Translations under genes and position numbers: made by a program
Notes under the pieces: generated by a model
Seen by the model: only the letters and a program-made list of their open reading frames with translations
The model's database searches: none
What the model was told of the DNA's origin: nothing
Shown: positions 1 through 64,000 of the stretch, piece by piece
Position numbering within the stretch: the first letter of the stretch is position 1
How the letters are laid out: the number at the start of each line of letters is the position of its first letter
Source: Sulfurimonas denitrificans DSM 1251
Lineage (GTDB): Bacteria > Campylobacterota > Campylobacteria > Campylobacterales > Sulfurimonadaceae
DNA length: 64,000 nt
Assembly: GCF_000012965.1 (NCBI RefSeq)
Contig: NC_007575.1
Span: 372,001 to 436,000 of the forward strand
Direction of reading: 5' to 3'

Positions 1-27
1 CTTGAAGAATTTGAGATAAAAGGTTAA
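1..27 (+). CDS. 3' end of a gene entering from the left edge
   Basis: Frame 1 from base 1 encodes the last eight residues LEEFEIKG followed by TAA at 25-27. The next gene starts three bases later at 31, so the two are probably co-transcribed. Nothing can be said about the function from eight residues. Confidence 0.5.
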   Translation, partial: LEEFEIKG

Positions 28-30
28 GAG

Positions 31-1416
31 ATGATTGATAGTAAGCATTTAACACATTTTAGTGAGATAGTAGGAAGTGAAAATATTTACAGCGACAAAG
101 CCCATCTTATCGCTTATTCGTATGATGCTACAAGAGAGCATTTTGAGCCAGATGCAGTTATTTTTCCAAGAGATGAAGATGATATAAGTAAAATATTAAA
201 ATACTGCAATGAGCATAAAATAGTTATAGTTCCTCGTGGAGCAGGTAGCGGCTTTACTGGTGGAGCGCTTCCAAGCAGCGGTGGAATTGTTTTAGCATTT
301 GAGAAACATATGAATAAAATTCTTGAGATTGATATGAAAAATATGGTCGCAGTTGTTCAACCTGGTGTTATAAACATGGATTTGCAGCGTGCTGTTGAAG
401 AGGTAGGACTTTTCTATCCGCCAGATCCAGCTAGCCAAGAGTACTCAAGTATTGGTGGAAACGTTAGTGAAAATGCGGGAGGAATGAGAGCTGCAAAGTA
501 TGGAATCACAAAAGATTATGTAATGGCTACTCGCGCAGTTTTACCAAATGGCGACATTATTAAAGCTGGAAAGAGAACTATAAAAGATGTAGCGGGTTAT
601 AATATTAGCGGGATTTTAATAGCTAGTGAGGGAACTTTAGCCGTTCTTAGCGAGATTACTCTAAGACTTATTCCAAAACCAAAAATGACAAAAACTGCTA
701 TGGGAGTTTTTAAAACCGTAAATGAAGCAATGAATGCTGTTTATAAAACAATGGCTAGTGGCATAACTCCAGTTGCTATGGAATTTTTAGACAACTTAAC
801 AATTAGAGCGGTTGAGCAAACTTACAAAAAAGGACTTCCTGTAGATGCTGGCGCTCTTTTAGTAACTGATGTTGATGGAAATCTTGAAGATGATTTAGAT
901 TTTCAACTTGGCGAAATCCAAAGAGTATTTATGGAAAATGGCTGTTATGAGTTTAAAATAGCAAAAGATAAAAAAGAGGCAAGTGATCTCTGGTTCGCAA
1001 GACGTAACGCTTCTCCATCTTTAAGCGTTTATGGAAGCAAAAAATTAAATGAGGACGTAACAGTTCCTCGCTCTGCACTTCCTGAGCTTTTAGAGAGATT
1101 TTACGCAATAGCTGATAAATACAACGTGAAAATCCCATGTTTTGGGCATACTGGAGATGGTAATGTTCATACAAATGTTATGGTTGATGGAAAAGATCCA
1201 GAGCAGGTAAAAATTGCTTATCAAGCCATAGAAGAGGTTTTTCAAGCAACTATTGATTTGGGTGGAACACTAAGCGGCGAACATGGTATAGGACTTGCAA
1301 AAGCTCCTTATATGTCAATGGCTTTTACTCCAGAGGAGATGGCTCTCTTTAAAGCTATCAAGATGGCATTTGATCCAAACAATATTTTAAATCCAGCCAA
1401 AATGGGTTTAAGCTAA
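31..1416 (+). CDS. glcD: FAD-linked oxidase, glycolate/D-lactate dehydrogenase GlcD type
   Basis: Flavoprotein that oxidises a 2-hydroxyacid such as glycolate or D-lactate and passes electrons to the respiratory chain. The 461 residues have the family's usual length. The N-terminal FAD-binding PCMH fold shows PRGAGSGFTGG at about residue 68 and GGNVSENAGG at 142. The C-terminal FAD-oxidase domain has GHTGDGNVH near 372 and SGEHGIGL near 415. Start ATG at 31 follows an AAAGG-type ribosome site that overlaps the end of the previous gene. No GlcE or GlcF partner is visible downstream; the next gene is yihY. Glycolate cannot be told from lactate as substrate on sequence alone. Confidence 0.9.
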   Translation: MIDSKHLTHFSEIVGSENIYSDKAHLIAYSYDATREHFEPDAVIFPRDEDDISKILKYCNEHKIVIVPRGAGSGFTGGALPSSGGIVLAFEKHMNKILEIDMKNMVAVVQPGVINMDLQRAVEEVGLFYPPDPASQEYSSIGGNVSENAGGMRAAKYGITKDYVMATRAVLPNGDIIKAGKRTIKDVAGYNISGILIASEGTLAVLSEITLRLIPKPKMTKTAMGVFKTVNEAMNAVYKTMASGITPVAMEFLDNLTIRAVEQTYKKGLPVDAGALLVTDVDGNLEDDLDFQLGEIQRVFMENGCYEFKIAKDKKEASDLWFARRNASPSLSVYGSKKLNEDVTVPRSALPELLERFYAIADKYNVKIPCFGHTGDGNVHTNVMVDGKDPEQVKIAYQAIEEVFQATIDLGGTLSGEHGIGLAKAPYMSMAFTPEEMALFKAIKMAFDPNNILNPAKMGLS

Positions 1417-1422
1417 TATATT

Positions 1423-2256
1423 ATGATAGATATAAAAGGTAAATTCCTTAAAATTTATGAATATGTAAAGTTGTTTGTAACTTCATTTATAGATAAAGAT
1501 CTTACCTTTTATGCTGCAAGTTTAAGTTTCTATACTATTTTTACACTTATACCACTTCTGCTTATAACTCTTACTCTCTTTACTTCAATGCCAAATTTTG
1601 CTGATAGTTATGAGAAACTCCAAGAGTTTATCTTCTCAAATATTATGCCTGTAAATTCTGAAGCTGTTATGGGGCATATAAATGGGTTTTTGCAAAATTC
1701 TCTTGAGATGAGTATGATAAGTTTTGTAGCAGTTATAATCTCATCACTTCTCTTTTTTCAAAATTTTGAGTATATTGCAAATAAGATTTTTCATGTTAAA
1801 AAAAGAGGTATTTGGGAGAGCATAACAACTTTTTGGACACTCTTAACGCTCACTCCAATAGGACTTGGAGCCTCATTTTATATAACTGGGTATGTAGCAA
1901 GCCTTATGGCTGAGAATGAATATATCCCAAATATAAATATACTTCCATATATTCCTTACCTTATTATCTGGGTGCTATTTTTTCTTATATTTCAGATATC
2001 TGCAAATACAAAAATAGATGCAAAAGCTTCATTAATAAGCTCTTTTATAACTGCTATTATTTTTAGTATCGCAAAAAACGGATTTATTTACTATATTTTT
2101 TATAACAAATCTTATGCAACTATGTATGGCTCATTTTCTATTGTTATGATTCTATTTTTATGGATTTATGCTTCTTGGATTGTTTTTATTTATGGGCTTA
2201 AACTATGCTATTTGATAAATAGAGTATATGAAAATCGCACAACTAAAGAGAAGTAA
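1423..2256 (+). CDS. YihY/virulence factor BrkB family inner-membrane protein
   Basis: A 277-residue polytopic membrane protein with about six hydrophobic segments (clear ones near 28-50, 95-115, 140-160, 175-195, 205-225 and 235-260). It has the family pattern: a first helix containing FYAASLSFYTIFTLIPL and a last helix with FLWIYASWIVFIYG. The family was once wrongly called RNase BN; its molecular role is unsettled. It starts six bases after glcD stops, so the two are probably one transcript. Its 3' end overlaps the convergent comEC coding region by 54 bp. Confidence 0.85.
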   Translation: MIDIKGKFLKIYEYVKLFVTSFIDKDLTFYAASLSFYTIFTLIPLLLITLTLFTSMPNFADSYEKLQEFIFSNIMPVNSEAVMGHINGFLQNSLEMSMISFVAVIISSLLFFQNFEYIANKIFHVKKRGIWESITTFWTLLTLTPIGLGASFYITGYVASLMAENEYIPNINILPYIPYLIIWVLFFLIFQISANTKIDAKASLISSFITAIIFSIAKNGFIYYIFYNKSYATMYGSFSIVMILFLWIYASWIVFIYGLKLCYLINRVYENRTTKEK

Positions 2257-3465
2257 GCTCCACATAACTTTTTTGTAAAAAATTGCTCCTAATGAGAGTA
2301 GCAGATAGAGTAAAAAAGTATAAATACCAATTCCAACTACCTCACCAGTTCGTCCTAAATCCAAAAGCCATAGCAAAGAGCTATCAAAAATTGAGCCATA
2401 TCCAACTAAATGTGCAAATATAGAGAGTGGATAGAAAAGTGTAAAAAGCGTTGTCCAGATTATTGAGAGCGGATGCAGAGATGAGAAATTTTCAAAGATG
2501 GCAAGTGAATATGGCAACATAAGCAGATAAACCCAAATCGGCAGAAGTAAAAACTGCCACGCTTTACTTAAATTTTTAAAGTAGATAAAAAATAGAAATA
2601 TATAAAAAACACCACTGCTAGATAGCCAAAAACCAAGAGAGAAAAAAAGGCGTGGAAAAAATGCTAAGAGAAGTAAAATTGTTATAAAAAGAGTCTGCAT
2701 TGAGATGACTTCTATACCTCTCTCATAGAGAAAAAAGCCAACAATAAGCATCCCTAGCGCACGCACCAGAGATGGCGGAGAGCCTAAGAAGAGAGTATAT
2801 GCAAACAAAATAAGAGCAACTATAAAAAAAGTATCACGCCAAGCGTTTGTATATGGGAAAAATCTATTTTGAAAAAAGGAGTAAATTGGGCGAATAAAAA
2901 AGTAGAGCAGGGCACTCAAAACCCCAAGATGAAAACCGCTAATTGCCAAGAGATGAGAGATTCCTAGATTTGAAAATATACTTTGAGACTCTTTTTCTAG
3001 CGGAGTTGCGCTATAGAGTGCATGATAAATATTTGCGATTGATTTATCTACATGTACATCTGAGATATAGTCGTTTAACTGCTGTTTTACTGTTTTTTGC
3101 TCATAAATATTTAAAATTTTACTATTTGCATAAAAGCTTGAGAGATAGCTCAAAAAGGTTAACTCTTTTGGCCAGATGAGGATTTTTATCTTCTTCTCTC
3201 TTATATCTTCGAGCGATTTTTTTGCAGTAGTATAAAAAGTAACGCCATCATCACTGCGCAGTTTTAAAACTTGATAAGCTCTGTTGTTTTTGCTCTTTAG
3301 ATACTGTTTTAAAACAGTTGCTTCTTGGGTGATTGAATCAAATCGGTTAAATTCGTAATAGTTTTTGTACTCAAATAAAAGAGTGATTGTGAGGATAAAA
3401 AAAGCTAATGCCAGAGAGATAAAAATGTCTTGCTTTTTGGTAAAAAGCGAGACTCTCTCTATCAT
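2203..3465 (-). CDS. comEC: ComEC/Rec2-type competence membrane protein
   Basis: Inner-membrane channel component for DNA uptake during natural transformation. The 420 residues are much shorter than full ComEC proteins (about 700-800), and the C-terminal metallo-beta-lactamase domain is absent, as is common in Campylobacterota. An N-terminal anchor (about 12-30) and a periplasmic OB-like stretch precede the Competence domain, marked by SHLLAISGFHLG near residue 170 and many membrane segments up to residue 418. It lies two bases downstream of dnaB on the same strand and is probably co-transcribed with it. The last 54 bp overlap yihY on the other strand. Confidence 0.85.
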   Translation of the reverse strand: MIERVSLFTKKQDIFISLALAFFILTITLLFEYKNYYEFNRFDSITQEATVLKQYLKSKNNRAYQVLKLRSDDGVTFYTTAKKSLEDIREKKIKILIWPKELTFLSYLSSFYANSKILNIYEQKTVKQQLNDYISDVHVDKSIANIYHALYSATPLEKESQSIFSNLGISHLLAISGFHLGVLSALLYFFIRPIYSFFQNRFFPYTNAWRDTFFIVALILFAYTLFLGSPPSLVRALGMLIVGFFLYERGIEVISMQTLFITILLLLAFFPRLFFSLGFWLSSSGVFYIFLFFIYFKNLSKAWQFLLLPIWVYLLMLPYSLAIFENFSSLHPLSIIWTTLFTLFYPLSIFAHLVGYGSIFDSSLLWLLDLGRTGEVVGIGIYTFLLYLLLSLGAIFYKKVMWSLLLFSCAIFIYSIYQIA

Positions 3466-3467
3466 CT

Positions 3468-4919
3468 CTAAAGAGGCGGCATTGAGATAGTATCGTTTGA
3501 GATACTTATGTGTGCGGAGCGAGTATCAACATTTTCATAAACCGTCTCAATCGATTTTATATGGTTATGTGAATCAATAAACTTTGTAAGTTTTTTCTGA
3601 AATATTAGCTTAACATGTCCAGTTGGTCCATTTCTCTGTTTACCTATGATAATCTCAGCATCTTCCTCTTCACGTTCAACATAAGTGCTAACAAACTCAT
3701 GACCTTTTGCTTTAGCCTCTTTTTCTCGCTCTTTCTCCTCTTTGTAGAGATAGACATCATCACGATAAACAAAAAGAATGATATCTGCATCTTGTTCAAT
3801 TGAACCAGACTCACGGATATCACTAAGCATTGGCCTTTTATCGTTTCTTGATTCAAGTCCGCGATTTAGCTGTGAGAGAGCAACTATTGGCATATTTAAC
3901 TCTCTTGCTAACATCTTAAGTCCACGAGAAATTTCTGAGACTTGCAAATGTCTATCTTGATTTCCGACACCGCTCATAATTTGAAGATAATCAATTACCG
4001 CTATCTCAATTTCTGGGTGTTGATTTTTGAGTTTTCTAAGTTTTGAGCGGAGTTGATTTATATTAATACTTCCATGGTCATCAACATAGAGTTTCGCACT
4101 GTTCATCTTGTCTATTGCTCCATTTAGCGAGCCCCACTGATCATTGCTCATATCTCCGACACGGAGTTTTTGAAGTGGTATAGCAGTTTGAATCGACAAA
4201 AGACGAAGCATAAGCTGTTCTGCTGGCATCTCAAGAGAGAAGAATGCAACTCCTTTGCCTTGCATGATAAGAGTGTTGACAGTGTTTAGTATAAAAGAAG
4301 TTTTACCCATAGCAGGGCGCGCTGCCACTATAACGAGATCACCTTTTCCAAATCCTGTTGTCATCTTGTTTAGCTCATGAAAACCAGTATCGACACCCAC
4401 TAAAACAGTGTTTCCACGAGCTTTCATCTCTTTGATGTATGTCATCGTGTCAAATGTCATCTTTGGAGAGTCTTTAAAATCACTTGTTTGATTGTTTTGA
4501 GTAATTTCATAGAGTTTTTTCTCTACTATATCTATAACTTCTTGACTTGAGAGTTCCTCTTCAACTGTCACTCTTTTGATTTCTGTAGTAAGTGTTAAGA
4601 GGTGGCGCTTTAGGGATTTATCTCTTATCTCTTCTACATAAGCTTTCGTATTTGAGATTGGATTTGCAGAGAGAATTTCAAGCATTACATTTTCATCAAA
4701 TTTTTTGATTTTTATAAGCTCTTTTTTTATGAACTCTTCATCAATTGGCTGATCTTTTTGAAAGAGAAGGGTCATGACTCCAAAGATATCTTGGTGCGCT
4801 GGTAGATAAAAATCATCTTTTTTTAGTTGTGAACTTAGCTCATCAAACTGGCTTGGCTCAAAAACTATGGAGCTTAAGATGCTTCTCTCAAAAGCTAGAT
4901 TGTATAGGTTGTCTTGCAT
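3468..4919 (-). CDS. dnaB: Replicative DNA helicase DnaB
   Basis: Hexameric 5'-3' helicase that unwinds the fork and recruits primase. The 483 residues match the family. The N-terminal helical domain spans about 5-105; the RecA-like ATPase domain starts near 165 with Walker A ARPAMGKTS at 200-208, followed by FFSLEMP near 226, the Walker B region IAVIDYLQ and the DIRESGSIEQDAD segment. The ATG at 4919 shares one base with the stop of ispG, giving a tight ispG-dnaB-comEC transcription unit. A possible replication accessory, the DciA-like gene at 47024-47482, is elsewhere in the window. Confidence 0.96.
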   Translation of the reverse strand: MQDNLYNLAFERSILSSIVFEPSQFDELSSQLKKDDFYLPAHQDIFGVMTLLFQKDQPIDEEFIKKELIKIKKFDENVMLEILSANPISNTKAYVEEIRDKSLKRHLLTLTTEIKRVTVEEELSSQEVIDIVEKKLYEITQNNQTSDFKDSPKMTFDTMTYIKEMKARGNTVLVGVDTGFHELNKMTTGFGKGDLVIVAARPAMGKTSFILNTVNTLIMQGKGVAFFSLEMPAEQLMLRLLSIQTAIPLQKLRVGDMSNDQWGSLNGAIDKMNSAKLYVDDHGSININQLRSKLRKLKNQHPEIEIAVIDYLQIMSGVGNQDRHLQVSEISRGLKMLARELNMPIVALSQLNRGLESRNDKRPMLSDIRESGSIEQDADIILFVYRDDVYLYKEEKEREKEAKAKGHEFVSTYVEREEEDAEIIIGKQRNGPTGHVKLIFQKKLTKFIDSHNHIKSIETVYENVDTRSAHISISNDTISMPPL

Positions 4920-5977
4920 TAAAACTCTTTTGCCATTTTTTCTACTTCTTGTACAAATCTATCAACAAGCTCATGTTCATCGAGATTTGCTACAACTTCG
5001 CCTTTAACCATAACAAGCCCTTTTCCTTTGCCATAGGCAATAGCAATGTCTGCATGAGCTGCTTCTCCGATAGCATTTACAACGCATCCCATAACTGAGA
5101 CATTAAGCGGTGCTTTTATATGTGTTGTTCGTCTCTCTATTTCGCCAACAGCGCTAACCAAATCAGCTTCTATGCGACCACATGTAGGACAGGAGATAAT
5201 ATTTAATCCATCTTTTGCAGCGCCACTATCTTTGAGTATTGCACGAGCAACATTTATCTCCTCTTCAAGCTCACCTGTAATACTAACTCTCATAGTATCG
5301 CCGATTCCATCAAGAAGAAGTGCACCTAAACCAATGGAGCTTTTTACTGTTGCATGAAAAAGTGTTCCAGCTTCTGTAACACCTAGATGAAAAGGGTAGT
5401 TGTTTTTTGGACGCAACATTCTGTATGCATCAACAGTCCTTTGAACATCACTAGCTTTTAGAGAAATCTTAATATCATCAAATCCCAAATCTTCTAAAAA
5501 CTTAATGTTATACTCAGCAGAGGCTACCATACCCTCTGAAGTCTGTCCATACTTGTTTAAAAACTCTTTTTCCAAACTTCCAGCATTTACACCGATACGT
5601 ATTGGGATGTTTCGTTCTTGGCAAGCTTTTACTACCTCTTTAACACGCTCACGTGAACCAATGTTTCCTGGATTTATTCGTATGCAGTCAACTACTTCTG
5701 CGGCAATTAGAGCTAGGCGATAGTTGAAGTGAATATCTGCAACAAGAGGAAGCGAGATTTGCTCTTTAATAGCCCTTAGTGCCAGAGCATCTTCCATCTC
5801 TGGAACTGCTACACGAACTATGTCACACCCGGCAAAATGGAGTCTTTTTATCTGCTCTACAGTTGAGAAAACATCTGAAGTTTTAGAAAATGTCATTGAC
5901 TGAACACTTATAGGTGAATCACCACCAACTGCTACATTGCCCACAAATATCTGTTTAGTTTTTACTCTATTTATCAT
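4919..5977 (-). CDS. ispG: 4-hydroxy-3-methylbut-2-en-1-yl diphosphate synthase IspG (GcpE)
   Basis: Iron-sulfur enzyme of the MEP isoprenoid pathway that converts methylerythritol cyclodiphosphate to HMBDP. The 352 residues form the short bacterial type: a TIM barrel (about 1-240) and a C-terminal domain holding the cluster cysteines C263 and C266 (SCPTCGR) and C298 (MGCVVN). A glutamate for the fourth ligand is present in GEAAHAD. It is the first gene of the ispG-dnaB-comEC set. About 160 bp with two stem-loops separate it from the TonB receptor upstream. Confidence 0.96.
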
Positions 5978-6049
5978 AGAGAGATTTTAGCTAGATTGGG
6001 ATAAAAAAGTGCTTTTATTTTATATTATGCGCTAAAATTAACGTGTTGG

Positions 6050-6131
6050 TTTTAGCGGCAGGGAGTAAAGTCCCTACAACTCTCTAAAGCTATGAAAAAC
6101 TTCATTTTTTAAGAGTTGCAGGTTGGGTAGT
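6050..6131. repeat. Paired stem-loops between TonB receptor and ispG
   Basis: Two imperfectly symmetric hairpins. One is AGGGA-gtaaag-TCCCT at about 6059-6074. The other is larger: CAACTCT at 6077-6083 pairs with AGAGTTG at about 6112-6118 around a nested ATGAA/TTCAT stem. The position suits either the terminator of the receptor mRNA (minus strand) or a leader of ispG. The GC-rich hairpin inside A+T-rich DNA also resembles a repetitive extragenic palindrome, but no second copy was seen in the window. It matches no riboswitch class I recognise. Confidence 0.4.
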
Positions 6132-6138
6132 CAAGGTT

Positions 6139-8124
6139 TTAAAACTTAAATGTAAGGTTTGTGTAGAAGTATCTACCTGGCTCGTTTAATAACATTGTAT
6201 TATCAGCTAAGGTAAGAAGAGTTAAGTCAACATAAGAGTTGCTTTGTTTGTAAGTTTTGTCAAATATATTATTTACACCCACGCTTAAGTCTGTATATTT
6301 GTTGATAGCATGTTTTACTTTTGCATTATAGATGCTCCATCCAGCAAGCTCTTGCTCACCATTATCACTATCAATCGTATCCCATCTATCAGATGCTTGC
6401 ATCTCAAGTGTAGCTTTTGAGTTATTCATATACTCATAGTTAAGAGCAACATTTCCTCTAAGAGGCGCAATATCAGACAGGTCTCTATCTTTTTGAGTTG
6501 GGGTTGAAGTTTTTCTACCTTTTTTATATGAAGCACTTGCATCCATAGTTAAAGCGTCAGTTATAAAGTAAGAGCCACTTAGCTCTAAACCATAAACTTT
6601 AGCATCAATATTTTCAAAAGCATAAGCAGTTGGAGATGTATGTTTTAGGTAGATATAATCCTCTAACATAGAGTAAAATGTTTTTGCTTTAAACATAAAA
6701 CTATCATAAGATGCTTCATATCCAAGATCAATCTCTCTATTTTTAGTCTGTTTTAGATTTTGAGTTCCTAAGCCACCAATATATAACTCTCTAGCATCAG
6801 GAACACGAGCTGATGAACCAACACCCAAAAATATGCTGTTTTGAGCATCAAGAGAGTAAGTTGCTATAATATTTGCATTAAGAGCTGAGTAATCATTATC
6901 TTGCTTTGTAACATCGTCTGGTTTTATGGTAGTCGAGTCAAATCTCGCACCACTCTCAATTTTTAAATCTCCAAAACTCTTTTCTACCTTAGCAAATAGA
7001 GCTCTGTTGTCAGTTTGAGTATGTGTTAAACTAACACTAGAAGCGCCAACAACTCCAGTTGTAGCGTTTGTCCCATAGCTTCTACCTTCCCATGTTCTTC
7101 TGCTGCCATCAAGACCAAAGAGTATTTTATACTCATCTAAATCAAAACTATTTTTAAGTTTTACGCCTTGCATTGAAGTTTTTAAATGATTTGTCATGTA
7201 CGAAGTAGCACCAGAAACTCTATATTTTGTATCCATCGGGTGATCTACATCAGAGTAGTAATACTGGATATTTATATTTTTATATTTATTTGTTACATTG
7301 TCAATATTGTACTCAACACTATAAATATTTGAGTCATCGTATGCTGCGTCCATTTTTGAATTTGCATATAACACATCATCACTTCTGTTGCCTGTGTAAC
7401 TCAGACGAAGCTCTTGATCTTCAAGGGTTTTTACAAAAACCTTACTCATAATGCTTTTTTTTGTATATGCTTCTATATCTTTGTATTGTGTTTGAAATCT
7501 TGTCATAGCAGGAGCGGAACCATTAGTTATGGCTTTGTCAACCTGTTCAGAGAGAGTGTCTCCATTGCCATCTTTATATTGATCACTTGTCTCATAAGAT
7601 GCACTAATTAGAGCACGGATAGTATCAGTTCCACCACTTCCTGTTACACCTAATTTTTTATAACCCCAGCTTCCTAAACCAAAGTTTACTTCACCATGCA
7701 TATCTTTTGTAGGTTTTTTTGTAGTGATTTTTAATCCACCACTCATTGTGCCAAAAGTCTCTACATCATAAGGTCCCTCAATTACTTCAACCTTATCTAT
7801 CTGATTTGCTAAAATATGAGAAACAGGTGGGTCCATTCTATTTGGACATGCACCACAAACTTTTGTTCCATCAACTTCAACAGAGATGTTATCTCTTTTT
7901 TGTCCACGGATAAAAATGTCGTTTGCAATGCCGCTTCTGCGATTCATATCTATACTTGGAACGCTTGAACTTAGTGCTTGAGCTAAGTCTGCTGAGACTT
8001 GAGCATTTTGGCTTACTTCAGTTATAGTAGTTGATTCGACATTTACACTTGGTAATGCAACTTCATTTGCACCTAAAATAGTTACCGCTACAAGCGATAA
8101 AGGGATGATTTTTTTACTTAACAT
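6139..8124 (-). CDS. TonB-dependent outer-membrane receptor, OprC/NosA copper type
   Basis: A 661-residue outer-membrane gated channel: signal peptide (about 1-19), plug domain (about 35-135, with FIRGQKRDNISVEVDGT and VEVIEGPYD) and a 22-strand-type barrel ending in ...YFYTNLTFKF with a terminal Phe. Two short motifs match the copper(I/II) site described for Pseudomonas OprC. They are CxxxM at C93-M97 (within CGACPNRM) and HxM at H295-M297 (DHPMD). Copper import would fit the needs of nitrous oxide reductase and haem-copper oxidases; that link is inference. No TonB, ExbB or metal repressor gene is adjacent. Another possible substrate is a siderophore, but the retained motif argues for copper. 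Confidence 0.85.
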   Translation of the reverse strand: MLSKKIIPLSLVAVTILGANEVALPSVNVESTTITEVSQNAQVSADLAQALSSSVPSIDMNRRSGIANDIFIRGQKRDNISVEVDGTKVCGACPNRMDPPVSHILANQIDKVEVIEGPYDVETFGTMSGGLKITTKKPTKDMHGEVNFGLGSWGYKKLGVTGSGGTDTIRALISASYETSDQYKDGNGDTLSEQVDKAITNGSAPAMTRFQTQYKDIEAYTKKSIMSKVFVKTLEDQELRLSYTGNRSDDVLYANSKMDAAYDDSNIYSVEYNIDNVTNKYKNINIQYYYSDVDHPMDTKYRVSGATSYMTNHLKTSMQGVKLKNSFDLDEYKILFGLDGSRRTWEGRSYGTNATTGVVGASSVSLTHTQTDNRALFAKVEKSFGDLKIESGARFDSTTIKPDDVTKQDNDYSALNANIIATYSLDAQNSIFLGVGSSARVPDARELYIGGLGTQNLKQTKNREIDLGYEASYDSFMFKAKTFYSMLEDYIYLKHTSPTAYAFENIDAKVYGLELSGSYFITDALTMDASASYKKGRKTSTPTQKDRDLSDIAPLRGNVALNYEYMNNSKATLEMQASDRWDTIDSDNGEQELAGWSIYNAKVKHAINKYTDLSVGVNNIFDKTYKQSNSYVDLTLLTLADNTMLLNEPGRYFYTNLTFKF

Positions 8125-8202
8125 ATAATTAACCTTAATTTTTAAAATAAGTTAATTATATAAGTTTTTTGTTACAAAAGTGTTAAATCAATTGAAAAAA
8201 TA

Positions 8203-8220
8203 TGTTAAAATTGCGTAATG
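8203..8220 (+). promoter_or_regulatory. Extended -10 promoter, probably giving a leaderless mRNA
   Basis: TG-T-TAAAAT at 8203-8211 is an extended -10 element. The ATG at 8218 begins after a six-base spacer, where transcription would be expected to start. No Shine-Dalgarno lies before the ATG. The geometry is the same as at alr (9342-9359). Confidence 0.5.
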
Positions 8221-8352
8221 AATATACAGATGATAAAAAAAATTATTTTAATAGTTTTAGGTTTAAGCCTCTCGGCTTATTTGATTTATAGTGGTTTTGA
8301 GATTTTGAATCATGAAGAGGCAAAACCCAAAGAGAGTGTTGAAGTTAAATAA
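8218..8352 (+). CDS. Small single-pass membrane protein, unknown function
   Basis: A 44-residue protein, MNIQMIKKIILIVLGLSLS at its start, with one hydrophobic helix (about 8-25) after a basic N-terminus and a short acidic/basic tail ending EAKPKESVEVK. The inside-positive layout suggests N-in, C-out. A second in-frame ATG at 8230 is an alternative start. It is divergent from the copper-type receptor and its last eight bases overlap the stop of the convergent agmatine deiminase gene. It may assist the receptor or be unrelated; no family is recognised. Confidence 0.5.
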   Translation: MNIQMIKKIILIVLGLSLSAYLIYSGFEILNHEEAKPKESVEVK

Positions 8353-9340
8353 GCTCAACACCTTTAGCAAAGTTCATAGTAACACAGTGAAGTGAACCAT
8401 GTTGCTTTATAAGCGTAAAGCAGTTAATTGGCACGATATCTTTTGTAGGAAATGTATCTTTAAATATTTTAAGCGCTTCTTCATCCTCTTTTACCCCATA
8501 AATTGGCACTAATACAGCACCATTTACAAAAAGAAAATTTGCATAAGTTGCAGGTAGTCTCTCGTTATCGAAGTAACATGCTTCACTCATTGGAAGTGCA
8601 ATAAGTTTAAAACCTTCATCTTTTGCAAATACTTTAAGCTCATCCTCCATAAGTTTTAACTCTTTGTAGTGTTCATCATTTTTATCTTCACACTTAACAT
8701 ACATGATAGTTTTCTCATCAACAAATCTAGCCAAAGTATCTACATGTGAGTCTGTGTCATCACCTGCTAGGTAGCCATGATTTAGATAAAGAATTTTGCT
8801 CATACCAAACTCATCTTTTAGTATTTGAGTCATCTGCTCTTTTTTAAGAGAACTATTTCTATTTTTATTTAACATACACTCTGAAGTTGTGAGAATCGTA
8901 TTGACTCCATTGCTCTCAACTCCACCGCCCTCTAAAATCAAATCAATCGTTTTGAGTTTTTTACTGTAACTGTGTGCTATTTCTTTACTCATAACGTTAT
9001 CTTTAGAAGCTTCAAACTTTCCGCCCCAACCTGTAAATGTAAAGTCAAGAAGTTCTACATTGGAGCCATTTTCAATACATAAAGCGGAACAATCCCTTGC
9101 CCAAGTGTCATTTGTCTCATACTCTACAAAGTACAAGTTCTTATTTGGCTCAAATCTTCTTTTCACATCTTGAACGTCAGCAGACACAACAAGACACTTT
9201 TGATACTTGATAATCTCTTTAATGATATTTTCAAAGGTCTCTTCAGCTTCGCTCAAATACTCTACCCAATCACTATTTACATGTGGAAAAATTATTTGTG
9301 TAAAACTCTGCTCTTCAAACTCTGCTATAAACCTTTTCAT
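8345..9340 (-). CDS. aguA: Agmatine deiminase (peptidyl-arginine deiminase family)
   Basis: Hydrolyses agmatine to N-carbamoylputrescine and ammonia in the arginine-decarboxylase route to putrescine. The 331-residue protein shows the family's substrate-guanidine motifs: TWARD near 82, LEGGGVESNG near 130, the DDTDSHVDTLARF histidine segment near 200, and the catalytic cysteine in GSLHCVTMN close to the C-terminus. I choose the ATG at 9340 (MKRFIAEFEEQ), which has AAGGA ten bases upstream. An open frame runs further upstream, into alr on the other strand, but is not family-like. The start is only 16 bp from the divergent alr start. Confidence 0.9.
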   Translation of the reverse strand: MKRFIAEFEEQSFTQIIFPHVNSDWVEYLSEAEETFENIIKEIIKYQKCLVVSADVQDVKRRFEPNKNLYFVEYETNDTWARDCSALCIENGSNVELLDFTFTGWGGKFEASKDNVMSKEIAHSYSKKLKTIDLILEGGGVESNGVNTILTTSECMLNKNRNSSLKKEQMTQILKDEFGMSKILYLNHGYLAGDDTDSHVDTLARFVDEKTIMYVKCEDKNDEHYKELKLMEDELKVFAKDEGFKLIALPMSEACYFDNERLPATYANFLFVNGAVLVPIYGVKEDEEALKIFKDTFPTKDIVPINCFTLIKQHGSLHCVTMNFAKGVELI

Positions 9341-9341
9341 T

Positions 9342-9359
9342 TGGTATAATTCCTTCATG
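9342..9359 (+). promoter_or_regulatory. Extended -10 promoter for alr; predicted leaderless transcript
   Basis: TG-G-TATAAT at 9342-9350 is a perfect extended -10 element. The alr ATG is at 9357, six bases after the box, so the mRNA would start at or next to the A of the ATG. There is no Shine-Dalgarno before alr. Confidence 0.6.
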
Positions 9360-10373
9360 GCTACAATAATTTTAAATAAAAACAATTTTTTTAATAATCT
9401 CGACATTATCGCTAAATATAGCAAAAGTGTAGATAAAATCGCACTTGTTTTAAAAGACAATGCTTATGGGCATGGGCTTGTTGAAATGTCCTCTATGGCA
9501 AAAGAGTATGGCATCAAAAGGGCAGTTGTTAGAACTCATAGAGAAGCAGAGATAGCAGAGAGTTTTTTTAGTTATATCTTAGTACTTGGCGACATTCCAA
9601 CAATGGTCTCTAAAACTATCAGATATACGATAAACGACTTAGAGAGTATTGATAAATTTCCAAAAGAGACACGAGTAGAGCTGAAAATAGACAGTGGCAT
9701 GCATAGAAACGGCATAGCAATAGATGAAATAGAAGAGGCGTTTATAAAAATAAAAGCAAGAGGGCTACTCTTAGAGGGGCTCTTTACCCATCATAGAAGT
9801 GCCGACGAGCTTACAAGTGAGTGGTTTTGGCAAAAAAAGAACTTTGAAGATGCAAAAAGAATAGCAAAAGAGTTAGCCATAAAGTATGGCTTTGCTCCTC
9901 TTAGATTTCACTCCTCAAACTCTGCAGCACTATTTCGCAATGCTTCATTTGATGAAGATATGGCAAGAGTTGGGATTGCAGCTTATGGATGTATGACGCT
10001 TCCCAAACCACTACATGTAGATGGGTTTAAGCCAGTTTTATCGCTTTGGGCAAAAAAGCTCTCATCAAGAAAACTGAAGAGTCATCAAAGAGTGGGTTAT
10101 GGCGGAGATGGAGAAATTTTATCTGATGGTGTTGTGAGTAATTATGATTTTGGTTATGGAGAGGGCTTTTTAAGAGTCTGCGCAAATGGCTATAAAACAC
10201 CAGAGGGCATAGAACTCATTGGTAGAATCTCTATGGATAATAGCTCATTTCTAAGCTCAAAAGATAAACTGCTTATCTTCGATAGTGCGCTACATGTAGC
10301 AACTTACGCTTCAACTATAAGTTATGAAGTGCTGACTTCGCTTAAACCAGAGATAAAAAGAGAGATTTTTTAA
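9357..10373 (+). CDS. alr: Alanine racemase
   Basis: PLP enzyme interconverting L- and D-alanine for peptidoglycan. The start ATG at 9357 gives 338 residues beginning MATIILNKNNFF. The PLP lysine is in VLKDNAYGHG (K33), and the C-terminal domain holds RVGYGGDGE and GRISMDNSSF, matching the family's YG and MD signatures. It is slightly shorter than the usual 350-370. Its last four bases overlap the convergent GGDEF/EAL gene. An open frame extends upstream to 9207, but that part is antisense to agmatine deiminase and lacks family similarity. Confidence 0.93.
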   Translation: MATIILNKNNFFNNLDIIAKYSKSVDKIALVLKDNAYGHGLVEMSSMAKEYGIKRAVVRTHREAEIAESFFSYILVLGDIPTMVSKTIRYTINDLESIDKFPKETRVELKIDSGMHRNGIAIDEIEEAFIKIKARGLLLEGLFTHHRSADELTSEWFWQKKNFEDAKRIAKELAIKYGFAPLRFHSSNSAALFRNASFDEDMARVGIAAYGCMTLPKPLHVDGFKPVLSLWAKKLSSRKLKSHQRVGYGGDGEILSDGVVSNYDFGYGEGFLRVCANGYKTPEGIELIGRISMDNSSFLSSKDKLLIFDSALHVATYASTISYEVLTSLKPEIKREIF

Positions 10374-12352
10374 ACGCTAAAATTCTCACAAAGCTTATTG
10401 CTGGGTTTTCCGATATAGTAACCTTGAATAAAATCTATACCCATTTTTTCTAAAATCTCAAGAGACTCTCTATCTTCTACAAATTCAGCGATTGTTTTTA
10501 AGCCAAGATTAGAAGCAAAGTTAACTATGGTTTTTATGATAACTCTTGAGCTTTCATCTGTTGTTATATACTTTACCAAGGAAGCATCAATTTTAAGACA
10601 GTCAACATTTAGCTCAAAGACCTGTGAAAAGTTTGAATAGCCACTTCCAAAATCATCAATAGCTATTTTTGATCCATATTTTTTAACCTCTTTTATAAAA
10701 CTTTTCATCTCTTGATAGTTCTCTATTTTATGGCTCTCTAAAATTTCAAAAACAACTCTTTGAGGCTCTGGAAATTCTCTAAGTTTTGAGAGTATAAATT
10801 TAAGTACCTCTTGGTTTTGAATATCTAGTATCGATAGATTTATTGAAAATTCATACTCTTTGTCTTTAAAAAACTCAAATGATTTTAGTATCATGGCTTT
10901 TGTTATCTCAGGATAGAGCTTTGATTTTATAGCGATATCCAAGAAAGCAAAAGGAGCAATAACGCTTCCATCCTCTCTAACTATTCTTGCTAATGCTTCA
11001 TACTTCTCTATTTTTTTGCTTCTTGTATTGTAGATAGGCTGAAAGTATGGAGTTATTTGATTTTTGGCGATAGCCTCTTTTAGGATTAAAAGAGCGTCCA
11101 TATTTTTTGTTATCTGCTCTTTTGCATTGAGTGAATCTTTGTAGATTACAACACTCTTTGCAGTACTCTTAGCTGCTTGGAGAGCTGTATTTGCCTTTAT
11201 AAGAAGAGGGTCTTTGTTCGATGAGATTCCACAACTAAAAGAGATAAATATAGATTGCTCATCAATGCTGAATTTCGTCTCGTTTATTGTTTCAAGAAGA
11301 GTTTTTATTGTCTTATGAAAGTTATCTTCATCAAACTTATCTGTTACAAAAATAGCAAATTCATCATTTGGAAGTTTGTAAATAGAGCCTAAATCAGTGC
11401 AAAAATTTCGTATTCTTTGAGAGACTTGTATTAAAATTTCATCACCGATTGCATAACCATATAAATCATTTATGTCTTTAAAAGCGTCAATGTTTACAAG
11501 TGCTAAGTGCCTATGTTTTTTATCCATTGATAGTTCAATATCTTCTATGAGTTTTAATCTGTTTGGTAGTTTTGTAAGCCTATCTTGAAAAAGAGAGCTC
11601 TTAAACTCGAGAGTCTTCTGCTCAATCTTTTTCTCAAGTGTTTCATTGACTTTTTTAGAGAACCTAATGAGGTAAATTATAGCAATAAAAAGAAGTAAAA
11701 AAAGTATCAAATCATATAGAGCAGATTTAAAAAAGCCCTTGAAAAAGTAGTTACTTAGCTCTTTTTTTGGAATTTTAATACTTACAATGCCGCGTACCTC
11801 GCCAAGATTATAGTCATAAGAGTTCTCATAACTCTGTTGTATATAAGAGGGTGCATCATTTTTTGCACCATGACACTTCAAGCAAACAGGAGTAATTTTT
11901 AAAACAGTTGCATATTGATAAAAATTAGGATTTTTAGAGTTGAAATAGTAATCTTCATTTGAATTTGCCTTGAAAAAGTTTATAGCTTCAAGCTCATCTC
12001 TATCGGCAGAATTTTTACTGTTTCTAGCGCGATCAGAGACGGTTGAGAGAGTGATTTTAAGTGGATTATTTTGTGAAAACGCTTTTGATATATGGTAAGA
12101 ACTATAAGCTGGAAGTGCCGAGAGAGTTTTTTGGTTAATATCTATAGTACCATTTAGAAAAAGATTTTGGTAGTAGTTTCTGTTTTCAATAACATAACTG
12201 TTTAAAACCTCTGCCTCTTTTTTTGCAAAATCAGCTTCTTTCTCTTTTGTTTCAAAATATATATATATTATTTTACCTGTTCCAATTATAAGAAAGAGTA
12301 TAGGGATAATTTTTAAAAATTTACTGTTTAAACTATACACAATCTTCCTCAA
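10370..12352 (-). CDS. c-heme periplasmic sensor with degenerate GGDEF and intact EAL domains
   Basis: A 660-residue inner-membrane signalling protein. An N-terminal helix (about 13-32) and a second (about 210-230) flank a periplasmic domain with a c-type heme motif C157-L-K-C160-H161, typical of DUF3365/Tll0287-like sensors. The cytoplasmic part has a GGDEF domain (about 255-405) in which the signature reads LPNDEF at 327-332, so both glycines are lost and cyclase activity is unlikely. The EAL domain (about 420-655) keeps EAL (E452), NLS, FEILES, DDFGSGYS and GYYIGKP. I infer a cyclic-di-GMP phosphodiesterase tuned by redox state or a gas such as NO. Confidence 0.88.
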   Translation of the reverse strand: MRKIVYSLNSKFLKIIPILFLIIGTGKIIYIYFETKEKEADFAKKEAEVLNSYVIENRNYYQNLFLNGTIDINQKTLSALPAYSSYHISKAFSQNNPLKITLSTVSDRARNSKNSADRDELEAINFFKANSNEDYYFNSKNPNFYQYATVLKITPVCLKCHGAKNDAPSYIQQSYENSYDYNLGEVRGIVSIKIPKKELSNYFFKGFFKSALYDLILFLLLFIAIIYLIRFSKKVNETLEKKIEQKTLEFKSSLFQDRLTKLPNRLKLIEDIELSMDKKHRHLALVNIDAFKDINDLYGYAIGDEILIQVSQRIRNFCTDLGSIYKLPNDEFAIFVTDKFDEDNFHKTIKTLLETINETKFSIDEQSIFISFSCGISSNKDPLLIKANTALQAAKSTAKSVVIYKDSLNAKEQITKNMDALLILKEAIAKNQITPYFQPIYNTRSKKIEKYEALARIVREDGSVIAPFAFLDIAIKSKLYPEITKAMILKSFEFFKDKEYEFSINLSILDIQNQEVLKFILSKLREFPEPQRVVFEILESHKIENYQEMKSFIKEVKKYGSKIAIDDFGSGYSNFSQVFELNVDCLKIDASLVKYITTDESSRVIIKTIVNFASNLGLKTIAEFVEDRESLEILEKMGIDFIQGYYIGKPSNKLCENFSV

Positions 12353-12419
12353 GATAAAAATTAATTCTCAATTGTAACAAAAAAAACATCTTCTTTATAT
12401 AAATGTGATTTGATTGTCT

Positions 12420-12812
12420 CTAGGAGGTTATTTTTATTATGGCATTTGGAAATATCACGCCATCTACTCCAAGAAGCCCCAACTCTTCTATTTCAGCTTC
12501 GCTAGTTACAAATACCAATATTTTTGCATCAAAGAGATAGTTTTCAGCTATATTTTGAGCTGTTTTTGCCAACTCTTTTTCAACAACTATATAGAGCACG
12601 CCAAAAGATGAGGCATAGAGAAGCTCGGTAATATTTCTTACATGTAAAGCCATAGGGATAAGAGTGCTAGAGGCAAAAGAGATAATATCTAAATTTTTTT
12701 CACTAAATTCAAGATAGATAGTTGAAGATGGCGGAGTATTGTCTATGGATTCAATGCTGTTAATATGGTAAAAACTCTGGCTTTGTATAAATCTATGACC
12801 AAAAAATATCAT
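12420..12812 (-). CDS. Conserved hypothetical protein coupled to rsmG cluster
   Basis: A 130-residue protein starting [10 protein letters not shown] at 12812; its ATG overlaps the TGA of the upstream gene as ATGA, which decides this start over an in-frame codon at 12830. It looks soluble, with alternating beta and helix elements and a C-terminal segment GLLGVDGVIFPNAII reminiscent of a phosphate-binding barrel edge, but no family is certain. It is third in the coupled set rsmG, PP0621-like, this gene. Confidence 0.7.
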   Translation of the reverse strand: MIFFGHRFIQSQSFYHINSIESIDNTPPSSTIYLEFSEKNLDIISFASSTLIPMALHVRNITELLYASSFGVLYIVVEKELAKTAQNIAENYLFDAKILVFVTSEAEIEELGLLGVDGVIFPNAIIKITS

Positions 12813-13033
12813 TTTATGCTCTCTAAACACTCTCTTGAGCAGTAGTATTTGCCACCGCTGATTAATGAATCTTCAAGTGAGCAATATATTTTACATGTTG
12901 CGCACTCAACCATATCGTTACTTTTTTGTTCATCTTTTTTATTTGCTGATTTTTCAACTTGAGGTTTTTTCTTTATAAATTTAAAATATATAAAAGCAAT
13001 AACGCCCACAACAAGCAAAATTTTAAGTATCAT
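12809..13033 (-). CDS. PP0621-family membrane-anchored zinc-ribbon protein
   Basis: A 74-residue protein with an N-terminal membrane helix (about 2-18), a basic linker rich in lysine and a C-terminal cysteine cluster C-x2-C (CATC), then CS and CSREC, suited to bind one zinc. It overlaps rsmG upstream by four bases and the next gene by four bases, so all three are probably translated in a coupled way. Function is not known for the family. Confidence 0.8.
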
Positions 13034-13611
13034 AAAGTCTCTCCAATGAGAAGATAGTGCCTATTTTCTCTTTTTATTATCTTATATTTTAGGTCTTTAT
13101 TAACTTCATCGTAAACTCTCTCGCCTTTAAAAAAAAGGAGTTTCGAGTCCTTATTGCGGAAGCCTTTACTTAATTCAAGAAGCATGTTGGTATCTATAAC
13201 TGCCCTTGAAGTTACTATTTCAAAGATTTCACTAGGCATATCTTGAACTCTTTTTTGGACAACTTTAACATTACTAAGCCCAAGATCAGCTTTTATAAAC
13301 TGTAAGAAACTTGCTCTCTTTGCTAAAGGCTCCACAAGGGTAACTTCAGTCTCTGGTAGTCCCATAGCTAAAATTAATCCTGGAAAACCAGCTCCCGTAC
13401 CAATATCTAAGAGATTTTTACATTTTGGTAAAAAAGTGATTGGGTAAATTGCATCATAAATGAACTCATCAATCGTATTTTCATCTTTTGCACCTGTTAA
13501 GTTATGAATCTTGTTCCATTTAAAGAGGTGCTCTTTAAATTTTTGTATATGATGAAAAAATGTGTCTGGTAACTCGGTATCAAGTTCCAACAGAGCAGTT
13601 TTCAAGTTCAA
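13030..13611 (-). CDS. rsmG: 16S rRNA (guanine527-N7)-methyltransferase RsmG
   Basis: Methylates G527 of 16S rRNA using S-adenosylmethionine. The 193 residues include the Rossmann SAM motif [17 protein letters not shown] near 65-81 and the VTSRAV motif near 130, as in GidB proteins. It is first of three overlapping genes. A 33-bp gap separates it from ribA upstream on the same strand, so ribA may be in the same unit. Confidence 0.95.
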
Positions 13612-13644
13612 ATTTTTTCCTTCTTTAGAGTTACATGTTAGAGC

Positions 13645-14208
13645 TTAAAGCAGATGCCCCATGCTCTCTTTTTTTACATTTAAGTAGCCTTCATTGTGAG
13701 GATTTGACTTCATTATGATGGGAACACGCTCTACAATATCTATACCGCTAAGTGAGAGAACTTTTTTTGGGTTATTTGTGAGAAGCTTTATCCTCTTTAT
13801 CCCAAAATGCTCAAGTATAAAAGGAACAATCTCATAAGTTCTCTCATCCGCATCAAAGCCTAACTGATGATTTGCTTCTATGGTGTTTAGCCCTTGGTCT
13901 TGAAGAGCATAAGCGTTTATCTTGTTTAAGAGCCCGATATTTCGCCCCTCTTGTCTTAGGTAAATCACCATGCCATTTGTTTTTGAAGCAAGCATAAGAG
14001 CATGTTCTAGCTGATCTCTACAATCACACTTCAAACTCCCCATCGCATCCCCAGTCAAGCACTCAGAGTGAACTCTAACTATGGGAATCTCATCAATAGG
14101 CTCTTTAAAAATAACTAGATGTTCTTTGCAACCAACTTTAAAAACTTTGACTTTAAAATCGCCAAACCTTGAGGGTAAATTTGCTACTTCAGAGATCTCA
14201 ATATTCAA
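13645..14208 (-). CDS. ribA: GTP cyclohydrolase II
   Basis: First step of riboflavin synthesis: GTP to the 2,5-diaminopyrimidinone phosphate plus formate and pyrophosphate. The 187 residues are a stand-alone RibA without a fused RibB. Zinc cysteines lie in CLTGDAMGSLKCDCRDQ (about 51-67), and the catalytic RQEGRNIGL lies near 100. The start is TTG at 14208, supported by AGGA seven bases upstream; no better ATG exists. It diverges from hemB over about 70 bp of A+T-rich DNA with candidate -10 boxes both ways. ribH lies elsewhere at 27966. Confidence 0.94.
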   Translation of the reverse strand: MNIEISEVANLPSRFGDFKVKVFKVGCKEHLVIFKEPIDEIPIVRVHSECLTGDAMGSLKCDCRDQLEHALMLASKTNGMVIYLRQEGRNIGLLNKINAYALQDQGLNTIEANHQLGFDADERTYEIVPFILEHFGIKRIKLLTNNPKKVLSLSGIDIVERVPIIMKSNPHNEGYLNVKKESMGHLL

Positions 14209-14281
14209 TAAATTGTCCTAACTTTAACTTTAAAAAGGTAAAATATTTTTTTAAAAATTATAGCTAAAAAAAGGTTTAATA

Positions 14282-15253
14282 ATGTTTCAAAGATTTCGCA
14301 GAACTCGCTTAAATAGTCATCTTCGTTCACTAGTGCGTGAGACAAATGTAAGTGTAGATGATTTTATTTATCCGCTTTTTGTGCGCTCTGGGGAGGGCAT
14401 AAAAACAGAAGTCTCATCAATGCCGGGGGTGTTTCAAATGAGTATAGATGAGGTTTTAAAAGAGTGCGAAGATCTTAAAAAACTAGGACTTTACTCAATC
14501 ATTCTCTTTGGAATACCTGATGTAAAAGACTCCATAGGGTCTGATTCTTTATGCGAACATGGGATTATTGCAAAGGCTATACGTGCCATAAAAAAGGCTC
14601 ATCCTGAGATGTTTGTAGTAACGGACTTATGTTTTTGTGAATACACAGATCATGGACACTGCGGAATCATTGATGAAAAAAAACAAACAGTAAATAATGA
14701 TGCAACTCTTGAAATATCTGCTCAACAAGCGATAGTTCATGCAAAAGCTGGAGCAGATATGATAGCACCATCAGGTATGATGGATGGCATAATAATAACA
14801 CTTAGAGAAGCACTTGATGGAGCAGGGTATGAAAATCTCCCTATCATGAGCTACTCTACAAAGTTTGCTTCAGGATATTATGGTCCATTTCGTGAGGTAG
14901 CAGAATCAACCCCAAGTTTTGGAGACCGTGCTTCATATCAGATGGACCCAGCAAATAGAAGAGAAGCTATTGCTGAGAGTATCTCTGATGAGGCTCAAGG
15001 GGCAGATATTTTGATGGTAAAACCAGCTCTTGCATACTTGGATATAGTAAGAGAGATAAAAGATGCAACATCGCTTCCTATGGCTGTTTATAACGTAAGT
15101 GGTGAGTATGCCATGATAAAATTTGCAGGTATGCAGGGATTAATTGATTATGACAGAGTTGTGATGGAGACAATGGTTAGTTTTAAGAGAGCAGGTGCGG
15201 ATATTATAATCTCTTATCATGCAAAAGAGGTTGCAAGGATGTTACAAAAGTAA
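14282..15253 (+). CDS. hemB: Delta-aminolevulinic acid dehydratase (porphobilinogen synthase)
   Basis: Condenses two 5-aminolevulinate molecules to porphobilinogen in tetrapyrrole synthesis. The 323 residues have metal-binding cysteines in [12 protein letters not shown] (about 118-129), and Schiff-base lysines in [14 protein letters not shown] (near 195) and VKPALAYLD (near 248). AAAAAGG precedes the ATG by seven bases. Other haem genes in this window are hemD (52115) and hemJ (19281). Confidence 0.96.
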
Positions 15254-15353
15254 CCTTTTTGCTATTGGTTATGTTCTACATGTAGCTTATAGAAGCATAC
15301 TTAAAGAGAATTATTATAAACTTAATGCTTATTTTATATTTTTGGGGAAACTA

Positions 15354-16280
15354 TTGAGACACTTTTTAACGCTGAGAGACTTTAGCAAAGATGAGATTTT
15401 AGAGATTATAAATATAGGTTTAGAGATAAAGAAGAGCCTAAAGAGTGCTGTTTGTAAGCACGAACTAAAAAATCAGACATTAGCCATGATATTTGAAAAA
15501 AGCTCAACAAGAACTCGTGTTAGTTTTGAGACAGGGATGTTTCAGCTCGGCGGACATGCGCTATTTTTATCAAACAGAGATATTCATTTGGGCAGAGGTG
15601 AGCCAGTCAAAGACACAGCTAGAGTTATTTCAGGCATGTGCGATATGATTATGATTAGAACGTTTGAGCACTCACGCATCGAAGAGTTTGCCTCTTATTC
15701 AAAAGTTCCAGTAATTAATGGGCTTACCGACTCATATCATCCTGTTCAACTCTTAGCTGATTATATGACTTTGGTTGAGTATGGTATGGAAAAAAACATT
15801 ATCGCTGCTTACGTGGGTGATGGGAATAACATGACTCACTCATGGATGATGTTAGCTGCAAAGTTAGGCTTTGAACTCAGAGTTGCTACTCCAAAAGGGT
15901 ATGAAGTTGATGAAAAAATACTTCAAGAAGCTCTTCTAATCGCAAAAGAGAGCGGAGCAGTTATAAAAGTCACAAATGACCCCTCAGAGGCTGTAAAAGG
16001 GGCAACAGTAGTTACAACTGATACTTGGACTTCTATGGGACAAGAGGAAGAGAAAGAGGCTCGTATTAGAATATTTAACGGCTTTATGGTTGATGAGAAA
16101 ATGATGTCACAAGCAGCGAGTAATGCAAAGTTTCTTCACTGCCTCCCCGCTTATAGAGGACTAGAGGTTAGTGAAGAGGTTTTTGAAAAACACTCTGAGA
16201 TAATTTTTAATGAAGCAGAGAATAGACTTCATGCCCAAAAAGGGCTGATGGTCTGGCTGGATAAACAGAGGAATATATAG
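15354..16280 (+). CDS. argF: Ornithine carbamoyltransferase
   Basis: Forms citrulline from ornithine and carbamoyl phosphate in arginine synthesis. The start is TTG at 15354, with GGGGA seven bases upstream, giving 308 residues (family about 305-315). An open frame runs upstream to 15219 but does not resemble the family and overlaps hemB. Motifs are [10 protein letters not shown] (carbamoyl phosphate loop), [12 protein letters not shown] (usually HPxQ) and [11 protein letters not shown] near the C-terminus. A 10-bp inverted repeat overlaps its 3' end. Confidence 0.95.
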
Positions 16281-16297
16281 TCTTTGTTCTGTTTATC
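16260..16297. repeat. Perfect 10-bp inverted repeat across the end of argF
   Basis: GATAAACAGA at 16260-16269 is exactly repeated in inverse at 16288-16297 with an 18-base loop. It spans the last codons and stop of argF and lies just before the convergent toxin gene's end. It may be a terminator without a T-tract or a boundary of the inserted toxin-antitoxin patch. Confidence 0.6.
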
Positions 16298-16309
16298 GCC
16301 TCTAATGGT

Positions 16310-16561
16310 TTAGTACGCTTCTTTTCTATGGGCAATTCTAATTATAGAAATAACTAAAAGGTTGTTTTCTTTTAAATAGATAATATGGTAATTGCCTGCC
16401 CGTTTTCTAAACTTACCTTTATGCTTGCCCTTCAACTGTTTATCATTAGTAAAGTTTCCGCTTTGCAAATCTAAAATTTTGGATGAAACGAGTAGTTGAA
16501 TTTGCCTCTCAAGTTTTAAAAACTCCCGCTCGGCATCTTTGTCGAAGGCGATGCTATACAT
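16310..16561 (-). CDS. ParE/RelE-superfamily toxin
   Basis: An 83-residue compact basic protein, MYSIAFDKDAEREFLKL at the start, then KQLKGKHKGKFRKRAGNYHIIYL and a C-terminal RIAHRKEAY. The RAGNYHIIY and IAHRKEAY segments match RelE/YafQ/ParE plasmid-stabilisation toxins, which act as mRNA-cleaving or gyrase-poisoning proteins. ATG at 16561 overlaps the antitoxin stop by eight bases. RelE-like cleavage versus ParE-like gyrase action cannot be decided from sequence. Confidence 0.85.
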   Translation of the reverse strand: MYSIAFDKDAEREFLKLERQIQLLVSSKILDLQSGNFTNDKQLKGKHKGKFRKRAGNYHIIYLKENNLLVISIIRIAHRKEAY

Positions 16562-16784
16562 CAATACCGGCTTTTTTAAATACTTCTGCTAGAGGTACAA
16601 CCGTGGTCTTTCCTGCCTTTAAGTCGTCTATTCTTTTATCGGCAATCATTTCATCTAACTTATCAAAGTATAATTCAATGGCTTTTTCAATCAAACTCGT
16701 TCTCGTCTTGTCCAGTTCTTGCGCATATTCATCTAATGTTTTAACAATGTCTTTTTCGAGTCTTATATTTATCGCTTGTTTCAT
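16554..16784 (-). CDS. Ribbon-helix-helix antitoxin
   Basis: A 76-residue CopG/RelB-like antitoxin. The N-terminal ribbon-helix-helix (INIRLEKDIVKTLDEYAQELDK split over residues 5-26, then RTSLIEKAIELYFD) binds DNA; the C-terminal part (about 45-76) would wrap the toxin. It comes first in the operon, as usual. A palindrome over its -10 box offers an operator for autorepression. Confidence 0.85.
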   Translation of the reverse strand: MKQAINIRLEKDIVKTLDEYAQELDKTRTSLIEKAIELYFDKLDEMIADKRIDDLKAGKTTVVPLAEVFKKAGIDV

Positions 16785-16810
16785 ACATATACCTCATTTT
16801 ATTTCGTATA

Positions 16811-16844
16811 TACAATTGTAGTGCATAAATGATTGTTTTGTCAA
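16811..16844 (-). promoter_or_regulatory. Sigma-70 promoter and palindromic operator of the toxin-antitoxin operon
   Basis: On the minus strand TTGACA (16844-16839) and TACAAT (16820-16815) are separated by 18 bases, a near-consensus housekeeping promoter. The perfect palindrome TACAATTGTA at 16811-16820 covers the -10 box and suits a dimeric ribbon-helix-helix repressor. Other promoters in this window rely on an extended -10 and have no clear -35. Confidence 0.6.
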
Positions 16845-17162
16845 GTGCATGTATTAGTCCATAACATTTGGCACTGAGGAGTTGCTCCTTTGATTTTTTA
16901 AAATCAATACCATATTTTCATAGTATTTAAATCTATCAAAGTTGATAAGTTAAGTTGTAAAAAAATGGAGATAATTCACAGTGTAGCTTAATGTATAATG
17001 TGTGTAGGTGTCACATCTAGAGATAGATTGTTTATCATAAAAATAAATTGCCAAATTTTCTTTTCCTCTCATAAAGATATTTTAGCTTAGCATGTCATGT
17101 GTATTCACCTCGCAGAGGTGAAAGGATAAATTGTAACGATAGTAGGTCGTATTGATATGCAT
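16845..17162. other. Non-coding stretch between toxin-antitoxin operon and orphan gene
   Basis: No open frame with gene character was seen. It holds a short GGAG-ttg-CTCC hairpin near 16876 and a perfect 8-bp stem TTCACCTC-gca-GAGGTGAA at 17104-17122, neither followed by a T-tract. Composition is A+T-rich. It looks like old inserted or decayed DNA. Confidence 0.4.
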
Positions 17163-17792
17163 TTATGATTGTTTATTTGTTGGACTCTGTTCCAAGTATG
17201 TTGCCAAAGCTTCAAATCGGCGGTTCATTTCACCTGTAGGATCAACAAACATGTGTTGGAAGAAATTTCTTATATTTCCCGCAGTAATTTCTGTATTCAT
17301 TGGATTAAAACTCTGACCATTTGGAAGTTGGACTTCTTGCCCCTCCATGCCTGTGCGGGATAGAGCAATAAGATTCATCCCAGATGCTGCTTCATAATCC
17401 CCTTTGGCAACAAGCTCATTGTAAAGAGCTTTTTCACTTGATGTCAAAGTAGCCATCGTATTGACAAAGCCTCCGGCTTTTTGCTGATAGTCCAGTTCTT
17501 CTGCTGTGAGAGTCTGGTAATCTTTTGAGCTTATTTGTGATAGGCGTTTATCATTGGAATTAACAAATTCAATTTCTTCTCTTGTTCTCTCAACAGCAGG
17601 TTTAATTTTAATGGCATCAAGACGAGTTTTAATTTCCTGCTCTTTAGCAATTGCTTTTGCCTCATCTGAAATGGTCACTATGTCTGTTGTATTGTTGAAT
17701 CCAGACAAAGCTGTAGCACTATTTTCTTGACTAAAAAGCTGTTTTGTTGTACTGTATGTAGTGTATGCGTTGGCAGTGTTATTAATAGTCAT
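17163..17792 (-). CDS. Orphan hypothetical protein with DIVTISDEA motif
   Basis: A 209-residue, soluble, polar protein. The N-terminus is low-complexity and Thr/Asn-rich (MTINNTANAYTTYSTTKQL), then DIVTISDEAKAIAKEQE at about 37-53, and a helical remainder. The VTISxEA pattern resembles a short motif near the N-termini of many flagellar or envelope-related proteins of unknown role, as well as the FlgM-like VxLSxxA; that resemblance is weak. AAAAGGA precedes the ATG, and part of this ribosome site can pair in a TTTTAAAC/GTTTAAAA hairpin at 17803-17823. It sits in an accessory patch between argF and trpS. Confidence 0.7.
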   Translation of the reverse strand: MTINNTANAYTTYSTTKQLFSQENSATALSGFNNTTDIVTISDEAKAIAKEQEIKTRLDAIKIKPAVERTREEIEFVNSNDKRLSQISSKDYQTLTAEELDYQQKAGGFVNTMATLTSSEKALYNELVAKGDYEAASGMNLIALSRTGMEGQEVQLPNGQSFNPMNTEITAGNIRNFFQHMFVDPTGEMNRRFEALATYLEQSPTNKQS

Positions 17793-17847
17793 GCTTATTT
17801 CCTTTTAAACAAAAAGTTTAAAAATGCCAAGCAAACAATATGCCAAG

Positions 17848-18807
17848 TTAGTAGCTTATACCTGTTGCGCTTCTGATTTTTTCGATTGTTGGAAGTGCAA
17901 TCTCTCTTGCTTTATCTGCACCAACTTTTAAAATACCTCTTACTTCATCTTGATGAGCTTCAAAATACTCTCTTTTTTGTCTAAAATCTTTAAAGTATTC
18001 CCATATAACCTCTGCAAGATACATCTTAAAGTGGCCATGACCTTCTCCGCCTTTTTTGTATCTATCTTGAAGCGCAATGAGGTTATCTCCTTCTAAAAAG
18101 AGTTTTGCCATGTTATAAACATTACAGCTCTCAAACTCTTTTGGTTCTTCAACTGCTACATTTTCAGTTACTATTTTCTTGATAGTTTTTAGTTGAGCTT
18201 TCTCTTCACCAAATATATTTATAATATTTCCATAGCTCTTTGACATTTTTTGCCCATCAGTTCCAAGAACGGTTTGAACCTCTTCTTGAACTCTAAATTC
18301 AGGAATAGTTAAAATATCTCCATATTGATTATTGAATCTTATCGCTATATCTCTCGCTATTTCTACATGTTGAATCTGATCTTTTCCAACTGGAACAACC
18401 TCTGAGCCAAATATCAAAATATCTGCTGCCATCAAAACAGGATATGAGAAGAGTGAATGATTTGCTCCAATTCCTTTTGCAGTTTTATCTTTATAGCTAT
18501 GCGCTCTCTCTAATAATCCCATTGGAGTAAATGATGATAAAATCCAGTACAATTCAAGCACCTCTTTTACATCTGATTGAACCCAAAAAATAGATTTTTT
18601 TGGGTCAATTCCTAATGCCAAAAAATCTGTTGCGCACTGCATAGTGAGCCTTGCTAAATCTTTGCCACCACTTGTCATGGCATGATAGTTTGCTATAAAA
18701 GCAAAAGTTTGGCTACTCTCTTGCGCATCCACCATCTGCTTAATAGAGCCAAAATAGTTTCCTATATGTAAATCTCCTGATGGCTGAATACCTGTTAAAA
18801 CTCTCAT
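17848..18807 (-). CDS. trpS: Tryptophanyl-tRNA synthetase
   Basis: Class I synthetase that charges tRNA-Trp. The 319 residues show the HIGH-type motif PSGDLHIGNYFG at about 9-20 and KMSKS within DGQKMSKSYGN near 195. Length and both signatures are typical. Single gene, followed by the orphan gene 55 bp downstream. Confidence 0.97.
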   Translation of the reverse strand: MRVLTGIQPSGDLHIGNYFGSIKQMVDAQESSQTFAFIANYHAMTSGGKDLARLTMQCATDFLALGIDPKKSIFWVQSDVKEVLELYWILSSFTPMGLLERAHSYKDKTAKGIGANHSLFSYPVLMAADILIFGSEVVPVGKDQIQHVEIARDIAIRFNNQYGDILTIPEFRVQEEVQTVLGTDGQKMSKSYGNIINIFGEEKAQLKTIKKIVTENVAVEEPKEFESCNVYNMAKLFLEGDNLIALQDRYKKGGEGHGHFKMYLAEVIWEYFKDFRQKREYFEAHQDEVRGILKVGADKAREIALPTIEKIRSATGISY

Positions 18808-18949
18808 CCTAAAACTCCAAAATAGTATAAATTTTTATGTTGTTATTATACTTGTTTTAACTTTATTTCGCTATGATTTATGGGTATAGCGATTTGAAAA
18901 TTACCTCTTTTCATTGCCGCAAAACAGAAAAAAAATCAAAGGATTTATT

Positions 18950-19279
18950 ATGAATGTACAAGTTCATGCAAAAGATATAACACTTAGTGCAAATGCAAAA
19001 GGGCATATTGAAACTGCAATAGCAGCTTTTAAAAAATACTCACTTGATATTACAACTGTAAATGTAAATTTAAAAAAAGAGAAAAAAGGTGTTTTAGTGG
19101 AGTTTGACATACACATAGCTCACTCAGAGCCAGTTGTAATCAATCAAGCAGATGAAGATTTAGATACTGCAATCGATTTAGCGATAGATAGAGCTTCAAA
19201 AGCACTTCGTCGTCTTCACGATAGAGTTGTTTCTCATAAGGCTACTTCTTTAAAAGAGATAGAAGTAGTAGAGGAGTAA
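18950..19279 (+). CDS. hpf: Short-form ribosome hibernation factor (HPF/YfiA family)
   Basis: A 109-residue ribosome-associated protein that blocks the decoding centre in stationary phase. The start ATG at 18950 (MNVQVHAKDITL) has AAAGGA seven bases upstream, so the longer frame from 18914 is not used. The S30AE core covers most of the protein with the RxLRRLHDRV region near 88. It lacks the C-terminal dimerisation domain that its paralogue at 33128-33670 has. The hemJ gene starts one base after its stop. Confidence 0.9.
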   Translation: MNVQVHAKDITLSANAKGHIETAIAAFKKYSLDITTVNVNLKKEKKGVLVEFDIHIAHSEPVVINQADEDLDTAIDLAIDRASKALRRLHDRVVSHKATSLKEIEVVEE

Positions 19280-19280
19280 C

Positions 19281-19703
19281 ATGTACAGTTGGATAGTCTG
19301 GTTTCATATTCTCTCTTTTATATCGTGGTATGCAGTTTTGTTTTACCTGCCACGACTCTTTGTTTATCACGCAGAAAATGCAGATAACGAGGGTTTTGTT
19401 AAAGTTGTAAAAGTTATGGAGATGAAGATTTACAAATATATCGGTGTTCCTGCTATGTGGGCGACACTGCTAAGCGGGACTTATCTAGCTATTGAGCTAG
19501 GTTTTAGTGGTAACGCTTGGCTACATGCAAAGATACTTTTTGTGGTTATTTTAGTGGCATATTTTTTCTCTTTAGGATATTTTAGAGAGAAATTTTTGAA
19601 TGACGAGTGTAAAAAAAGCGGAAAGTTTTTCAGAGCTTATAATGAAGTTCCGACAATTTTACTTCTTGTAATAGTCGCTATGGTTATAATAAAACCATTT
19701 TAA
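19281..19703 (+). CDS. hemJ: Protoporphyrinogen IX oxidase HemJ
   Basis: A 140-residue, four-helix membrane protein of the UPF0093 family that oxidises protoporphyrinogen IX. The first helix has WFHILSFISWYAVLFYLPRLFVYH with the conserved histidines, and the third holds WLHAKILFVVILVAYF. GAGGAG at the end of hpf serves as ribosome site; the two genes are one base apart. It completes a haem set with hemB and hemD in this window. Confidence 0.93.
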   Translation: MYSWIVWFHILSFISWYAVLFYLPRLFVYHAENADNEGFVKVVKVMEMKIYKYIGVPAMWATLLSGTYLAIELGFSGNAWLHAKILFVVILVAYFFSLGYFREKFLNDECKKSGKFFRAYNEVPTILLLVIVAMVIIKPF

Positions 19704-19756
19704 CTCTCGAAAAATTGTGTTTTTTGTAGCTTTAGAGTTTAACATCAAGCAATTAC

Positions 19757-19781
19757 GTAAAAAGGAGTTCTTCCTTTTTAC
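19757..19781. terminator. Bidirectional terminator between hemJ and der
   Basis: GTAAAAAGGA at 19757-19766 pairs perfectly with TCCTTTTTAC at 19772-19781 around a five-base loop. The A- and T-runs inside the stem give a T-tract in both directions. The stem includes the stop codon of der. Confidence 0.65.
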
Positions 19782-21262
19782 TTCTCACCACGTTTTTTAG
19801 CTTTAAATAAAACAGGTGTTCCGCTAAAACTAAATGCTTCTCTTAGCTTATTTGTCAAATATCTTCTATAAGTAAAGTGAAGACCTCGTGGTTTATTCAT
19901 AACTATGGCTATCTTTGGCGGTCTTGTTTCATATTGTGTTGCATAGTAGATTCTGATTATTTGTCCACGCATGCTTGGTAGTTGATGGCGTCTTAGAGCC
20001 TTTTCTAAAACAACATTAAGTTCTGAAGTTTTGATGTGTTGAGAGTAGTTTTTATCTATTTCTAAAATCATATCAAAGAGCTTATCCACTCTTCTGTGCG
20101 ATTTTGCAGAGAGTGTTACAATTGGCGCATAGGCTAAAAATTTAAATCTATCACGCACTTCTTGTATGATTTTGTCATACTCATCTCTATTTGCAATATC
20201 CCATTTGTTTAAAACAATGATACATGCAAGACGGTTGCTATCAACCAAACCTGCAATTTTCTCATCTAAATCTAAAAAAGGCTCACTAGCATCTAATACA
20301 ACAAGTGCCATATTTGAGTTCTCTAGCATCTCTTTTGTGCGCATAAGAGCAAACTTCTCAATGCCCACGATTTTTCCTCTGCGTCTAAGACCTGCCGTAT
20401 CAACAAAGGTAAGTTGTTTATCTTTATACTCCATGCTCTCATCAATAGGGTCGATTGTAGTTCCTGCAACACTACTTACAACAGAGCGCTCTTCACCAAG
20501 AAGAGCATTTAAGAGAGAGCTTTTTCCAACATTTGTACGTCCGATGATAGAGATTTTTATATGGTTTGCATCAGTTTCATCAAACTCTTTGATTCTATCG
20601 TTTTGGGCAAAGATAGAGTCATCTTCAAACTCTTCATCTTCGTCATCTTCAGGGTAGAAGAAGTTATCATCCTCCTCCTCTTCGTTGTACTCTTTATCAT
20701 CAAATTCAAACTCTTCATCGTCCTCTTCAACAATATTTACATCATCTTCTTCATCTTCATCTTTTATGATGTCTTCTTCTGGAAGTCTGTCGTATATCCA
20801 CTCTAAGAGCGCATTTACGCTTCTGTTGTGTGAAACAGATATGCCAAAAATAGCGTCTGTTCCAAACTCATAAAAATCCCAAAGATTATCTTTTAGTTTA
20901 TCGTTGTCTATCTTATTTACAACGAGTGCAACCTCTTTGCCAAGAGTTTGAAGTTCATAAAAAAGTTTTTTATCTGCATCTTCTGGGATACTTTTTCCAT
21001 CAACCATATAGAGAATAATGTCTGCTTTTTTTGCAGCTTCTAAAGATTTCTCTTTTATCTTGTCAAAAAGCTCACACCCTTGGTCAAGACCGCCAGTATC
21101 TAGTAAAAGTGCTTCTTTGTTTATGATAACAACATGTCGTCTCTTTACATCTCTTGTCGTTCCAGCAACATCAGAGGTAATAGCATCTCTTTTTTTCATT
21201 AGCCTGTTAAAGAGTGAGCTTTTTCCAACATTTGGACGACCGATAATGGCGATTTTTTTCAT
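19778..21262 (-). CDS. der: Ribosome-assembly GTPase Der (EngA) with long acidic linker
   Basis: Two-domain GTPase needed for 50S subunit maturation. The 494 residues carry G1 motifs GRPNVGKSS at 8-16 and GRTNVGKSS at 241-249, DTAG/DTGG switch motifs, NKxD motifs (NKID and NKWD), and a C-terminal KH-like domain ending in KAKKRGEK. Between the G domains, residues 162-215 contain 36 Asp or Glu in 54 positions, far more than in typical Der proteins; that stretch accounts for much of the extra length over the usual 440-490. Single gene ending in a shared terminator with hemJ. Confidence 0.95.
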   Translation of the reverse strand: MKKIAIIGRPNVGKSSLFNRLMKKRDAITSDVAGTTRDVKRRHVVIINKEALLLDTGGLDQGCELFDKIKEKSLEAAKKADIILYMVDGKSIPEDADKKLFYELQTLGKEVALVVNKIDNDKLKDNLWDFYEFGTDAIFGISVSHNRSVNALLEWIYDRLPEEDIIKDEDEEDDVNIVEEDDEEFEFDDKEYNEEEEDDNFFYPEDDEDEEFEDDSIFAQNDRIKEFDETDANHIKISIIGRTNVGKSSLLNALLGEERSVVSSVAGTTIDPIDESMEYKDKQLTFVDTAGLRRRGKIVGIEKFALMRTKEMLENSNMALVVLDASEPFLDLDEKIAGLVDSNRLACIIVLNKWDIANRDEYDKIIQEVRDRFKFLAYAPIVTLSAKSHRRVDKLFDMILEIDKNYSQHIKTSELNVVLEKALRRHQLPSMRGQIIRIYYATQYETRPPKIAIVMNKPRGLHFTYRRYLTNKLREAFSFSGTPVLFKAKKRGEK

Positions 21263-21322
21263 ATTTGTTACCTTAATTTTATTAAATGGAATTATAGCTA
21301 AATAAAGAAGTAGAAAAAAAAT

Positions 21323-22012
21323 TTAGTTTTTACTTAATTCTATCTTCTCTTTTGGCACTGGAGATGCGTAAGAACTAAAGAAAAAAGAGGTTAAACATTT
21401 GCTCTTTTGTCTGTTTTTGGAACATCTCTTCAAAAAGCTATTTACATGTTTGTCTGAGAGCATATGATGGTCTGAGTATTTTCTATTTAGTTGGTCAATT
21501 TTGTTTTTACCTTGAATATTATGGATAAAATGTACGGTTTCATCCTCATCAACGGCAGTAACTATACCCATATGTGTGATATTTAATGAGCCAACTCTTC
21601 GTTTTGTTTTTTGAAGAGTGTCTGAGAAGAAGACAATATCACCCACTTTTGGAAGAGGCTCACTTACTAGCTTATCTTCATCTTGCATCATGTTAAAAAT
21701 TGCTCTTGAGCGTCTTGAATTATCATAATATTTATATAGCATTTCTGCTTTATAGAAAGATTCATTAGTATCACTATTTACCAAATCTACAAATCCTGAA
21801 CAATCTTGACCACTGCTCTTATTTAAGTGTTTTAGCGCATTTTCTACAATGACTCTGCGAATAATCAACTCTTTATCTTCTTGCGGCTTTACTTCTATGA
21901 TTGGTAGCGTTATTATTTGAGCTTCTGGCTCAACTATTGCAACCTCTTTTTGTGAACATCCAGTTAAAAAAAGAAGAAGAACTACTACAAGCCCTAATAT
22001 AACGCTCCTCAT
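21323..22012 (-). CDS. Lipoprotein with NlpC/P60-like cysteine-peptidase fold
   Basis: A 229-residue exported lipoprotein: signal with lipobox LTGC (C19), a proline-rich spacer, then a peptidase-like domain with the catalytic cysteine motif QDCSGFVDLV near 84 and a histidine in NITHMGIVTAV near 147. Such enzymes cut peptidoglycan stem peptides, but a CHAP-type amidase role is equally possible. Its ATG overlaps the stop of the upstream LPP20-like gene by four bases. Confidence 0.78.
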   Translation of the reverse strand: MRSVILGLVVVLLLFLTGCSQKEVAIVEPEAQIITLPIIEVKPQEDKELIIRRVIVENALKHLNKSSGQDCSGFVDLVNSDTNESFYKAEMLYKYYDNSRRSRAIFNMMQDEDKLVSEPLPKVGDIVFFSDTLQKTKRRVGSLNITHMGIVTAVDEDETVHFIHNIQGKNKIDQLNRKYSDHHMLSDKHVNSFLKRCSKNRQKSKCLTSFFFSSYASPVPKEKIELSKN

Positions 22013-22587
22013 TCTCCAGAGAACTCTTTTTCAAGCTCTTCTAGGGCATTTTTAGCTTTGAACTGCTGCCAAAGAGCATTGTCATTATTAAAACTTGTTT
22101 TGATGTTATTTCTAATTTGCTCATTTGTGGACTCTTTAGAGACTGTTACTAACATGTAAAGAGCTCCTGATGGTGCACTCCACATATCTATCGCTTTTGA
22201 GCCATTTAAGTTTACTTTTGCTACTTGTTTAGTTACGCTCTCTGTTGTTTTGTCCACTGTTTCACTAGAGGCGATGCCTGTTGTTCCAGTATATAGACTT
22301 ACCTTGTCTTTTACTAATGTCTGAATCTGTTGCGCTAAATCAGAGCGACCATTTGCCATGGCTACTCTTCTCATATGATCCATTCCAGCGGCGCTTTTCT
22401 CTGCGATACCAACACCTGAATAGTGTCCAGGGACTTCAGGAATACAAGTCCATTTTGGAGCATCAACGTTCTCTTGTTTACAAGAAAAATCTACGCTTCT
22501 CTTCTCTGGTTCAACATCTTTTGAACAACCTATAATAATGACACTAAGTAAAATCGTAAGCGTAATATTTGAAATAGTTTTAATCAT
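22009..22587 (-). CDS. LPP20-family outer-membrane lipoprotein
   Basis: A 192-residue lipoprotein with signal and lipobox (IIIGC, C21). The LPP20 domain covers about 45-155, with PKWTCIPEVPGHYSGVGIA and MRRVAMANGRSDLAQQIQTLV. Related proteins in Helicobacter and Campylobacter are surface lipoproteins. AAGGAG lies eight bases before the ATG. Overlaps the peptidase-like lipoprotein downstream. Confidence 0.88.
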   Translation of the reverse strand: MIKTISNITLTILLSVIIIGCSKDVEPEKRSVDFSCKQENVDAPKWTCIPEVPGHYSGVGIAEKSAAGMDHMRRVAMANGRSDLAQQIQTLVKDKVSLYTGTTGIASSETVDKTTESVTKQVAKVNLNGSKAIDMWSAPSGALYMLVTVSKESTNEQIRNNIKTSFNNDNALWQQFKAKNALEELEKEFSGE

Positions 22588-22713
22588 TTATAAATCTCCT
22601 TAGTTTTATTATGATGATTGTAGCAGTTTTCATCTTAAAAAAATTTTACTAATTCATACCACAATTTCTTATTTAAAAACTCCTTGTTTTGTGGTTTTTT
22701 TAGAGTTTTTTTG

Positions 22714-22729
22714 TACAATTCATTTTATG
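22714..22729 (+). promoter_or_regulatory. -10 box next to start codon, possible leaderless mRNA
   Basis: TACAAT at 22714-22719 is followed after seven bases by the ATG at 22727. No Shine-Dalgarno is present. The third of four such arrangements in the window. Confidence 0.4.
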
Positions 22730-23185
22730 AAATATTATAATTATGAAACATTTAAAAATGACACAAATAAGTTGCTGCTTTTGCTTAGGGAGCATGATTT
22801 TGAAGCGATAGTAACAGTAGCAAGAGGTGGTTTTACGCTAGCTCACGCAGTCTCTCAAGGATTAAATATAAGAGATGTTCAAAGCATCAGAACTGAACTT
22901 TACGACAAAGATAAAAAAAGAGAGAAGATTAAACTTTTTCAAAAATGCGATTTTAGGAATCTTAAGAGAGTTTTACTGCTTGATGATATATCTGATAGTG
23001 GGGAGACTCTTAGTGCTGTTATGGGCTATTTAAAGGAAGAATTTAAAGAGATAGAGTTTAAATCCGCAACACTTTTTTATAAAAAAACCTCTATGTATGA
23101 GCCAGATTTTTGGATAAATGAAGTAGATGATTGGATAGATTTTTTCTGGGAGAGAGATTTTTTAGAGGATAAAACTATCTCTTAG
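22727..23185 (+). CDS. Phosphoribosyltransferase (xanthine/hypoxanthine type)
   Basis: A 152-residue purine-salvage-type enzyme transferring a base to PRPP. The PRPP-binding loop is VLLLDDISDSGETL at about 88-101, and ARGGFTLAHAVSQGL near 38 is the pyrophosphate loop. The ATG at 22727 (MKYYNYETF) is chosen over an in-frame upstream codon at 22691 because the extension is not family-like. It overlaps the convergent cytochrome gene by 11 bp. The base used cannot be fixed from sequence. Confidence 0.85.
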   Translation: MKYYNYETFKNDTNKLLLLLREHDFEAIVTVARGGFTLAHAVSQGLNIRDVQSIRTELYDKDKKREKIKLFQKCDFRNLKRVLLLDDISDSGETLSAVMGYLKEEFKEIEFKSATLFYKKTSMYEPDFWINEVDDWIDFFWERDFLEDKTIS

Positions 23186-23537
23186 GATGAGTTTTTTCCT
23201 CCTCTACAAAATTTGTATCATATATATAAGCACAAATAATTTTTAGTGCATCTTCATCAAACCCAAGTTCAGGCATCAGCTCATGTTTTTTTATAGCGTC
23301 ATGCATAAGAGAGCCTTCATGTGAGGGTTTTTTAACCCAACTTGACATGTAAGATACAAACTCCTCTTTAGAGGAAAATGCATCTCTGTATCTCTGTCTA
23401 AACTCAGTTGCGGAGGGTGCAGAGATAGTTTTTGTTTCATGATGACATGTAACACAATTCCCATGAAAAAGAAGCGAACCCATCTCTGCTCCATAGATAA
23501 ATGACGCTACTAAAAGAGTCAGAAAAATCCCTCTCAT
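23175..23537 (-). CDS. Periplasmic monoheme cytochrome c
   Basis: A 120-residue protein with signal peptide (about 1-17) and a CVTCH heme c motif (C28-C31-H32). A methionine in HELMPELGF near 88 could be the distal ligand. The fold fits class I cytochromes of about 100 residues. Its start lies four bases from the stop of the DjlA-like gene upstream, so the two are probably co-transcribed. Confidence 0.88.
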   Translation of the reverse strand: MRGIFLTLLVASFIYGAEMGSLLFHGNCVTCHHETKTISAPSATEFRQRYRDAFSSKEEFVSYMSSWVKKPSHEGSLMHDAIKKHELMPELGFDEDALKIICAYIYDTNFVEEEKTHPKR

Positions 23538-23540
23538 CTT

Positions 23541-24293
23541 CTACTTTCTTCTCTCTTTTATCATCTCATAAGCTTGATTTATCTCTTGAGTTTTTGCTGT
23601 TGCTTCTTGCATGTAAGCTTCATTTTTACCTTGAGATTTTATGATGTCTGGATGAAATTCACGAACTAGTTTTCTATATGCTTTTTTGATTGTGTCCATG
23701 TCATCACCCTCGCTTACTCCAAGAAGTTTATAAGCATCAGATATATTTGCTTTTGGAGTGATGTTTTTCATCATTTGCTCAAATTTATCAAACATTGCAT
23801 GATATATATTTGGATCAAACTCAAGTGCTTCAGCTATTTGAGATAAAATCTCCTCTTCGCTTTTGCTTAGCTCCCCATCAACAAATGCCAACTGAATCAA
23901 AAAGCCCATAAATTGTTGCTGTTTTGCTCTGTCTCTTTTTATCGCATGGCTTAGAGTTTGAGCGATACTATGCAGATTTTCTTTTTTGTCTTTCTCTTCG
24001 TTAAATATCTCTTTTAAAATATCTTTAGTTTTTTGAGGCTCTGGAAATATTGCTGAGATATCATCAAACATGATGCCGATAAGCTCTGCTTCAAGAGCAT
24101 CAACTTTGCCATCAGCTTTTGCAACTTTAGCAACAAGGGCTATAAAAAGACCAAGCTCACTCCTTTGAAGCGACTCTTTAGAGATAGAGAAATTTTTAAA
24201 ACTCTCTTTTGAATAAGCACTATATTTTGAGTAGCTTTTAAAAATCCAATAAAAAAACCAGCCTAAAATCGCAAAAATAATTATATTTCCCAT
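23541..24293 (-). CDS. djlA: DjlA-like co-chaperone with TerB and J domains
   Basis: A 250-residue protein: N-terminal membrane helix (about 4-19), a TerB-like helical domain (about 50-165, with two KADGKVDALEAEL/VDGELSKSEEE acidic motifs) and a C-terminal J domain (about 185-248) with HPD in REFHPDII. It would recruit DnaK at the membrane. The layout matches DjlA of proteobacteria. Confidence 0.88.
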   Translation of the reverse strand: MGNIIIFAILGWFFYWIFKSYSKYSAYSKESFKNFSISKESLQRSELGLFIALVAKVAKADGKVDALEAELIGIMFDDISAIFPEPQKTKDILKEIFNEEKDKKENLHSIAQTLSHAIKRDRAKQQQFMGFLIQLAFVDGELSKSEEEILSQIAEALEFDPNIYHAMFDKFEQMMKNITPKANISDAYKLLGVSEGDDMDTIKKAYRKLVREFHPDIIKSQGKNEAYMQEATAKTQEINQAYEMIKERRK

Positions 24294-24368
24294 AACACTC
24301 CTTTATAAATCGCATAATTATAAGAAATAGAAGTTAATAAATAGATATATTTTTCTCCATTTCAAACA

Positions 24369-25160
24369 TCATTGAATAACATTATGATAAATTCTTTTTG
24401 CAGTAATTTTTCCAATCCAAAAAACTTCTCCCATAAATGCCTCTTTTAAAGTTCCATCGCTATCCAGAGCAATTAAAACATCAACAATTGTGTCGCTTTT
24501 ATCAAATGGTTCAACGTTAAGATTGTAGAGATAATCACTATCTTGCAAAGAGTTTATTTTTGTATCTTTTTTTTTATCCAAATATGAGAGCAAAACACTG
24601 TTTTCATCGTTGTGCGCACCAATCGCATAGAGTGGGTACTCTCTTGAGCGTGCATTACAGTTTTTTATGGCATTTAAATATATAGTTAAAGAGTCATTTT
24701 TGAAATATTGCTCTTCAATCTTCTCTTCTCTTGAACTCTCATTTACATCTCTATAGGTAATACACAGATTTGAGCTATTAAAAGAGGCTTTATTTACCAA
24801 TTTTGTCTTCTCTTCTATGAGTTTAATCTCATTTTTGTGATGATCAAAATAGTAAGTTTGAGTTCTTGATCTTTTATTGTCCTCTTTTGTTTTTATAAAT
24901 ATATCAGGTACATATCTTCCATCTACAATTTTGCCTCTGCTGGTAAATGTTTCAAATCTATTTCTTAAAAGAGTAGCAGCCATGCCAACCGCAGTTACCG
25001 TAAGAGTTGTCTCATAATTTTTGCCATCTTCTTTAAAGATTATATCCGCATAGCCAACTTTTTTAAAAAGTGTTACTTCTATCTCATAACGACTAGAAAT
25101 CTCTTTTGCAAAGAGGGTACTTACAACTAAAAAAAATATTAAAAAAAATCTAATTTCCAC
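24369..25160 (-). CDS. Exported DUF3108-like protein
   Basis: A 263-residue protein with signal peptide (about 1-18), mostly beta-strand, with YEIEVTLFKKVGYADIIFKEDG and TLTVTAVGMAATLLRNRFETFTSRGKI early on. This resembles DUF3108 periplasmic beta-sandwich proteins. It starts 17 bases after the upstream exported gene ends, so the pair is likely one transcript. Role unknown, possibly envelope polysaccharide or outer-membrane related. Confidence 0.65.
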   Translation of the reverse strand: MEIRFFLIFFLVVSTLFAKEISSRYEIEVTLFKKVGYADIIFKEDGKNYETTLTVTAVGMAATLLRNRFETFTSRGKIVDGRYVPDIFIKTKEDNKRSRTQTYYFDHHKNEIKLIEEKTKLVNKASFNSSNLCITYRDVNESSREEKIEEQYFKNDSLTIYLNAIKNCNARSREYPLYAIGAHNDENSVLLSYLDKKKDTKINSLQDSDYLYNLNVEPFDKSDTIVDVLIALDSDGTLKEAFMGEVFWIGKITAKRIYHNVIQ

Positions 25161-25176
25161 TATTTTATTCCCAACG

Positions 25177-26163
25177 TTAATCTATGTTTCCAAAATAAAA
25201 ATCAAGATAAAATCGTAACATATAATTTGCTTCATAATTGTGTTCTCTATGAAAACTCACAATTGGTTGAACTTCATAAGCAATCCATTTGCGAAGAATA
25301 TTTTGACGCCATGAAAATTGTGTAGCATAGTTACTAATACCTGAGTACTCCTCTGGATACATGTCGCAACTATATTTAGAGTTTCCCCAAAATATTTGTG
25401 ACACTCCAAAACCTTTTTTATACGATGGCGTTAGGTAGTAAGAGAGAGATAGCGCATAATCATACCCTCTCGTATTTTCTTGTGTCTTGCGATGAAGAGT
25501 AGTCCTAAAAAGAGAGCTCTCATCTAAGGCTCTATCAAAATAGATATTTGTCTCTTCACTAAAATTATATTTTGTAGAGTATTTAAACTCTTGAGTTGGC
25601 TCTATTAACCACTTATTAAACTCAAACTCTTTTGAGTATCTTGCGCTCGCATAGGTAGATAGTGATCTTAGCCCAACTGAGTATTTGGATTTTATGTCAT
25701 ATTGCATAGGGGTAAAATAGCTTACACCAACTTGTGCAGACTTCTCATCTTCAATTTGGGAAACTGATTGAGATAGCGCATCCTTTTTGATTTCGCTAAA
25801 GAAAATTTGAAAGTTTTTTTGGCTTCTTTGAAGTGGAATCTGTGCTTTTATATAGGGGGTAATGGATGAGTCTCCTTTGGATTGCAAAAGTGATTTTAGA
25901 CGAAATTGAAGGTAGCTTTTGTTTGTCTCTTTTATATATTTTTCACCCTTGAAAAACTCATCAACAGAGTTTTTTGTTTGACTTTGAGTGGTTATATTTC
26001 CATCTTCTGAGTGAACCCAATAAGCAATTTTTTTATCTATATCATCAAATACCTCAATTACATAGTTAGAAATTTTTTCCTGTTTTTCATCGAGTTTCTG
26101 TTGAAGTGTTTGAGCATTTGCATAAAAAAAGCAGAATAAAAATATGATAATACGAAATAACAT
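25177..26163 (-). CDS. Exported predicted beta-barrel protein, unknown
   Basis: A 328-residue protein with signal peptide (about 1-17, ANA/Q), a helical N-terminal part (about 18-90) and a C-terminal half rich in alternating aromatic/hydrophobic strands (about 140-325). It closes with YMLRFYLDFYFGNID. This pattern suggests an outer-membrane barrel. Paired with the DUF3108-like gene downstream. No family recognised. Confidence 0.6.
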   Translation of the reverse strand: MLFRIIIFLFCFFYANAQTLQQKLDEKQEKISNYVIEVFDDIDKKIAYWVHSEDGNITTQSQTKNSVDEFFKGEKYIKETNKSYLQFRLKSLLQSKGDSSITPYIKAQIPLQRSQKNFQIFFSEIKKDALSQSVSQIEDEKSAQVGVSYFTPMQYDIKSKYSVGLRSLSTYASARYSKEFEFNKWLIEPTQEFKYSTKYNFSEETNIYFDRALDESSLFRTTLHRKTQENTRGYDYALSLSYYLTPSYKKGFGVSQIFWGNSKYSCDMYPEEYSGISNYATQFSWRQNILRKWIAYEVQPIVSFHREHNYEANYMLRFYLDFYFGNID

Positions 26164-26213
26164 AATTACTCCTTGGCACCTTTTACTACTATTGTATCCT
26201 TTTTTATTTTAAG

Positions 26214-26229
26214 TATACTTGCATTCATG
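26214..26229 (+). promoter_or_regulatory. -10 box next to start codon, possible leaderless mRNA
   Basis: TATACT at 26214-26219 precedes the ATG at 26227 by seven bases and there is no Shine-Dalgarno. The open frame upstream of this ATG has no family resemblance. Confidence 0.4.
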
Positions 26230-27114
26230 AAACATATTAAAGAGTTAAACAGCGGTGTAAAATATATGCTTATTGCATCACTGCTTTTTGCCGTAATGGG
26301 CGCATTTGCAAAACTAGCATCAGAACATATGAGTTCACTTGAGGTAGTTTTTTTTAGAAATATTTTCGGTGTAATCTTTATTGGATATGCTCTTTATAAA
26401 AGCCCGATGAAGAGTAGGGGTGGGAAACCATATTTGCTGTTTTTTAGAGGATTGATGGGGTTTTTATCTCTTCTTGCCTATTTTTACAACATAGCAAATA
26501 TTTCACTTGGAGACGCTGTTACCTACTCAAAAACTGCACCTATCTTCACGGCTATTTTTGCATGGTTTTTTTTAAATGAAAAACTCTCACTTAATGCTTG
26601 GATTGCTGTATTTATAGGTTTTTGCGGGATTGTTTTAATCGCACAACCCAGCGGAATTGGTTTTAGCAAATATGACATGTTAGGAATTTTTAGCGGTGTT
26701 GGTGCTGCTCTTGCATACACTTCAATAAGAGAGTTAAAAGAGTACTATGATACGAGAATGATAGTTTTATCTTTTACTTTTGTTGGAACAGTTGCTCCGA
26801 TTTTACTTTTTATAATCTCAAAATATTTTTATATCTCTGCGCTTGATTTTATGTTGGGAGAGTTTGTTCTTCCTAGTGGAGTTGTTTGGGTTTATATTGT
26901 GGGGCTTGGTACTTTGGGAACGCTATCTCAATACTTTATGACAAAAGCGTATGGAGAGACAAAAGCGGGAATTGTTGGGGCGGTTAGTTATACAAATATA
27001 GTTTTTGCTATTTTTATTGGAGTAGTGCTTGGAGACGCATATCCAAGTGTTGTAAGCGCATGTGGAATTGCTCTTATAGTCAGTGCTGGAATTATGGTTG
27101 CAAAATCAAAATAA
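26227..27114 (+). CDS. EamA-type drug/metabolite transporter
   Basis: A 295-residue inner-membrane transporter with ten hydrophobic helices in two EamA repeats (about 8-135 and 150-290). Signatures include FAVMGAFAKLASEHMSSLEVVFFRN in repeat one and AYGETKAGIVGAVSYTNIVFA in repeat two. Substrate unknown; the family exports metabolites. Divergent from the exported pair at 24369-26163. Starts at MKHIKELNSG. Confidence 0.9.
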   Translation: MKHIKELNSGVKYMLIASLLFAVMGAFAKLASEHMSSLEVVFFRNIFGVIFIGYALYKSPMKSRGGKPYLLFFRGLMGFLSLLAYFYNIANISLGDAVTYSKTAPIFTAIFAWFFLNEKLSLNAWIAVFIGFCGIVLIAQPSGIGFSKYDMLGIFSGVGAALAYTSIRELKEYYDTRMIVLSFTFVGTVAPILLFIISKYFYISALDFMLGEFVLPSGVVWVYIVGLGTLGTLSQYFMTKAYGETKAGIVGAVSYTNIVFAIFIGVVLGDAYPSVVSACGIALIVSAGIMVAKSK

Positions 27115-27133
27115 TTCTACATTAAACCCAATA

Positions 27134-27142
27134 TGATATAAT
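27134..27142 (+). promoter_or_regulatory. Extended -10 promoter of the kdsA operon
   Basis: TG-A-TATAAT at 27134-27142. Unlike the leaderless cases, a leader of about 20 bases with AAAAGG before the kdsA ATG (27171) follows. Confidence 0.6.
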
Positions 27143-27170
27143 CACTTTCTATTTTTTAAAAGGCAAATAT

Positions 27171-27962
27171 ATGAAATTACTCGCTGGACCTTGCGTTATT
27201 GAGAGTGAAGAAAACATTTTTAAAATTGCAAAATCATTAGAGACTTATCAAAATGATAAAACAATCGATTTTTATTTTAAATCAAGTTTTGATAAAGCAA
27301 ATCGTACATCATTAGATAGTTTTAGAGGACTTGGCATTGATGAGGGGCTTAGAATACTTCAAAAAGTCAAAGATGATTTTGGCTACAAAGTAGTTACTGA
27401 TGTGCATGAATCATGTCAAGTTGCTCAGGTTGCAGAGGTTGTAGATATGCTCCAAATCCCTGCATTTTTGTGTCGCCAAACAGATTTGCTTGTTGCGTGT
27501 GCAAAAACAAACAGAGAGGTAAATATCAAAAAAGGGCAGTTTATAAACCCGCCTGATATGCGCTACTCTGTGGCAAAAGTGCTAAAAACTAGAGGTTGTG
27601 ATGAGGTAAGTTATGAAGCTTCTAAAAAACATGGAGTCTTTTTGTGTGAGAGAGGAAGCTCTTTTGGATATGGAAATATCATTGTAGATATGCGCTCACT
27701 CGTTATCATGAGAGAGTTTGCACCGACTATATTTGATGCAACTCACTCCGTTCAAGCCCCGGGTGCGCTTGGCGGAAAAACAGGCGGAGATAGAACAATG
27801 GTGCCATATCTCTCAAGTGCAGCCGCAGCAGTTGGAGTTGATGGCTTCTTTTTTGAGACACATTTTGATCCAAGTATAGCACTAAGTGATGGACCAAATA
27901 TGATAAAACTAGATGAACTAGAAACAATAATAAATAAAATTAAAAAAATACAGGAGATATAA
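27171..27962 (+). CDS. kdsA: 2-dehydro-3-deoxyphosphooctonate aldolase (KDO-8-phosphate synthase)
   Basis: Condenses arabinose-5-phosphate with phosphoenolpyruvate for the lipopolysaccharide core. The 263 residues start [14 protein letters not shown] and hold the PEP-site [11 protein letters not shown] at about 43-53 and metal-site histidines and aspartate in [10 protein letters not shown] and [19 protein letters not shown] precedes the ATG. First gene of the five-gene block kdsA-ribH-nusB-mqnC-M16-like, each only 0-3 bases apart. Confidence 0.97.
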
Positions 27963-27965
27963 AAA

Positions 27966-28430
27966 ATGAAGTTAATTGAAGGACAACTAAAAGTTGTAAA
28001 TGGGAAAAAAGTTGCGATAGTTAGTACAAGATGGAATCACTTTATTGTTGATAGACTTGTTGAGGGTGCGAAGGACGCATTTGCTCGTCATGGCGGAGAC
28101 GAGGCTGATTTGACACATGTTTTGGTTCCTGGGGCGTTTGAGCTTCCTATGATTATTGACAAGCTTTTAGCAAGTGGAAAATATGATGCTATTTGTGCTC
28201 TTGGCGCTGTTATTCGTGGGGCAACACCGCATTTTGATTATGTCTCTGCTGAGGCAACAAAAGGGATAGCGATGATGAGCTTGAAGCACCAAAAACCTGT
28301 TTCATTTGGTCTTTTGACAACTGACAATATTGAGCAGTCAATAGAGAGAGCTGGTACAAAAGCTGGTAACAAAGGTTTTGAAGCAATGACTGTTGTTATT
28401 GAGATGCTAGATTTGTATGAGAACCTTTAA
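27966..28430 (+). CDS. ribH: 6,7-dimethyl-8-ribityllumazine synthase
   Basis: Penultimate riboflavin step; forms icosahedral or pentameric shells. The 154 residues have the typical [17 protein letters not shown]-terminus, PGAFELP near 55, and the active-site [14 protein letters not shown] near 80-93 with its catalytic histidine. Three bases separate it from kdsA and two from nusB. Confidence 0.97.
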
Positions 28431-28432
28431 TT

Positions 28433-28831
28433 ATGGCAACTAGACATCAAGCCAGAATGGCGGTTGTAAGCCTACTTTACGCATTTGATTTGGGTAATGG
28501 AAACATTGCAGAGCATACAGATGAGATTTTAGAAGAGAAGAAGATTAGAAACAAACAAAAAGATTTTGCACTTACTCTTTATGAGGGTGTTATGGCAAAC
28601 ATAACTCCTGTTGATGAGGCGATAGTTAAGCACCTTAAAGATTGGGATTTTGAGAGACTTGGAGCTATCGAGAGAGCAACTCTTAGACTTGCAACTTATG
28701 AGATACTTTTTGGAGAACTTGACTCTGCTGTTGTCATAAATGAAGCAGTTGAAATAACAAAAGCGTTTGGAACAGAGCAGTCACCAAAGTTTATAAATGG
28801 TGTGCTTGACGCAATTTCTAAAGATAAGTAA
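28433..28831 (+). CDS. nusB: Transcription antitermination factor NusB
   Basis: Binds boxA RNA with NusE in rRNA antitermination. The 132-residue all-helical protein starts with ATRHQARMAVVSLLYAFD and ends with FINGVLDAI, as in the family. Placement behind ribH is a widely conserved pair in bacteria. Confidence 0.96.
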   Translation: MATRHQARMAVVSLLYAFDLGNGNIAEHTDEILEEKKIRNKQKDFALTLYEGVMANITPVDEAIVKHLKDWDFERLGAIERATLRLATYEILFGELDSAVVINEAVEITKAFGTEQSPKFINGVLDAISKDK

Positions 28832-28833
28832 AA

Positions 28834-29883
28834 ATGAAGAGATTAACTAAGCAAGAGGCTCTAGAGCTTATAAAAAGTGCAGACTTTAAAGAACTCGGAC
28901 GTATGGCAACAGCTCGCAAAAAAGAGCTTCATCCTGAAGGTATTACGACTTTTGTTGTTGATAGAAATATCAACTATACAAATATTTGCTGGGTTGATTG
29001 TAAATTTTGTGCATTTTATAGACATGAAAAAGATGCGGATGCTTATGTTTTGACTTTTGATGAGATTGATAAAAAAATTGACGAACTCTTAGAAATAGGC
29101 GGTACACAGATACTTTTTCAAGGAGGAGTTCATCCTAAGCTAAAGATAGAGTGGTATGAGGATTTGGTTGAGCATATTCATACAAAATATCCGACTATCA
29201 CGATACATGGCTTCTCTTCTATAGAGATAGATTTTATCGCCAAAGTATCTCACATAAGTGTTGAAGAGGTTTTAGAGAGGCTACATGTAAAGGGTCTTGC
29301 TTCAATTCCAGGAGCTGGTGCTGAGATACTTAGTGATAAAGTCCGTGACATAATTGCTCCTAAGAAAATAGATAGTGAAGTTTGGGTTGATGTTCATAGA
29401 AAAGCTCATAAACTCGGCATCATGTCAACAGCTACTATGATGTATGGGACTGTTGAGAGCGATGAGGACATAATAGAGCATTTTGATATGATAAGAAGAC
29501 TTCAAGATGAGACACATGGTTTTCGTGCTTTTATCATGTGGAGTTTTCAAGGACAAAATACTGAGCTTTTACGCCTTATTCCAGATATGGAAAAACCATC
29601 CTCAAACCGTTACTTAAGACTTTTAGCGGTTGCAAGGCTTTACCTTGATAATGTGCCAAATATCCAAAGCTCTTGGGTTACACAAGGTCCATATATCGGG
29701 CAGATGGCTCTTAGGTTTGGGGCAAATGATTTGGGTTCGACTATGATGGAAGAAAATGTTGTAAGTAGTGCTGGAGCGGCTTATACAATGGCAAAGAGCG
29801 AGATGGTGCATCTTATAAAAGATATAGGCGAAATACCAGCGGTACGAAATACTGCTTATGAAATTTTAGAGAAATTTGCATAA
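28834..29883 (+). CDS. mqnC: Cyclic dehypoxanthinyl futalosine synthase MqnC
   Basis: Radical-SAM enzyme of the futalosine menaquinone pathway that cyclises dehypoxanthine futalosine. The 349 residues have the CxxxCxxC cluster C52-C56-C59 (CWVDCKFCAF), the GGVHP substrate loop near 97, and MMYGTVESDEDIIEH near 207. MqnE is the closest alternative, but the SSWV.QG.. and FGANDLGSTMMEENVV segments fit MqnC. The pathway is typical of Campylobacterota. Confidence 0.92.
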   Translation: MKRLTKQEALELIKSADFKELGRMATARKKELHPEGITTFVVDRNINYTNICWVDCKFCAFYRHEKDADAYVLTFDEIDKKIDELLEIGGTQILFQGGVHPKLKIEWYEDLVEHIHTKYPTITIHGFSSIEIDFIAKVSHISVEEVLERLHVKGLASIPGAGAEILSDKVRDIIAPKKIDSEVWVDVHRKAHKLGIMSTATMMYGTVESDEDIIEHFDMIRRLQDETHGFRAFIMWSFQGQNTELLRLIPDMEKPSSNRYLRLLAVARLYLDNVPNIQSSWVTQGPYIGQMALRFGANDLGSTMMEENVVSSAGAAYTMAKSEMVHLIKDIGEIPAVRNTAYEILEKFA

Positions 29884-31167
29884 ATGAAGAGAATAATTTT
29901 AACACTACTAATTTTAGGAAATATAATAATGGCAGCAACAATAGATGAGATAAAAGCAAAAGATGTAAACGTACCTCTTATTTTTGAACAAGACACAAGA
30001 TTGCCGCTAATAACTATGCAACTTGTTTTTAAAAATAGCGGAAGCATATCAGATAAAACAAAAGCAGGTTTGTCTAAATTTAGTGCAAAAATGATAAATG
30101 AGGGAACTAAAGAGCTAGGCTCAAGTGCATTTGCAGAAGCTCTAGAGAGCAGAGCCATTCATATCTCTGCTACAAGTGGCAAAGAGACTTTTGTAATAGA
30201 GCTAGGGTGTTTAAAAGAGGAGTTTGATGAGGGTCTAAAATATTTACAGATGCTTTTAAGAGATCCAAATCTAACGCCTGAAGTTATAAAAAAAATCAAA
30301 ACAGCAACGCTTGGCTCTTTGGCAAATAAAGAGAGTGATTTTGATTATATAGCTTCAAATGAGTTAAAAAAACTTCTTTTTGAGGGAAGCGTACTTGCAC
30401 AACCATCTTTGGGGAGTATTGAGAGTGTGAAAAGTATTGAACTTGATGATGTTCAAAATTTTATAAAAGAGAACATTGTATCTTCTAAATTGATTGTCGT
30501 TGTAGGCGGAGATACTGACGTAGAAGAGGTAAAGAGCAAAGCTTTAAAAATCATAAACTCTTTGAGTATTGGTAGTGATAGTAAAGTCGAGAAATGCGAA
30601 ATTGTAGCGGAGCCAAGAGAGAGCGTAATAAAAAAAGATACGCAACAAGCGTATGTCTATTTTGGCTCGCCATATAATATCTCAATAGATTCAGATGATT
30701 ATTATAAAGCCAGAGTTGCTACTTTCATACTTGGAGCAGGTGGTTTTGGCTCAAGACTTATGGAGGAGATTAGAGTAAAACGTGGTCTTGCTTACTCTGC
30801 CTATGCAAGAATTGATGTGAGTAAATCAAGCTCTAGTATGAATGGGCATCTTCAAACAAAGCTAGAGTCACTTGAAGAGGCAAAGAAGAGCGTTAAAGCG
30901 ATAGTTGAAGATTTTGTAAAAAATGGCGTTAAAAAAAGTGAACTTGAGCAGACAAAGAAGTTTTTACTAGGAAGCGAGCCACTTAGAGTAGAGACAATGA
31001 GCCAAAGACTAAACCGTACTTTTATGGAGTACTATAATGGGCAAAAGCTTGGTCATTCAGATGAAGAGTTAGAGCGCATCAAAAATCTAGAGCTTAAAGA
31101 TTTGAACAAATTTATAAAAGAGCACAGAGAGATTTTAGATATGAGTTTTGCGATAGTTACAAAGTAA
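29884..31167 (+). CDS. M16-family peptidase-like protein lacking the zinc motif
   Basis: A 427-residue periplasmic protein with signal peptide (about 1-17). It folds as two M16 halves. Where active members have HFLEH, this one has K65-F-S-A68-K69 (in AGLSKFSAKM), so all zinc and catalytic residues are lost. The C-terminal half keeps the RVKRGLAYSAYA region near 297-308 that helps active partners bind substrate. It is likely a non-catalytic subunit or a chaperone-like protein; no active M16 partner lies in the window. It starts directly after the mqnC stop. Confidence 0.88.
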   Translation: MKRIILTLLILGNIIMAATIDEIKAKDVNVPLIFEQDTRLPLITMQLVFKNSGSISDKTKAGLSKFSAKMINEGTKELGSSAFAEALESRAIHISATSGKETFVIELGCLKEEFDEGLKYLQMLLRDPNLTPEVIKKIKTATLGSLANKESDFDYIASNELKKLLFEGSVLAQPSLGSIESVKSIELDDVQNFIKENIVSSKLIVVVGGDTDVEEVKSKALKIINSLSIGSDSKVEKCEIVAEPRESVIKKDTQQAYVYFGSPYNISIDSDDYYKARVATFILGAGGFGSRLMEEIRVKRGLAYSAYARIDVSKSSSSMNGHLQTKLESLEEAKKSVKAIVEDFVKNGVKKSELEQTKKFLLGSEPLRVETMSQRLNRTFMEYYNGQKLGHSDEELERIKNLELKDLNKFIKEHREILDMSFAIVTK

Positions 31168-31258
31168 AACTCTGCTCAAATAAGATAAATATTGCATAAT
31201 GCAATATTTTTATATTTAGTTCATAATAAAAGATAGTATTTGGTACTAAGGATTTAAA

Positions 31259-33073
31259 ATGAACGTAACAAAAGAGCAAAAAGAGAAGTTTAAAAAGCTA
31301 GGCATAAGCAGCTGTAGTGAACTCTCTTTGATAATCCCATCTCTTTATGAAGATTTACGGCTTAGCAATAAACTGAGTCCGCACTCTATGCAACTCATTG
31401 ACGCTACTGTTGAAGCCATATATAGAGCTCCTAATTCACTTCAAATTACTTTTTTTGTCCATAATTTTTCACATACAGTTACAGGTGTAATTTTTCGTCC
31501 AAAACCATATCTGCTGCATCAATTCAAAGTTGGGCAGAGAGATTATTATTATGGAATGATGGAGTGCAAAGGCGGTACATGTAGTATAAATATGCCAAAA
31601 AAAATCACAATTATAGGTGCTATAACTCCAAAGTACAAATCAGCCCTAAGAAGTGATGTGATGTTACGATTTGTGCAAAATCTCTTAACTAAAGAGAATC
31701 TGCTCTTGGATGGCTTAAGAGAAGATGTTGCATGTGAACTTTTAAAACTCCATTTTCCTCAAAGCGTAATACCAAATATAAAAGAGCTGGATGAGAAAAT
31801 ATTAAGGGCATTAAAATATACAGAGCTTTTTGTTTATATGAGAGAGTTGGCTAAGAAGAGACGCTATTATCCTTCTCTCTCACTTACATGTAAGAGTTAT
31901 GACGAGTGGCTGCAGACTCTTCCTTTTAGGCTAACAAATGAGCAGATAAAAGCGATAGAAGATATAAGAGCAGATTTTCAAAAAGGGCTCTCTGCAAGAC
32001 GAATGATAGTTGGAGATGTTGGAAGTGGGAAAACTATGGTTATTTTGGCATCAGCTCTGATGAACTCCCCGAATCGCTCAATCTTAATGGCGCCAACTAC
32101 AATCCTTGCAAACCAAATCTATGAAGAGGCAAAAAAATATCTTCCAATGATGAATATAGCCTTGGTTAGCAGTAAAAACAAAAATATGGATTTAAGTGAG
32201 TATGACTTTATCATTGGCACACATGCACTTTTATATAGGGAACTTCCAATAGCCACTTTAGTTATGGTTGATGAGCAACACCGTTTTGGAACTGCTCAGA
32301 GAAACTTGCTTGAAAAACTGGTAAGCAGCCAAAATAGTAGCAGCAAAATTTCAGATGCAAAATCACATTTTTTACAATTCTCAGCAACTCCAATCCCACG
32401 AACTCAAGCGATGATAGAGATGGCTCATATTGATGTTTCGCTTATTACTTCAACACCTTTTAAAAAAGAGATAAAGAGCAGAGTTATACATAAGAGCGAT
32501 TTTAAGGAGCTTCTTGAGCATATAAAAGTTGAGATTGCTCTTGGAAATCAAGTACTTCTTGTATATCCACTTGTTGAACAGAGTGAAGTTTTAGAGTATC
32601 AAAGTATTGATGAAGCTAGAAGTTTCTGGGAGGCAAGATTTACAAATGTACATGTAACGCATGGAAAGGATAAAGATAAAGAAGAAGTTTTAAGAGAATT
32701 TGATAAACAAGGAGATATCCTCATTGCTACAACTGTTGTAGAAGTTGGTATCTCTTTGAGTCGCCTTAGCACTGTTGTGATTGTTGGTGCTGAGAGGTTA
32801 GGACTCTCGACTCTTCATCAGCTCCGTGGCAGAGTTAGCCGAACAGGTCTTAAGGGCTACTGCTTTTTATATACAAATCAAAATAAATCTGAGCGTCTTG
32901 ATAAATTTGTAGATACAACTAGTGGATTTGATATTGCTAATCTTGATTTAAAATTTAGAAAAAGCGGAGATTTGTTAAGAGGGCATAATCAAAGTGGAAA
33001 TCAGTTTAGATGGGTTGATTTGGCAGAGGATGAAGAGATAGTAAAGTTGGTAAAGGATGATTTGTTAAAGTGA
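31259..33073 (+). CDS. recG: ATP-dependent DNA helicase RecG
   Basis: Branch-migrating helicase that regresses stalled forks and processes Holliday junctions. The 604 residues are shorter than the 690 of Escherichia coli; the wedge domain (about 50-150) appears reduced. Walker A GDVGSGKT lies near 252, the DEQH box near 337, and the C-terminal motif VI QLRGRVSR near 520. It lies alone about 90 bp after the M16-like gene. Confidence 0.94.
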   Translation: MNVTKEQKEKFKKLGISSCSELSLIIPSLYEDLRLSNKLSPHSMQLIDATVEAIYRAPNSLQITFFVHNFSHTVTGVIFRPKPYLLHQFKVGQRDYYYGMMECKGGTCSINMPKKITIIGAITPKYKSALRSDVMLRFVQNLLTKENLLLDGLREDVACELLKLHFPQSVIPNIKELDEKILRALKYTELFVYMRELAKKRRYYPSLSLTCKSYDEWLQTLPFRLTNEQIKAIEDIRADFQKGLSARRMIVGDVGSGKTMVILASALMNSPNRSILMAPTTILANQIYEEAKKYLPMMNIALVSSKNKNMDLSEYDFIIGTHALLYRELPIATLVMVDEQHRFGTAQRNLLEKLVSSQNSSSKISDAKSHFLQFSATPIPRTQAMIEMAHIDVSLITSTPFKKEIKSRVIHKSDFKELLEHIKVEIALGNQVLLVYPLVEQSEVLEYQSIDEARSFWEARFTNVHVTHGKDKDKEEVLREFDKQGDILIATTVVEVGISLSRLSTVVIVGAERLGLSTLHQLRGRVSRTGLKGYCFLYTNQNKSERLDKFVDTTSGFDIANLDLKFRKSGDLLRGHNQSGNQFRWVDLAEDEEIVKLVKDDLLK

Positions 33074-33096
33074 TTTTTGCGTTTTATAAGAGGTGG

Positions 33097-33120
33097 GCAA
33101 AAGGAGAAGATACCTTTTGC
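33097..33120. terminator. Hairpin between convergent recG and long hpf
   Basis: GCAAAAGG at 33097-33104 pairs with CCTTTTGC at 33113-33120 with an 8-base loop. There is no long T-tract, so termination is plausible but not certain. Confidence 0.45.
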
Positions 33121-33127
33121 GTAGATG

Positions 33128-33670
33128 CTAGTAAAGACCGAATTTACCGTCGTTTCTTTTGTATAAAACTCTTGTTTTTCCATCATTATCTATAAAAATT
33201 TCAAAGAGCTTTTTATTCTCTTTTATATCATTTAGTACATCTTCAACTTCACGAGGTTTATAAAGAGCTAACTCCACAGGTACAATCTCATCTTCCATAG
33301 CTTCACTAGCTTCATTTAAATTAATAGTAGTGTTTGCTTGAATTTTTGCTTCATTTATACCATCTTTATGGTGTCCGCTATCTCTATCATGTATGCGTCG
33401 CATAGCCTTTTGTGCTCTTGTGGTTGCTAAATCGATAGCAGCGTAGAGATCTTGGTCATTTTGCTCAATTACTATTGAGTTTTTATGTGCTAAATTTATT
33501 ACAAACTCAACTACAGAGTGGTCTTTACCTTTTTTTGTTTGAGTTGAAGCTATCACATTGACAGAAATAATGTCAAGATTATATTTACTTAGTGTTTGTA
33601 TAGAGGCGTTCATGTGTGCTTTTATAGCATCTGTTAGTTCAACATGGCGTCCAGTTAATGATATATTCAT
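33128..33670 (-). CDS. hpf: Long-form ribosome hibernation promoting factor
   Basis: A 180-residue S30AE protein: N-terminal ribosome-binding domain (about 1-100) with RRIHDRDSGHH, a linker rich in Asn/Glu, and a C-terminal dimerisation domain (about 125-180) ending FIDNDGKTRVLYKRNDGKFGLY. Long HPF dimerises 70S ribosomes to 100S. It has AAAGGA and a TATAAT upstream. A short-form paralogue lies at 18950-19279. Confidence 0.92.
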   Translation of the reverse strand: MNISLTGRHVELTDAIKAHMNASIQTLSKYNLDIISVNVIASTQTKKGKDHSVVEFVINLAHKNSIVIEQNDQDLYAAIDLATTRAQKAMRRIHDRDSGHHKDGINEAKIQANTTINLNEASEAMEDEIVPVELALYKPREVEDVLNDIKENKKLFEIFIDNDGKTRVLYKRNDGKFGLY

Positions 33671-33735
33671 TTTTAATCCTTTAGTCTCTAAATATAAAAG
33701 ATTATATCATTAAATAGTTTATAATGTTTTATATT

Positions 33736-34206
33736 TTAAAGTTTTTGGATAGTTCTTCTAAAGTAGCGGATAGGTTCTGAGACGATGTTTGGGTTATTTA
33801 CACTTACTGTTACATCCATCAATACTGAGGCACCTTGCTCTAGCGAACTTGTGTTAAAGTAGCTAGTGCATCCTGTTGGCGCTTGAGCAGGATAGACGTA
33901 TCGCATAACTACGTTTATAGTATAAATTTCATTAAGGGTTGTATTGAAATTATCATCTGTACAACCATTTTTTGCGATATATAACATTGCTAGCTCTGTT
34001 GCACTCTTAGCATAAAGTTCAACTTGTTCATGTAGATAAATATCAAGAGTTCTTTTGTTAGTTTGTGTGCTTAGCGATAAAGATAGAGTCATAGTGGTAG
34101 CTATTATGATGATTATAACTATAGCCATTATCATAGCAAAGCCTGAGCGTTTCAATGGAGCGTTTCTATAAGAGTTGAATTTTAAAAGAGTGTTTTTTCT
34201 TTGCAT
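33736..34206 (-). CDS. Minor pseudopilin, PilX/GspK-like
   Basis: A 156-residue protein with a prepilin-type leader RSG/FAMIMAIVIIIIIATTM (cleavage after G22). Position five is not glutamate, as in GspK/PilX tip pilins. The hydrophobic helix covers about 23-45; the rest is a small globular domain with one cysteine pair (CTDD and GCTS). Last of four genes transcribed leftward; it overlaps the preceding pilin gene by 25 bp. Confidence 0.75.
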   Translation of the reverse strand: MQRKNTLLKFNSYRNAPLKRSGFAMIMAIVIIIIIATTMTLSLSLSTQTNKRTLDIYLHEQVELYAKSATELAMLYIAKNGCTDDNFNTTLNEIYTINVVMRYVYPAQAPTGCTSYFNTSSLEQGASVLMDVTVSVNNPNIVSEPIRYFRRTIQKL

Positions 34207-35084
34207 AAAGAGTAATCCTCCATTAAATCAGCTTTTACACAAACTTCTATTTTTAAAACAGATCCAGCTGCCATAAATCTAAATGTGCTTACGTTTTGCA
34301 TTAACATAACAGCAGTTGCATCTCTCAAATATGTTTGACCTCTCCATGGTTGATAGTTATAATATAGCATAAGCGTACCAGTTTTTGTTATAACATTATA
34401 ATCGCTTATACCAACAGCATAAGCACTCCATGCAAGTTGATAGTACTCATAAACATCAACCCCAGTAAAATTATTATCTGCGCCAGTGGCACCATTTATA
34501 GGTATGAAATTTTGTGGGGCAGCAACATCTCTTCTTATGGGGTGCATAGCTTTGTTTTGCGTTGAAATTGCTCCATTCCATCCATACCCAGTTTGTATGT
34601 CACTATCTGAGCCAATAAAATACAAAGCTGCGCTGCTTACACCGCTAGTTCCATTTGAGAGAGTGTTTATGAGAGTTTCTACTTTAGCAGTATCTGTAGC
34701 AGGAGATACAAGAGCTGTGCTAGTTGACAAACCTATATCAATAATTCCACTCCAGTGAGGCATTGGTGTAGTGTTGCCACGAAATCCTTCTGCATCATAT
34801 CCAACCCACTCTAAAATTGGAGCAGTTGAATCACTGTTTGCCTCAAGCCCTTGAAATGTTCCATCTGTCCCTCTAGCAATCACAGAATCTTTGATGCGGT
34901 ACTGCAATCTTGCAGCGATATTCTCAACTGCCATAGCACTGTTTGCTTGAAGAGAGTTGTTTATGCTTGTGAAGATAAAATTTTTGTATGCTTTAGATAA
35001 AAGCTCAACACCATAGTTGGCAAGAAGACCCATGATAAGAATAACAAAGAGAAGCTCTAGCATTGTAAAGGCAGCTCTAGACAT
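34182..35084 (-). CDS. Minor pseudopilin, PilW/GspJ-like
   Basis: A 300-residue pilin-like protein with cleavage site SRA/AFTMLELLFVILIMGLL (Glu at +5). The -1 residue would be alanine rather than the usual glycine. A single N-terminal helix is followed by a long beta-rich domain. It shares a single base with the stop of the upstream pilin gene. Its partners suggest a type IV pilus or a type II secretion tip complex. Confidence 0.75.
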   Translation of the reverse strand: MSRAAFTMLELLFVILIMGLLANYGVELLSKAYKNFIFTSINNSLQANSAMAVENIAARLQYRIKDSVIARGTDGTFQGLEANSDSTAPILEWVGYDAEGFRGNTTPMPHWSGIIDIGLSTSTALVSPATDTAKVETLINTLSNGTSGVSSAALYFIGSDSDIQTGYGWNGAISTQNKAMHPIRRDVAAPQNFIPINGATGADNNFTGVDVYEYYQLAWSAYAVGISDYNVITKTGTLMLYYNYQPWRGQTYLRDATAVMLMQNVSTFRFMAAGSVLKIEVCVKADLMEDYSLCKEKTLF

Positions 35085-35710
35085 TAAAATCTTCTCTTAT
35101 AGTATTCAACTTCGCCTATATTTGCACAGTAAATTCTTAGAGAAGTTAGGGTTTTAGTAGCATCATTGGGATCAATTACGCTTAGAGTCAACTCTTTTAC
35201 ATCATTATTGAGTGCTGCTATGTCGGTAAATGTAGCTATATTTATCTCCATTATGCTTTGGTACTGTTGCTTATATCCAGCTGCTTGAGCAGCTGAATTA
35301 TCAAACATATTTTGAGCTGTGTGAACAGTAGAATTTAATCCAAGTGTTGCATTAGCACTGTAATAGTTTACTCCAGCAGCGACACTGCTATCAAGGCATC
35401 TTCTGCCTACATGCCCTACTCTTTGTCTTGTAATAGGATTGCAATCTCCACCAACATCAATAACTCTTGAGAGATGGCTAATAGCACTCTCTTCGATAGA
35501 CCTTGCATCCCAATAGTATGAAGTGGCACCCATAAGCTCAGCAGAAGCAGCAAAAATTGCCTCTTGGACTATACTTTTTTCAACTCCATCGGCATTAATT
35601 TGTATCATCAACGGTAGAGATACAATGGCTATAGAGATAATTATAATTGCAAAGATAAGCTCCATAAGAGTAAAAGCTGCTTTGTTGAGAACTTTTTTAG
35701 TTTTTACCAA
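35084..35710 (-). CDS. Minor pseudopilin, PilV/GspI-like
   Basis: A 208-residue prepilin with NKA/AFTLMELIFAIIIISIAIV, again with Ala at -1 and Glu at +5. The C-terminal part has a cysteine-bearing loop region (DCNP and RRCLD). It overlaps the large exported gene by seven bases at its start and the next pilin gene by one base at its end, arguing for a single operon. Confidence 0.78.
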   Translation of the reverse strand: MVKTKKVLNKAAFTLMELIFAIIIISIAIVSLPLMIQINADGVEKSIVQEAIFAASAELMGATSYYWDARSIEESAISHLSRVIDVGGDCNPITRQRVGHVGRRCLDSSVAAGVNYYSANATLGLNSTVHTAQNMFDNSAAQAAGYKQQYQSIMEINIATFTDIAALNNDVKELTLSVIDPNDATKTLTSLRIYCANIGEVEYYKRRF

Positions 35711-37677
35711 ATTATCCTCCTATTTGTATCTTTTGCAGAGCTGTTTTTTGTAGTTGTCTCTGTATCGTACTTGCCGCTCCATACACCAGCATTGTTAAAC
35801 TCAACTTGAAACTCATTTCTAGTGGCAGCTGGGTCACTTTCGTTATAAATTAACCATGGTGAAGCTTCATTTTGTATAGTAGTTTTATATGGATAACCTT
35901 TTGACATGTCATATCTAATTCTCGTAGTAGATGGGTTTCCAGTAGGATTGTCATCTGCATCTACAGTATCATTTGCGTCAATATTTGTTCCGTCTTTTTG
36001 AACGACAATAGTAACATTACCATCTGTTGCAGAGGTGTGGTTATCGTTTATATACCATCTTGCGTCATTTATTTTTCTTGAAGAAGCTCCATTTGGGAGC
36101 AGTGCTCTATTACATGTAGCTCCAAAACAAAATGATTCAAAGTATATGTTTGCATTATTTTCATGACAAGAGAGGCCAGCGCAACCATATCTCTGCCTTG
36201 AAGCATTTGTTCGTCCATAAACAAAAGTTGCATTCACATCATTTGTTCTATTAAAATCGCTTCCTTGAACTCCATTTGTATCAATCACTTGCGTGATGTT
36301 AAAGTCATTTTTAGCAATGGTGAAAGGGTTCTCAGCGGCTGTTTGGTTTCTTTGAAAATTTATGCTAACTTTTACATTGCTTGACCCATTTATAAATTTA
36401 TTCTCAGTTGTTAAAAAAGTGGCACTATTTAGAATTTGATTATTGAGATGTGATGTTACGTCTAAATCATCAAAAAAATTAATCCTTGTTTGAGAAGTGC
36501 CATTAGACAAAGTCTTATCCACTATCAAAGAAAGAGTTGTATAAATATTGCGTGAGAAGCACCCTGCTGTATAATTTGTTGCCACTCCTCCACCATAAAG
36601 CGTAGCAGTAATGTTTAATTTTAAGGGTGCTGACATCTCTCTTTGATTAGATAAATAGGTAAAACTTTTATCATTTGAACCATTTTCTAGTGATAAGGTA
36701 GAGGTAAATTTTTCTGGAAAAAAATGAAAACTCTTACTGCCTTGAATAAGGCATCCTACTCTGCCAGAGTCATCAGAGCTATTTTGGGCACTTCCATCAA
36801 TACAGTCACCTTTGCTTTGATCTGCAGAAACAACTGTCCACTCATTGTCGCTAAGTTTAAACTCAACGCTCCCTACATTTGGGTAAAGGACTTCAACACT
36901 AACTTCTCCATCAACAAAAGGAACTGATAAATTTATATCTTCTACATGTATGGGCAATGTACATCCAGCAGGAACTTTCAGTTGCATTGAGGCTAATTTA
37001 TCTATAGAGTTGCCAATCTCTTGTGTGTAATTGCTTGAGGGTGTGTTAGGTGCCCCCTCATGAGCAGCGGTAAAAGTAAAATTATACAGATGATTGCCAA
37101 CAAGCAATCCTGCTTCATTTGAATCTATATTAAATGTTGCTGGACGAATTGCAAAGGTGTCTCTTGAGCAGATAGATGCGGTAGCAGTCTGCATTTTGAA
37201 TAGCGCATTTCGAGATGCTTTTGTTGGAGTTACTGTAACACTTTTATATTTTTCATTTGAGAAATTTAATACAACTAAATCCGATAATAAGCTCGTTGAC
37301 TCTGAACAATCACCACTTGATGAGAGCTCTACTATTGATAGAGTTAAATCTCCACTCCAAGCTATTGGAGTTTTGTTGTCATTGTCAAATGAGATAATAT
37401 CAACATTAAAAGCTTTAGCGACTATTTGAGTGTAGAGCGCATTTTTTGCATGCTCAGGCTCAAGAGGGTCACTATCTCCATAATCTACATCTACAGCACC
37501 AGCGCGAACACTATTATAATTACCAATTACAGGAGTATAGATGCCAAAACTGTTGTTATAATCTACATGCCTACTAGCTTGAATTTCTCTAAAAGTGGCA
37601 CCTAAACTAGGTAAAGTAAACAACCCAGCCATAATAAAGAGTGCAATAAATTTTGAAATTTTTTCTACATATTTCAT
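35704..37677 (-). CDS. Large exported protein of minor-pilin operon, unknown
   Basis: A 657-residue secreted protein with signal peptide (about 1-26), rich in Ser/Thr/Asn and beta-strand, with several cysteine pairs. At C499-AGLS-C504-H505 it has a CX4CH arrangement, the spacing of an unusual c-type heme site, but a disulfide is equally possible. It heads the operon of three pseudopilins, so it may be a pilus-tip or adhesin protein in the place of PilY1 or MshQ. No domain family is recognised with confidence. Confidence 0.6.
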   Translation of the reverse strand: MKYVEKISKFIALFIMAGLFTLPSLGATFREIQASRHVDYNNSFGIYTPVIGNYNSVRAGAVDVDYGDSDPLEPEHAKNALYTQIVAKAFNVDIISFDNDNKTPIAWSGDLTLSIVELSSSGDCSESTSLLSDLVVLNFSNEKYKSVTVTPTKASRNALFKMQTATASICSRDTFAIRPATFNIDSNEAGLLVGNHLYNFTFTAAHEGAPNTPSSNYTQEIGNSIDKLASMQLKVPAGCTLPIHVEDINLSVPFVDGEVSVEVLYPNVGSVEFKLSDNEWTVVSADQSKGDCIDGSAQNSSDDSGRVGCLIQGSKSFHFFPEKFTSTLSLENGSNDKSFTYLSNQREMSAPLKLNITATLYGGGVATNYTAGCFSRNIYTTLSLIVDKTLSNGTSQTRINFFDDLDVTSHLNNQILNSATFLTTENKFINGSSNVKVSINFQRNQTAAENPFTIAKNDFNITQVIDTNGVQGSDFNRTNDVNATFVYGRTNASRQRYGCAGLSCHENNANIYFESFCFGATCNRALLPNGASSRKINDARWYINDNHTSATDGNVTIVVQKDGTNIDANDTVDADDNPTGNPSTTRIRYDMSKGYPYKTTIQNEASPWLIYNESDPAATRNEFQVEFNNAGVWSGKYDTETTTKNSSAKDTNRRIIW

Positions 37678-37776
37678 ACAATCCTACAAATAAGTAAAAA
37701 TTACCTCACTCTAGCTCAAACACTAAGAAAGAAAAGAGTTAATAGTTGCCTATTATAGTTTATATTAAATAAAATT

Positions 37777-38157
37777 TCACTTTTTTAAATATAGAGAAAT
37801 TTTTTCTGCTACTCCATATTTTGTAGATTCCGATAGAACTAATTGTGCAGCTTTGTTGTTGTCTGTGTTAAAAATCATCGGACCGATGAAGTTTACAACA
37901 GTGTCCTCTACTGGAGTTTGAATGATGGCAATGTTTAAAATCAGAATATTTGATTTTTCATCTATCTCTAGTAACTTTTGAGTTGCATCTGGAATTTCAA
38001 AATCGTACTCTCTTAAAGCGAAAGGATTTATAAGAGTAAAAGATATATGCTCATCATTGCTAGATTCCATGCGCATAAACGCATCGTCTATCTTCTCTAA
38101 AGTTACTTCTTTTACGTTCTCAAACCCTAAAATAGGTACACATACATCAAATTTCAT
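37777..38157 (-). CDS. fliW: Flagellar assembly factor FliW
   Basis: A 126-residue protein that binds flagellin and antagonises CsrA, linking flagellin translation to filament assembly. The ATG at 38157 (MKFDVCVPILGFENV) has a perfect GGAGG eight bases upstream; a GTG at 38169 gives a longer frame but lacks such a site. The IL.FENVKEV and NP..LREYDFEIPD segments match the family. No flagellin or csrA gene is adjacent. Confidence 0.92.
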   Translation of the reverse strand: MKFDVCVPILGFENVKEVTLEKIDDAFMRMESSNDEHISFTLINPFALREYDFEIPDATQKLLEIDEKSNILILNIAIIQTPVEDTVVNFIGPMIFNTDNNKAAQLVLSESTKYGVAEKISLYLKK

Positions 38158-38277
38158 AAAAACCTCCACCGTATTTTTTTAATTGTAACACTTTAAGCAT
38201 AAAATGTACCTAGTTTAATGAACGTTATATATCTTTTGGATAAAATAGCAACCTATTTATAATTAGGATAACAATTA

Positions 38278-39138
38278 ATGAAATTAAAAAACTACGCACT
38301 TAGCGCTTTAGCTTCGCTTATATTACTCTTTGGCGGGTGCTCTAAAAATATAGAAGAGTACAACAAACCAGCTATGTACTGGTACACTAAGATAGTTGAG
38401 CATGTCTCTAATGGAGATTTGGAAAGTGCAGACAACTACTATAGTTCACTTCAAGGAGAGCATATTGGCTCACCACTTCTTCCTGAAGCAACGATGATGC
38501 TCTCTATCGCACACATGCAAGAAGAGGAGTATCTTTTAAGTGAACACTTTTTAGATGAGTATATAAAAAGATATGCAACTCCAAACGAGAAAGAAAATGC
38601 AGAATTTTTAAAAATAAAAGCAAAGTATAAAGCACTTCCAAATCCAAGACGCGATCAAGTTTTGATAGAAGAAGCCATAGCGCAGGGCGAACTTTTTAAA
38701 CAGGCATATCCAGACTCAATGTATTATGAAGTTGTAAATACTATGCTTACTCGCCTTTATCTAGCACAATTTGTTTTAAATGAAGAGATATCAGATTTAT
38801 ACGACAGACTAGATAAACCAAAATCTGCTTTATACTATAGAGGAGTAAATCCTCAGCCATGGATACTTCTAGATGAGATAGATAGAGCAAATTCACCTTG
38901 GTATCGCTCTTGGTTTGAGGGAGATGGAACTTCAAGTTGGTATGACTTCATGATACCAGATACAAAAAGTGTAGTATCTAGAAACTCTATATCTGAGGAA
39001 GATGGAGCAGAAAAAAATGAATCAAAAGTGGAAAAAACAGAACCAAAAGAGGATAAAAACTCTAGTTGGTATGATATGTTTAATCCATTTTCTACTATTT
39101 ATGACTTAAAAAAGGAAACAAATAATTATGAAGCTTAG
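38278..39138 (+). CDS. bamD: Outer-membrane assembly lipoprotein BamD
   Basis: A 286-residue lipoprotein (lipobox GGCS, C21) with tetratricopeptide-like repeats (about 30-200) that supports insertion of outer-membrane proteins by BamA. Repeats contain AMYWYTKIVEHVSNGDLESAD and LPEATMMLSIAHMQEEEYLLSEHFLDEYIKRY patterns. The C-terminus is an acidic/lysine tail after a repeated SSWYDxM motif. The stop overlaps the start of lon by 11 bases. Confidence 0.9.
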   Translation: MKLKNYALSALASLILLFGGCSKNIEEYNKPAMYWYTKIVEHVSNGDLESADNYYSSLQGEHIGSPLLPEATMMLSIAHMQEEEYLLSEHFLDEYIKRYATPNEKENAEFLKIKAKYKALPNPRRDQVLIEEAIAQGELFKQAYPDSMYYEVVNTMLTRLYLAQFVLNEEISDLYDRLDKPKSALYYRGVNPQPWILLDEIDRANSPWYRSWFEGDGTSSWYDFMIPDTKSVVSRNSISEEDGAEKNESKVEKTEPKEDKNSSWYDMFNPFSTIYDLKKETNNYEA

Positions 39139-41539
39139 TGATTATAGTAATTTCCCTGCAGATATACCTGTTATCGCAGAAGATGAAATTTTCTTATACC
39201 CATTTATGATAGCACCACTTTTTTTAAGCGATGAGAGTAATATAAAAGCGGCAACAAAGGCTATTGAAGAGGGTTCGTTAGTAATTGTTTGCCCTACAAA
39301 ACCTTCACATGAGGGAGAGAGAGTATTTGAAGCTCTTTATGATGCTGGAGTTGTTGGCTCTATTATGCGTAAAGTTGCTCTGCCAGATGGAAGAGTAAAA
39401 GTTCTTTTTCAAGGTCTAGCACGTGCAAAAACTTTTGGTAAAGTAAGTGAAAATCCTTTAATCGCAAATGTTGATGTTATCAAAGCACAGAGCGTAAATG
39501 CTCTAAAAATTGATGCAATACTTGAAATTTTACGTGAAAAAGTTAGAAAATTAGCAGCAGTTAGTAACTACTTCCCACCAGATCTATTAAGAACAATAGA
39601 AGAAAATCATGACTACAATCGTATTATTGATCTTATCTGCAGTACTGTAAAGTTAAAAAAAGAGCAAGCATACACTCTTTTTGTAGAGACAAATACAGAA
39701 AAAAGATTTTTAGATTTAATAGAACATATAATTGATGAAATAGAAGCAAATAAACTTCAAAAAGAGATTCGCTCAAAAGTTCATACACATATAGAAAAGG
39801 TCAATAAAGAGTACTTTTTAAAAGAGCAGTTAAAACAGATTCAAAAAGAGCTTGGAAGCGATACTTCAAGAGATGAAGAGCTAGAAGAGTATAGAAAAAA
39901 ACTCGAAGCAAAAAAAGATAAGATGAATGCTGATGCCTATAAAGAGGTGCATAAACAGATAGAGAGATTTTCTCGTATGCATCCAGACTCATCAGATGCT
40001 TCTATGACACAGACCTATCTTGATTGGGCGCTAGAGATTCCTTTTGGTGAAGAGAGCAAAAAAAAGCTAAAGATTAGTGAAGTTGAAGCTCAGTTGGACA
40101 AAGATCACTTCTCACTAGAAAAACCAAAAGAGAGAATTGCAGAGTTTTTTGCAGTTAAAGAGCTTATGGAGCTAAGAGGGATAAAAAGCGCTTCAGGAGC
40201 AATTATCTGCTTTAATGGACCTCCAGGTGTTGGTAAAACGTCACTTGCAAACTCCATTGCAGAAGCCCTAAAGAGACCATTGATAAGAATAGCTCTAGGT
40301 GGACTTGAAGATGTAAATGAACTTCGTGGGCATAGAAGAACGTATGTTGGAGCGATGCCTGGCAGAATTGTTCAAGGACTCATTGATGCTAAAAAGATGA
40401 ATCCAGTTGTTGTTTTAGATGAGATTGATAAAGTTGCAAAAACTGGAAGGGGTGATCCAACAGCGGCTCTTTTAGAAATACTAGACCCTGAACAAAATAA
40501 CGAATTTAGGGATTACTATCTCAATTTCAACATTGATCTCTCTAAAGTTATTTTTATAGCAACAGCAAATGATATAGGAAATATTCCAGCACCGCTTCGA
40601 GATAGAATGGAATTTATAGCGATTAGCTCATATACGCCTCAAGAAAAACTAGAGATTGCTTCACGTTATCTTTTGCCCCAAGAGCTGAAAAAACATGGAC
40701 TTAAAAAATCAGAGGTAACTATCTCAAGGGCAGCTCTTAAAGAGTTGATTCATAGTTATACCAGAGAAGCTGGAGTTCGTAATCTTCGCCGCAGAATTTC
40801 TAACATGTCAAGAAAAGTTGCTCGAGAGATACTAGAGCACCCAGAGATTACAAAAGTATCTTTGAGTGTGAAAAATCTTAAAGACTATTTTGATAAAACA
40901 GTATTTGAGATAGAAAAAACAACAAAAGTGCCTGTTGTTGGTGTGGTAAATGGTCTTGCGTGGACGGCTGTTGGCGGAGATGTCTTAAAGATAGAGAGTA
41001 TTCGCATAAAAGGCAAAGGCACAATGCAGCTAACGGGGAGTTTAGGCGAGGTTATGAAAGAGTCAGCTATTATCGCATACAGCGTTGTGAAAACTTTGAT
41101 TGATACTAAAAAATTAAAAATTGATGATATAAATATTCCTCTTACTCCAAAAGAGATAGAAGAGAAGATAGAAGTTGACTCTAGTGAAGTTTATAAACGT
41201 TATGACTTACATATACATGTACCAGATGGTGCAACTCCAAAAGATGGACCAAGCGCAGGTATTGCTTTAGTTAGTGCTATATCTTCTATATTGAGCGGTA
41301 GAAAAGTTCGCTCAGAAGTTGCTATGACTGGAGAAGTTTCACTCAGCGGAGATGTGCTTCCAATTGGTGGATTAAGAGAGAAACTCATTGCAGCGCATAA
41401 AGCCGATATGAGCAAAGTTCTAATCCCTATGAAAAATTATGAGAGAGATTTAGAAGATATTCCAAGCGAAGTTAGAGAGTCACTAAAGATAGTTGGAGTT
41501 ACTAGAATAGAAGAGGTTCTTAGTCACATTCTAGTTTAA
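39128..41539 (+). CDS. lon: ATP-dependent protease Lon
   Basis: Hexameric AAA+ serine protease that removes damaged and regulatory proteins. The 803 residues have an N-terminal substrate domain (about 1-190), coiled-coil, AAA+ module with Walker A GPPGVGKTS near 364, and a C-terminal protease domain with the active serine in KDGPSAGIA near 708 and a lysine partner about 40 residues on. It overlaps bamD upstream by 11 bp and the convergent receiver gene by four bases. Confidence 0.97.
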   Translation: MKLSDYSNFPADIPVIAEDEIFLYPFMIAPLFLSDESNIKAATKAIEEGSLVIVCPTKPSHEGERVFEALYDAGVVGSIMRKVALPDGRVKVLFQGLARAKTFGKVSENPLIANVDVIKAQSVNALKIDAILEILREKVRKLAAVSNYFPPDLLRTIEENHDYNRIIDLICSTVKLKKEQAYTLFVETNTEKRFLDLIEHIIDEIEANKLQKEIRSKVHTHIEKVNKEYFLKEQLKQIQKELGSDTSRDEELEEYRKKLEAKKDKMNADAYKEVHKQIERFSRMHPDSSDASMTQTYLDWALEIPFGEESKKKLKISEVEAQLDKDHFSLEKPKERIAEFFAVKELMELRGIKSASGAIICFNGPPGVGKTSLANSIAEALKRPLIRIALGGLEDVNELRGHRRTYVGAMPGRIVQGLIDAKKMNPVVVLDEIDKVAKTGRGDPTAALLEILDPEQNNEFRDYYLNFNIDLSKVIFIATANDIGNIPAPLRDRMEFIAISSYTPQEKLEIASRYLLPQELKKHGLKKSEVTISRAALKELIHSYTREAGVRNLRRRISNMSRKVAREILEHPEITKVSLSVKNLKDYFDKTVFEIEKTTKVPVVGVVNGLAWTAVGGDVLKIESIRIKGKGTMQLTGSLGEVMKESAIIAYSVVKTLIDTKKLKIDDINIPLTPKEIEEKIEVDSSEVYKRYDLHIHVPDGATPKDGPSAGIALVSAISSILSGRKVRSEVAMTGEVSLSGDVLPIGGLREKLIAAHKADMSKVLIPMKNYERDLEDIPSEVRESLKIVGVTRIEEVLSHILV

Positions 41540-41910
41540 ACTAGGAGTGCCCTCATCTTCTCGCTTAACTCATTACTTCTAATAGGTTTTACTAAAAAAC
41601 TGTTCGCCCCTAACTCTAGCGCTTCTGTTTTTTTAGTTTCATCAGTTGTGAGGACTATTATGGGAATTTGCTCTATATTTTTATCTGAGCGGACAACTCT
41701 TAAAACTTCTAAACCATTCATAATAGGCATAATAATATCTAAAAGGACTAGACTAATATCATCTCTTGATTTGATATGGGCAACTGCATCGGCACCATTT
41801 TGAGCCTCTATAATTTCTTTAATATCTGGATTTTTCATTAACATTGATTTTAAAAGTTTAAGATTTATCAAATCATCATCCACCGTTAATATTACTAACT
41901 CTTTTGACAT
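41536..41910 (-). CDS. Single-domain response regulator (CheY-like)
   Basis: A 124-residue receiver with the acidic pair VDDD at 9-12, phospho-acceptor D58 in LVLLDIIMP, a Thr/Ser in VLTTDETK, and lysine in FLVKPI. No output domain. It is transcribed in the same direction as the PAS/hybrid kinase pair upstream, about 110 bp away, and may be their partner. Confidence 0.9.
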   Translation of the reverse strand: MSKELVILTVDDDLINLKLLKSMLMKNPDIKEIIEAQNGADAVAHIKSRDDISLVLLDIIMPIMNGLEVLRVVRSDKNIEQIPIIVLTTDETKKTEALELGANSFLVKPIRSNELSEKMRALLV

Positions 41911-42018
41911 CTGTTTTCCCTATTTAGGCATAATTTGTAAATATAGATTTTAGTAAATCTCTGATTATAACGTTATTAATAGTTTTACAAATACACTCTA
42001 TCTTTATCAAATGCTTAA

Positions 42019-44775
42019 TCAACTCTTTGTCTCATTGACTTCAACTATAAAATCTGCTAAAAACATATTTAAGATAGTAATAATCTCTGCTCTTACAAGA
42101 GGTTTTGTTGTGTACTCATCTAAACCTGCTAAGATGAACTTCTCTCTGTCTCCTTTTAGTGCGTTTGCTGTAAGTGCAACAATAGGTACATGAGGCTGCT
42201 TATAATCAGCCTCCCACTCTAAAATCTCGGCAGTAGCTTCAACACCATCAAGAAATGGCATCTGAATATCCATAAATATTAGATCAAACTTCCCATCTTT
42301 TCTTTTTTGAAAAGCATCCAAACCATTATTTGCAATCGTTACATTAAGACCTAAATCTTCAAGTGTTCTTTGAATGAGTTTTTGGTTAATGGTATTGTCT
42401 TCCGCAACCAAAACATCAGCAATAAATTTCGATTTACTAAGATCAAAATTTTTACATGATGATTTTTTAGCGACTTCTATTTTAGCATTCAAAAGAGTAT
42501 AGTTCTCAAGTATTTGTCTGATTTTTGAAGCATGAATTGGTTCATATAAGATTTTAAAGATGTTTAGCCCTAACGAATCTACTCTTTTCATTAAGTTTGA
42601 TTTTGTGAGAACTACTAACTCTTGAGGAAGTTTCGATAATTCTCGCAGAGTCTCCTCGCTTGTATAGTCATAATCCACAAAAAGGAGATTGTAATCACTA
42701 TCTTTTAATAGAAGTTCTAGCTTCTCTATTGCATTAAACGTTTTAAAGCCAACTCCATAATACTCAAGATACTCTCTTAGATACTTATCTTGTTTTTTAA
42801 TTTTTTCAGAATCGCTTAAAATAAGAGCGCTCAAAGCATTAAAACTGTTTTTTGATGTCTCATGTAATGTTTCTGCCTTTTCAAAATCAAGAGTAAAGAA
42901 GAATGTTGTACCCTCTGCAAGTTTACTTTCTAAATCTAGTTTTCCACCCATAAGTTCAACGAAGTTGCTCGAGATTGTAAGTCCAAGACCAGTTCCTCCA
43001 TATTTACGTGTAATAGAAGTGTCTGCTTGAGAAAATGCTTCAAATATTTTAGATTTTTGCTCACTAGTTACACCGATACCGCTATCTTGAATCTCAAATC
43101 TAACTCTTGTTTTTGTACTCTTATCTGAGTCTATTTTTCTTATATTTACATTGATAAAACCAGCATTATTTGTAAATTTAACAGCATTTGAGAGAAGATT
43201 TATAATAATCTCTTTTAATTTAGTAGGGTCTCCTTTTAGCCAAAACTCAAGGCTGGGATCTATAAAGCATCCAAGATTAATATGCTTTTCACTAGCACGA
43301 ACTGCATAGACTTCAACAGCGCTCTCAAACTCTACAATCGGGTTAAATAGGATATTTTCAATTTCAAGTTTATTACTCTCTATTTTAGAAAGGTCAAGAA
43401 TGTTGTTTATAATTTCAAGAAGATTCTCAGAACTTTTTTCAATAATATCAACAAATTCACTCTGCTCTTGTTGCAGACCAGAATCTTTGAGAAGCTCTGT
43501 AAATCCAACTATACCATTTAATGGAGTTCTAATCTCATGTGACATATTTGCTAAAAACATCGACTTAGCTTCACTCGCTTCTTGAGCCGATATCTTATCC
43601 ATTTTTGTCTGTTCTATAATGTCTTCTAAAAGTTCATAAGCTAAATCAGTGCCCTCAGCAGTATGTAGATTTATTTTTCTCTCTTTAGAGTCATAATCTC
43701 CAGCAACTTTTTCTAATACACTCTCAAGGTTTCTAATATTTTTTGCAATTTGATTTGATAAAACAAATCCTAAAACAGCTAGAATAATTGCTATTAACCA
43801 AACACTAAATGTTATTATAAGAACTTGAAGAGACTCCTCTTGAACTTTTTGTGCCCTTGTATTCATGGCATTTAAGAGTAAATCCTCTGCTTGAGCGATA
43901 ATATTTATTTTCTCAGATAGCATCGTAAACCATACACCAGAGGTAATATCATATTCACCGCTATGAGAGATGGAAATAATCGCAGCCCTTTCGCTATTAA
44001 TATCCCCAAAGAGCTCTAAACTGTCCTCATTTTTAAAAAGCGCATCTAAACTACTAATGAGATTTTTGTTTTGAATACCTCCGTAATTTATTGAATCTGC
44101 TTTACCTATGAGAGATATCCACTCGTTTAGGTCATCTCTTTGAAGCTCTGATGAGCGAGAGATAATATAAGCCATATATCCTCTCTCAATCCCAGAGGCT
44201 TCTTTAGCATTAACCATGGCAATATATAGTGAATAGAGCTGATTTACCTCTTTGTCTATTTGATTTTCTGTAATTTGTTCAAGTTGTTTAATAAATGCTA
44301 TTTGAGCTTTGCCATAGGCATCAATAAACATCTCCTTAAATTCTATTGCATGAGCATCAACTAAAGGTCTTACTGATTTGATTTTTACTATTGCACTAAT
44401 TACACTATCGACATTGCTACATGCTAGACACTCTTCTTTATTGCTCTTGCTTGTGTGTGTATGGAGTCTTTTGTTGTTTCGTGCATACTTAAGATAGTCC
44501 TCTACCTTCTCATCAACAATTTTTCTCTGCTCAATAAGAGATTTATGAATATTGCGGGTTTTATTTCCAAGGTACATAGCGCTCATACCACGTTCACGAG
44601 CAATATTGCTAAGAGCTTCATTGAGATGTTTATTCTGGTCTAGTCTCTCTTGGAGCTGTTGTGCTGCATTAAATCCAAGAAACGAGCTATAAACATAATA
44701 GCTAGTCATGGAAAAGAGAACAATTATCGGTAGAAGACTAATGAGTCTTAGTCTGTTTTTTAATCCAAATTGCAC
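42019..44775 (-). CDS. Hybrid histidine kinase with extracytoplasmic NIT-like sensor
   Basis: A 918-residue membrane kinase. Helix (about 9-30), periplasmic sensor (about 35-315) resembling the nitrate/nitrite-sensing NIT domain (NIARERGMSAMYLGNK segment) and with a CLAC pair at 117-120, second helix (about 317-340), HAMP-like linker, HisKA with H413 in MSHEIRTPLNGIVG, HATPase with NLLSNAVKF, DSGIG and GGTGLGL. A receiver lacking acidic residues (about 645-765) then precedes a full receiver (about 785-910) with VAEDN, D836 and K891. The degenerate receiver is unusual. It lies just after the PAS gene. Confidence 0.9.
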   Translation of the reverse strand: MQFGLKNRLRLISLLPIIVLFSMTSYYVYSSFLGFNAAQQLQERLDQNKHLNEALSNIARERGMSAMYLGNKTRNIHKSLIEQRKIVDEKVEDYLKYARNNKRLHTHTSKSNKEECLACSNVDSVISAIVKIKSVRPLVDAHAIEFKEMFIDAYGKAQIAFIKQLEQITENQIDKEVNQLYSLYIAMVNAKEASGIERGYMAYIISRSSELQRDDLNEWISLIGKADSINYGGIQNKNLISSLDALFKNEDSLELFGDINSERAAIISISHSGEYDITSGVWFTMLSEKINIIAQAEDLLLNAMNTRAQKVQEESLQVLIITFSVWLIAIILAVLGFVLSNQIAKNIRNLESVLEKVAGDYDSKERKINLHTAEGTDLAYELLEDIIEQTKMDKISAQEASEAKSMFLANMSHEIRTPLNGIVGFTELLKDSGLQQEQSEFVDIIEKSSENLLEIINNILDLSKIESNKLEIENILFNPIVEFESAVEVYAVRASEKHINLGCFIDPSLEFWLKGDPTKLKEIIINLLSNAVKFTNNAGFINVNIRKIDSDKSTKTRVRFEIQDSGIGVTSEQKSKIFEAFSQADTSITRKYGGTGLGLTISSNFVELMGGKLDLESKLAEGTTFFFTLDFEKAETLHETSKNSFNALSALILSDSEKIKKQDKYLREYLEYYGVGFKTFNAIEKLELLLKDSDYNLLFVDYDYTSEETLRELSKLPQELVVLTKSNLMKRVDSLGLNIFKILYEPIHASKIRQILENYTLLNAKIEVAKKSSCKNFDLSKSKFIADVLVAEDNTINQKLIQRTLEDLGLNVTIANNGLDAFQKRKDGKFDLIFMDIQMPFLDGVEATAEILEWEADYKQPHVPIVALTANALKGDREKFILAGLDEYTTKPLVRAEIITILNMFLADFIVEVNETKS

Positions 44776-44780
44776 AGCGT

Positions 44781-45164
44781 TTAATTCATCTCATATTGAA
44801 TATTTTTTCTAGCAGAGGGTTTGCTAATAGAAATATAGCCACTTATGCGTTCTTGTTTGTCAACAATATTGGTAACTTCAATATCAACCCAATAATAACT
44901 ACCATCTTTTCGGATAATTTTTAACATGTCATTATAGACTAAGGCACCCTTTAGGGTGCTACACATCTTCTCGTAAATAGATGGATTTGTATCTGGATGT
45001 TTTAGCATATTTATATTTTTTTTATTTAATTCATCAACGCTATAGCCAGAGATTTCACAAAATTTTCTATTTACAAAAGTTATGTTTCCTTCTAAATCTG
45101 TTTGGCAAATTGCCACTTTGCCTTGAAATATATACTCTTTATCATTTGGCACAATTTTGTTCAT
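44781..45164 (-). CDS. PAS-domain protein
   Basis: A 127-residue protein consisting almost only of a PAS domain with CQTDLEGNITFVNRKFCEISGYSVDEL and a PAC-like SYYWVDIEVTNIVD tail. The Aer-like motif suggests redox or flavin/haem sensing, but no cofactor residue is certain. Its stop lies five bases from the hybrid kinase start, so the two are one transcript. Confidence 0.85.
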   Translation of the reverse strand: MNKIVPNDKEYIFQGKVAICQTDLEGNITFVNRKFCEISGYSVDELNKKNINMLKHPDTNPSIYEKMCSTLKGALVYNDMLKIIRKDGSYYWVDIEVTNIVDKQERISGYISISKPSARKNIQYEMN

Positions 45165-45231
45165 GTAAACCTCTCTTTAGTATGGTTTGAAATTATATAG
45201 TTAAGTAAATATAGTATAAATTTAAAAAAAC

Positions 45232-47034
45232 TTATATGTAACTACTCTTTATAATATTTGCATCTTTTAAGTTTAACACAGTGCTAAGTTCTTCAACACT
45301 AGCTTCTTTGATGGCATCAAATGTAGTAAAGTGTTTTAAGAGTTTGATGATTTTTGCTTGAGAAATACCCTTTAATGTGAGCAACTTGCTCTCATTATCA
45401 CTTTTTAATTTTGTTTTTTTATGAAAATTTATAGCGCATCTGTGAGCTTCATCTCTTAATTTTTGAACAAAATGAAGTCTCTTGTCACTATCTAAAAGTT
45501 TAAAGATATCCTCCCTTGAGTAGATGATGTCTTTTGCTTTACCCTTTGCGCGATGAGCTTTTGCATCTACTTTCTCTTTGGCAATTGCAATGACATCTAT
45601 ATTTACTCCACTTGACTCTAAGATAGACAAGGCTAGATTTAGCAGTGTACTTCCACCATCTAAAATCCATAAATCAGGAGGAGGATTTTTTAGAAAACTC
45701 TCAACTCGTCTAAGGAGCATCTCTCTCATTTGAGCGTATTCATCTCTTGCTTCAAGATGATAGATGCGATAACTTTTTTTATCAAACGCCCCATTTTCAT
45801 AAACAGACATAGCACCAACAGTTGCAACTCCTGACATATGAGAGTTGTCAAAAGTTTCTACTCTAGAGGGGACTCTTTGAAGAGAAAAAAGCTTTTTTAT
45901 CTCATCTAAAATTCCACTCTGGTTTTCTTTAGTCTCATTTTTAAGGAGTTCTGCGGCATTTAGCAGTGCCAAATCTATAAGTTGCTTTCTTTTTGCAGTT
46001 TTTGGAACTTTTATATCTGCCTTTTTCTCAAAGAGTGTGCTTAAAAACTCCTCTATGCTATCTTTGCCCTCAAACTCTGAGGCTACTAAAATAGGGGCGA
46101 TAATAGGGGGTTTACCATGAGAATAAAACCCCATAATAGCCCTTTGATAAAGCTCATCTTCATCATATCCCTCATGAAGTTGTATGTAATCATGAGAAGA
46201 GGATATTATCTTGCCCTCTCTCATAAAAATTCTAACAACTACTGCTCTGCTTTGGGAGGAGGCAATGACAAAAATATCATAATTTTCACTACTTGCAAAA
46301 TCTATCTCGCTCTTAATCTCTGAGCGACTTATCCTCTCGCATCTGTCACGAAGTGCCGTCGCCTCTTCAAATCTTAAGTTATCAGCATAATAAAACATCT
46401 TCTCTTGAAGCTTTTTAATCAATATTTTTTTATTTAAAATGAGCTCTTTTGCTAAATCTAACTCTCTTTGGTAATCTTCATCACTTACATGTAGTTCACA
46501 TGGACCCAAACATCGATTTATCTGATGGTAAAGGCAGAGTTTCTTTGAAGTGAGAGAGCCTTTTTTTTGCACAAGTGCACATAGCTCATAAATAGAGTCT
46601 AAAATATCACGAGCACCTACTGAAAATGGACCATAGTATTTAATATTTGATGATTTGATGATTTTTCTTGTCATCTCAAATCTGGGATATTTTTGTGAGT
46701 TGTCTATGTAGATGTATGGATATGTTTTATCATCACGAAGCAAAATATTGTATTTTGGCATAAGTTGCTTGATAAGAGAATTTTCTAGGATAAGTGCGTC
46801 ATGCTCGGAGTTTACAACTATATATTGGAGTGTATGAGTTTGAGAAATCATCTTAGAAATTCTACTTGAGAGGTTTGAATTTGGTTTGAATTTGGGAGCA
46901 AAATTAAAGTAGCTTTTTACTCTCTTTGCCAAACTTTTTGCTTTTCCAATGTAGAGAAGATGTCCATCTTTGTCAAAATATTGATAAACTCCAGCAGAAT
47001 CTGGAAGCTGCTTTATGCACTCTCTAAGAGTCAT
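45232..47034 (-). CDS. uvrC: Excinuclease ABC subunit C (UvrC)
   Basis: Nucleotide-excision repair nuclease that makes both incisions. The 600 residues show the GIY-YIG domain at the N-terminus ([21 protein letters not shown]), an UvrB-binding UVR motif near 205-240, the RNase H-like domain ([29 protein letters not shown]), and a C-terminal helix-hairpin-helix. It starts within the end of the DciA-like gene, overlapping by 11 bp. Confidence 0.96.
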
Positions 47035-47482
47035 GACTTCTTGTCTCTTTGATTATTTTTTGAATTTCTTTAGCTAAAGAGTTCAATTTTTCATCTTTTA
47101 TATCGATGTTAAAATCGCCATTTGAGCGCTCTTGATAGGTTCCAATTATGTCTTTTGTTTTCACATTTTGGCTCTTTGGAGCATGTGTTACAAACGCTTT
47201 AATATCATCAAATAAATTCTCATCACACTCTTTGCACTCGGTGGGCATATAGAACTTTAAAGCACTTTTAATGCTTTGTATATTATTATCAAATTCTTGT
47301 TTCCCAATAGGATGATTAAATACGAAAAATAGTGTTTTGTTTTTGATATAAGCGAAGTTAATCATGTTTTGTATAGGCGGAGTAAACATAGATTGGACTA
47401 TTTTTATACATTTATAGTAAATTAGTTTAGAGAATTGAGGTCTGCTTTGAATAGAATTTATAATTTGACTAGCGTTTTTCAT
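47024..47482 (-). CDS. DciA-like protein (DUF721)
   Basis: A 152-residue small basic protein with the DUF721 pattern: N-terminal helices, IKFAYI-type [18 protein letters not shown] segment (about 41-58) and a lysine/glutamate tail. DciA loads DnaB helicase in bacteria without DnaC, which would match the DnaB here at 3468. Its coding start overlaps the 5' end of the divergent lipoprotein gene, an unusual head-to-head overlap. Confidence 0.72.
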
Positions 47483-47641
47483 CTGGCAATTATAGCAATG
47501 TTTTTATTAAGTTTGAATGGATGTGGTTATAAGGCTGATCCATACTATTTACAGAGTGCGCCAAAGGGCGATGAAAATGTAAAATTTATCATCAAAGAGC
47601 CAAAGAGCGACAATAATGAAAGCGATGCCATAAATAAATGA
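47447..47641 (+). CDS. LptM-like small lipoprotein
   Basis: About 64 residues if started from TTG at 47447 ([14 protein letters not shown]). Other in-frame starts are TTG 47435 and 47465 and ATG 47498; the last leaves too short a signal. The lipobox LNGC is followed by GYKADPYYLQSAPK, close to the CG.K.PLYFP start of LptM/YifL proteins that help LptD form correct disulfides. Its stop overlaps the nadB ATG as ATGA. lptD lies at 54788. Confidence 0.65.
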   Translation: MNRIYNLTSVFHLAIIAMFLLSLNGCGYKADPYYLQSAPKGDENVKFIIKEPKSDNNESDAINK

Positions 47642-49089
47642 GATATGATGTAATAATTGTGGGTGCTGGAGTAGCTGGTCTTTATGCTGCAACTCACATC
47701 CCAAAGAGCAAAAAAGTCCTCCTAATTAACAAAAGAGAAACATTTAAGTGTAATAGCTTTTACGCTCAAGGCGGCATAGCTTTGGCAATTGATGCAGAGG
47801 ATATTCCTCTACATGTACAAGACACACTTGATGCAGGAGCAGGACTTTGCAGCGAAGAGGCTGTAAGAGTTCTCAGTGAGAGTTCACGCGCAATTATTGA
47901 TGATTTGATAAATCGTGGATTTGAATTTGATAGAGATAAAGATGGAAATCTTCTATATACAAAAGAGGCGGCTCACTCAAAAGAACGCATTTTACATGCT
48001 GGAGGAGATGCCACAGGGCGACATATGCACTACTTTTTACTACAACAAAATCCACACCCGATGTTGACTGATGCAAGAGTTGTGGATTTGCTTATAAAAG
48101 ATGGTGAGTGTTATGGCGTTACTGTTTTAGATCACAGAGAGAGCAGAAATATATACGCTGATAATGTAATTCTCGCAAGCGGCGGCGTCGGCTCGCTCTA
48201 TGAATTTCATACAAATGCGCCTTGTATTAGTGCTGATATGCAAGGACTTTGTGTAATGAAGGGGATTGAGCTGAGCGATATGGAGATGATGCAGTTCCAT
48301 CCAACTGTATTTGTAGATAGTGATTCTGCTCAAAAACTACTTTTAACTGAGGCGCTAAGAGGTGAGGGAGCTACTGTTGAAGATGAAGCTGGGCGAAGAT
48401 TTCTTTTTGATTATGACGAGAGAGGAGAGCTTGCTTCAAGGGATATTGTGAGTAAAGCTATCTATGATCACAATAAAAAAACAAAGATGCAGACATATCT
48501 CTCATTTAAAAATTTTGACCATGTATATTTTACAAAACGATTTCCAAATTTATATAAGAGTCTCCAACTCTTAGGATATGATGTTCCTAAACAGAGAGTT
48601 CCTATATCACCAGCATTTCACTATGCAATAGGTGGAATTAAAACAGACGTTAATGGTGCAGTTCCAAGCATAAAATCTCTATATGCAATAGGTGAAGTTG
48701 CTTCAACAAAAGTTCATGGTGCTAATAGACTTGCTTCAAACTCCCTTTTAGAGGGGTTGGTTTTTGGTAAAAGAGCAGTAGAGCACATTCTAAAGAAAAA
48801 AAACAGTAAAAAAGAGCTCTTTTTTGAAGTCAGCAGCGAGATTATGAGTTTAAAAGAGGACAAAGAGAAAAAAAATCTTCTCCGCCGCATTATGTGGGAA
48901 AAAGTTTCTATAGTTAGAACAAAAAATGGACTAAATAGTGCATTGCATCAAATAAATGCTCTATTAAATGAAAAAATTGGTAAACTTCTAAAATTTCGTT
49001 TACTCACAGCAAGAGAGATTGTTCTTGGAGCATTAGCTAGAGATGAGTCAATTGGGGTACATTTTATACAAAAGGATGATAATGATTAA
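47638..49089 (+). CDS. nadB: L-aspartate oxidase
   Basis: FAD enzyme giving iminoaspartate for NAD synthesis. The 483 residues begin with the Rossmann GAGVAGLYAA motif, then SFYAQGGIALAI, and FHPT near 219, with the RYREL-type C-terminal helices (RRIMWEKVSIVR). Coupled by ATGA overlap to the LptM-like gene. The NadA/NadC partners are not in the window. Confidence 0.94.
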   Translation: MRYDVIIVGAGVAGLYAATHIPKSKKVLLINKRETFKCNSFYAQGGIALAIDAEDIPLHVQDTLDAGAGLCSEEAVRVLSESSRAIIDDLINRGFEFDRDKDGNLLYTKEAAHSKERILHAGGDATGRHMHYFLLQQNPHPMLTDARVVDLLIKDGECYGVTVLDHRESRNIYADNVILASGGVGSLYEFHTNAPCISADMQGLCVMKGIELSDMEMMQFHPTVFVDSDSAQKLLLTEALRGEGATVEDEAGRRFLFDYDERGELASRDIVSKAIYDHNKKTKMQTYLSFKNFDHVYFTKRFPNLYKSLQLLGYDVPKQRVPISPAFHYAIGGIKTDVNGAVPSIKSLYAIGEVASTKVHGANRLASNSLLEGLVFGKRAVEHILKKKNSKKELFFEVSSEIMSLKEDKEKKNLLRRIMWEKVSIVRTKNGLNSALHQINALLNEKIGKLLKFRLLTAREIVLGALARDESIGVHFIQKDDND

Positions 49090-50455
49090 GTTGTTAATTA
49101 TTATGTTTGGTGTTAGTTTTGCATATGCTAGCTCAGGGGAATCTGTAGGTGCACTTCCAGATTTAACGTTTACATGGGTTGGTTTTGCTTCTCTTGCTAT
49201 CTTTATTGTTGGCTACTATTTTGTTGCATCAGAAGAGAAATACCATATAGACAAAGCTAAACCAGCGCTTCTTACTGGAACTTTTTTGTTTATACTAGTT
49301 GCACTATATTATGCAATAAACGGAATGGATATGAATCTTGTTCATACCGAAGTTGAACATGTTATCTTAGAGATTGCAGAGATTTTCTTTTTCTTATTTG
49401 TTGCTATGACATACATAGAGTCAATGATTCACATGGGTGTTTTTGATAGCCTCAAATATAAGCTTGTATCTAAGGGATATAGCTATAGAAAACTTTTTTG
49501 GGCTACAGGATTTTTAGCGTTTTTCCTCTCACCAGTTGCGGACAACTTAACAACAGCTCTTATTCTCTCAACTGTTTTAATAACAATAGAGAGAAATAAA
49601 GCATCGTTTTTAGTTCCAGGTGCTATAAATATTGTTGTTGCAGCAAATGCAGGCGGTGCTTGGAGTCCATTTGGAGATATTACAACCCTCATGGCATGGG
49701 CGGCTGGAAAGGCACCTTTTGTTGATTTCTTATTTCTTTTCCCAGCTTCAATCGGAGGTTATTTTATAACTGCATATCTTCTTAGTAGATTTGTGCCAGA
49801 AGATGTTCCTCCATTTGATGCATCAACTGAGAAAAAACCTGAGATGATGAGAGGTGCTAAGGTTGTTATGGCTCTTGGCGTATTTACAATAGTATGTGCC
49901 GTTCTCTCTCATCAAGTGCTTCATCTCCCAGCTATGTGGGGAATGTTATTTGGTCTTTCATTACTTAAACTATATGCTTACAGACTTAAGAGGGTTTACA
50001 ATTCTGATTTTAATATTTTTCACTCTATTGCAAAAATTGAAAATAATACGCTTCTATTCTTCTTTGGAATCTTAGCAGCAGTTGGTGCTCTTTACTTTGT
50101 TGGTTGGTTAGCTCTTGCTGCTGTAGTTTATGATCCATCAGTTCTTGGTCCAACTTGGTCAAATATAGGTGTTGGTTTCCTCTCGGCAATAGTAGATAAC
50201 GTTCCTGTTATGTCTGCCGTCTTAAAAGCAAATCCAGAGATGGGAATAGATCAGTGGCTCTTGGTTACACTAACTGCTGGGATTGGCGGCTCGCTAATAT
50301 CATTTGGTTCTGCCGCTGGTGTTGGTGTTATGGGAAAATTACCAGGAATATACACATTTAGTTCACATATGAAATACTCATGGACTATTCTTATAGGTTA
50401 TATAGTTTCTATAGGTATCTGGTATGTTCAGTTTGAAATATTGGGCATATATTAA
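49082..50455 (+). CDS. nhaD: NhaD-type Na+/H+ antiporter
   Basis: A 457-residue inner-membrane antiporter with about 12-13 helices. Family motifs include SPVADNLTTALIL (about 153-165) with the buried Asp, GAINIVVAANAGGAWSPFGD, and VDNVPVMSAV near 381. It has an N-terminal signal-like helix. AAAAGG precedes the ATG at 49082 by six bases; an ATG at 49076 sits on this site and is less likely. Its start overlaps the nadB end. Confidence 0.93.
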   Translation: MIKLLIIMFGVSFAYASSGESVGALPDLTFTWVGFASLAIFIVGYYFVASEEKYHIDKAKPALLTGTFLFILVALYYAINGMDMNLVHTEVEHVILEIAEIFFFLFVAMTYIESMIHMGVFDSLKYKLVSKGYSYRKLFWATGFLAFFLSPVADNLTTALILSTVLITIERNKASFLVPGAINIVVAANAGGAWSPFGDITTLMAWAAGKAPFVDFLFLFPASIGGYFITAYLLSRFVPEDVPPFDASTEKKPEMMRGAKVVMALGVFTIVCAVLSHQVLHLPAMWGMLFGLSLLKLYAYRLKRVYNSDFNIFHSIAKIENNTLLFFFGILAAVGALYFVGWLALAAVVYDPSVLGPTWSNIGVGFLSAIVDNVPVMSAVLKANPEMGIDQWLLVTLTAGIGGSLISFGSAAGVGVMGKLPGIYTFSSHMKYSWTILIGYIVSIGIWYVQFEILGIY

Positions 50456-50477
50456 ACATTAATCTTAATTATTGTAT

Positions 50478-50523
50478 CCTTTTGACATCAAAAGGGTACA
50501 TACCCTCTTAACGCCTATTAGGC
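50478..50523 (+). promoter_or_regulatory. Cluster of short stem-loops before guaA
   Basis: CCTTTTG-acat-CAAAAGG at 50478-50495, GGGTA-ca-TACCC at 50494-50505 sharing two bases with the first so the stems exclude each other, and GCCTattAGGC at 50513-50523. A T-tract is missing, so it could be a leader of guaA or the end of nhaD mRNA. It matches no known purine riboswitch. Confidence 0.4.
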
Positions 50524-50553
50524 ACTTCAAAACACTTTTTTAAAGGTAATCAA

Positions 50554-52104
50554 ATGACAAATGTTAGCATTATAGTATTGGACTTTGGCTCTCAATATAC
50601 ACAGCTTATAGCTCGCCGTCTTAGAGAAGATAAAATTTATTGTGAAATTCTTCCATATCACACAAAAGTAGCAGATATTAAAGCAAAAAATCCACAAGGT
50701 ATTATTTTAAGCGGTGGTCCATCTTCAGTTTACAATAAAGATGCTTACGAGGTTGACCAAGGCGTTTATAAGATGGATATTCCAGTTCTTGGAATCTGTT
50801 ATGGTATGCAAAGAATTGCAGCTGACTTTGGTGGAAGTGTTGTCCGTGCATCTCATCATGAATATGGCAAAGCGGAACTAAAAATATTAAATCTAGAAAC
50901 AAACCCTTCACCACTTTTTAAAGATTGTGATGATGAGAGAATTGTATGGATGAGCCACAGTGATAAGGTAGATACCCTTCCTGCGGGCTTTGAACCAATT
51001 GCAGTCTCTTCTAACTCTCCATACGCTGCAATAGCAAATGAAGAAAAACGCATCTACGCAATGCAGTATCATCCTGAAGTTCAACACTCAGAAGAGGGCT
51101 ATTTGATGCTTCGTAACTTTGCAAGAAATATTTGTGGAGTTACTGAGAAGTGGAAGATGGAGCACTTCTTAAAAGAGCAGATTAAGAATATTCGCGCAAA
51201 AGTCGGTAGTGGAAAAGTACTGTGTGGACTTAGCGGCGGAGTTGATAGTTCCGTTGTAGCAGCTATGCTTTATGAGGCAATAGGAGATCAACTAGTACCT
51301 GTTTTTGTAGATAATGGGCTTCTTAGAAAAGGTGAGAGAGAGCAAGTTGAAGAGGTTTTTAAAATAAATCTTAAGGTGCCTCTTGTTGTAGTTGATGCAA
51401 GAGAGAATTTCTTAAGTAAACTAGCAGGTGTTAGTGACCCTGAGAAAAAAAGAAAGATTATTGGGCATACATTCATAGAGGAGTTTGAAAAAGAGGCTAA
51501 AAAACATGATGGTATTAAGTTTTTAGCTCAAGGAACTCTCTATCCAGATGTTATTGAATCTATAAGCGTTAATGGACCATCTGAGGTTATAAAATCTCAT
51601 CATAATGTTGGCGGATTGCCTGATTGGATGGATTTCGAATTAATAGAGCCACTAAGAGAACTTTTTAAAGATGAGGTTCGTAAAATCGGACTAGAATTAG
51701 GACTTCCCGAATCCATGATAAACCGTCATCCATTCCCTGGTCCAGGACTTGCAATTCGTATCATGGGAGATGTAAATGAGGCTGATTTAACACTTCTTCG
51801 TGAAGCAGATGTTATTTTGCTAGATGAGCTAAAAGCTAGTGGGTACTATGCAAAAACATGGCAAGCGTTTGTGGTTTTATTAAATGTAAAATCGGTTGGA
51901 GTTATGGGCGATAACCGCACTTATGATAATACTGTTTGTGTAAGAGTTGTTGAGGCAGTTGATGGAATGACTGCAACATTTGCTCATCTGCCTCATGACT
52001 TACTAGAGAGAATTAGTAGAAGAATTATAAATGAAGTAGATGGAATTAACCGTGTGGTTTATGATATAAGCTCAAAGCCGCCTGCTACAATAGAGTGGGA
52101 ATAA
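50554..52104 (+). CDS. guaA: GMP synthase (glutamine-hydrolysing)
   Basis: Makes GMP from XMP, ATP and glutamine. The 516 residues contain the class I amidotransferase domain (about 4-195; nucleophile C in GICYGMQ, then YHPEV) and the ATP-pyrophosphatase domain with LSGGVDSSV near 227, plus the C-terminal dimerisation domain ending in KPPATIEWE. Followed nine bases later by hemD. Confidence 0.97.
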
Positions 52105-52114
52105 AGAGGAGAAT

Positions 52115-52753
52115 ATGTCAAAAAATATCTATCTTTTTGCTACTTCAAAGAGTAAACATGCAAGAAGTATAAAATCTTTAGATGTTAGATACTTAAAGCC
52201 AGAAATTGACTTTTCAAAATATGATTACCTCATTGTCACATCAAAACAGACTGTAAAAGCGCTTGAACAGTACAACAAAGAGGAGTTTATAAACATTGCT
52301 GCTCTTTGCGTCTCTGATAAAACAGCAGATTCGTACAGGGCAATCGGAGGCAAGATTTTGGCAAGCGGAGATGGCTATGGTGATAATCTTATAAAAAACA
52401 TAAGAGAGTTACCCCATGTTACTAAATGGCTCTATCTTAGAGCAGAACTTATAGCTTCAAGTTTCGTTCAAATAGCAAAAGAGGAAGGATATGAGATTGA
52501 TGAGAAGATACTCTATATAAGCGAGTGCTCAAAAGAGATACTAGAGGTAAGAGTAGAAGATGATTCAACCCTTATTTTTACATCACCATCCTCAATTGAG
52601 TGTTTTTTAAAAAACAATACAATCCATCCAAATGCAAAAGTTATAGTAATTGGTACAACGACAGCTGCTTATTTGCCAAAAGATATAAAGTATGTAATTA
52701 GTCAAAACACGTCTATAGAGAGCTGTATTGAGCTTGCAATAGAAGCAAAATAA
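52115..52753 (+). CDS. hemD: Uroporphyrinogen-III synthase
   Basis: Closes hydroxymethylbilane to uroporphyrinogen III. The 212 residues are divergent, as HemD always is, but the two-lobed layout, FTSPSSIECFLKN near 152-165 and VIGTTTAAYL near 176-186, are characteristic. AGAGGAG precedes the ATG. Co-transcribed with guaA. Placed next to the 6S RNA. Confidence 0.85.
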   Translation: MSKNIYLFATSKSKHARSIKSLDVRYLKPEIDFSKYDYLIVTSKQTVKALEQYNKEEFINIAALCVSDKTADSYRAIGGKILASGDGYGDNLIKNIRELPHVTKWLYLRAELIASSFVQIAKEEGYEIDEKILYISECSKEILEVRVEDDSTLIFTSPSSIECFLKNNTIHPNAKVIVIGTTTAAYLPKDIKYVISQNTSIESCIELAIEAK

Positions 52754-52785
52754 CGATTTATAAAATAAAATCAAGAAATATTTTG

Positions 52786-52791
52786 TATAAT
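52786..52791 (+). promoter_or_regulatory. -10 box of the 6S RNA gene
   Basis: TATAAT at 52786-52791, seven bases before the first base of the predicted closing stem at 52798. Confidence 0.6.
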
Positions 52792-52797
52792 AGTATC

Positions 52798-52998
52798 AAT
52801 AGTCTGGGTGGTTCGATATATCGCTTAATGAGGGTTCTACATTTTCAATTAGCGAACTAGTAATGCTCTTGTGTGTCGGTGCTATCGTTTGAGATATGTT
52901 TACTCTGTCGAGATAATGCCGCCGATAAAGAGCACTCTCTTCGCCCAAATACGGCTTTTAGAACCAAGCCAACTGCGAGACGGCTACTCGGGCTATTA
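52798..52998 (+). ncRNA. ssrS: 6S RNA
   Basis: A rod-like RNA of about 200 nt between hemD and purD. The 5' end AATAGTCTGGGTGGTT (52798-52813) pairs over 16 consecutive positions, G-U pairs included, with GGCTACTCGGGCTATT at 52982-52997. An inner stem joins TGCTCTT (52867 region) to AAGAGCA (52937 region), leaving a central bubble, which is the fold of 6S RNA that sequesters RNA polymerase holoenzyme. As I recall, 6S RNA lies next to purD in other Campylobacterota. The exact 3' end is uncertain. Confidence 0.8.
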
Positions 52999-53068
52999 TC
53001 AAAGCGTATTTACTGAAAATATTTTGATGTTTTGAGTAGATATTTTTTAACTTATTTTTGGAGCTTTA

Positions 53069-54349
53069 ATGAAGATTTTAATATTAGGCAGCGGCGGTAG
53101 AGAGTACTCTATTGCTCGTGCAATTTTAAATGAAAATGAGGCTCATGAACTCTTTTTTATGCCAGGAAACGGAGCAACTAGCTCACTTGGAAAAAATCTA
53201 AATATTAAAGATTATAATGATTTGGCACTATTTGCTAAAGAGAGTGGCATAGAGCTAACTATCGTAGGTCCTGAAGCACCTCTAGTTGATGGCGTGGTTG
53301 ATATATTTAAATCAAATAACCTTGTAATCTTTGGACCAAGCAAAGAAGCTGCACAACTTGAGGGTTCAAAAGTATATATGAAAAACTTTTTGGCAAAATA
53401 CAACATTCCAACAGCTCGCTATATAGAGACTGCATCAATAGAAGAAGCATTTAAATTTACAGATAAATTACAAACACCAATTGTAGTAAAAGCTGATGGT
53501 TTATGCGGCGGTAAGGGCGTAATTATCGCATTAACTCATGATGAAGCAAAAGTTGCAATTTCAGAGATGTTAAGTGGAAAAAGTTTTGGAGATGCGGGAA
53601 AAAAAGTTATAGTAGAAGAGTTCTTAGATGGGTATGAACTCTCTATGTTTGCAGTTTGTGATGGAGATGATTATATACTCCTTCCAGCGGCACAAGATCA
53701 CAAAAGAGTAATGGATGGCGATCAAGGACCAAATACTGGTGGAATGGGTGCTTATGCTCCTACTCCTTTGGTTGATGAAGAGCTTTACCAAAAGGTAAGA
53801 GATAGAATTATCCGCCCAACACTCGACGGTATGAAGATGGAAAATGCTCCATTTGAGGGAGTCCTTTTTATTGGCATCATGGTTGTAAATGGTGAACCAA
53901 TTACTTTAGAGTTTAATGTTCGTTTTGGAGACCCTGAGTGTGAGATTCTTATGCCTCTTATGACTTCAAGTGTGAGTGATATGTTCTATAAAGCTGCAAC
54001 AAACAGACTCGGCGAGATAAAAGTAGAGTTTTCTTCACAGTTTGCAGTAGGTGTTGTTATGGCAAGTGCAAATTATCCATACTCAAACTCAACTCCCGCT
54101 GAGATAATATTAGACAATGTTTACCATGAAGAGATAGAAAAATACACGCACATCTCTTATGCTGGAGTTAGTATGATTGATGATAAGCTCTATGCTGATG
54201 GTGGAAGAGTTTTAGTTTGTGTTGGATTAGGCGATACCATAAAAGAAGCAAGAGATAGAGCCTACATGCGATGTGGACAAGTTCATTTTGCTGGTAAAAA
54301 ACTTCGTACAGATATAGCTTATCAAGCTCTTTTTAAAGAGGTAAAGTGA
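53069..54349 (+). CDS. purD: Phosphoribosylamine-glycine ligase
   Basis: ATP-grasp enzyme of purine synthesis forming GAR. The 426 residues start [14 protein letters not shown]; the ATP-grasp region has [22 protein letters not shown] and [10 protein letters not shown], then [11 protein letters not shown] near 290. TTGGAG precedes its ATG. First gene of purD-RDD-lptD-PRT-pnp, which overlap or nearly touch. Confidence 0.97.
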
Positions 54350-54795
54350 ACGAAGATATTCAAGATAGACTCTATCATGAAGATATGAAATTAGCATCAA
54401 TCAAAAAGAGGTCAATGGCTTTTTTTGTAGATGAGATGCTTCTTTCTCTTTTGTTAATAATTGGTCTTGGAGACTCTTTCCTTGAAGCTAAAACTCTTGA
54501 GGAGATGATTTTGTTAACAAATAAATTCTTTTTGGAGTACATGGTAATAAAAATTATATATCAAGCTTTTTTCGTAATGCAATATGGAGCAACTCTTGGT
54601 AAACTTCTTGTAAAAATTAGAGTAGTAGAGATTAAAACATTGCAAAAACCAAATGTAATTGTTGCACTAAACCGCGCAATAATTAGAGTAATAAGTGAGA
54701 TGCTCTTTTATCTTGGTTTTTTATGGGGAGTGCTTGACCCATCAAGACAAGCTTGGCATGACAAAAGTGCTAAAACATTGGTTGTAGATGTTTAA
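54346..54795 (+). CDS. RDD-family membrane protein
   Basis: A 149-residue protein with a GTG start at 54346 that overlaps the purD stop by four bases (GTGA). Three hydrophobic helices occupy about 22-42, 62-80 and 112-128; the RDD-like [19 protein letters not shown] and [12 protein letters not shown] segments are visible. Function of the family is unclear. Its stop lies eight bases inside lptD. Confidence 0.82.
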
Positions 54796-57004
54796 ACTTT
54801 TTATTTTAGTAGCACTTTTAATTACTGGTGCAACAGCTGAAAATATTAAAAACAATGACAAAGTAGAGATATATGCCACTACAATGGATACGAACGATAA
54901 TGTCGTAACTGCAAAAGGGGATGTAGTTGTAATTTATCAAGATTATCATCTTAGTGCAAAGAGAGCCCGCTATGACAGAAGTAGTGGTGATTTAGAATTA
55001 TTTGAAAATATTAGAGCTTCTCAAGGGGAGAATATTAAAGTTCTTGGGGAGTATGCAAAATTAAATATTGCAAATAAAGAGAGAACATTTGCGCCATTTT
55101 ACATGTTGGAGAAAAAATCTGATGTTTGGTTGAGCGGCGACAAAGGATATTCAAAAGCAAAAGATATAAATGTAACCTCTGGAGTTATGAGTGGATGTAA
55201 TCCAAATAATCCTTTATGGAAAATGGAGTTTACATCTTCAGAATATAACACAGATACAATGTGGCTAAATCTATATAATGCAAGACTTTATCTTTATGAT
55301 ATACCTGTTTTTTACACTCCATATTTTGGTTACTCTTTAGATACTACAAGAAGAACAGGTGTTTTGCCTCCAATGGTTGGATATTCTCAAAAAGAGGGGT
55401 TTTACTACGAACAAGCACTCTTTATTGCAGAACAAAACTGGTGGGATTTAGAATTAAAACCACAAATCAGAACAAATCGTGGCTCTGGACTTTACTCTAC
55501 ATTTAGATTTGTTGATAGCAAAACTTCAAAAGGCTCTCTTACAACAGGTTTTTTTAAAGAGCAGGATAGATATTTTCAAGAGAATATATTGGCAAATAAC
55601 AAGCATTACGGATTTAATTTTCTATATGACAATAATGATTTTATAAATCAATGGTTTGGGCTAAATCTGAGAGGACAATCAGGTATCTATATGGATATAG
55701 TTAACATGAACGATGTTGATTATATAAATTTATCTACAAACGATACAACTCAAAATGCTACAACAAGACAACTTCTATCAAGAGTTAATCTATTTTACAA
55801 CACGGATAGTGACTATGTAGGTGCCTATTTTAAGCACTATAAAGATTTAGAAATTGATAGTAACGAAAAAACGCTTCAAAGTCTTCCCTCACTTCATTAT
55901 CACACATATTTACAAACCCTCTTAGAAGATCATCTATCTTATAGTTTAGATATAAAAAGTGATAACTACTATAGACAAGCTGGAGTAAGTGCTGTTCAAA
56001 CTGACTTAAATATACCAGTAACTCTTCATACATCACTTTTTGATGAGTATTTAAATATATCATATACAGCTAACATGTATGCTCAGCATACAGCTTTTAA
56101 AAATAAAAATGAGATAGCAGCGCCAACAAATGAGTATGATAATGGTCTCTTTGCTAGAAACTCTCATCAAGTAGCTGCTTCAACGCAATTAACACATGCT
56201 TATGATGACTTAACACATGTAATAGAATTTGGCTCGCAGTACCAAATAGGTGGTTTTGAAATGGAAAATGGCTACTATGATGAGCAAAAAGATTTGTTTG
56301 TAAATGAGCAAAGAGGCGATTACTGCGCTAAAACTGTCAATAGATCTGATTCTGAGTATGCTGCAAGATGTGAATTTTACAATATTGCAGATGTAGAAAA
56401 GCGACTTCAACTATATTTTTCTCAATATATTTATGACTCTTTGGGAAATCAAATTATCTATCATAGAGTTGCACAAAATATCTCATACGAAAATGTAAAC
56501 AGTGGTGTAGGTGATCTTGAAAATGAGCTTGATTATCAGATAACTGATGATTTTAATTTTTACAATAATCTGTTTTATAACTATGATGAAAATAGTTTCT
56601 CTAAAAATTTCAATAAAATATCATACACTGGAAAAAGTCTTAACCTTGGACTCTCTCACATGTATAAAAATAGTTTCTCTGCTAGACCAGTAATTAGCTA
56701 TATGACGGCAAGTGTGAATTATATTTATGACAAACATTACTCATACAGTTTTAAACATGATTATGACTTAGAAAGAAGTGAGAAAAGAGGTTTTGAGATT
56801 GGATTTTTATATCAAAAAAGATGTTGGGATTTTGGACTCAGATATGTTGAGAACAATCGCCCTATCCTTAGTTTAAAGGGTAGTTCAGACTCAATATATG
56901 ATAGATATATATACCTGACTATAAGATTAAAACCAATTATGGCACCAGGCAGTGAAGGAACAGGATTCTCATACAGATTACCTGATAAATCTAGGAATAA
57001 TTAG
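54788..57004 (+). CDS. lptD: LPS-assembly protein LptD
   Basis: Outer-membrane barrel that inserts lipopolysaccharide. The 738 residues have a signal peptide (about 1-16), an LptA-like jellyroll domain (about 28-130), and a barrel domain (about 185-720) with the conserved LWKMEFTSSEYNTDTMWLNLYNARLYLYDIPVFYTPYF region split over residues 138-180. Few cysteines are visible, so disulfide maturation may differ from that of E. coli. Confidence 0.92.
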   Translation: MFKLFILVALLITGATAENIKNNDKVEIYATTMDTNDNVVTAKGDVVVIYQDYHLSAKRARYDRSSGDLELFENIRASQGENIKVLGEYAKLNIANKERTFAPFYMLEKKSDVWLSGDKGYSKAKDINVTSGVMSGCNPNNPLWKMEFTSSEYNTDTMWLNLYNARLYLYDIPVFYTPYFGYSLDTTRRTGVLPPMVGYSQKEGFYYEQALFIAEQNWWDLELKPQIRTNRGSGLYSTFRFVDSKTSKGSLTTGFFKEQDRYFQENILANNKHYGFNFLYDNNDFINQWFGLNLRGQSGIYMDIVNMNDVDYINLSTNDTTQNATTRQLLSRVNLFYNTDSDYVGAYFKHYKDLEIDSNEKTLQSLPSLHYHTYLQTLLEDHLSYSLDIKSDNYYRQAGVSAVQTDLNIPVTLHTSLFDEYLNISYTANMYAQHTAFKNKNEIAAPTNEYDNGLFARNSHQVAASTQLTHAYDDLTHVIEFGSQYQIGGFEMENGYYDEQKDLFVNEQRGDYCAKTVNRSDSEYAARCEFYNIADVEKRLQLYFSQYIYDSLGNQIIYHRVAQNISYENVNSGVGDLENELDYQITDDFNFYNNLFYNYDENSFSKNFNKISYTGKSLNLGLSHMYKNSFSARPVISYMTASVNYIYDKHYSYSFKHDYDLERSEKRGFEIGFLYQKRCWDFGLRYVENNRPILSLKGSSDSIYDRYIYLTIRLKPIMAPGSEGTGFSYRLPDKSRNN

Positions 57005-57007
57005 ATA

Positions 57008-57670
57008 ATGGGCAGATATAAAAATATACTAAAAAATAGAGAAGATGCGGCGAAAAGGCTGTATGATGTGATACCAATGCAGAGGCTAAAGGATGAAAAC
57101 TGGAAGCTAATAGCAGTATCTAGGGGTGGTTTGGAACTTGCATTTCATATACGGGGTAAGTATAAAAATAGTATAGATTTTCTCTTCTCAGAAGCGATAA
57201 TGGCTCCAAATAATCATGAGTGTGAGATAGCAAGGGTTTGTGAGGGAGAAGAGATAGTTATAAATGAGAAGCTTGTCTCTGCTTTTGGAATAAAATATGA
57301 CTATATTTATGGTGAAGCACACAGAAAACATGAAGAGAAAATTTTAAGTTATATCTATCAGTATAGAAAAGGACGCCCATTTACATCAATGCATAATAAA
57401 ATAGTAATGTTGGTTGATGAAGGAAGTGAGACAGGGCTTAAATTTTTAACTGCTCTAAAAGCCATATTGGCAATGAAGCCAAAAGCAATATATATAGTAA
57501 CTCCTGTAATTCCAAGCGATGTTTTGGAGTTTTTAGAACCCTTTGCAGATGACCTTTTTTATCTGTACAAGATAGATGACTACGTTGAAACCCCTCTTTA
57601 TTATGAAGAGTTAGAGAAGATAGATGAAGAGAGAATAGAAAAAATCTTAGGAGAAAAAAGTGAAATATGA
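57008..57670 (+). CDS. Phosphoribosyltransferase family protein
   Basis: A 220-residue protein with the PRPP loop IVMLVDEGSETGLKFL at about 130-145 and an early ISRGG-type SRGGLELAFHIRGKY. The acidic pair is DE rather than DD. It lies between lptD and pnp, three bases after lptD and overlapping pnp by 11 bases. Substrate cannot be fixed. Confidence 0.75.
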   Translation: MGRYKNILKNREDAAKRLYDVIPMQRLKDENWKLIAVSRGGLELAFHIRGKYKNSIDFLFSEAIMAPNNHECEIARVCEGEEIVINEKLVSAFGIKYDYIYGEAHRKHEEKILSYIYQYRKGRPFTSMHNKIVMLVDEGSETGLKFLTALKAILAMKPKAIYIVTPVIPSDVLEFLEPFADDLFYLYKIDDYVETPLYYEELEKIDEERIEKILGEKSEI

Positions 57671-59825
57671 TATAAAAATAGATTTAAAGAACAAAAATGA
57701 AGAGTACTCATTTGGTGAAGTTGCAAAACAAGCAAATGGAGCAGCATGGTTAAAGAGTGGAAATACTGTTATTCTTGCAACAGTGGTAATAGATGAAACA
57801 GAGATAGTAAAAGATGATTTTCTCCCTTTGACAGTTCAGTATATAGAAAAAGCATACGCAGCTGGAAAAATTCCAGGTGGGTTTTTTAAGAGAGAGACAA
57901 AAGCAAGTGATTTTGAGACACTAACTTCTCGTATAGTGGATAGGTCTCTGCGCCCGCTTTTCCCAAAAGGATTTGGACATCCAACACAGATAACTATTAT
58001 GGTATTTAGTGTTGATAAAGAGTCAGACCTTCAAGTATTGGCTCTAAATGCTGCTTCAGCAGCTCTATATGTAAGTGATATTGATATTAACAAATCAGTA
58101 TCAGCTATAAGAGTTGCAAAGATTGATGGAGAGTTAATACTAAATCCTACACTCTCAGAGCTTGATAAATCAACGCTAGATCTTTATCTCTCTGGAACAA
58201 AAGAGGATCTTTTGATGATAGAGATGAGAAGCAAAGGCGGAATCAAGGTTGATACAAATCTTATGATAGATCCATTAATGGATCCAACTCTTAGCTCTGC
58301 TATTATTGCGACGCACGTCTCAAATGCAGTACCTGAAGATGAACTGATAACTATTTTAGCAAAGGCAGAAGAGCTTCTTTTTGAGACAAATGCCATGTAT
58401 GAAGAGATGTTTAAAGAGTTTAAAAAAGAGACGTCACCCCTTGAATGTAAAGCACATGCACTAAATGAAGAGATGCTTAAGTATGTACGCTCAAATCATT
58501 ACAGTGATATAAAATCTGCTATGAACCAGATGGCAAAATCTGAACGCTCAACTGCTCTTAGACAACTTAGAAAAAAAATCATCATAACAAAAGAAGAGTG
58601 GGATGAAGTTGAACTCAAAGATGTTATAGAGAGTGTAAAAAAAGAGCAGGTTAGAGGACAAATTTTAAACGATAGAGTTCGAGCAGATGGTAGAGCGCTA
58701 AATGAGATAAGACCAATATCAATAAGCACAAACGTTCTTCCAAGCGCTCACGCATCTTGTCTTTTTACTCGTGGGCAGACTCAAGCTCTTGTGGTTTTAA
58801 CAATGGGCGGACCAAAAGATGCTCAAATGTTTGAAAACCTGACTGATGAGGGAACTCAAAATGAAAATTTCATGGTTCACTACAACTTCCCTGGATTTAG
58901 CGTCGGTGAAGCATCTCCTATCATGGGAACAAAAAGAAGAGAGTTGGGGCATGGAAATTTAGCCAAAAGAGCGCTAGAGCCTATTGTAAATCTTGAAGGG
59001 CAAACTGTACGTTTAGTTTCAGAGATACTTGAGTCAAATGGCTCTTCTTCTATGGCAACTGTTTGTGGTGGATATATGGCACTTCGTGCTGCTGATATTG
59101 AGACAAGCGATACGATAGCTGGAATTGCTATGGGAATGGTAAGTGAGGGCGATAAATATGCAATCCTCTCAGATATTATGGGCTTGGAAGATCATGATGG
59201 AGATTTAGACTTTAAAGTAACTGGTTCAAAAGATGGTATCACTGCTATGCAGATGGATATAAAACTTGGCGGAATTAGTCTAAATATCTTAAAAGAGGCT
59301 CTTTATCAAGCTAAAGAGGGTAGAGCACACATCATTAATATTATGCAAGAAGCAGAAAAAAATATTTCTTTCAATGATGGTGTACTTCCAAGTACAGATT
59401 TTTTCCATATAAATCCTAGTTTCATAGGCGATATTATCGGTCAAGCAGGAAAAACAATTCGTGAGATTATAGAGAAGTTTGAAGTTGCAATTGATATAGA
59501 TAAAAAAGATGGAAAAGTTAAAGTAACTGGAAAGAGTAAGAGCGGTGTACAAGCAGCAAGAGAGCATATTGAGGGAATAGTAAGCACTCCAAAAATGCCA
59601 AAAATAGAGTATAAAGTAGGTGATATTCACAAGGGTATAGTTAAGAAAATAGTTGAATTCGGAGCTTTTATAGAGCTTCCAGATGGAGTGGATGGATTAC
59701 TCCATATCTCTAAAATATCTGATCAAAGAGTAGAAAAGGTTAGTGATATTTTAAAAGAGGGAGAAGAGATAAATGTTGAAATCTTGGAATTTAAAGGCAA
59801 TAAAATCTCTTTAGGAATCGCATAA
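57660..59825 (+). CDS. pnp: Polynucleotide phosphorylase
   Basis: 3'-5' phosphorolytic exoribonuclease. The 721 residues hold two RNase PH cores (about 10-230 and 330-550, with FGHPTQITIMVF and NFPGFSVGEASPIMG), a KH domain (PSFIGDIIGQAGKTIREI near 580) and an S1 domain at the C-terminus (VGDIHKGIVKKIVEFGAFIEL). GTG start at 57660 overlaps the phosphoribosyltransferase gene by 11 bases. Confidence 0.97.
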   Translation: MKYDIKIDLKNKNEEYSFGEVAKQANGAAWLKSGNTVILATVVIDETEIVKDDFLPLTVQYIEKAYAAGKIPGGFFKRETKASDFETLTSRIVDRSLRPLFPKGFGHPTQITIMVFSVDKESDLQVLALNAASAALYVSDIDINKSVSAIRVAKIDGELILNPTLSELDKSTLDLYLSGTKEDLLMIEMRSKGGIKVDTNLMIDPLMDPTLSSAIIATHVSNAVPEDELITILAKAEELLFETNAMYEEMFKEFKKETSPLECKAHALNEEMLKYVRSNHYSDIKSAMNQMAKSERSTALRQLRKKIIITKEEWDEVELKDVIESVKKEQVRGQILNDRVRADGRALNEIRPISISTNVLPSAHASCLFTRGQTQALVVLTMGGPKDAQMFENLTDEGTQNENFMVHYNFPGFSVGEASPIMGTKRRELGHGNLAKRALEPIVNLEGQTVRLVSEILESNGSSSMATVCGGYMALRAADIETSDTIAGIAMGMVSEGDKYAILSDIMGLEDHDGDLDFKVTGSKDGITAMQMDIKLGGISLNILKEALYQAKEGRAHIINIMQEAEKNISFNDGVLPSTDFFHINPSFIGDIIGQAGKTIREIIEKFEVAIDIDKKDGKVKVTGKSKSGVQAAREHIEGIVSTPKMPKIEYKVGDIHKGIVKKIVEFGAFIELPDGVDGLLHISKISDQRVEKVSDILKEGEEINVEILEFKGNKISLGIA

Positions 59826-59880
59826 AATTTTATTTAGTAAAAAATTTAGAAAATTAAACTAAGTTTTAAAACTAATTCTG

Positions 59881-59886
59881 TATAAT
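59881..59886 (+). promoter_or_regulatory. -10 promoter of atpE
   Basis: TATAAT at 59881-59886 gives a leader of about 105 bases before the atpE ATG, containing two tiny ORFs. Confidence 0.55.
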
Positions 59887-59922
59887 TCGCAATCAAATTT
59901 AAGTAGGGAAATCCTTGCATTT

Positions 59923-59946
59923 ATGTTTGGGTTGCTGTATTCATGA
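59923..59946 (+). CDS. Possible leader peptide 1 upstream of atpE
   Basis: ATG-initiated frame of seven codons (MFGLLYS). Its TGA overlaps the ATG of the second tiny frame as ATGA. The AGGGA upstream is 13 bases away, so initiation would be weak. Short ORFs can arise by chance. Confidence 0.3.
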   Translation: MFGLLYS

Positions 59947-60002
59947 GGATGCAGTTACGTAAGCCGAAAAAATTTGTAATAATTTTAATGGAGAAACTAT
60001 GA
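59943..60002 (+). CDS. Possible leader peptide 2 upstream of atpE
   Basis: A 19-codon frame MRMQLRKPKKFVIILMEKL, strongly basic then hydrophobic. Its TGA overlaps the atpE ATG as ATGA, the arrangement of coupled translation. No Shine-Dalgarno of its own; it would be reached from the first frame. Confidence 0.35.
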   Translation: MRMQLRKPKKFVIILMEKL

Positions 60003-60313
60003 AAAAAATTCTTTTCTTAATGGTAGCACTTGCTACTGCAGCACTAGCTAATGATGGTGATGTTGCAAACCAAACACTAAAAGCGTACTCAATGATTGCT
60101 GCTGGTCTTGGTCTTGGTCTTGCTGCTCTTGGTGGAGCTATCGGTATGGGTCATACTGCAGCTGCTACAATTGCTGGAACTGCTAGAAACCCAGGTTTAG
60201 GTGCTAAACTAATGACAACTATGTTCATCGCTCTTGCAATGATCGAAGCTCAAGTTATTTATGCACTTGTAATTGCTCTAATTGCACTTTACGCAAACCC
60301 TTATTTAGGTTAA
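59999..60313 (+). CDS. atpE: F-type ATP synthase subunit c
   Basis: Membrane rotor subunit. The 104 residues have an N-terminal extension of about 18 residues resembling a signal peptide, then two transmembrane helices. The proton-binding carboxylate is E83 in FIALAMIEAQVIYAL, and ARNPGL forms the polar loop. Residues around E83 fit a proton rather than a sodium type. GGAGA precedes the ATG. It stands apart from the rest of the ATP synthase genes, as known for Campylobacterota. Confidence 0.95.
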   Translation: MKKILFLMVALATAALANDGDVANQTLKAYSMIAAGLGLGLAALGGAIGMGHTAAATIAGTARNPGLGAKLMTTMFIALAMIEAQVIYALVIALIALYANPYLG

Positions 60314-60332
60314 TAAACCTAAAAAAAACCTC

Positions 60333-60361
60333 AGTCTAACTCTCTTGAGTTAGACTTTTTT
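60333..60361 (+). terminator. Rho-independent terminator of atpE
   Basis: A perfect 10-bp stem AGTCTAACTC/GAGTTAGACT with loop TCTT is followed by a run of T. It separates atpE from tRNA-Leu. Confidence 0.92.
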
Positions 60362-60363
60362 GT

Positions 60364-60447
60364 GCGACCGTGGTGGAACGGTAGACACGCTACCTTGAGG
60401 TGGTAGTGCCCTCGGGTGTGGGAGTTCAAATCTCCCCGGTCGCACCA
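60364..60447 (+). tRNA. tRNA-Leu (anticodon GAG)
   Basis: An 84-base tRNA with acceptor GCGACCG/CGGTCGC and CCA encoded. The anticodon stem CTACC/GGTAG encloses loop TTGAGGT with GAG at 60397-60399, and a long variable arm (TGCCCTCGGGTG) marks a class II tRNA. T-arm GGAG-TTCAAAT-CTCC is intact. It reads CUC and CUU leucine codons. Confidence 0.96.
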
Positions 60448-60651
60448 TTTTATTTTTAATTTTTCTTCCGTAAATTCACTCATCTCTCTTTACTTTTTTT
60501 GCACTCAAGCTTACTTTAGACTATTAAATGTTTATCTATTAAGAGAATCATATTAAAATTTTTTATTCTTAGAGTCTTAGCAGAGATATACTCACTATTG
60601 TTATTGTGCTTATGATAAAATTCAAAAAATTTTAACCTTTTGGGAGATTAT
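60448..60651. other. Intergenic region after tRNA-Leu
   Basis: Non-coding, A+T-rich. It holds an extended -10 TG-A-TAAAAT at 60613-60621 and GGGAG at 60643-60647 for the next gene. Nothing else was recognised. Confidence 0.5.
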
Positions 60652-61752
60652 ATGTCAGGACTTTTGGGATATTTATCAGTTTTAGCTGATGATATTGGTT
60701 CACTAGCTGGAAGAACTATGTCTATAAATGCTAAAACATTGGCAACGTCACTTGATGATATTGGATTGCTTTTTGATGATATTGCCACATATACAAAATT
60801 AGCGGGAGTAAAATCATCGGGAATATTAATAGATGATTTGGCAGCCATCGCAAATTTTACAAATGAAACAACTTCTGACATTTTAAAAAGAGAGCTACAA
60901 AAAGCAAGAACTCCTCAAGAGTTTGAGCAAAATATAAATAACCTTGATGAAGCTTCAAAAAAAACCATTTTAGAAGAGCTTGAAAATTTGAGAAATCTAG
61001 CCATTTTAGAAGCAAAAAGAAAAGCAGCACAAAGAGAACTTCCCATTGTTTATAAAATTGCAAAGGGGAGTTTGATAAACAAATTTATAATTATTCCTAC
61101 TGTTTTATTTCTAAGTTACCTTGCCCCTTGGGCGATTGCTCCTATACTTATCTTAGGCGGGATTTTTTTAGCGTATGAGGGAGTTCACAGCCTTTTTGAA
61201 AAATTCTCAAAACATGCAGTTGAAGAAAAAGTAGATGATGATTCACAAAAATTCTCAAATGAAGAGCTAGAAAACAATAAGATAAAAAGCGCCATTAAGA
61301 CCGATTTTATTCTATCTTTTGAAATTATTGTAATATCTTTGAGCCTCTTAGGGAACTTAGACTTTGTTACAAAACTCTTTGTTTTAATCTTTATTGGAAT
61401 TTTAACAACAATTTTTGTGTATGGAATAGTTGCTCTTATTATCAAGCTAGATGATATCGGATTTTATCTTCAAGAGAAAAACGCCAAAATAGTTCAAAAA
61501 ATTGGTGATGGTTTTGTGAAATCTATGCCATATATTATAAGAGCTATTGGGATTTTAGGAACGGTTGCCATGCTTGCTGTTGGTGGTGGAATAGTTACTC
61601 ACGAAACAGGTGTTTTAAGCTCATACGAGAGCATGATAAAAGTGATTCCTCTTGGTGGGTTTGTTGCTGATATTATTTTAGGAGTTATTATTGGTTTTAT
61701 AACTTTGGTTATTGTGCAGTTTATTACAAAAATAGTTAAAAAAGTAAAGTAG
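60652..61752 (+). CDS. DUF808/YedI-family membrane protein
   Basis: A 366-residue membrane protein with about six helices. The N-terminal half carries the family's repeated DDIA-type pattern (SVLADDIGSL, TSLDDIGLLFDDIATYTKLAG), followed by an inserted helical stretch (about 80-125) and RELPIVYKIAKGSLINK, which matches YedI proteins. The role is unknown. ATG at 60652 has GGGAG six bases upstream; an in-frame TTG at 60640 overlaps that site and is less likely. Confidence 0.82.
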   Translation: MSGLLGYLSVLADDIGSLAGRTMSINAKTLATSLDDIGLLFDDIATYTKLAGVKSSGILIDDLAAIANFTNETTSDILKRELQKARTPQEFEQNINNLDEASKKTILEELENLRNLAILEAKRKAAQRELPIVYKIAKGSLINKFIIIPTVLFLSYLAPWAIAPILILGGIFLAYEGVHSLFEKFSKHAVEEKVDDDSQKFSNEELENNKIKSAIKTDFILSFEIIVISLSLLGNLDFVTKLFVLIFIGILTTIFVYGIVALIIKLDDIGFYLQEKNAKIVQKIGDGFVKSMPYIIRAIGILGTVAMLAVGGGIVTHETGVLSSYESMIKVIPLGGFVADIILGVIIGFITLVIVQFITKIVKKVK

Positions 61753-61864
61753 TGATAAGCTAGTCTGTTTCATTCATACTTAGATTACTAAAGTACGCTA
61801 AGTATGAATTTATAATGATTAATATGCTTTTGAGTCACTTCATGAGTTATTCAGATAATTATTC

Positions 61865-63349
61865 TTAGTGCCCTCCCATGATTTTTTCTATCTCTTGAGG
61901 GTTGTCATGTATTGCAAATCTATCGATTATGGTTGCACTTGCATCGCTTTGTCCTATGACTCTTACATGTACTCCCTCTTTTCTAAACTTTATGACAGAT
62001 TTATCAAGCGCATGAACTGCCGAAATATCCCAAAAATGAGCTCTTCTTAAATCAATTATAACAGAGCCAATCTTCTCTTTAAAATCGAAAAAATCTACAA
62101 ATCTATCGGCACTGTTAAAAAAAACTTGCCCGACTATTTTGTAAGTTTTAGCATCTTCGTCTTGAGAAGTCTCGCAATACATAAAATGGCTAATCTTATT
62201 TGCAAAAAACAGAGATGCTAAAAGGACACCTGTTAAAACACCAAATGCCAAGTTGTGTGTACCAACAGTAACTACAACTGTTGAGAGCATAACTATGTTT
62301 GTAGATAATGGCAAGGTTTTGAGTCTCTTAAACGAGCCCCAGTCAAATGTTCCAATAGAGACCATTATCATAACTGCAACAAGTGCTGCCATTGGGATAA
62401 GTTTTAGTATGTCACTTAAAAAAACTACTAAGATAAGCAGAAAAAATCCAGCTACAAATGTTGATAATCTCTTTCGCCCACCAGAGCTTATATTTATAAC
62501 AGATTGCCCAATCATTGCGCATCCTGCCATTCCGCCTATACAGCCACTCGCTATATTTGCAATTCCTTGACCTCTTGCTTCTGCTCTTTTATCACTCTTT
62601 GTGTCTGTCATATCATCAATTATAGTTGCTGTCATAAATGACTCAAGAAGACCGACAATACTAAGAGCAAAAGCGTAAGGAGCAATGATTAGGAGCGTCT
62701 CAAAGGTTAGGGGAACATTAGGCCATAAAAAGATAGGAAGAGTGTCTGGAAGGTCTCCCATATCGCCAACTGTTCTTACGTCTATACCAGCAAAAATTAC
62801 AAAAACAGTTAAAACAACAATTGTAACCAAAGGTGATGGTAGAAGTTTTCCAATTTTAGGGACGTAAGGAAATAGATAAATTATGCCAAGCCCAGCGGCA
62901 GTTAGTGCATATACATGCCAAGTTACATTTGTAAGTTCAGGAAGTTGCGCCATGAAGATAAGAATAGCCAAAGCATTTACAAAGCCCACAACAACAGCTC
63001 TTGCGACAAAACTCATTAACTTAGCAATACCAAGATAAGCAAGTATTATCTGAAACACCCCTGTTAGAAGTGTAGCAGCTAAGAGATACTCAAGACCATG
63101 CTCTTTTACTAAAGTAACCATAACTAGAGCCATAGCTCCAGTTGCGGCACTTATCATTCCAGTTCTTCCACCGACAAATGAGATAACAACGGCTATACAA
63201 AAAGAGGCATAAAGTCCAACTTTTGGATCAACTCCAGCGATAATAGAAAATGCAATAGCTTCAGGAACAAGGGCAAGAGCAACAACCAAACCAGACAAGA
63301 TATCTGCTCTTACATTTCCTAGCCACTCATCTTTTTTAAAAAAGTACAA
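61865..63349 (-). CDS. SulP-family anion transporter with STAS domain
   Basis: A 494-residue transporter with about 11-14 helices and a C-terminal STAS domain (about 405-490; VIIDLRRAHFWDISAVHALDKSV). Typical substrates are sulfate, bicarbonate or C4-dicarboxylates. SulP motifs include LVVALALVPEAIAFSIIAGVDPKVGLYASF near 21-50. A sulfate role would agree with cysK nearby, but bicarbonate is equally possible in an autotroph. Confidence 0.9.
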   Translation of the reverse strand: MYFFKKDEWLGNVRADILSGLVVALALVPEAIAFSIIAGVDPKVGLYASFCIAVVISFVGGRTGMISAATGAMALVMVTLVKEHGLEYLLAATLLTGVFQIILAYLGIAKLMSFVARAVVVGFVNALAILIFMAQLPELTNVTWHVYALTAAGLGIIYLFPYVPKIGKLLPSPLVTIVVLTVFVIFAGIDVRTVGDMGDLPDTLPIFLWPNVPLTFETLLIIAPYAFALSIVGLLESFMTATIIDDMTDTKSDKRAEARGQGIANIASGCIGGMAGCAMIGQSVINISSGGRKRLSTFVAGFFLLILVVFLSDILKLIPMAALVAVMIMVSIGTFDWGSFKRLKTLPLSTNIVMLSTVVVTVGTHNLAFGVLTGVLLASLFFANKISHFMYCETSQDEDAKTYKIVGQVFFNSADRFVDFFDFKEKIGSVIIDLRRAHFWDISAVHALDKSVIKFRKEGVHVRVIGQSDASATIIDRFAIHDNPQEIEKIMGGH

Positions 63350-63359
63350 AATCTAATTT

Positions 63360-63713
63360 TTATATAAGCGTTATAGTATCTTGCGCTTTTGGAACAAGAC
63401 ATAAAAAGCTGTAAGGTTCATCACCGATGGTTTTATAACTATGTGAAACTCCAGCTGGGATAAGTAAAATATCTCCTGCTTTTGCTTCTATCGTTTTATC
63501 CCCTAGTTGAACTTTAGCACGACCAGATAAAACATACTGCTCATGTTCAACACTGTTTGTATGAAGTGGCATAAACCCACCAGCTTGAATGATAAAGTTG
63601 CGCATTGCAAAGTTTGGCGACTCATCAGGCGAGAGAAGCATCTTCATAGATACGCCCTCTCCTGCCTTTTGAGCTATTGATTCGATAGAGTTAATCTCTT
63701 TGTGTATGTACAT
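63360..63713 (-). CDS. Single-domain cupin protein
   Basis: A 117-residue double-stranded beta-helix. Metal-binding residues appear in MPLHTNSVEHEQYVLSGRAKVQLG (HxxxxEHE) and the second motif PAGVSHSYKTIGDEP (histidine). It sits ten bases upstream of the SulP gene on the same strand, so they are co-transcribed. Possible sensor or dioxygenase; unknown. Confidence 0.82.
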   Translation of the reverse strand: MYIHKEINSIESIAQKAGEGVSMKMLLSPDESPNFAMRNFIIQAGGFMPLHTNSVEHEQYVLSGRAKVQLGDKTIEAKAGDILLIPAGVSHSYKTIGDEPYSFLCLVPKAQDTITLI

Positions 63714-63772
63714 AATACCACCTTCTTATAATTTTTTTGGTAGCATATCATAAAAGTGTTTGGAGACTATTT

Positions 63773-64000
63773 ATGAAGATTGCAAAAAATATAACAGAAC
63801 TTATAGGAAATACTCCGCTTGTTAGGCTAAATAAAGCTTCTAAGGCGAGTGGCGCAAATATTATCGCAAAGTGCGAGTTTATGAACCCAACTAGTTCAGT
63901 AAAAGATAGAATCGGTTTTAATATGATAAGAAGAGCCATGGAAGATGGAACAATAAAACACGATACAACGATTATAGAGCCAACAAGCGGAAATACAGGT
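63773..64000 (+). CDS. cysK: Cysteine synthase (partial, runs off the edge)
   Basis: The first 76 residues of an O-acetylserine sulfhydrylase: [13 protein letters not shown] at 12-24, [10 protein letters not shown] with the PLP lysine (K45), and EPTSGNTG at 69-76. TTTGGAG precedes the ATG. The gene continues past base 64000. It diverges from the cupin/SulP pair. Confidence 0.93.

Follow-up and report, generated by a model that had tools for sequence, protein, structure and literature searches.

Extended -10 boxes placed six or seven bases before ATG predict leaderless mRNAs at six genes of Sulfurimonas denitrificans

The DNA analysed here, referred to as the window, is a stretch of 64,000 nucleotides (bases 372001-436000) of the single-contig genome of Sulfurimonas denitrificans DSM 1251, which has 2,201,561 bases. 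All positions given below are those of the window. At 9342-9350 on the plus strand lies an extended -10 box, TGGTATAAT, six bases before the ATG at 9357 of alr, the alanine racemase gene at 9357-10373 (NCBIfam NF000791, 465 bits; Pfam PF01168 and PF00842). A 44-aa ORF at 8218-8352 (+), judged by eye to be probably a small membrane protein, is preceded in the same way by an extended -10 box, TGTTAAAAT, at 8203-8211 (+), six bases before its ATG at 8218. Two genes of the plus strand have the box seven bases before the ATG. One encodes a phosphoribosyltransferase-domain protein (22727-23185; PF00156, 60 bits) with TACAAT at 22714-22719 (+) ahead of the ATG at 22727, and the other an EamA-family transporter (26227-27114; PF00892, 109 bits) with TATACT at 26214-26219 (+) ahead of the ATG at 26227. 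These four boxes had been listed in a first-pass annotation of the window, and each was found where it had been placed. The class had there been taken to number four; the four stand, and two genes of the minus strand extend it to six in the window. In ispG (gcpE; 4919-5977; PF04551, 478 bits; NF001540, 479 bits), TAAAAT at 5984-5989 (-) is six bases from the ATG at 5977-5975. In the gene of a 152-aa protein directly upstream of uvrC (47024-47482, with uvrC itself at 45232-47034 by Pfam), TATAAT at 47489-47494 (-) is six bases from the ATG at 47482-47480. All six genes are predicted to be leaderless. The window also holds an Rfam purD RNA motif at 52860-52993 (+; 82 bits) and, as the sole tRNA found in it, a tRNA-Leu(gag) at 60364-60447 (+).

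Neither Pfam nor NCBIfam gave a family above threshold for the 152-aa protein, and a provisional assignment as DciA-like was dropped on that ground. No Pfam family above threshold was found for the 44-aa ORF, which has matches in 27 of 60 genomes, all within the genus. It is absent from the 62 genes called in the window and therefore stands outside the genome statistics described below. The gene divergent from it is that of a TonB-dependent receptor. At 8170-8186 the sequence TGTTACAAAAGTGTTAA contains two similar half-sites 11 bases apart, with its centre about 40 bases before the predicted start of the small ORF. Similar sequences precede many orthologues of this ORF, and TGTTACAAAAGTGTTAA may be a response-regulator site.

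The six genes share several features besides the box. All of them start with ATG and, as judged from gene spacing, all head transcription units; ispG trails a same-strand gene by 161 bases. None has a Shine-Dalgarno (SD) match of four or more bases. The first-pass annotation had described its four genes as lacking an SD that most other genes possess, and the wider sample agrees, with an SD at 343 of 550 other sampled ATG starts.

The frequency of such boxes was measured in a sample of 864 kb, composed of the window and 40 stretches of 20 kb from the same genome (G000), in which 813 genes were called. Gene starts were picked from coding score alone, blind to SD and promoter sequences. A second sample, 800 kb of the relative G012, was analysed identically. 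A box was defined by at most one mismatch to TATAAT with TA....T fixed, and spacings of 2-5 and 8-12 bases before the ATG served as controls. In the 864 kb sample, 16 of 572 ATG starts had a box at 6 bases, compared with a mean of 4.2 at the control spacings (Poisson p ~1e-5). The exact hexamer TATAAT occurred there 11 times against 1.0 expected (p ~1e-8). The G012 sample gave 15 of 549 ATG starts against 3.9 expected, with the exact hexamer accounting for only 4 against 0.7 (p 0.005). Among spacings from 0 to 15 bases, the next-highest count was 11 in each sample, at 15 bases. The peak persisted when the window was removed (13/525 against 4.1, p 4e-4) and when the stretch of G012 corresponding to the window was removed (14/534, p 6e-5). 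Over whole genomes, TATAAT-N6-ATG outnumbered its reversed-pattern control in each of the 37 genus genomes searched (totals of 2185 and 1143) and, among 23 further genomes of the order, in 21 (1136 and 741).

A spacing of 7 bases showed no excess, with 4 boxes against 4.2 in the 864 kb sample and 5 against 3.9 in G012. The scan for boxes 6-7 bases before ATG that the first-pass annotation had called for thus yields, over the sampled stretches, an enrichment at 6 bases and none at 7. The 7-base spacing was rejected as evidence in itself, and the phosphoribosyltransferase and EamA cases consequently rest on conservation; they could not have been supported from the G000 genome alone. Nor did the sample uphold a special density in the window, where four such genes in 64 kb had been thought a notable share. 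Strict boxes at 6 bases numbered 14 in the other 800 kb sampled, and the window has three (alr, ispG and the gene upstream of uvrC) plus that of the small ORF. A fourth window box, at 54385, was left out of the count, being 13 codons into a gene. Boxes at 6 bases were rarer before GTG or TTG than before ATG (5/412 versus 31/1121), a difference that was not significant (p 0.09), and this comparison of start codons was dropped as too weak.

The genes with a box at 6 bases also differ in context from those with boxes at other spacings. When both samples were pooled, boxes at 6 bases (n=30) were compared with those at 0-4 (n=40) and 8-12 bases (n=46). An SD was present in 2/30 at 6 bases, in 26/40 at 0-4 and in 21/46 at 8-12, the frequency over all ATG starts in the pool being 636/1064. 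A same-strand neighbour within 20 bases was found in 1/30, 20/40 and 16/46, respectively. A pyrimidine at position -1 occurred in 25/30, 24/40 and 21/46, and the G of an extended -10 element in 19/30, 11/40 and 7/46. Divergent neighbours (13/30) were commoner at 6 bases than at 0-4 bases and no commoner than at 8-12 bases (17/46). In a broader candidate set of 49 genes (spacing 5-7, SD shorter than 4 bases), some of which are likely false, a divergent neighbour was present in 22/49 as compared with 318/1406 of other genes. Divergent spacing in this set was shorter than at SD genes, with medians of 100.5 and 162 bases (p 0.002).

Conservation was assessed in orthologues by scoring a box 5-8 bases before an ATG as the layout. 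Since the classifier requires ATG, the resulting counts are no independent test of the ATG start. The classified genus genomes comprise at most 30 loci per search together with further fetched loci and are a subset of the genomes with a match; members of the genus are related, so that the counts are not independent of one another. Contig-edge loci (L282 for the gene upstream of uvrC and L210 among the named alr loci) and second loci of one genome (an alr of G059 and an EamA gene of G025) were excluded. For alr, 26 of the 30 classified genus genomes had the layout; the box was 5-7 bases from the ATG, and protein identities to the window alr went down to 57%. It was present in 46 of 47 start-reaching alr loci of named genomes, a set that partly overlaps the former. 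Outside the genus it was found in 4 of 19 genomes, two of the four (L323 and L329) having weak boxes. The small ORF kept it in 22 of 27 classified genus genomes, the EamA gene in 30 of 33 (0 of 14 outside the genus) and ispG in 29 of 30 (4 of 20 loci outside). All 29 classified genus genomes had the layout at the gene upstream of uvrC, as had 18 of 20 loci outside the genus. The pyrimidine rule at -1 fails at this gene, a purine being present in 13/29. An SD-like match of at least 4 bases also occurred in ten genus loci that keep the layout (alr 1, phosphoribosyltransferase 2, EamA 3, ispG 4).

The phosphoribosyltransferase gene is divided. The layout was found in 16 of 34 classified genus genomes, an SD instead in 17 and neither in one. 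The SD-type orthologues begin at the corresponding codon or one next to it, and 11 of the 17 use TTG or GTG there. In a 30-genome tree, the two states fell, without a formal test, largely into two groups, the exceptions being G009 and G025. The G025 match, scored as SD, is a copy of 44% identity that follows another gene. Outside the genus, one genome of 16 had the layout, at locus L355 and seven codons off, and this match is probably spurious.

Conservation was also examined across the samples by pairing orthologues of G000 and G012. A box at 6-7 bases was kept in 6 of 10 pairs; of the 197 genes lacking such a box in G000, 6 had one in G012 (p ~2e-6). Of the six conserved pairs the window supplies three, for which the G012 stretch had been chosen on purpose. 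Without them, 3 of 7 pairs keep the box, which is still above 6/197 (p 0.002) and is not above the recurrence of control-spacing boxes, 5 of 26 (p 0.3); with the window genes included, the comparison with control-spacing boxes gave p 0.04. Across the sample, conservation of the boxes is thus no more than suggestive, and the argument depends on the genes examined one at a time.

At two of the six loci the box lies within the 5' end of a divergent gene. The gene opposite alr, at 8345-9340 (-), belongs to the agmatine deiminase family (PF04371, 352 bits; agmatine deiminase models match it below their cut-offs), and the two ATGs are 16 bases apart (9338-9359). AAGGA at 9351-9355 on the minus strand is the likely SD of this gene, and the alr -10 box sits between it and the ATG that it would serve. 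It follows from this placement that the divergent gene's own promoter is probably within alr. The two transcripts would then probably have mutually antisense 5' ends. Of 30 genus alr loci, 21 have a divergent ORF of 327 codons or more that begins with an ATG 14-17 bases away. At the gene upstream of uvrC, the predicted promoter is contained, on the other strand, in the codons of a small divergent ORF at 47447-47641 (+), with a putative TTG start at 47447 and a lipoprotein-like signal peptide whose lipobox was recognised by pattern match; the genes overlap head to head. A divergent lipoprotein-like signal peptide running through the box was found in 42 of 49 loci (28/29 in the genus and 14/20 outside), as counted with a loose pattern and no shuffled control. 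The residues FHxxII were present in 41 of these 42. This motif follows from ATG-AA and TATAAT six bases apart on the other strand, and the evidence for the overlap is therefore the open frame with its lipobox.

Then, what would a box in this position mean for the transcript? A sigma-70 extended -10 promoter so placed would have RNA polymerase start on the A of the ATG or no more than two bases from it, and the resulting mRNA would have neither a 5' leader nor an SD. On leaderless mRNAs the ribosome, as 70S or as 30S with initiator tRNA, takes the 5'-terminal AUG directly. We consider it highly probable that the six window genes have sigma-70 extended -10 promoters giving leaderless mRNAs. The box, the scarcity of SD, the context and the conservation are read from the sequence, and from them we infer a transcription start at the ATG and translation from the 5'-terminal AUG. 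A start on the A of the ATG or on an adjacent base is predicted from the spacing peak, the SD scarcity, the position at the head of gene groups, the pyrimidine at -1 and the conservation within the genus. The leaderless transcripts proposed in the first-pass annotation gain support from the same features. By this genomic evidence the leaderless reading is well supported for alr, the 44-aa ORF, the EamA gene, ispG and the gene upstream of uvrC, and somewhat less so for the phosphoribosyltransferase gene.

Several other readings of the boxes were weighed. In a genome of about 65% AT, boxes could be chance matches at genes whose transcription starts elsewhere. The 7-base boxes, which are no commoner than those at control spacings, would agree with this, as would the appearance of a box in G012 at 6 of the 197 genes without one in G000 and the recurrence of control-spacing boxes in 5 of 26. 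Chance is nevertheless very improbable as an explanation, given that the peak is restricted to 6 bases and repeated in a second species and that the layout at the six window genes recurs across the genus even where alr has diverged to the identity given above. Unlikely, though less so, is that the promoters are real and the start lies a few bases before or after the ATG, which would give very short leaders or an mRNA beginning inside the codon. The spacing does range from 5 to 7 bases among orthologues and the EamA gene keeps 7 in most species, but with a peak at exactly 6 the A of the ATG falls where transcription usually starts, and a pyrimidine precedes this A in most of the pooled cases.

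The spacing might also be an artefact of start choice, with the true start codons elsewhere. Starts were indeed picked by coding score alone, and the EamA gene has an in-frame ATG at codon 14. However, most orthologues align from the Met chosen here, and several relatives have almost no open frame ahead of it. The N-terminal residues of EamA are alike across species by eye, with synonymous changes, and in the SD-type phosphoribosyltransferase orthologues the start is at most shifted to a neighbouring codon; we regard misplaced starts as the least probable of these readings. Lastly, the divergent gene, through its SD or its signal peptide, could account in place of a promoter for what is conserved at alr and at the gene upstream of uvrC. 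At alr, the probable SD of the divergent gene lies in the spacer, and the box upstream of uvrC reads as Ile-Ile codons of the lipoprotein-like ORF. Yet the alr box survives in loci lacking a close divergent ORF (L052, L056 and L074), and TATAAT is exact in 29/29 genus loci of the gene upstream of uvrC though the Ile codons could vary synonymously. The EamA, ispG and phosphoribosyltransferase genes are free of such overlap in the window. Constraint from the divergent gene is thus a very doubtful source of the pattern, about on a level with chance, and leaderless transcription from extended -10 promoters is the reading that we carry forward.

Leaderless mRNAs were said in the first-pass annotation to be known in some bacteria, and in this group they have been mapped in Campylobacter jejuni and Helicobacter pylori (PMC3847290). 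Differential RNA-seq of C. jejuni is reported there to give 19 leaders shorter than 10 nt, 12 of which begin exactly with the start codon; those leaderless starts are all ATG and are preceded by TAnAaT (PMC3847290). The same source made leaderless predictions in 40 other Epsilonproteobacteria, Sulfurimonas among them, using a gnTAnaAT box 5-9 bases before the ATG and no ribosome binding site. The arrangement in the window is alike, as a gnTAnaAT-like box 5-9 bases before the start was found at the six genes, the TATACT of the EamA gene being one base off. Leaderless sigma-70 mRNAs are already known in the group, so that the window genes add members and not a new mechanism. Porcelli and colleagues (PMC3847290) reported cj1247c/hp0820 as the only gene predicted leaderless in every species holding it. 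That gene lies upstream of uvrC, as does one of the window genes, and the 152-aa gene is here taken by its position as the counterpart; if it is the orthologue, it constitutes a positive control. The main text of PMC3847290 does not contain the words alr, racemase, ispG, gcpE or phosphoribosyltransferase.

The published comparison differs in scope from ours. As it is presented in PMC3847290, the comparison was limited to 23 genes with leaderless mRNA in C. jejuni or H. pylori, 3 of them in both species, and non-conservation was stressed. Here, in contrast, each of five layouts is found in most classified genus genomes and the sixth, that of the phosphoribosyltransferase, in about half. These counts suggest that genes can stay leaderless throughout a genus; turnover was what the published comparison emphasised. 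Ribosome profiling in C. jejuni, an experimental study of a related bacterium, is reported to have covered about 20 leaderless predictions, judging six to initiate at or near the transcription start, moving one to leadered and leaving 14 unclear (PMC11955535). The overturned and unclear cases warn against calls made, as ours are, from sequence only. A literature search, confined to listings, found no Sulfurimonas transcript map. The six genes provide a defined and testable set of predicted leaderless genes for one Sulfurimonas genome; the gene upstream of uvrC is a likely positive control in the same window. The phosphoribosyltransferase offers a natural switch from leaderless to SD initiation within one gene, a suitable case in which to study the conditions favouring either mode.

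Of these results, the nested, dual-coded promoters most deserve further attention. The alr and uvrC-upstream cases raise the tentative possibility, which we think somewhat improbable, that some leaderless starts of the Campylobacterota represent an evolved packing, in which a promoter is placed inside the 5' end of a divergent neighbour and the DNA is shared. A narrow literature check found no paper on a leaderless promoter nested in this way or on the overlap with a divergent lipoprotein gene. If such packing is real, the box and ATG upstream of uvrC would dictate signal-peptide residues of the divergent lipoprotein, in DNA that is dual-coded across much of the order, and 5' ends overlapping in antisense could couple the expression of both genes.
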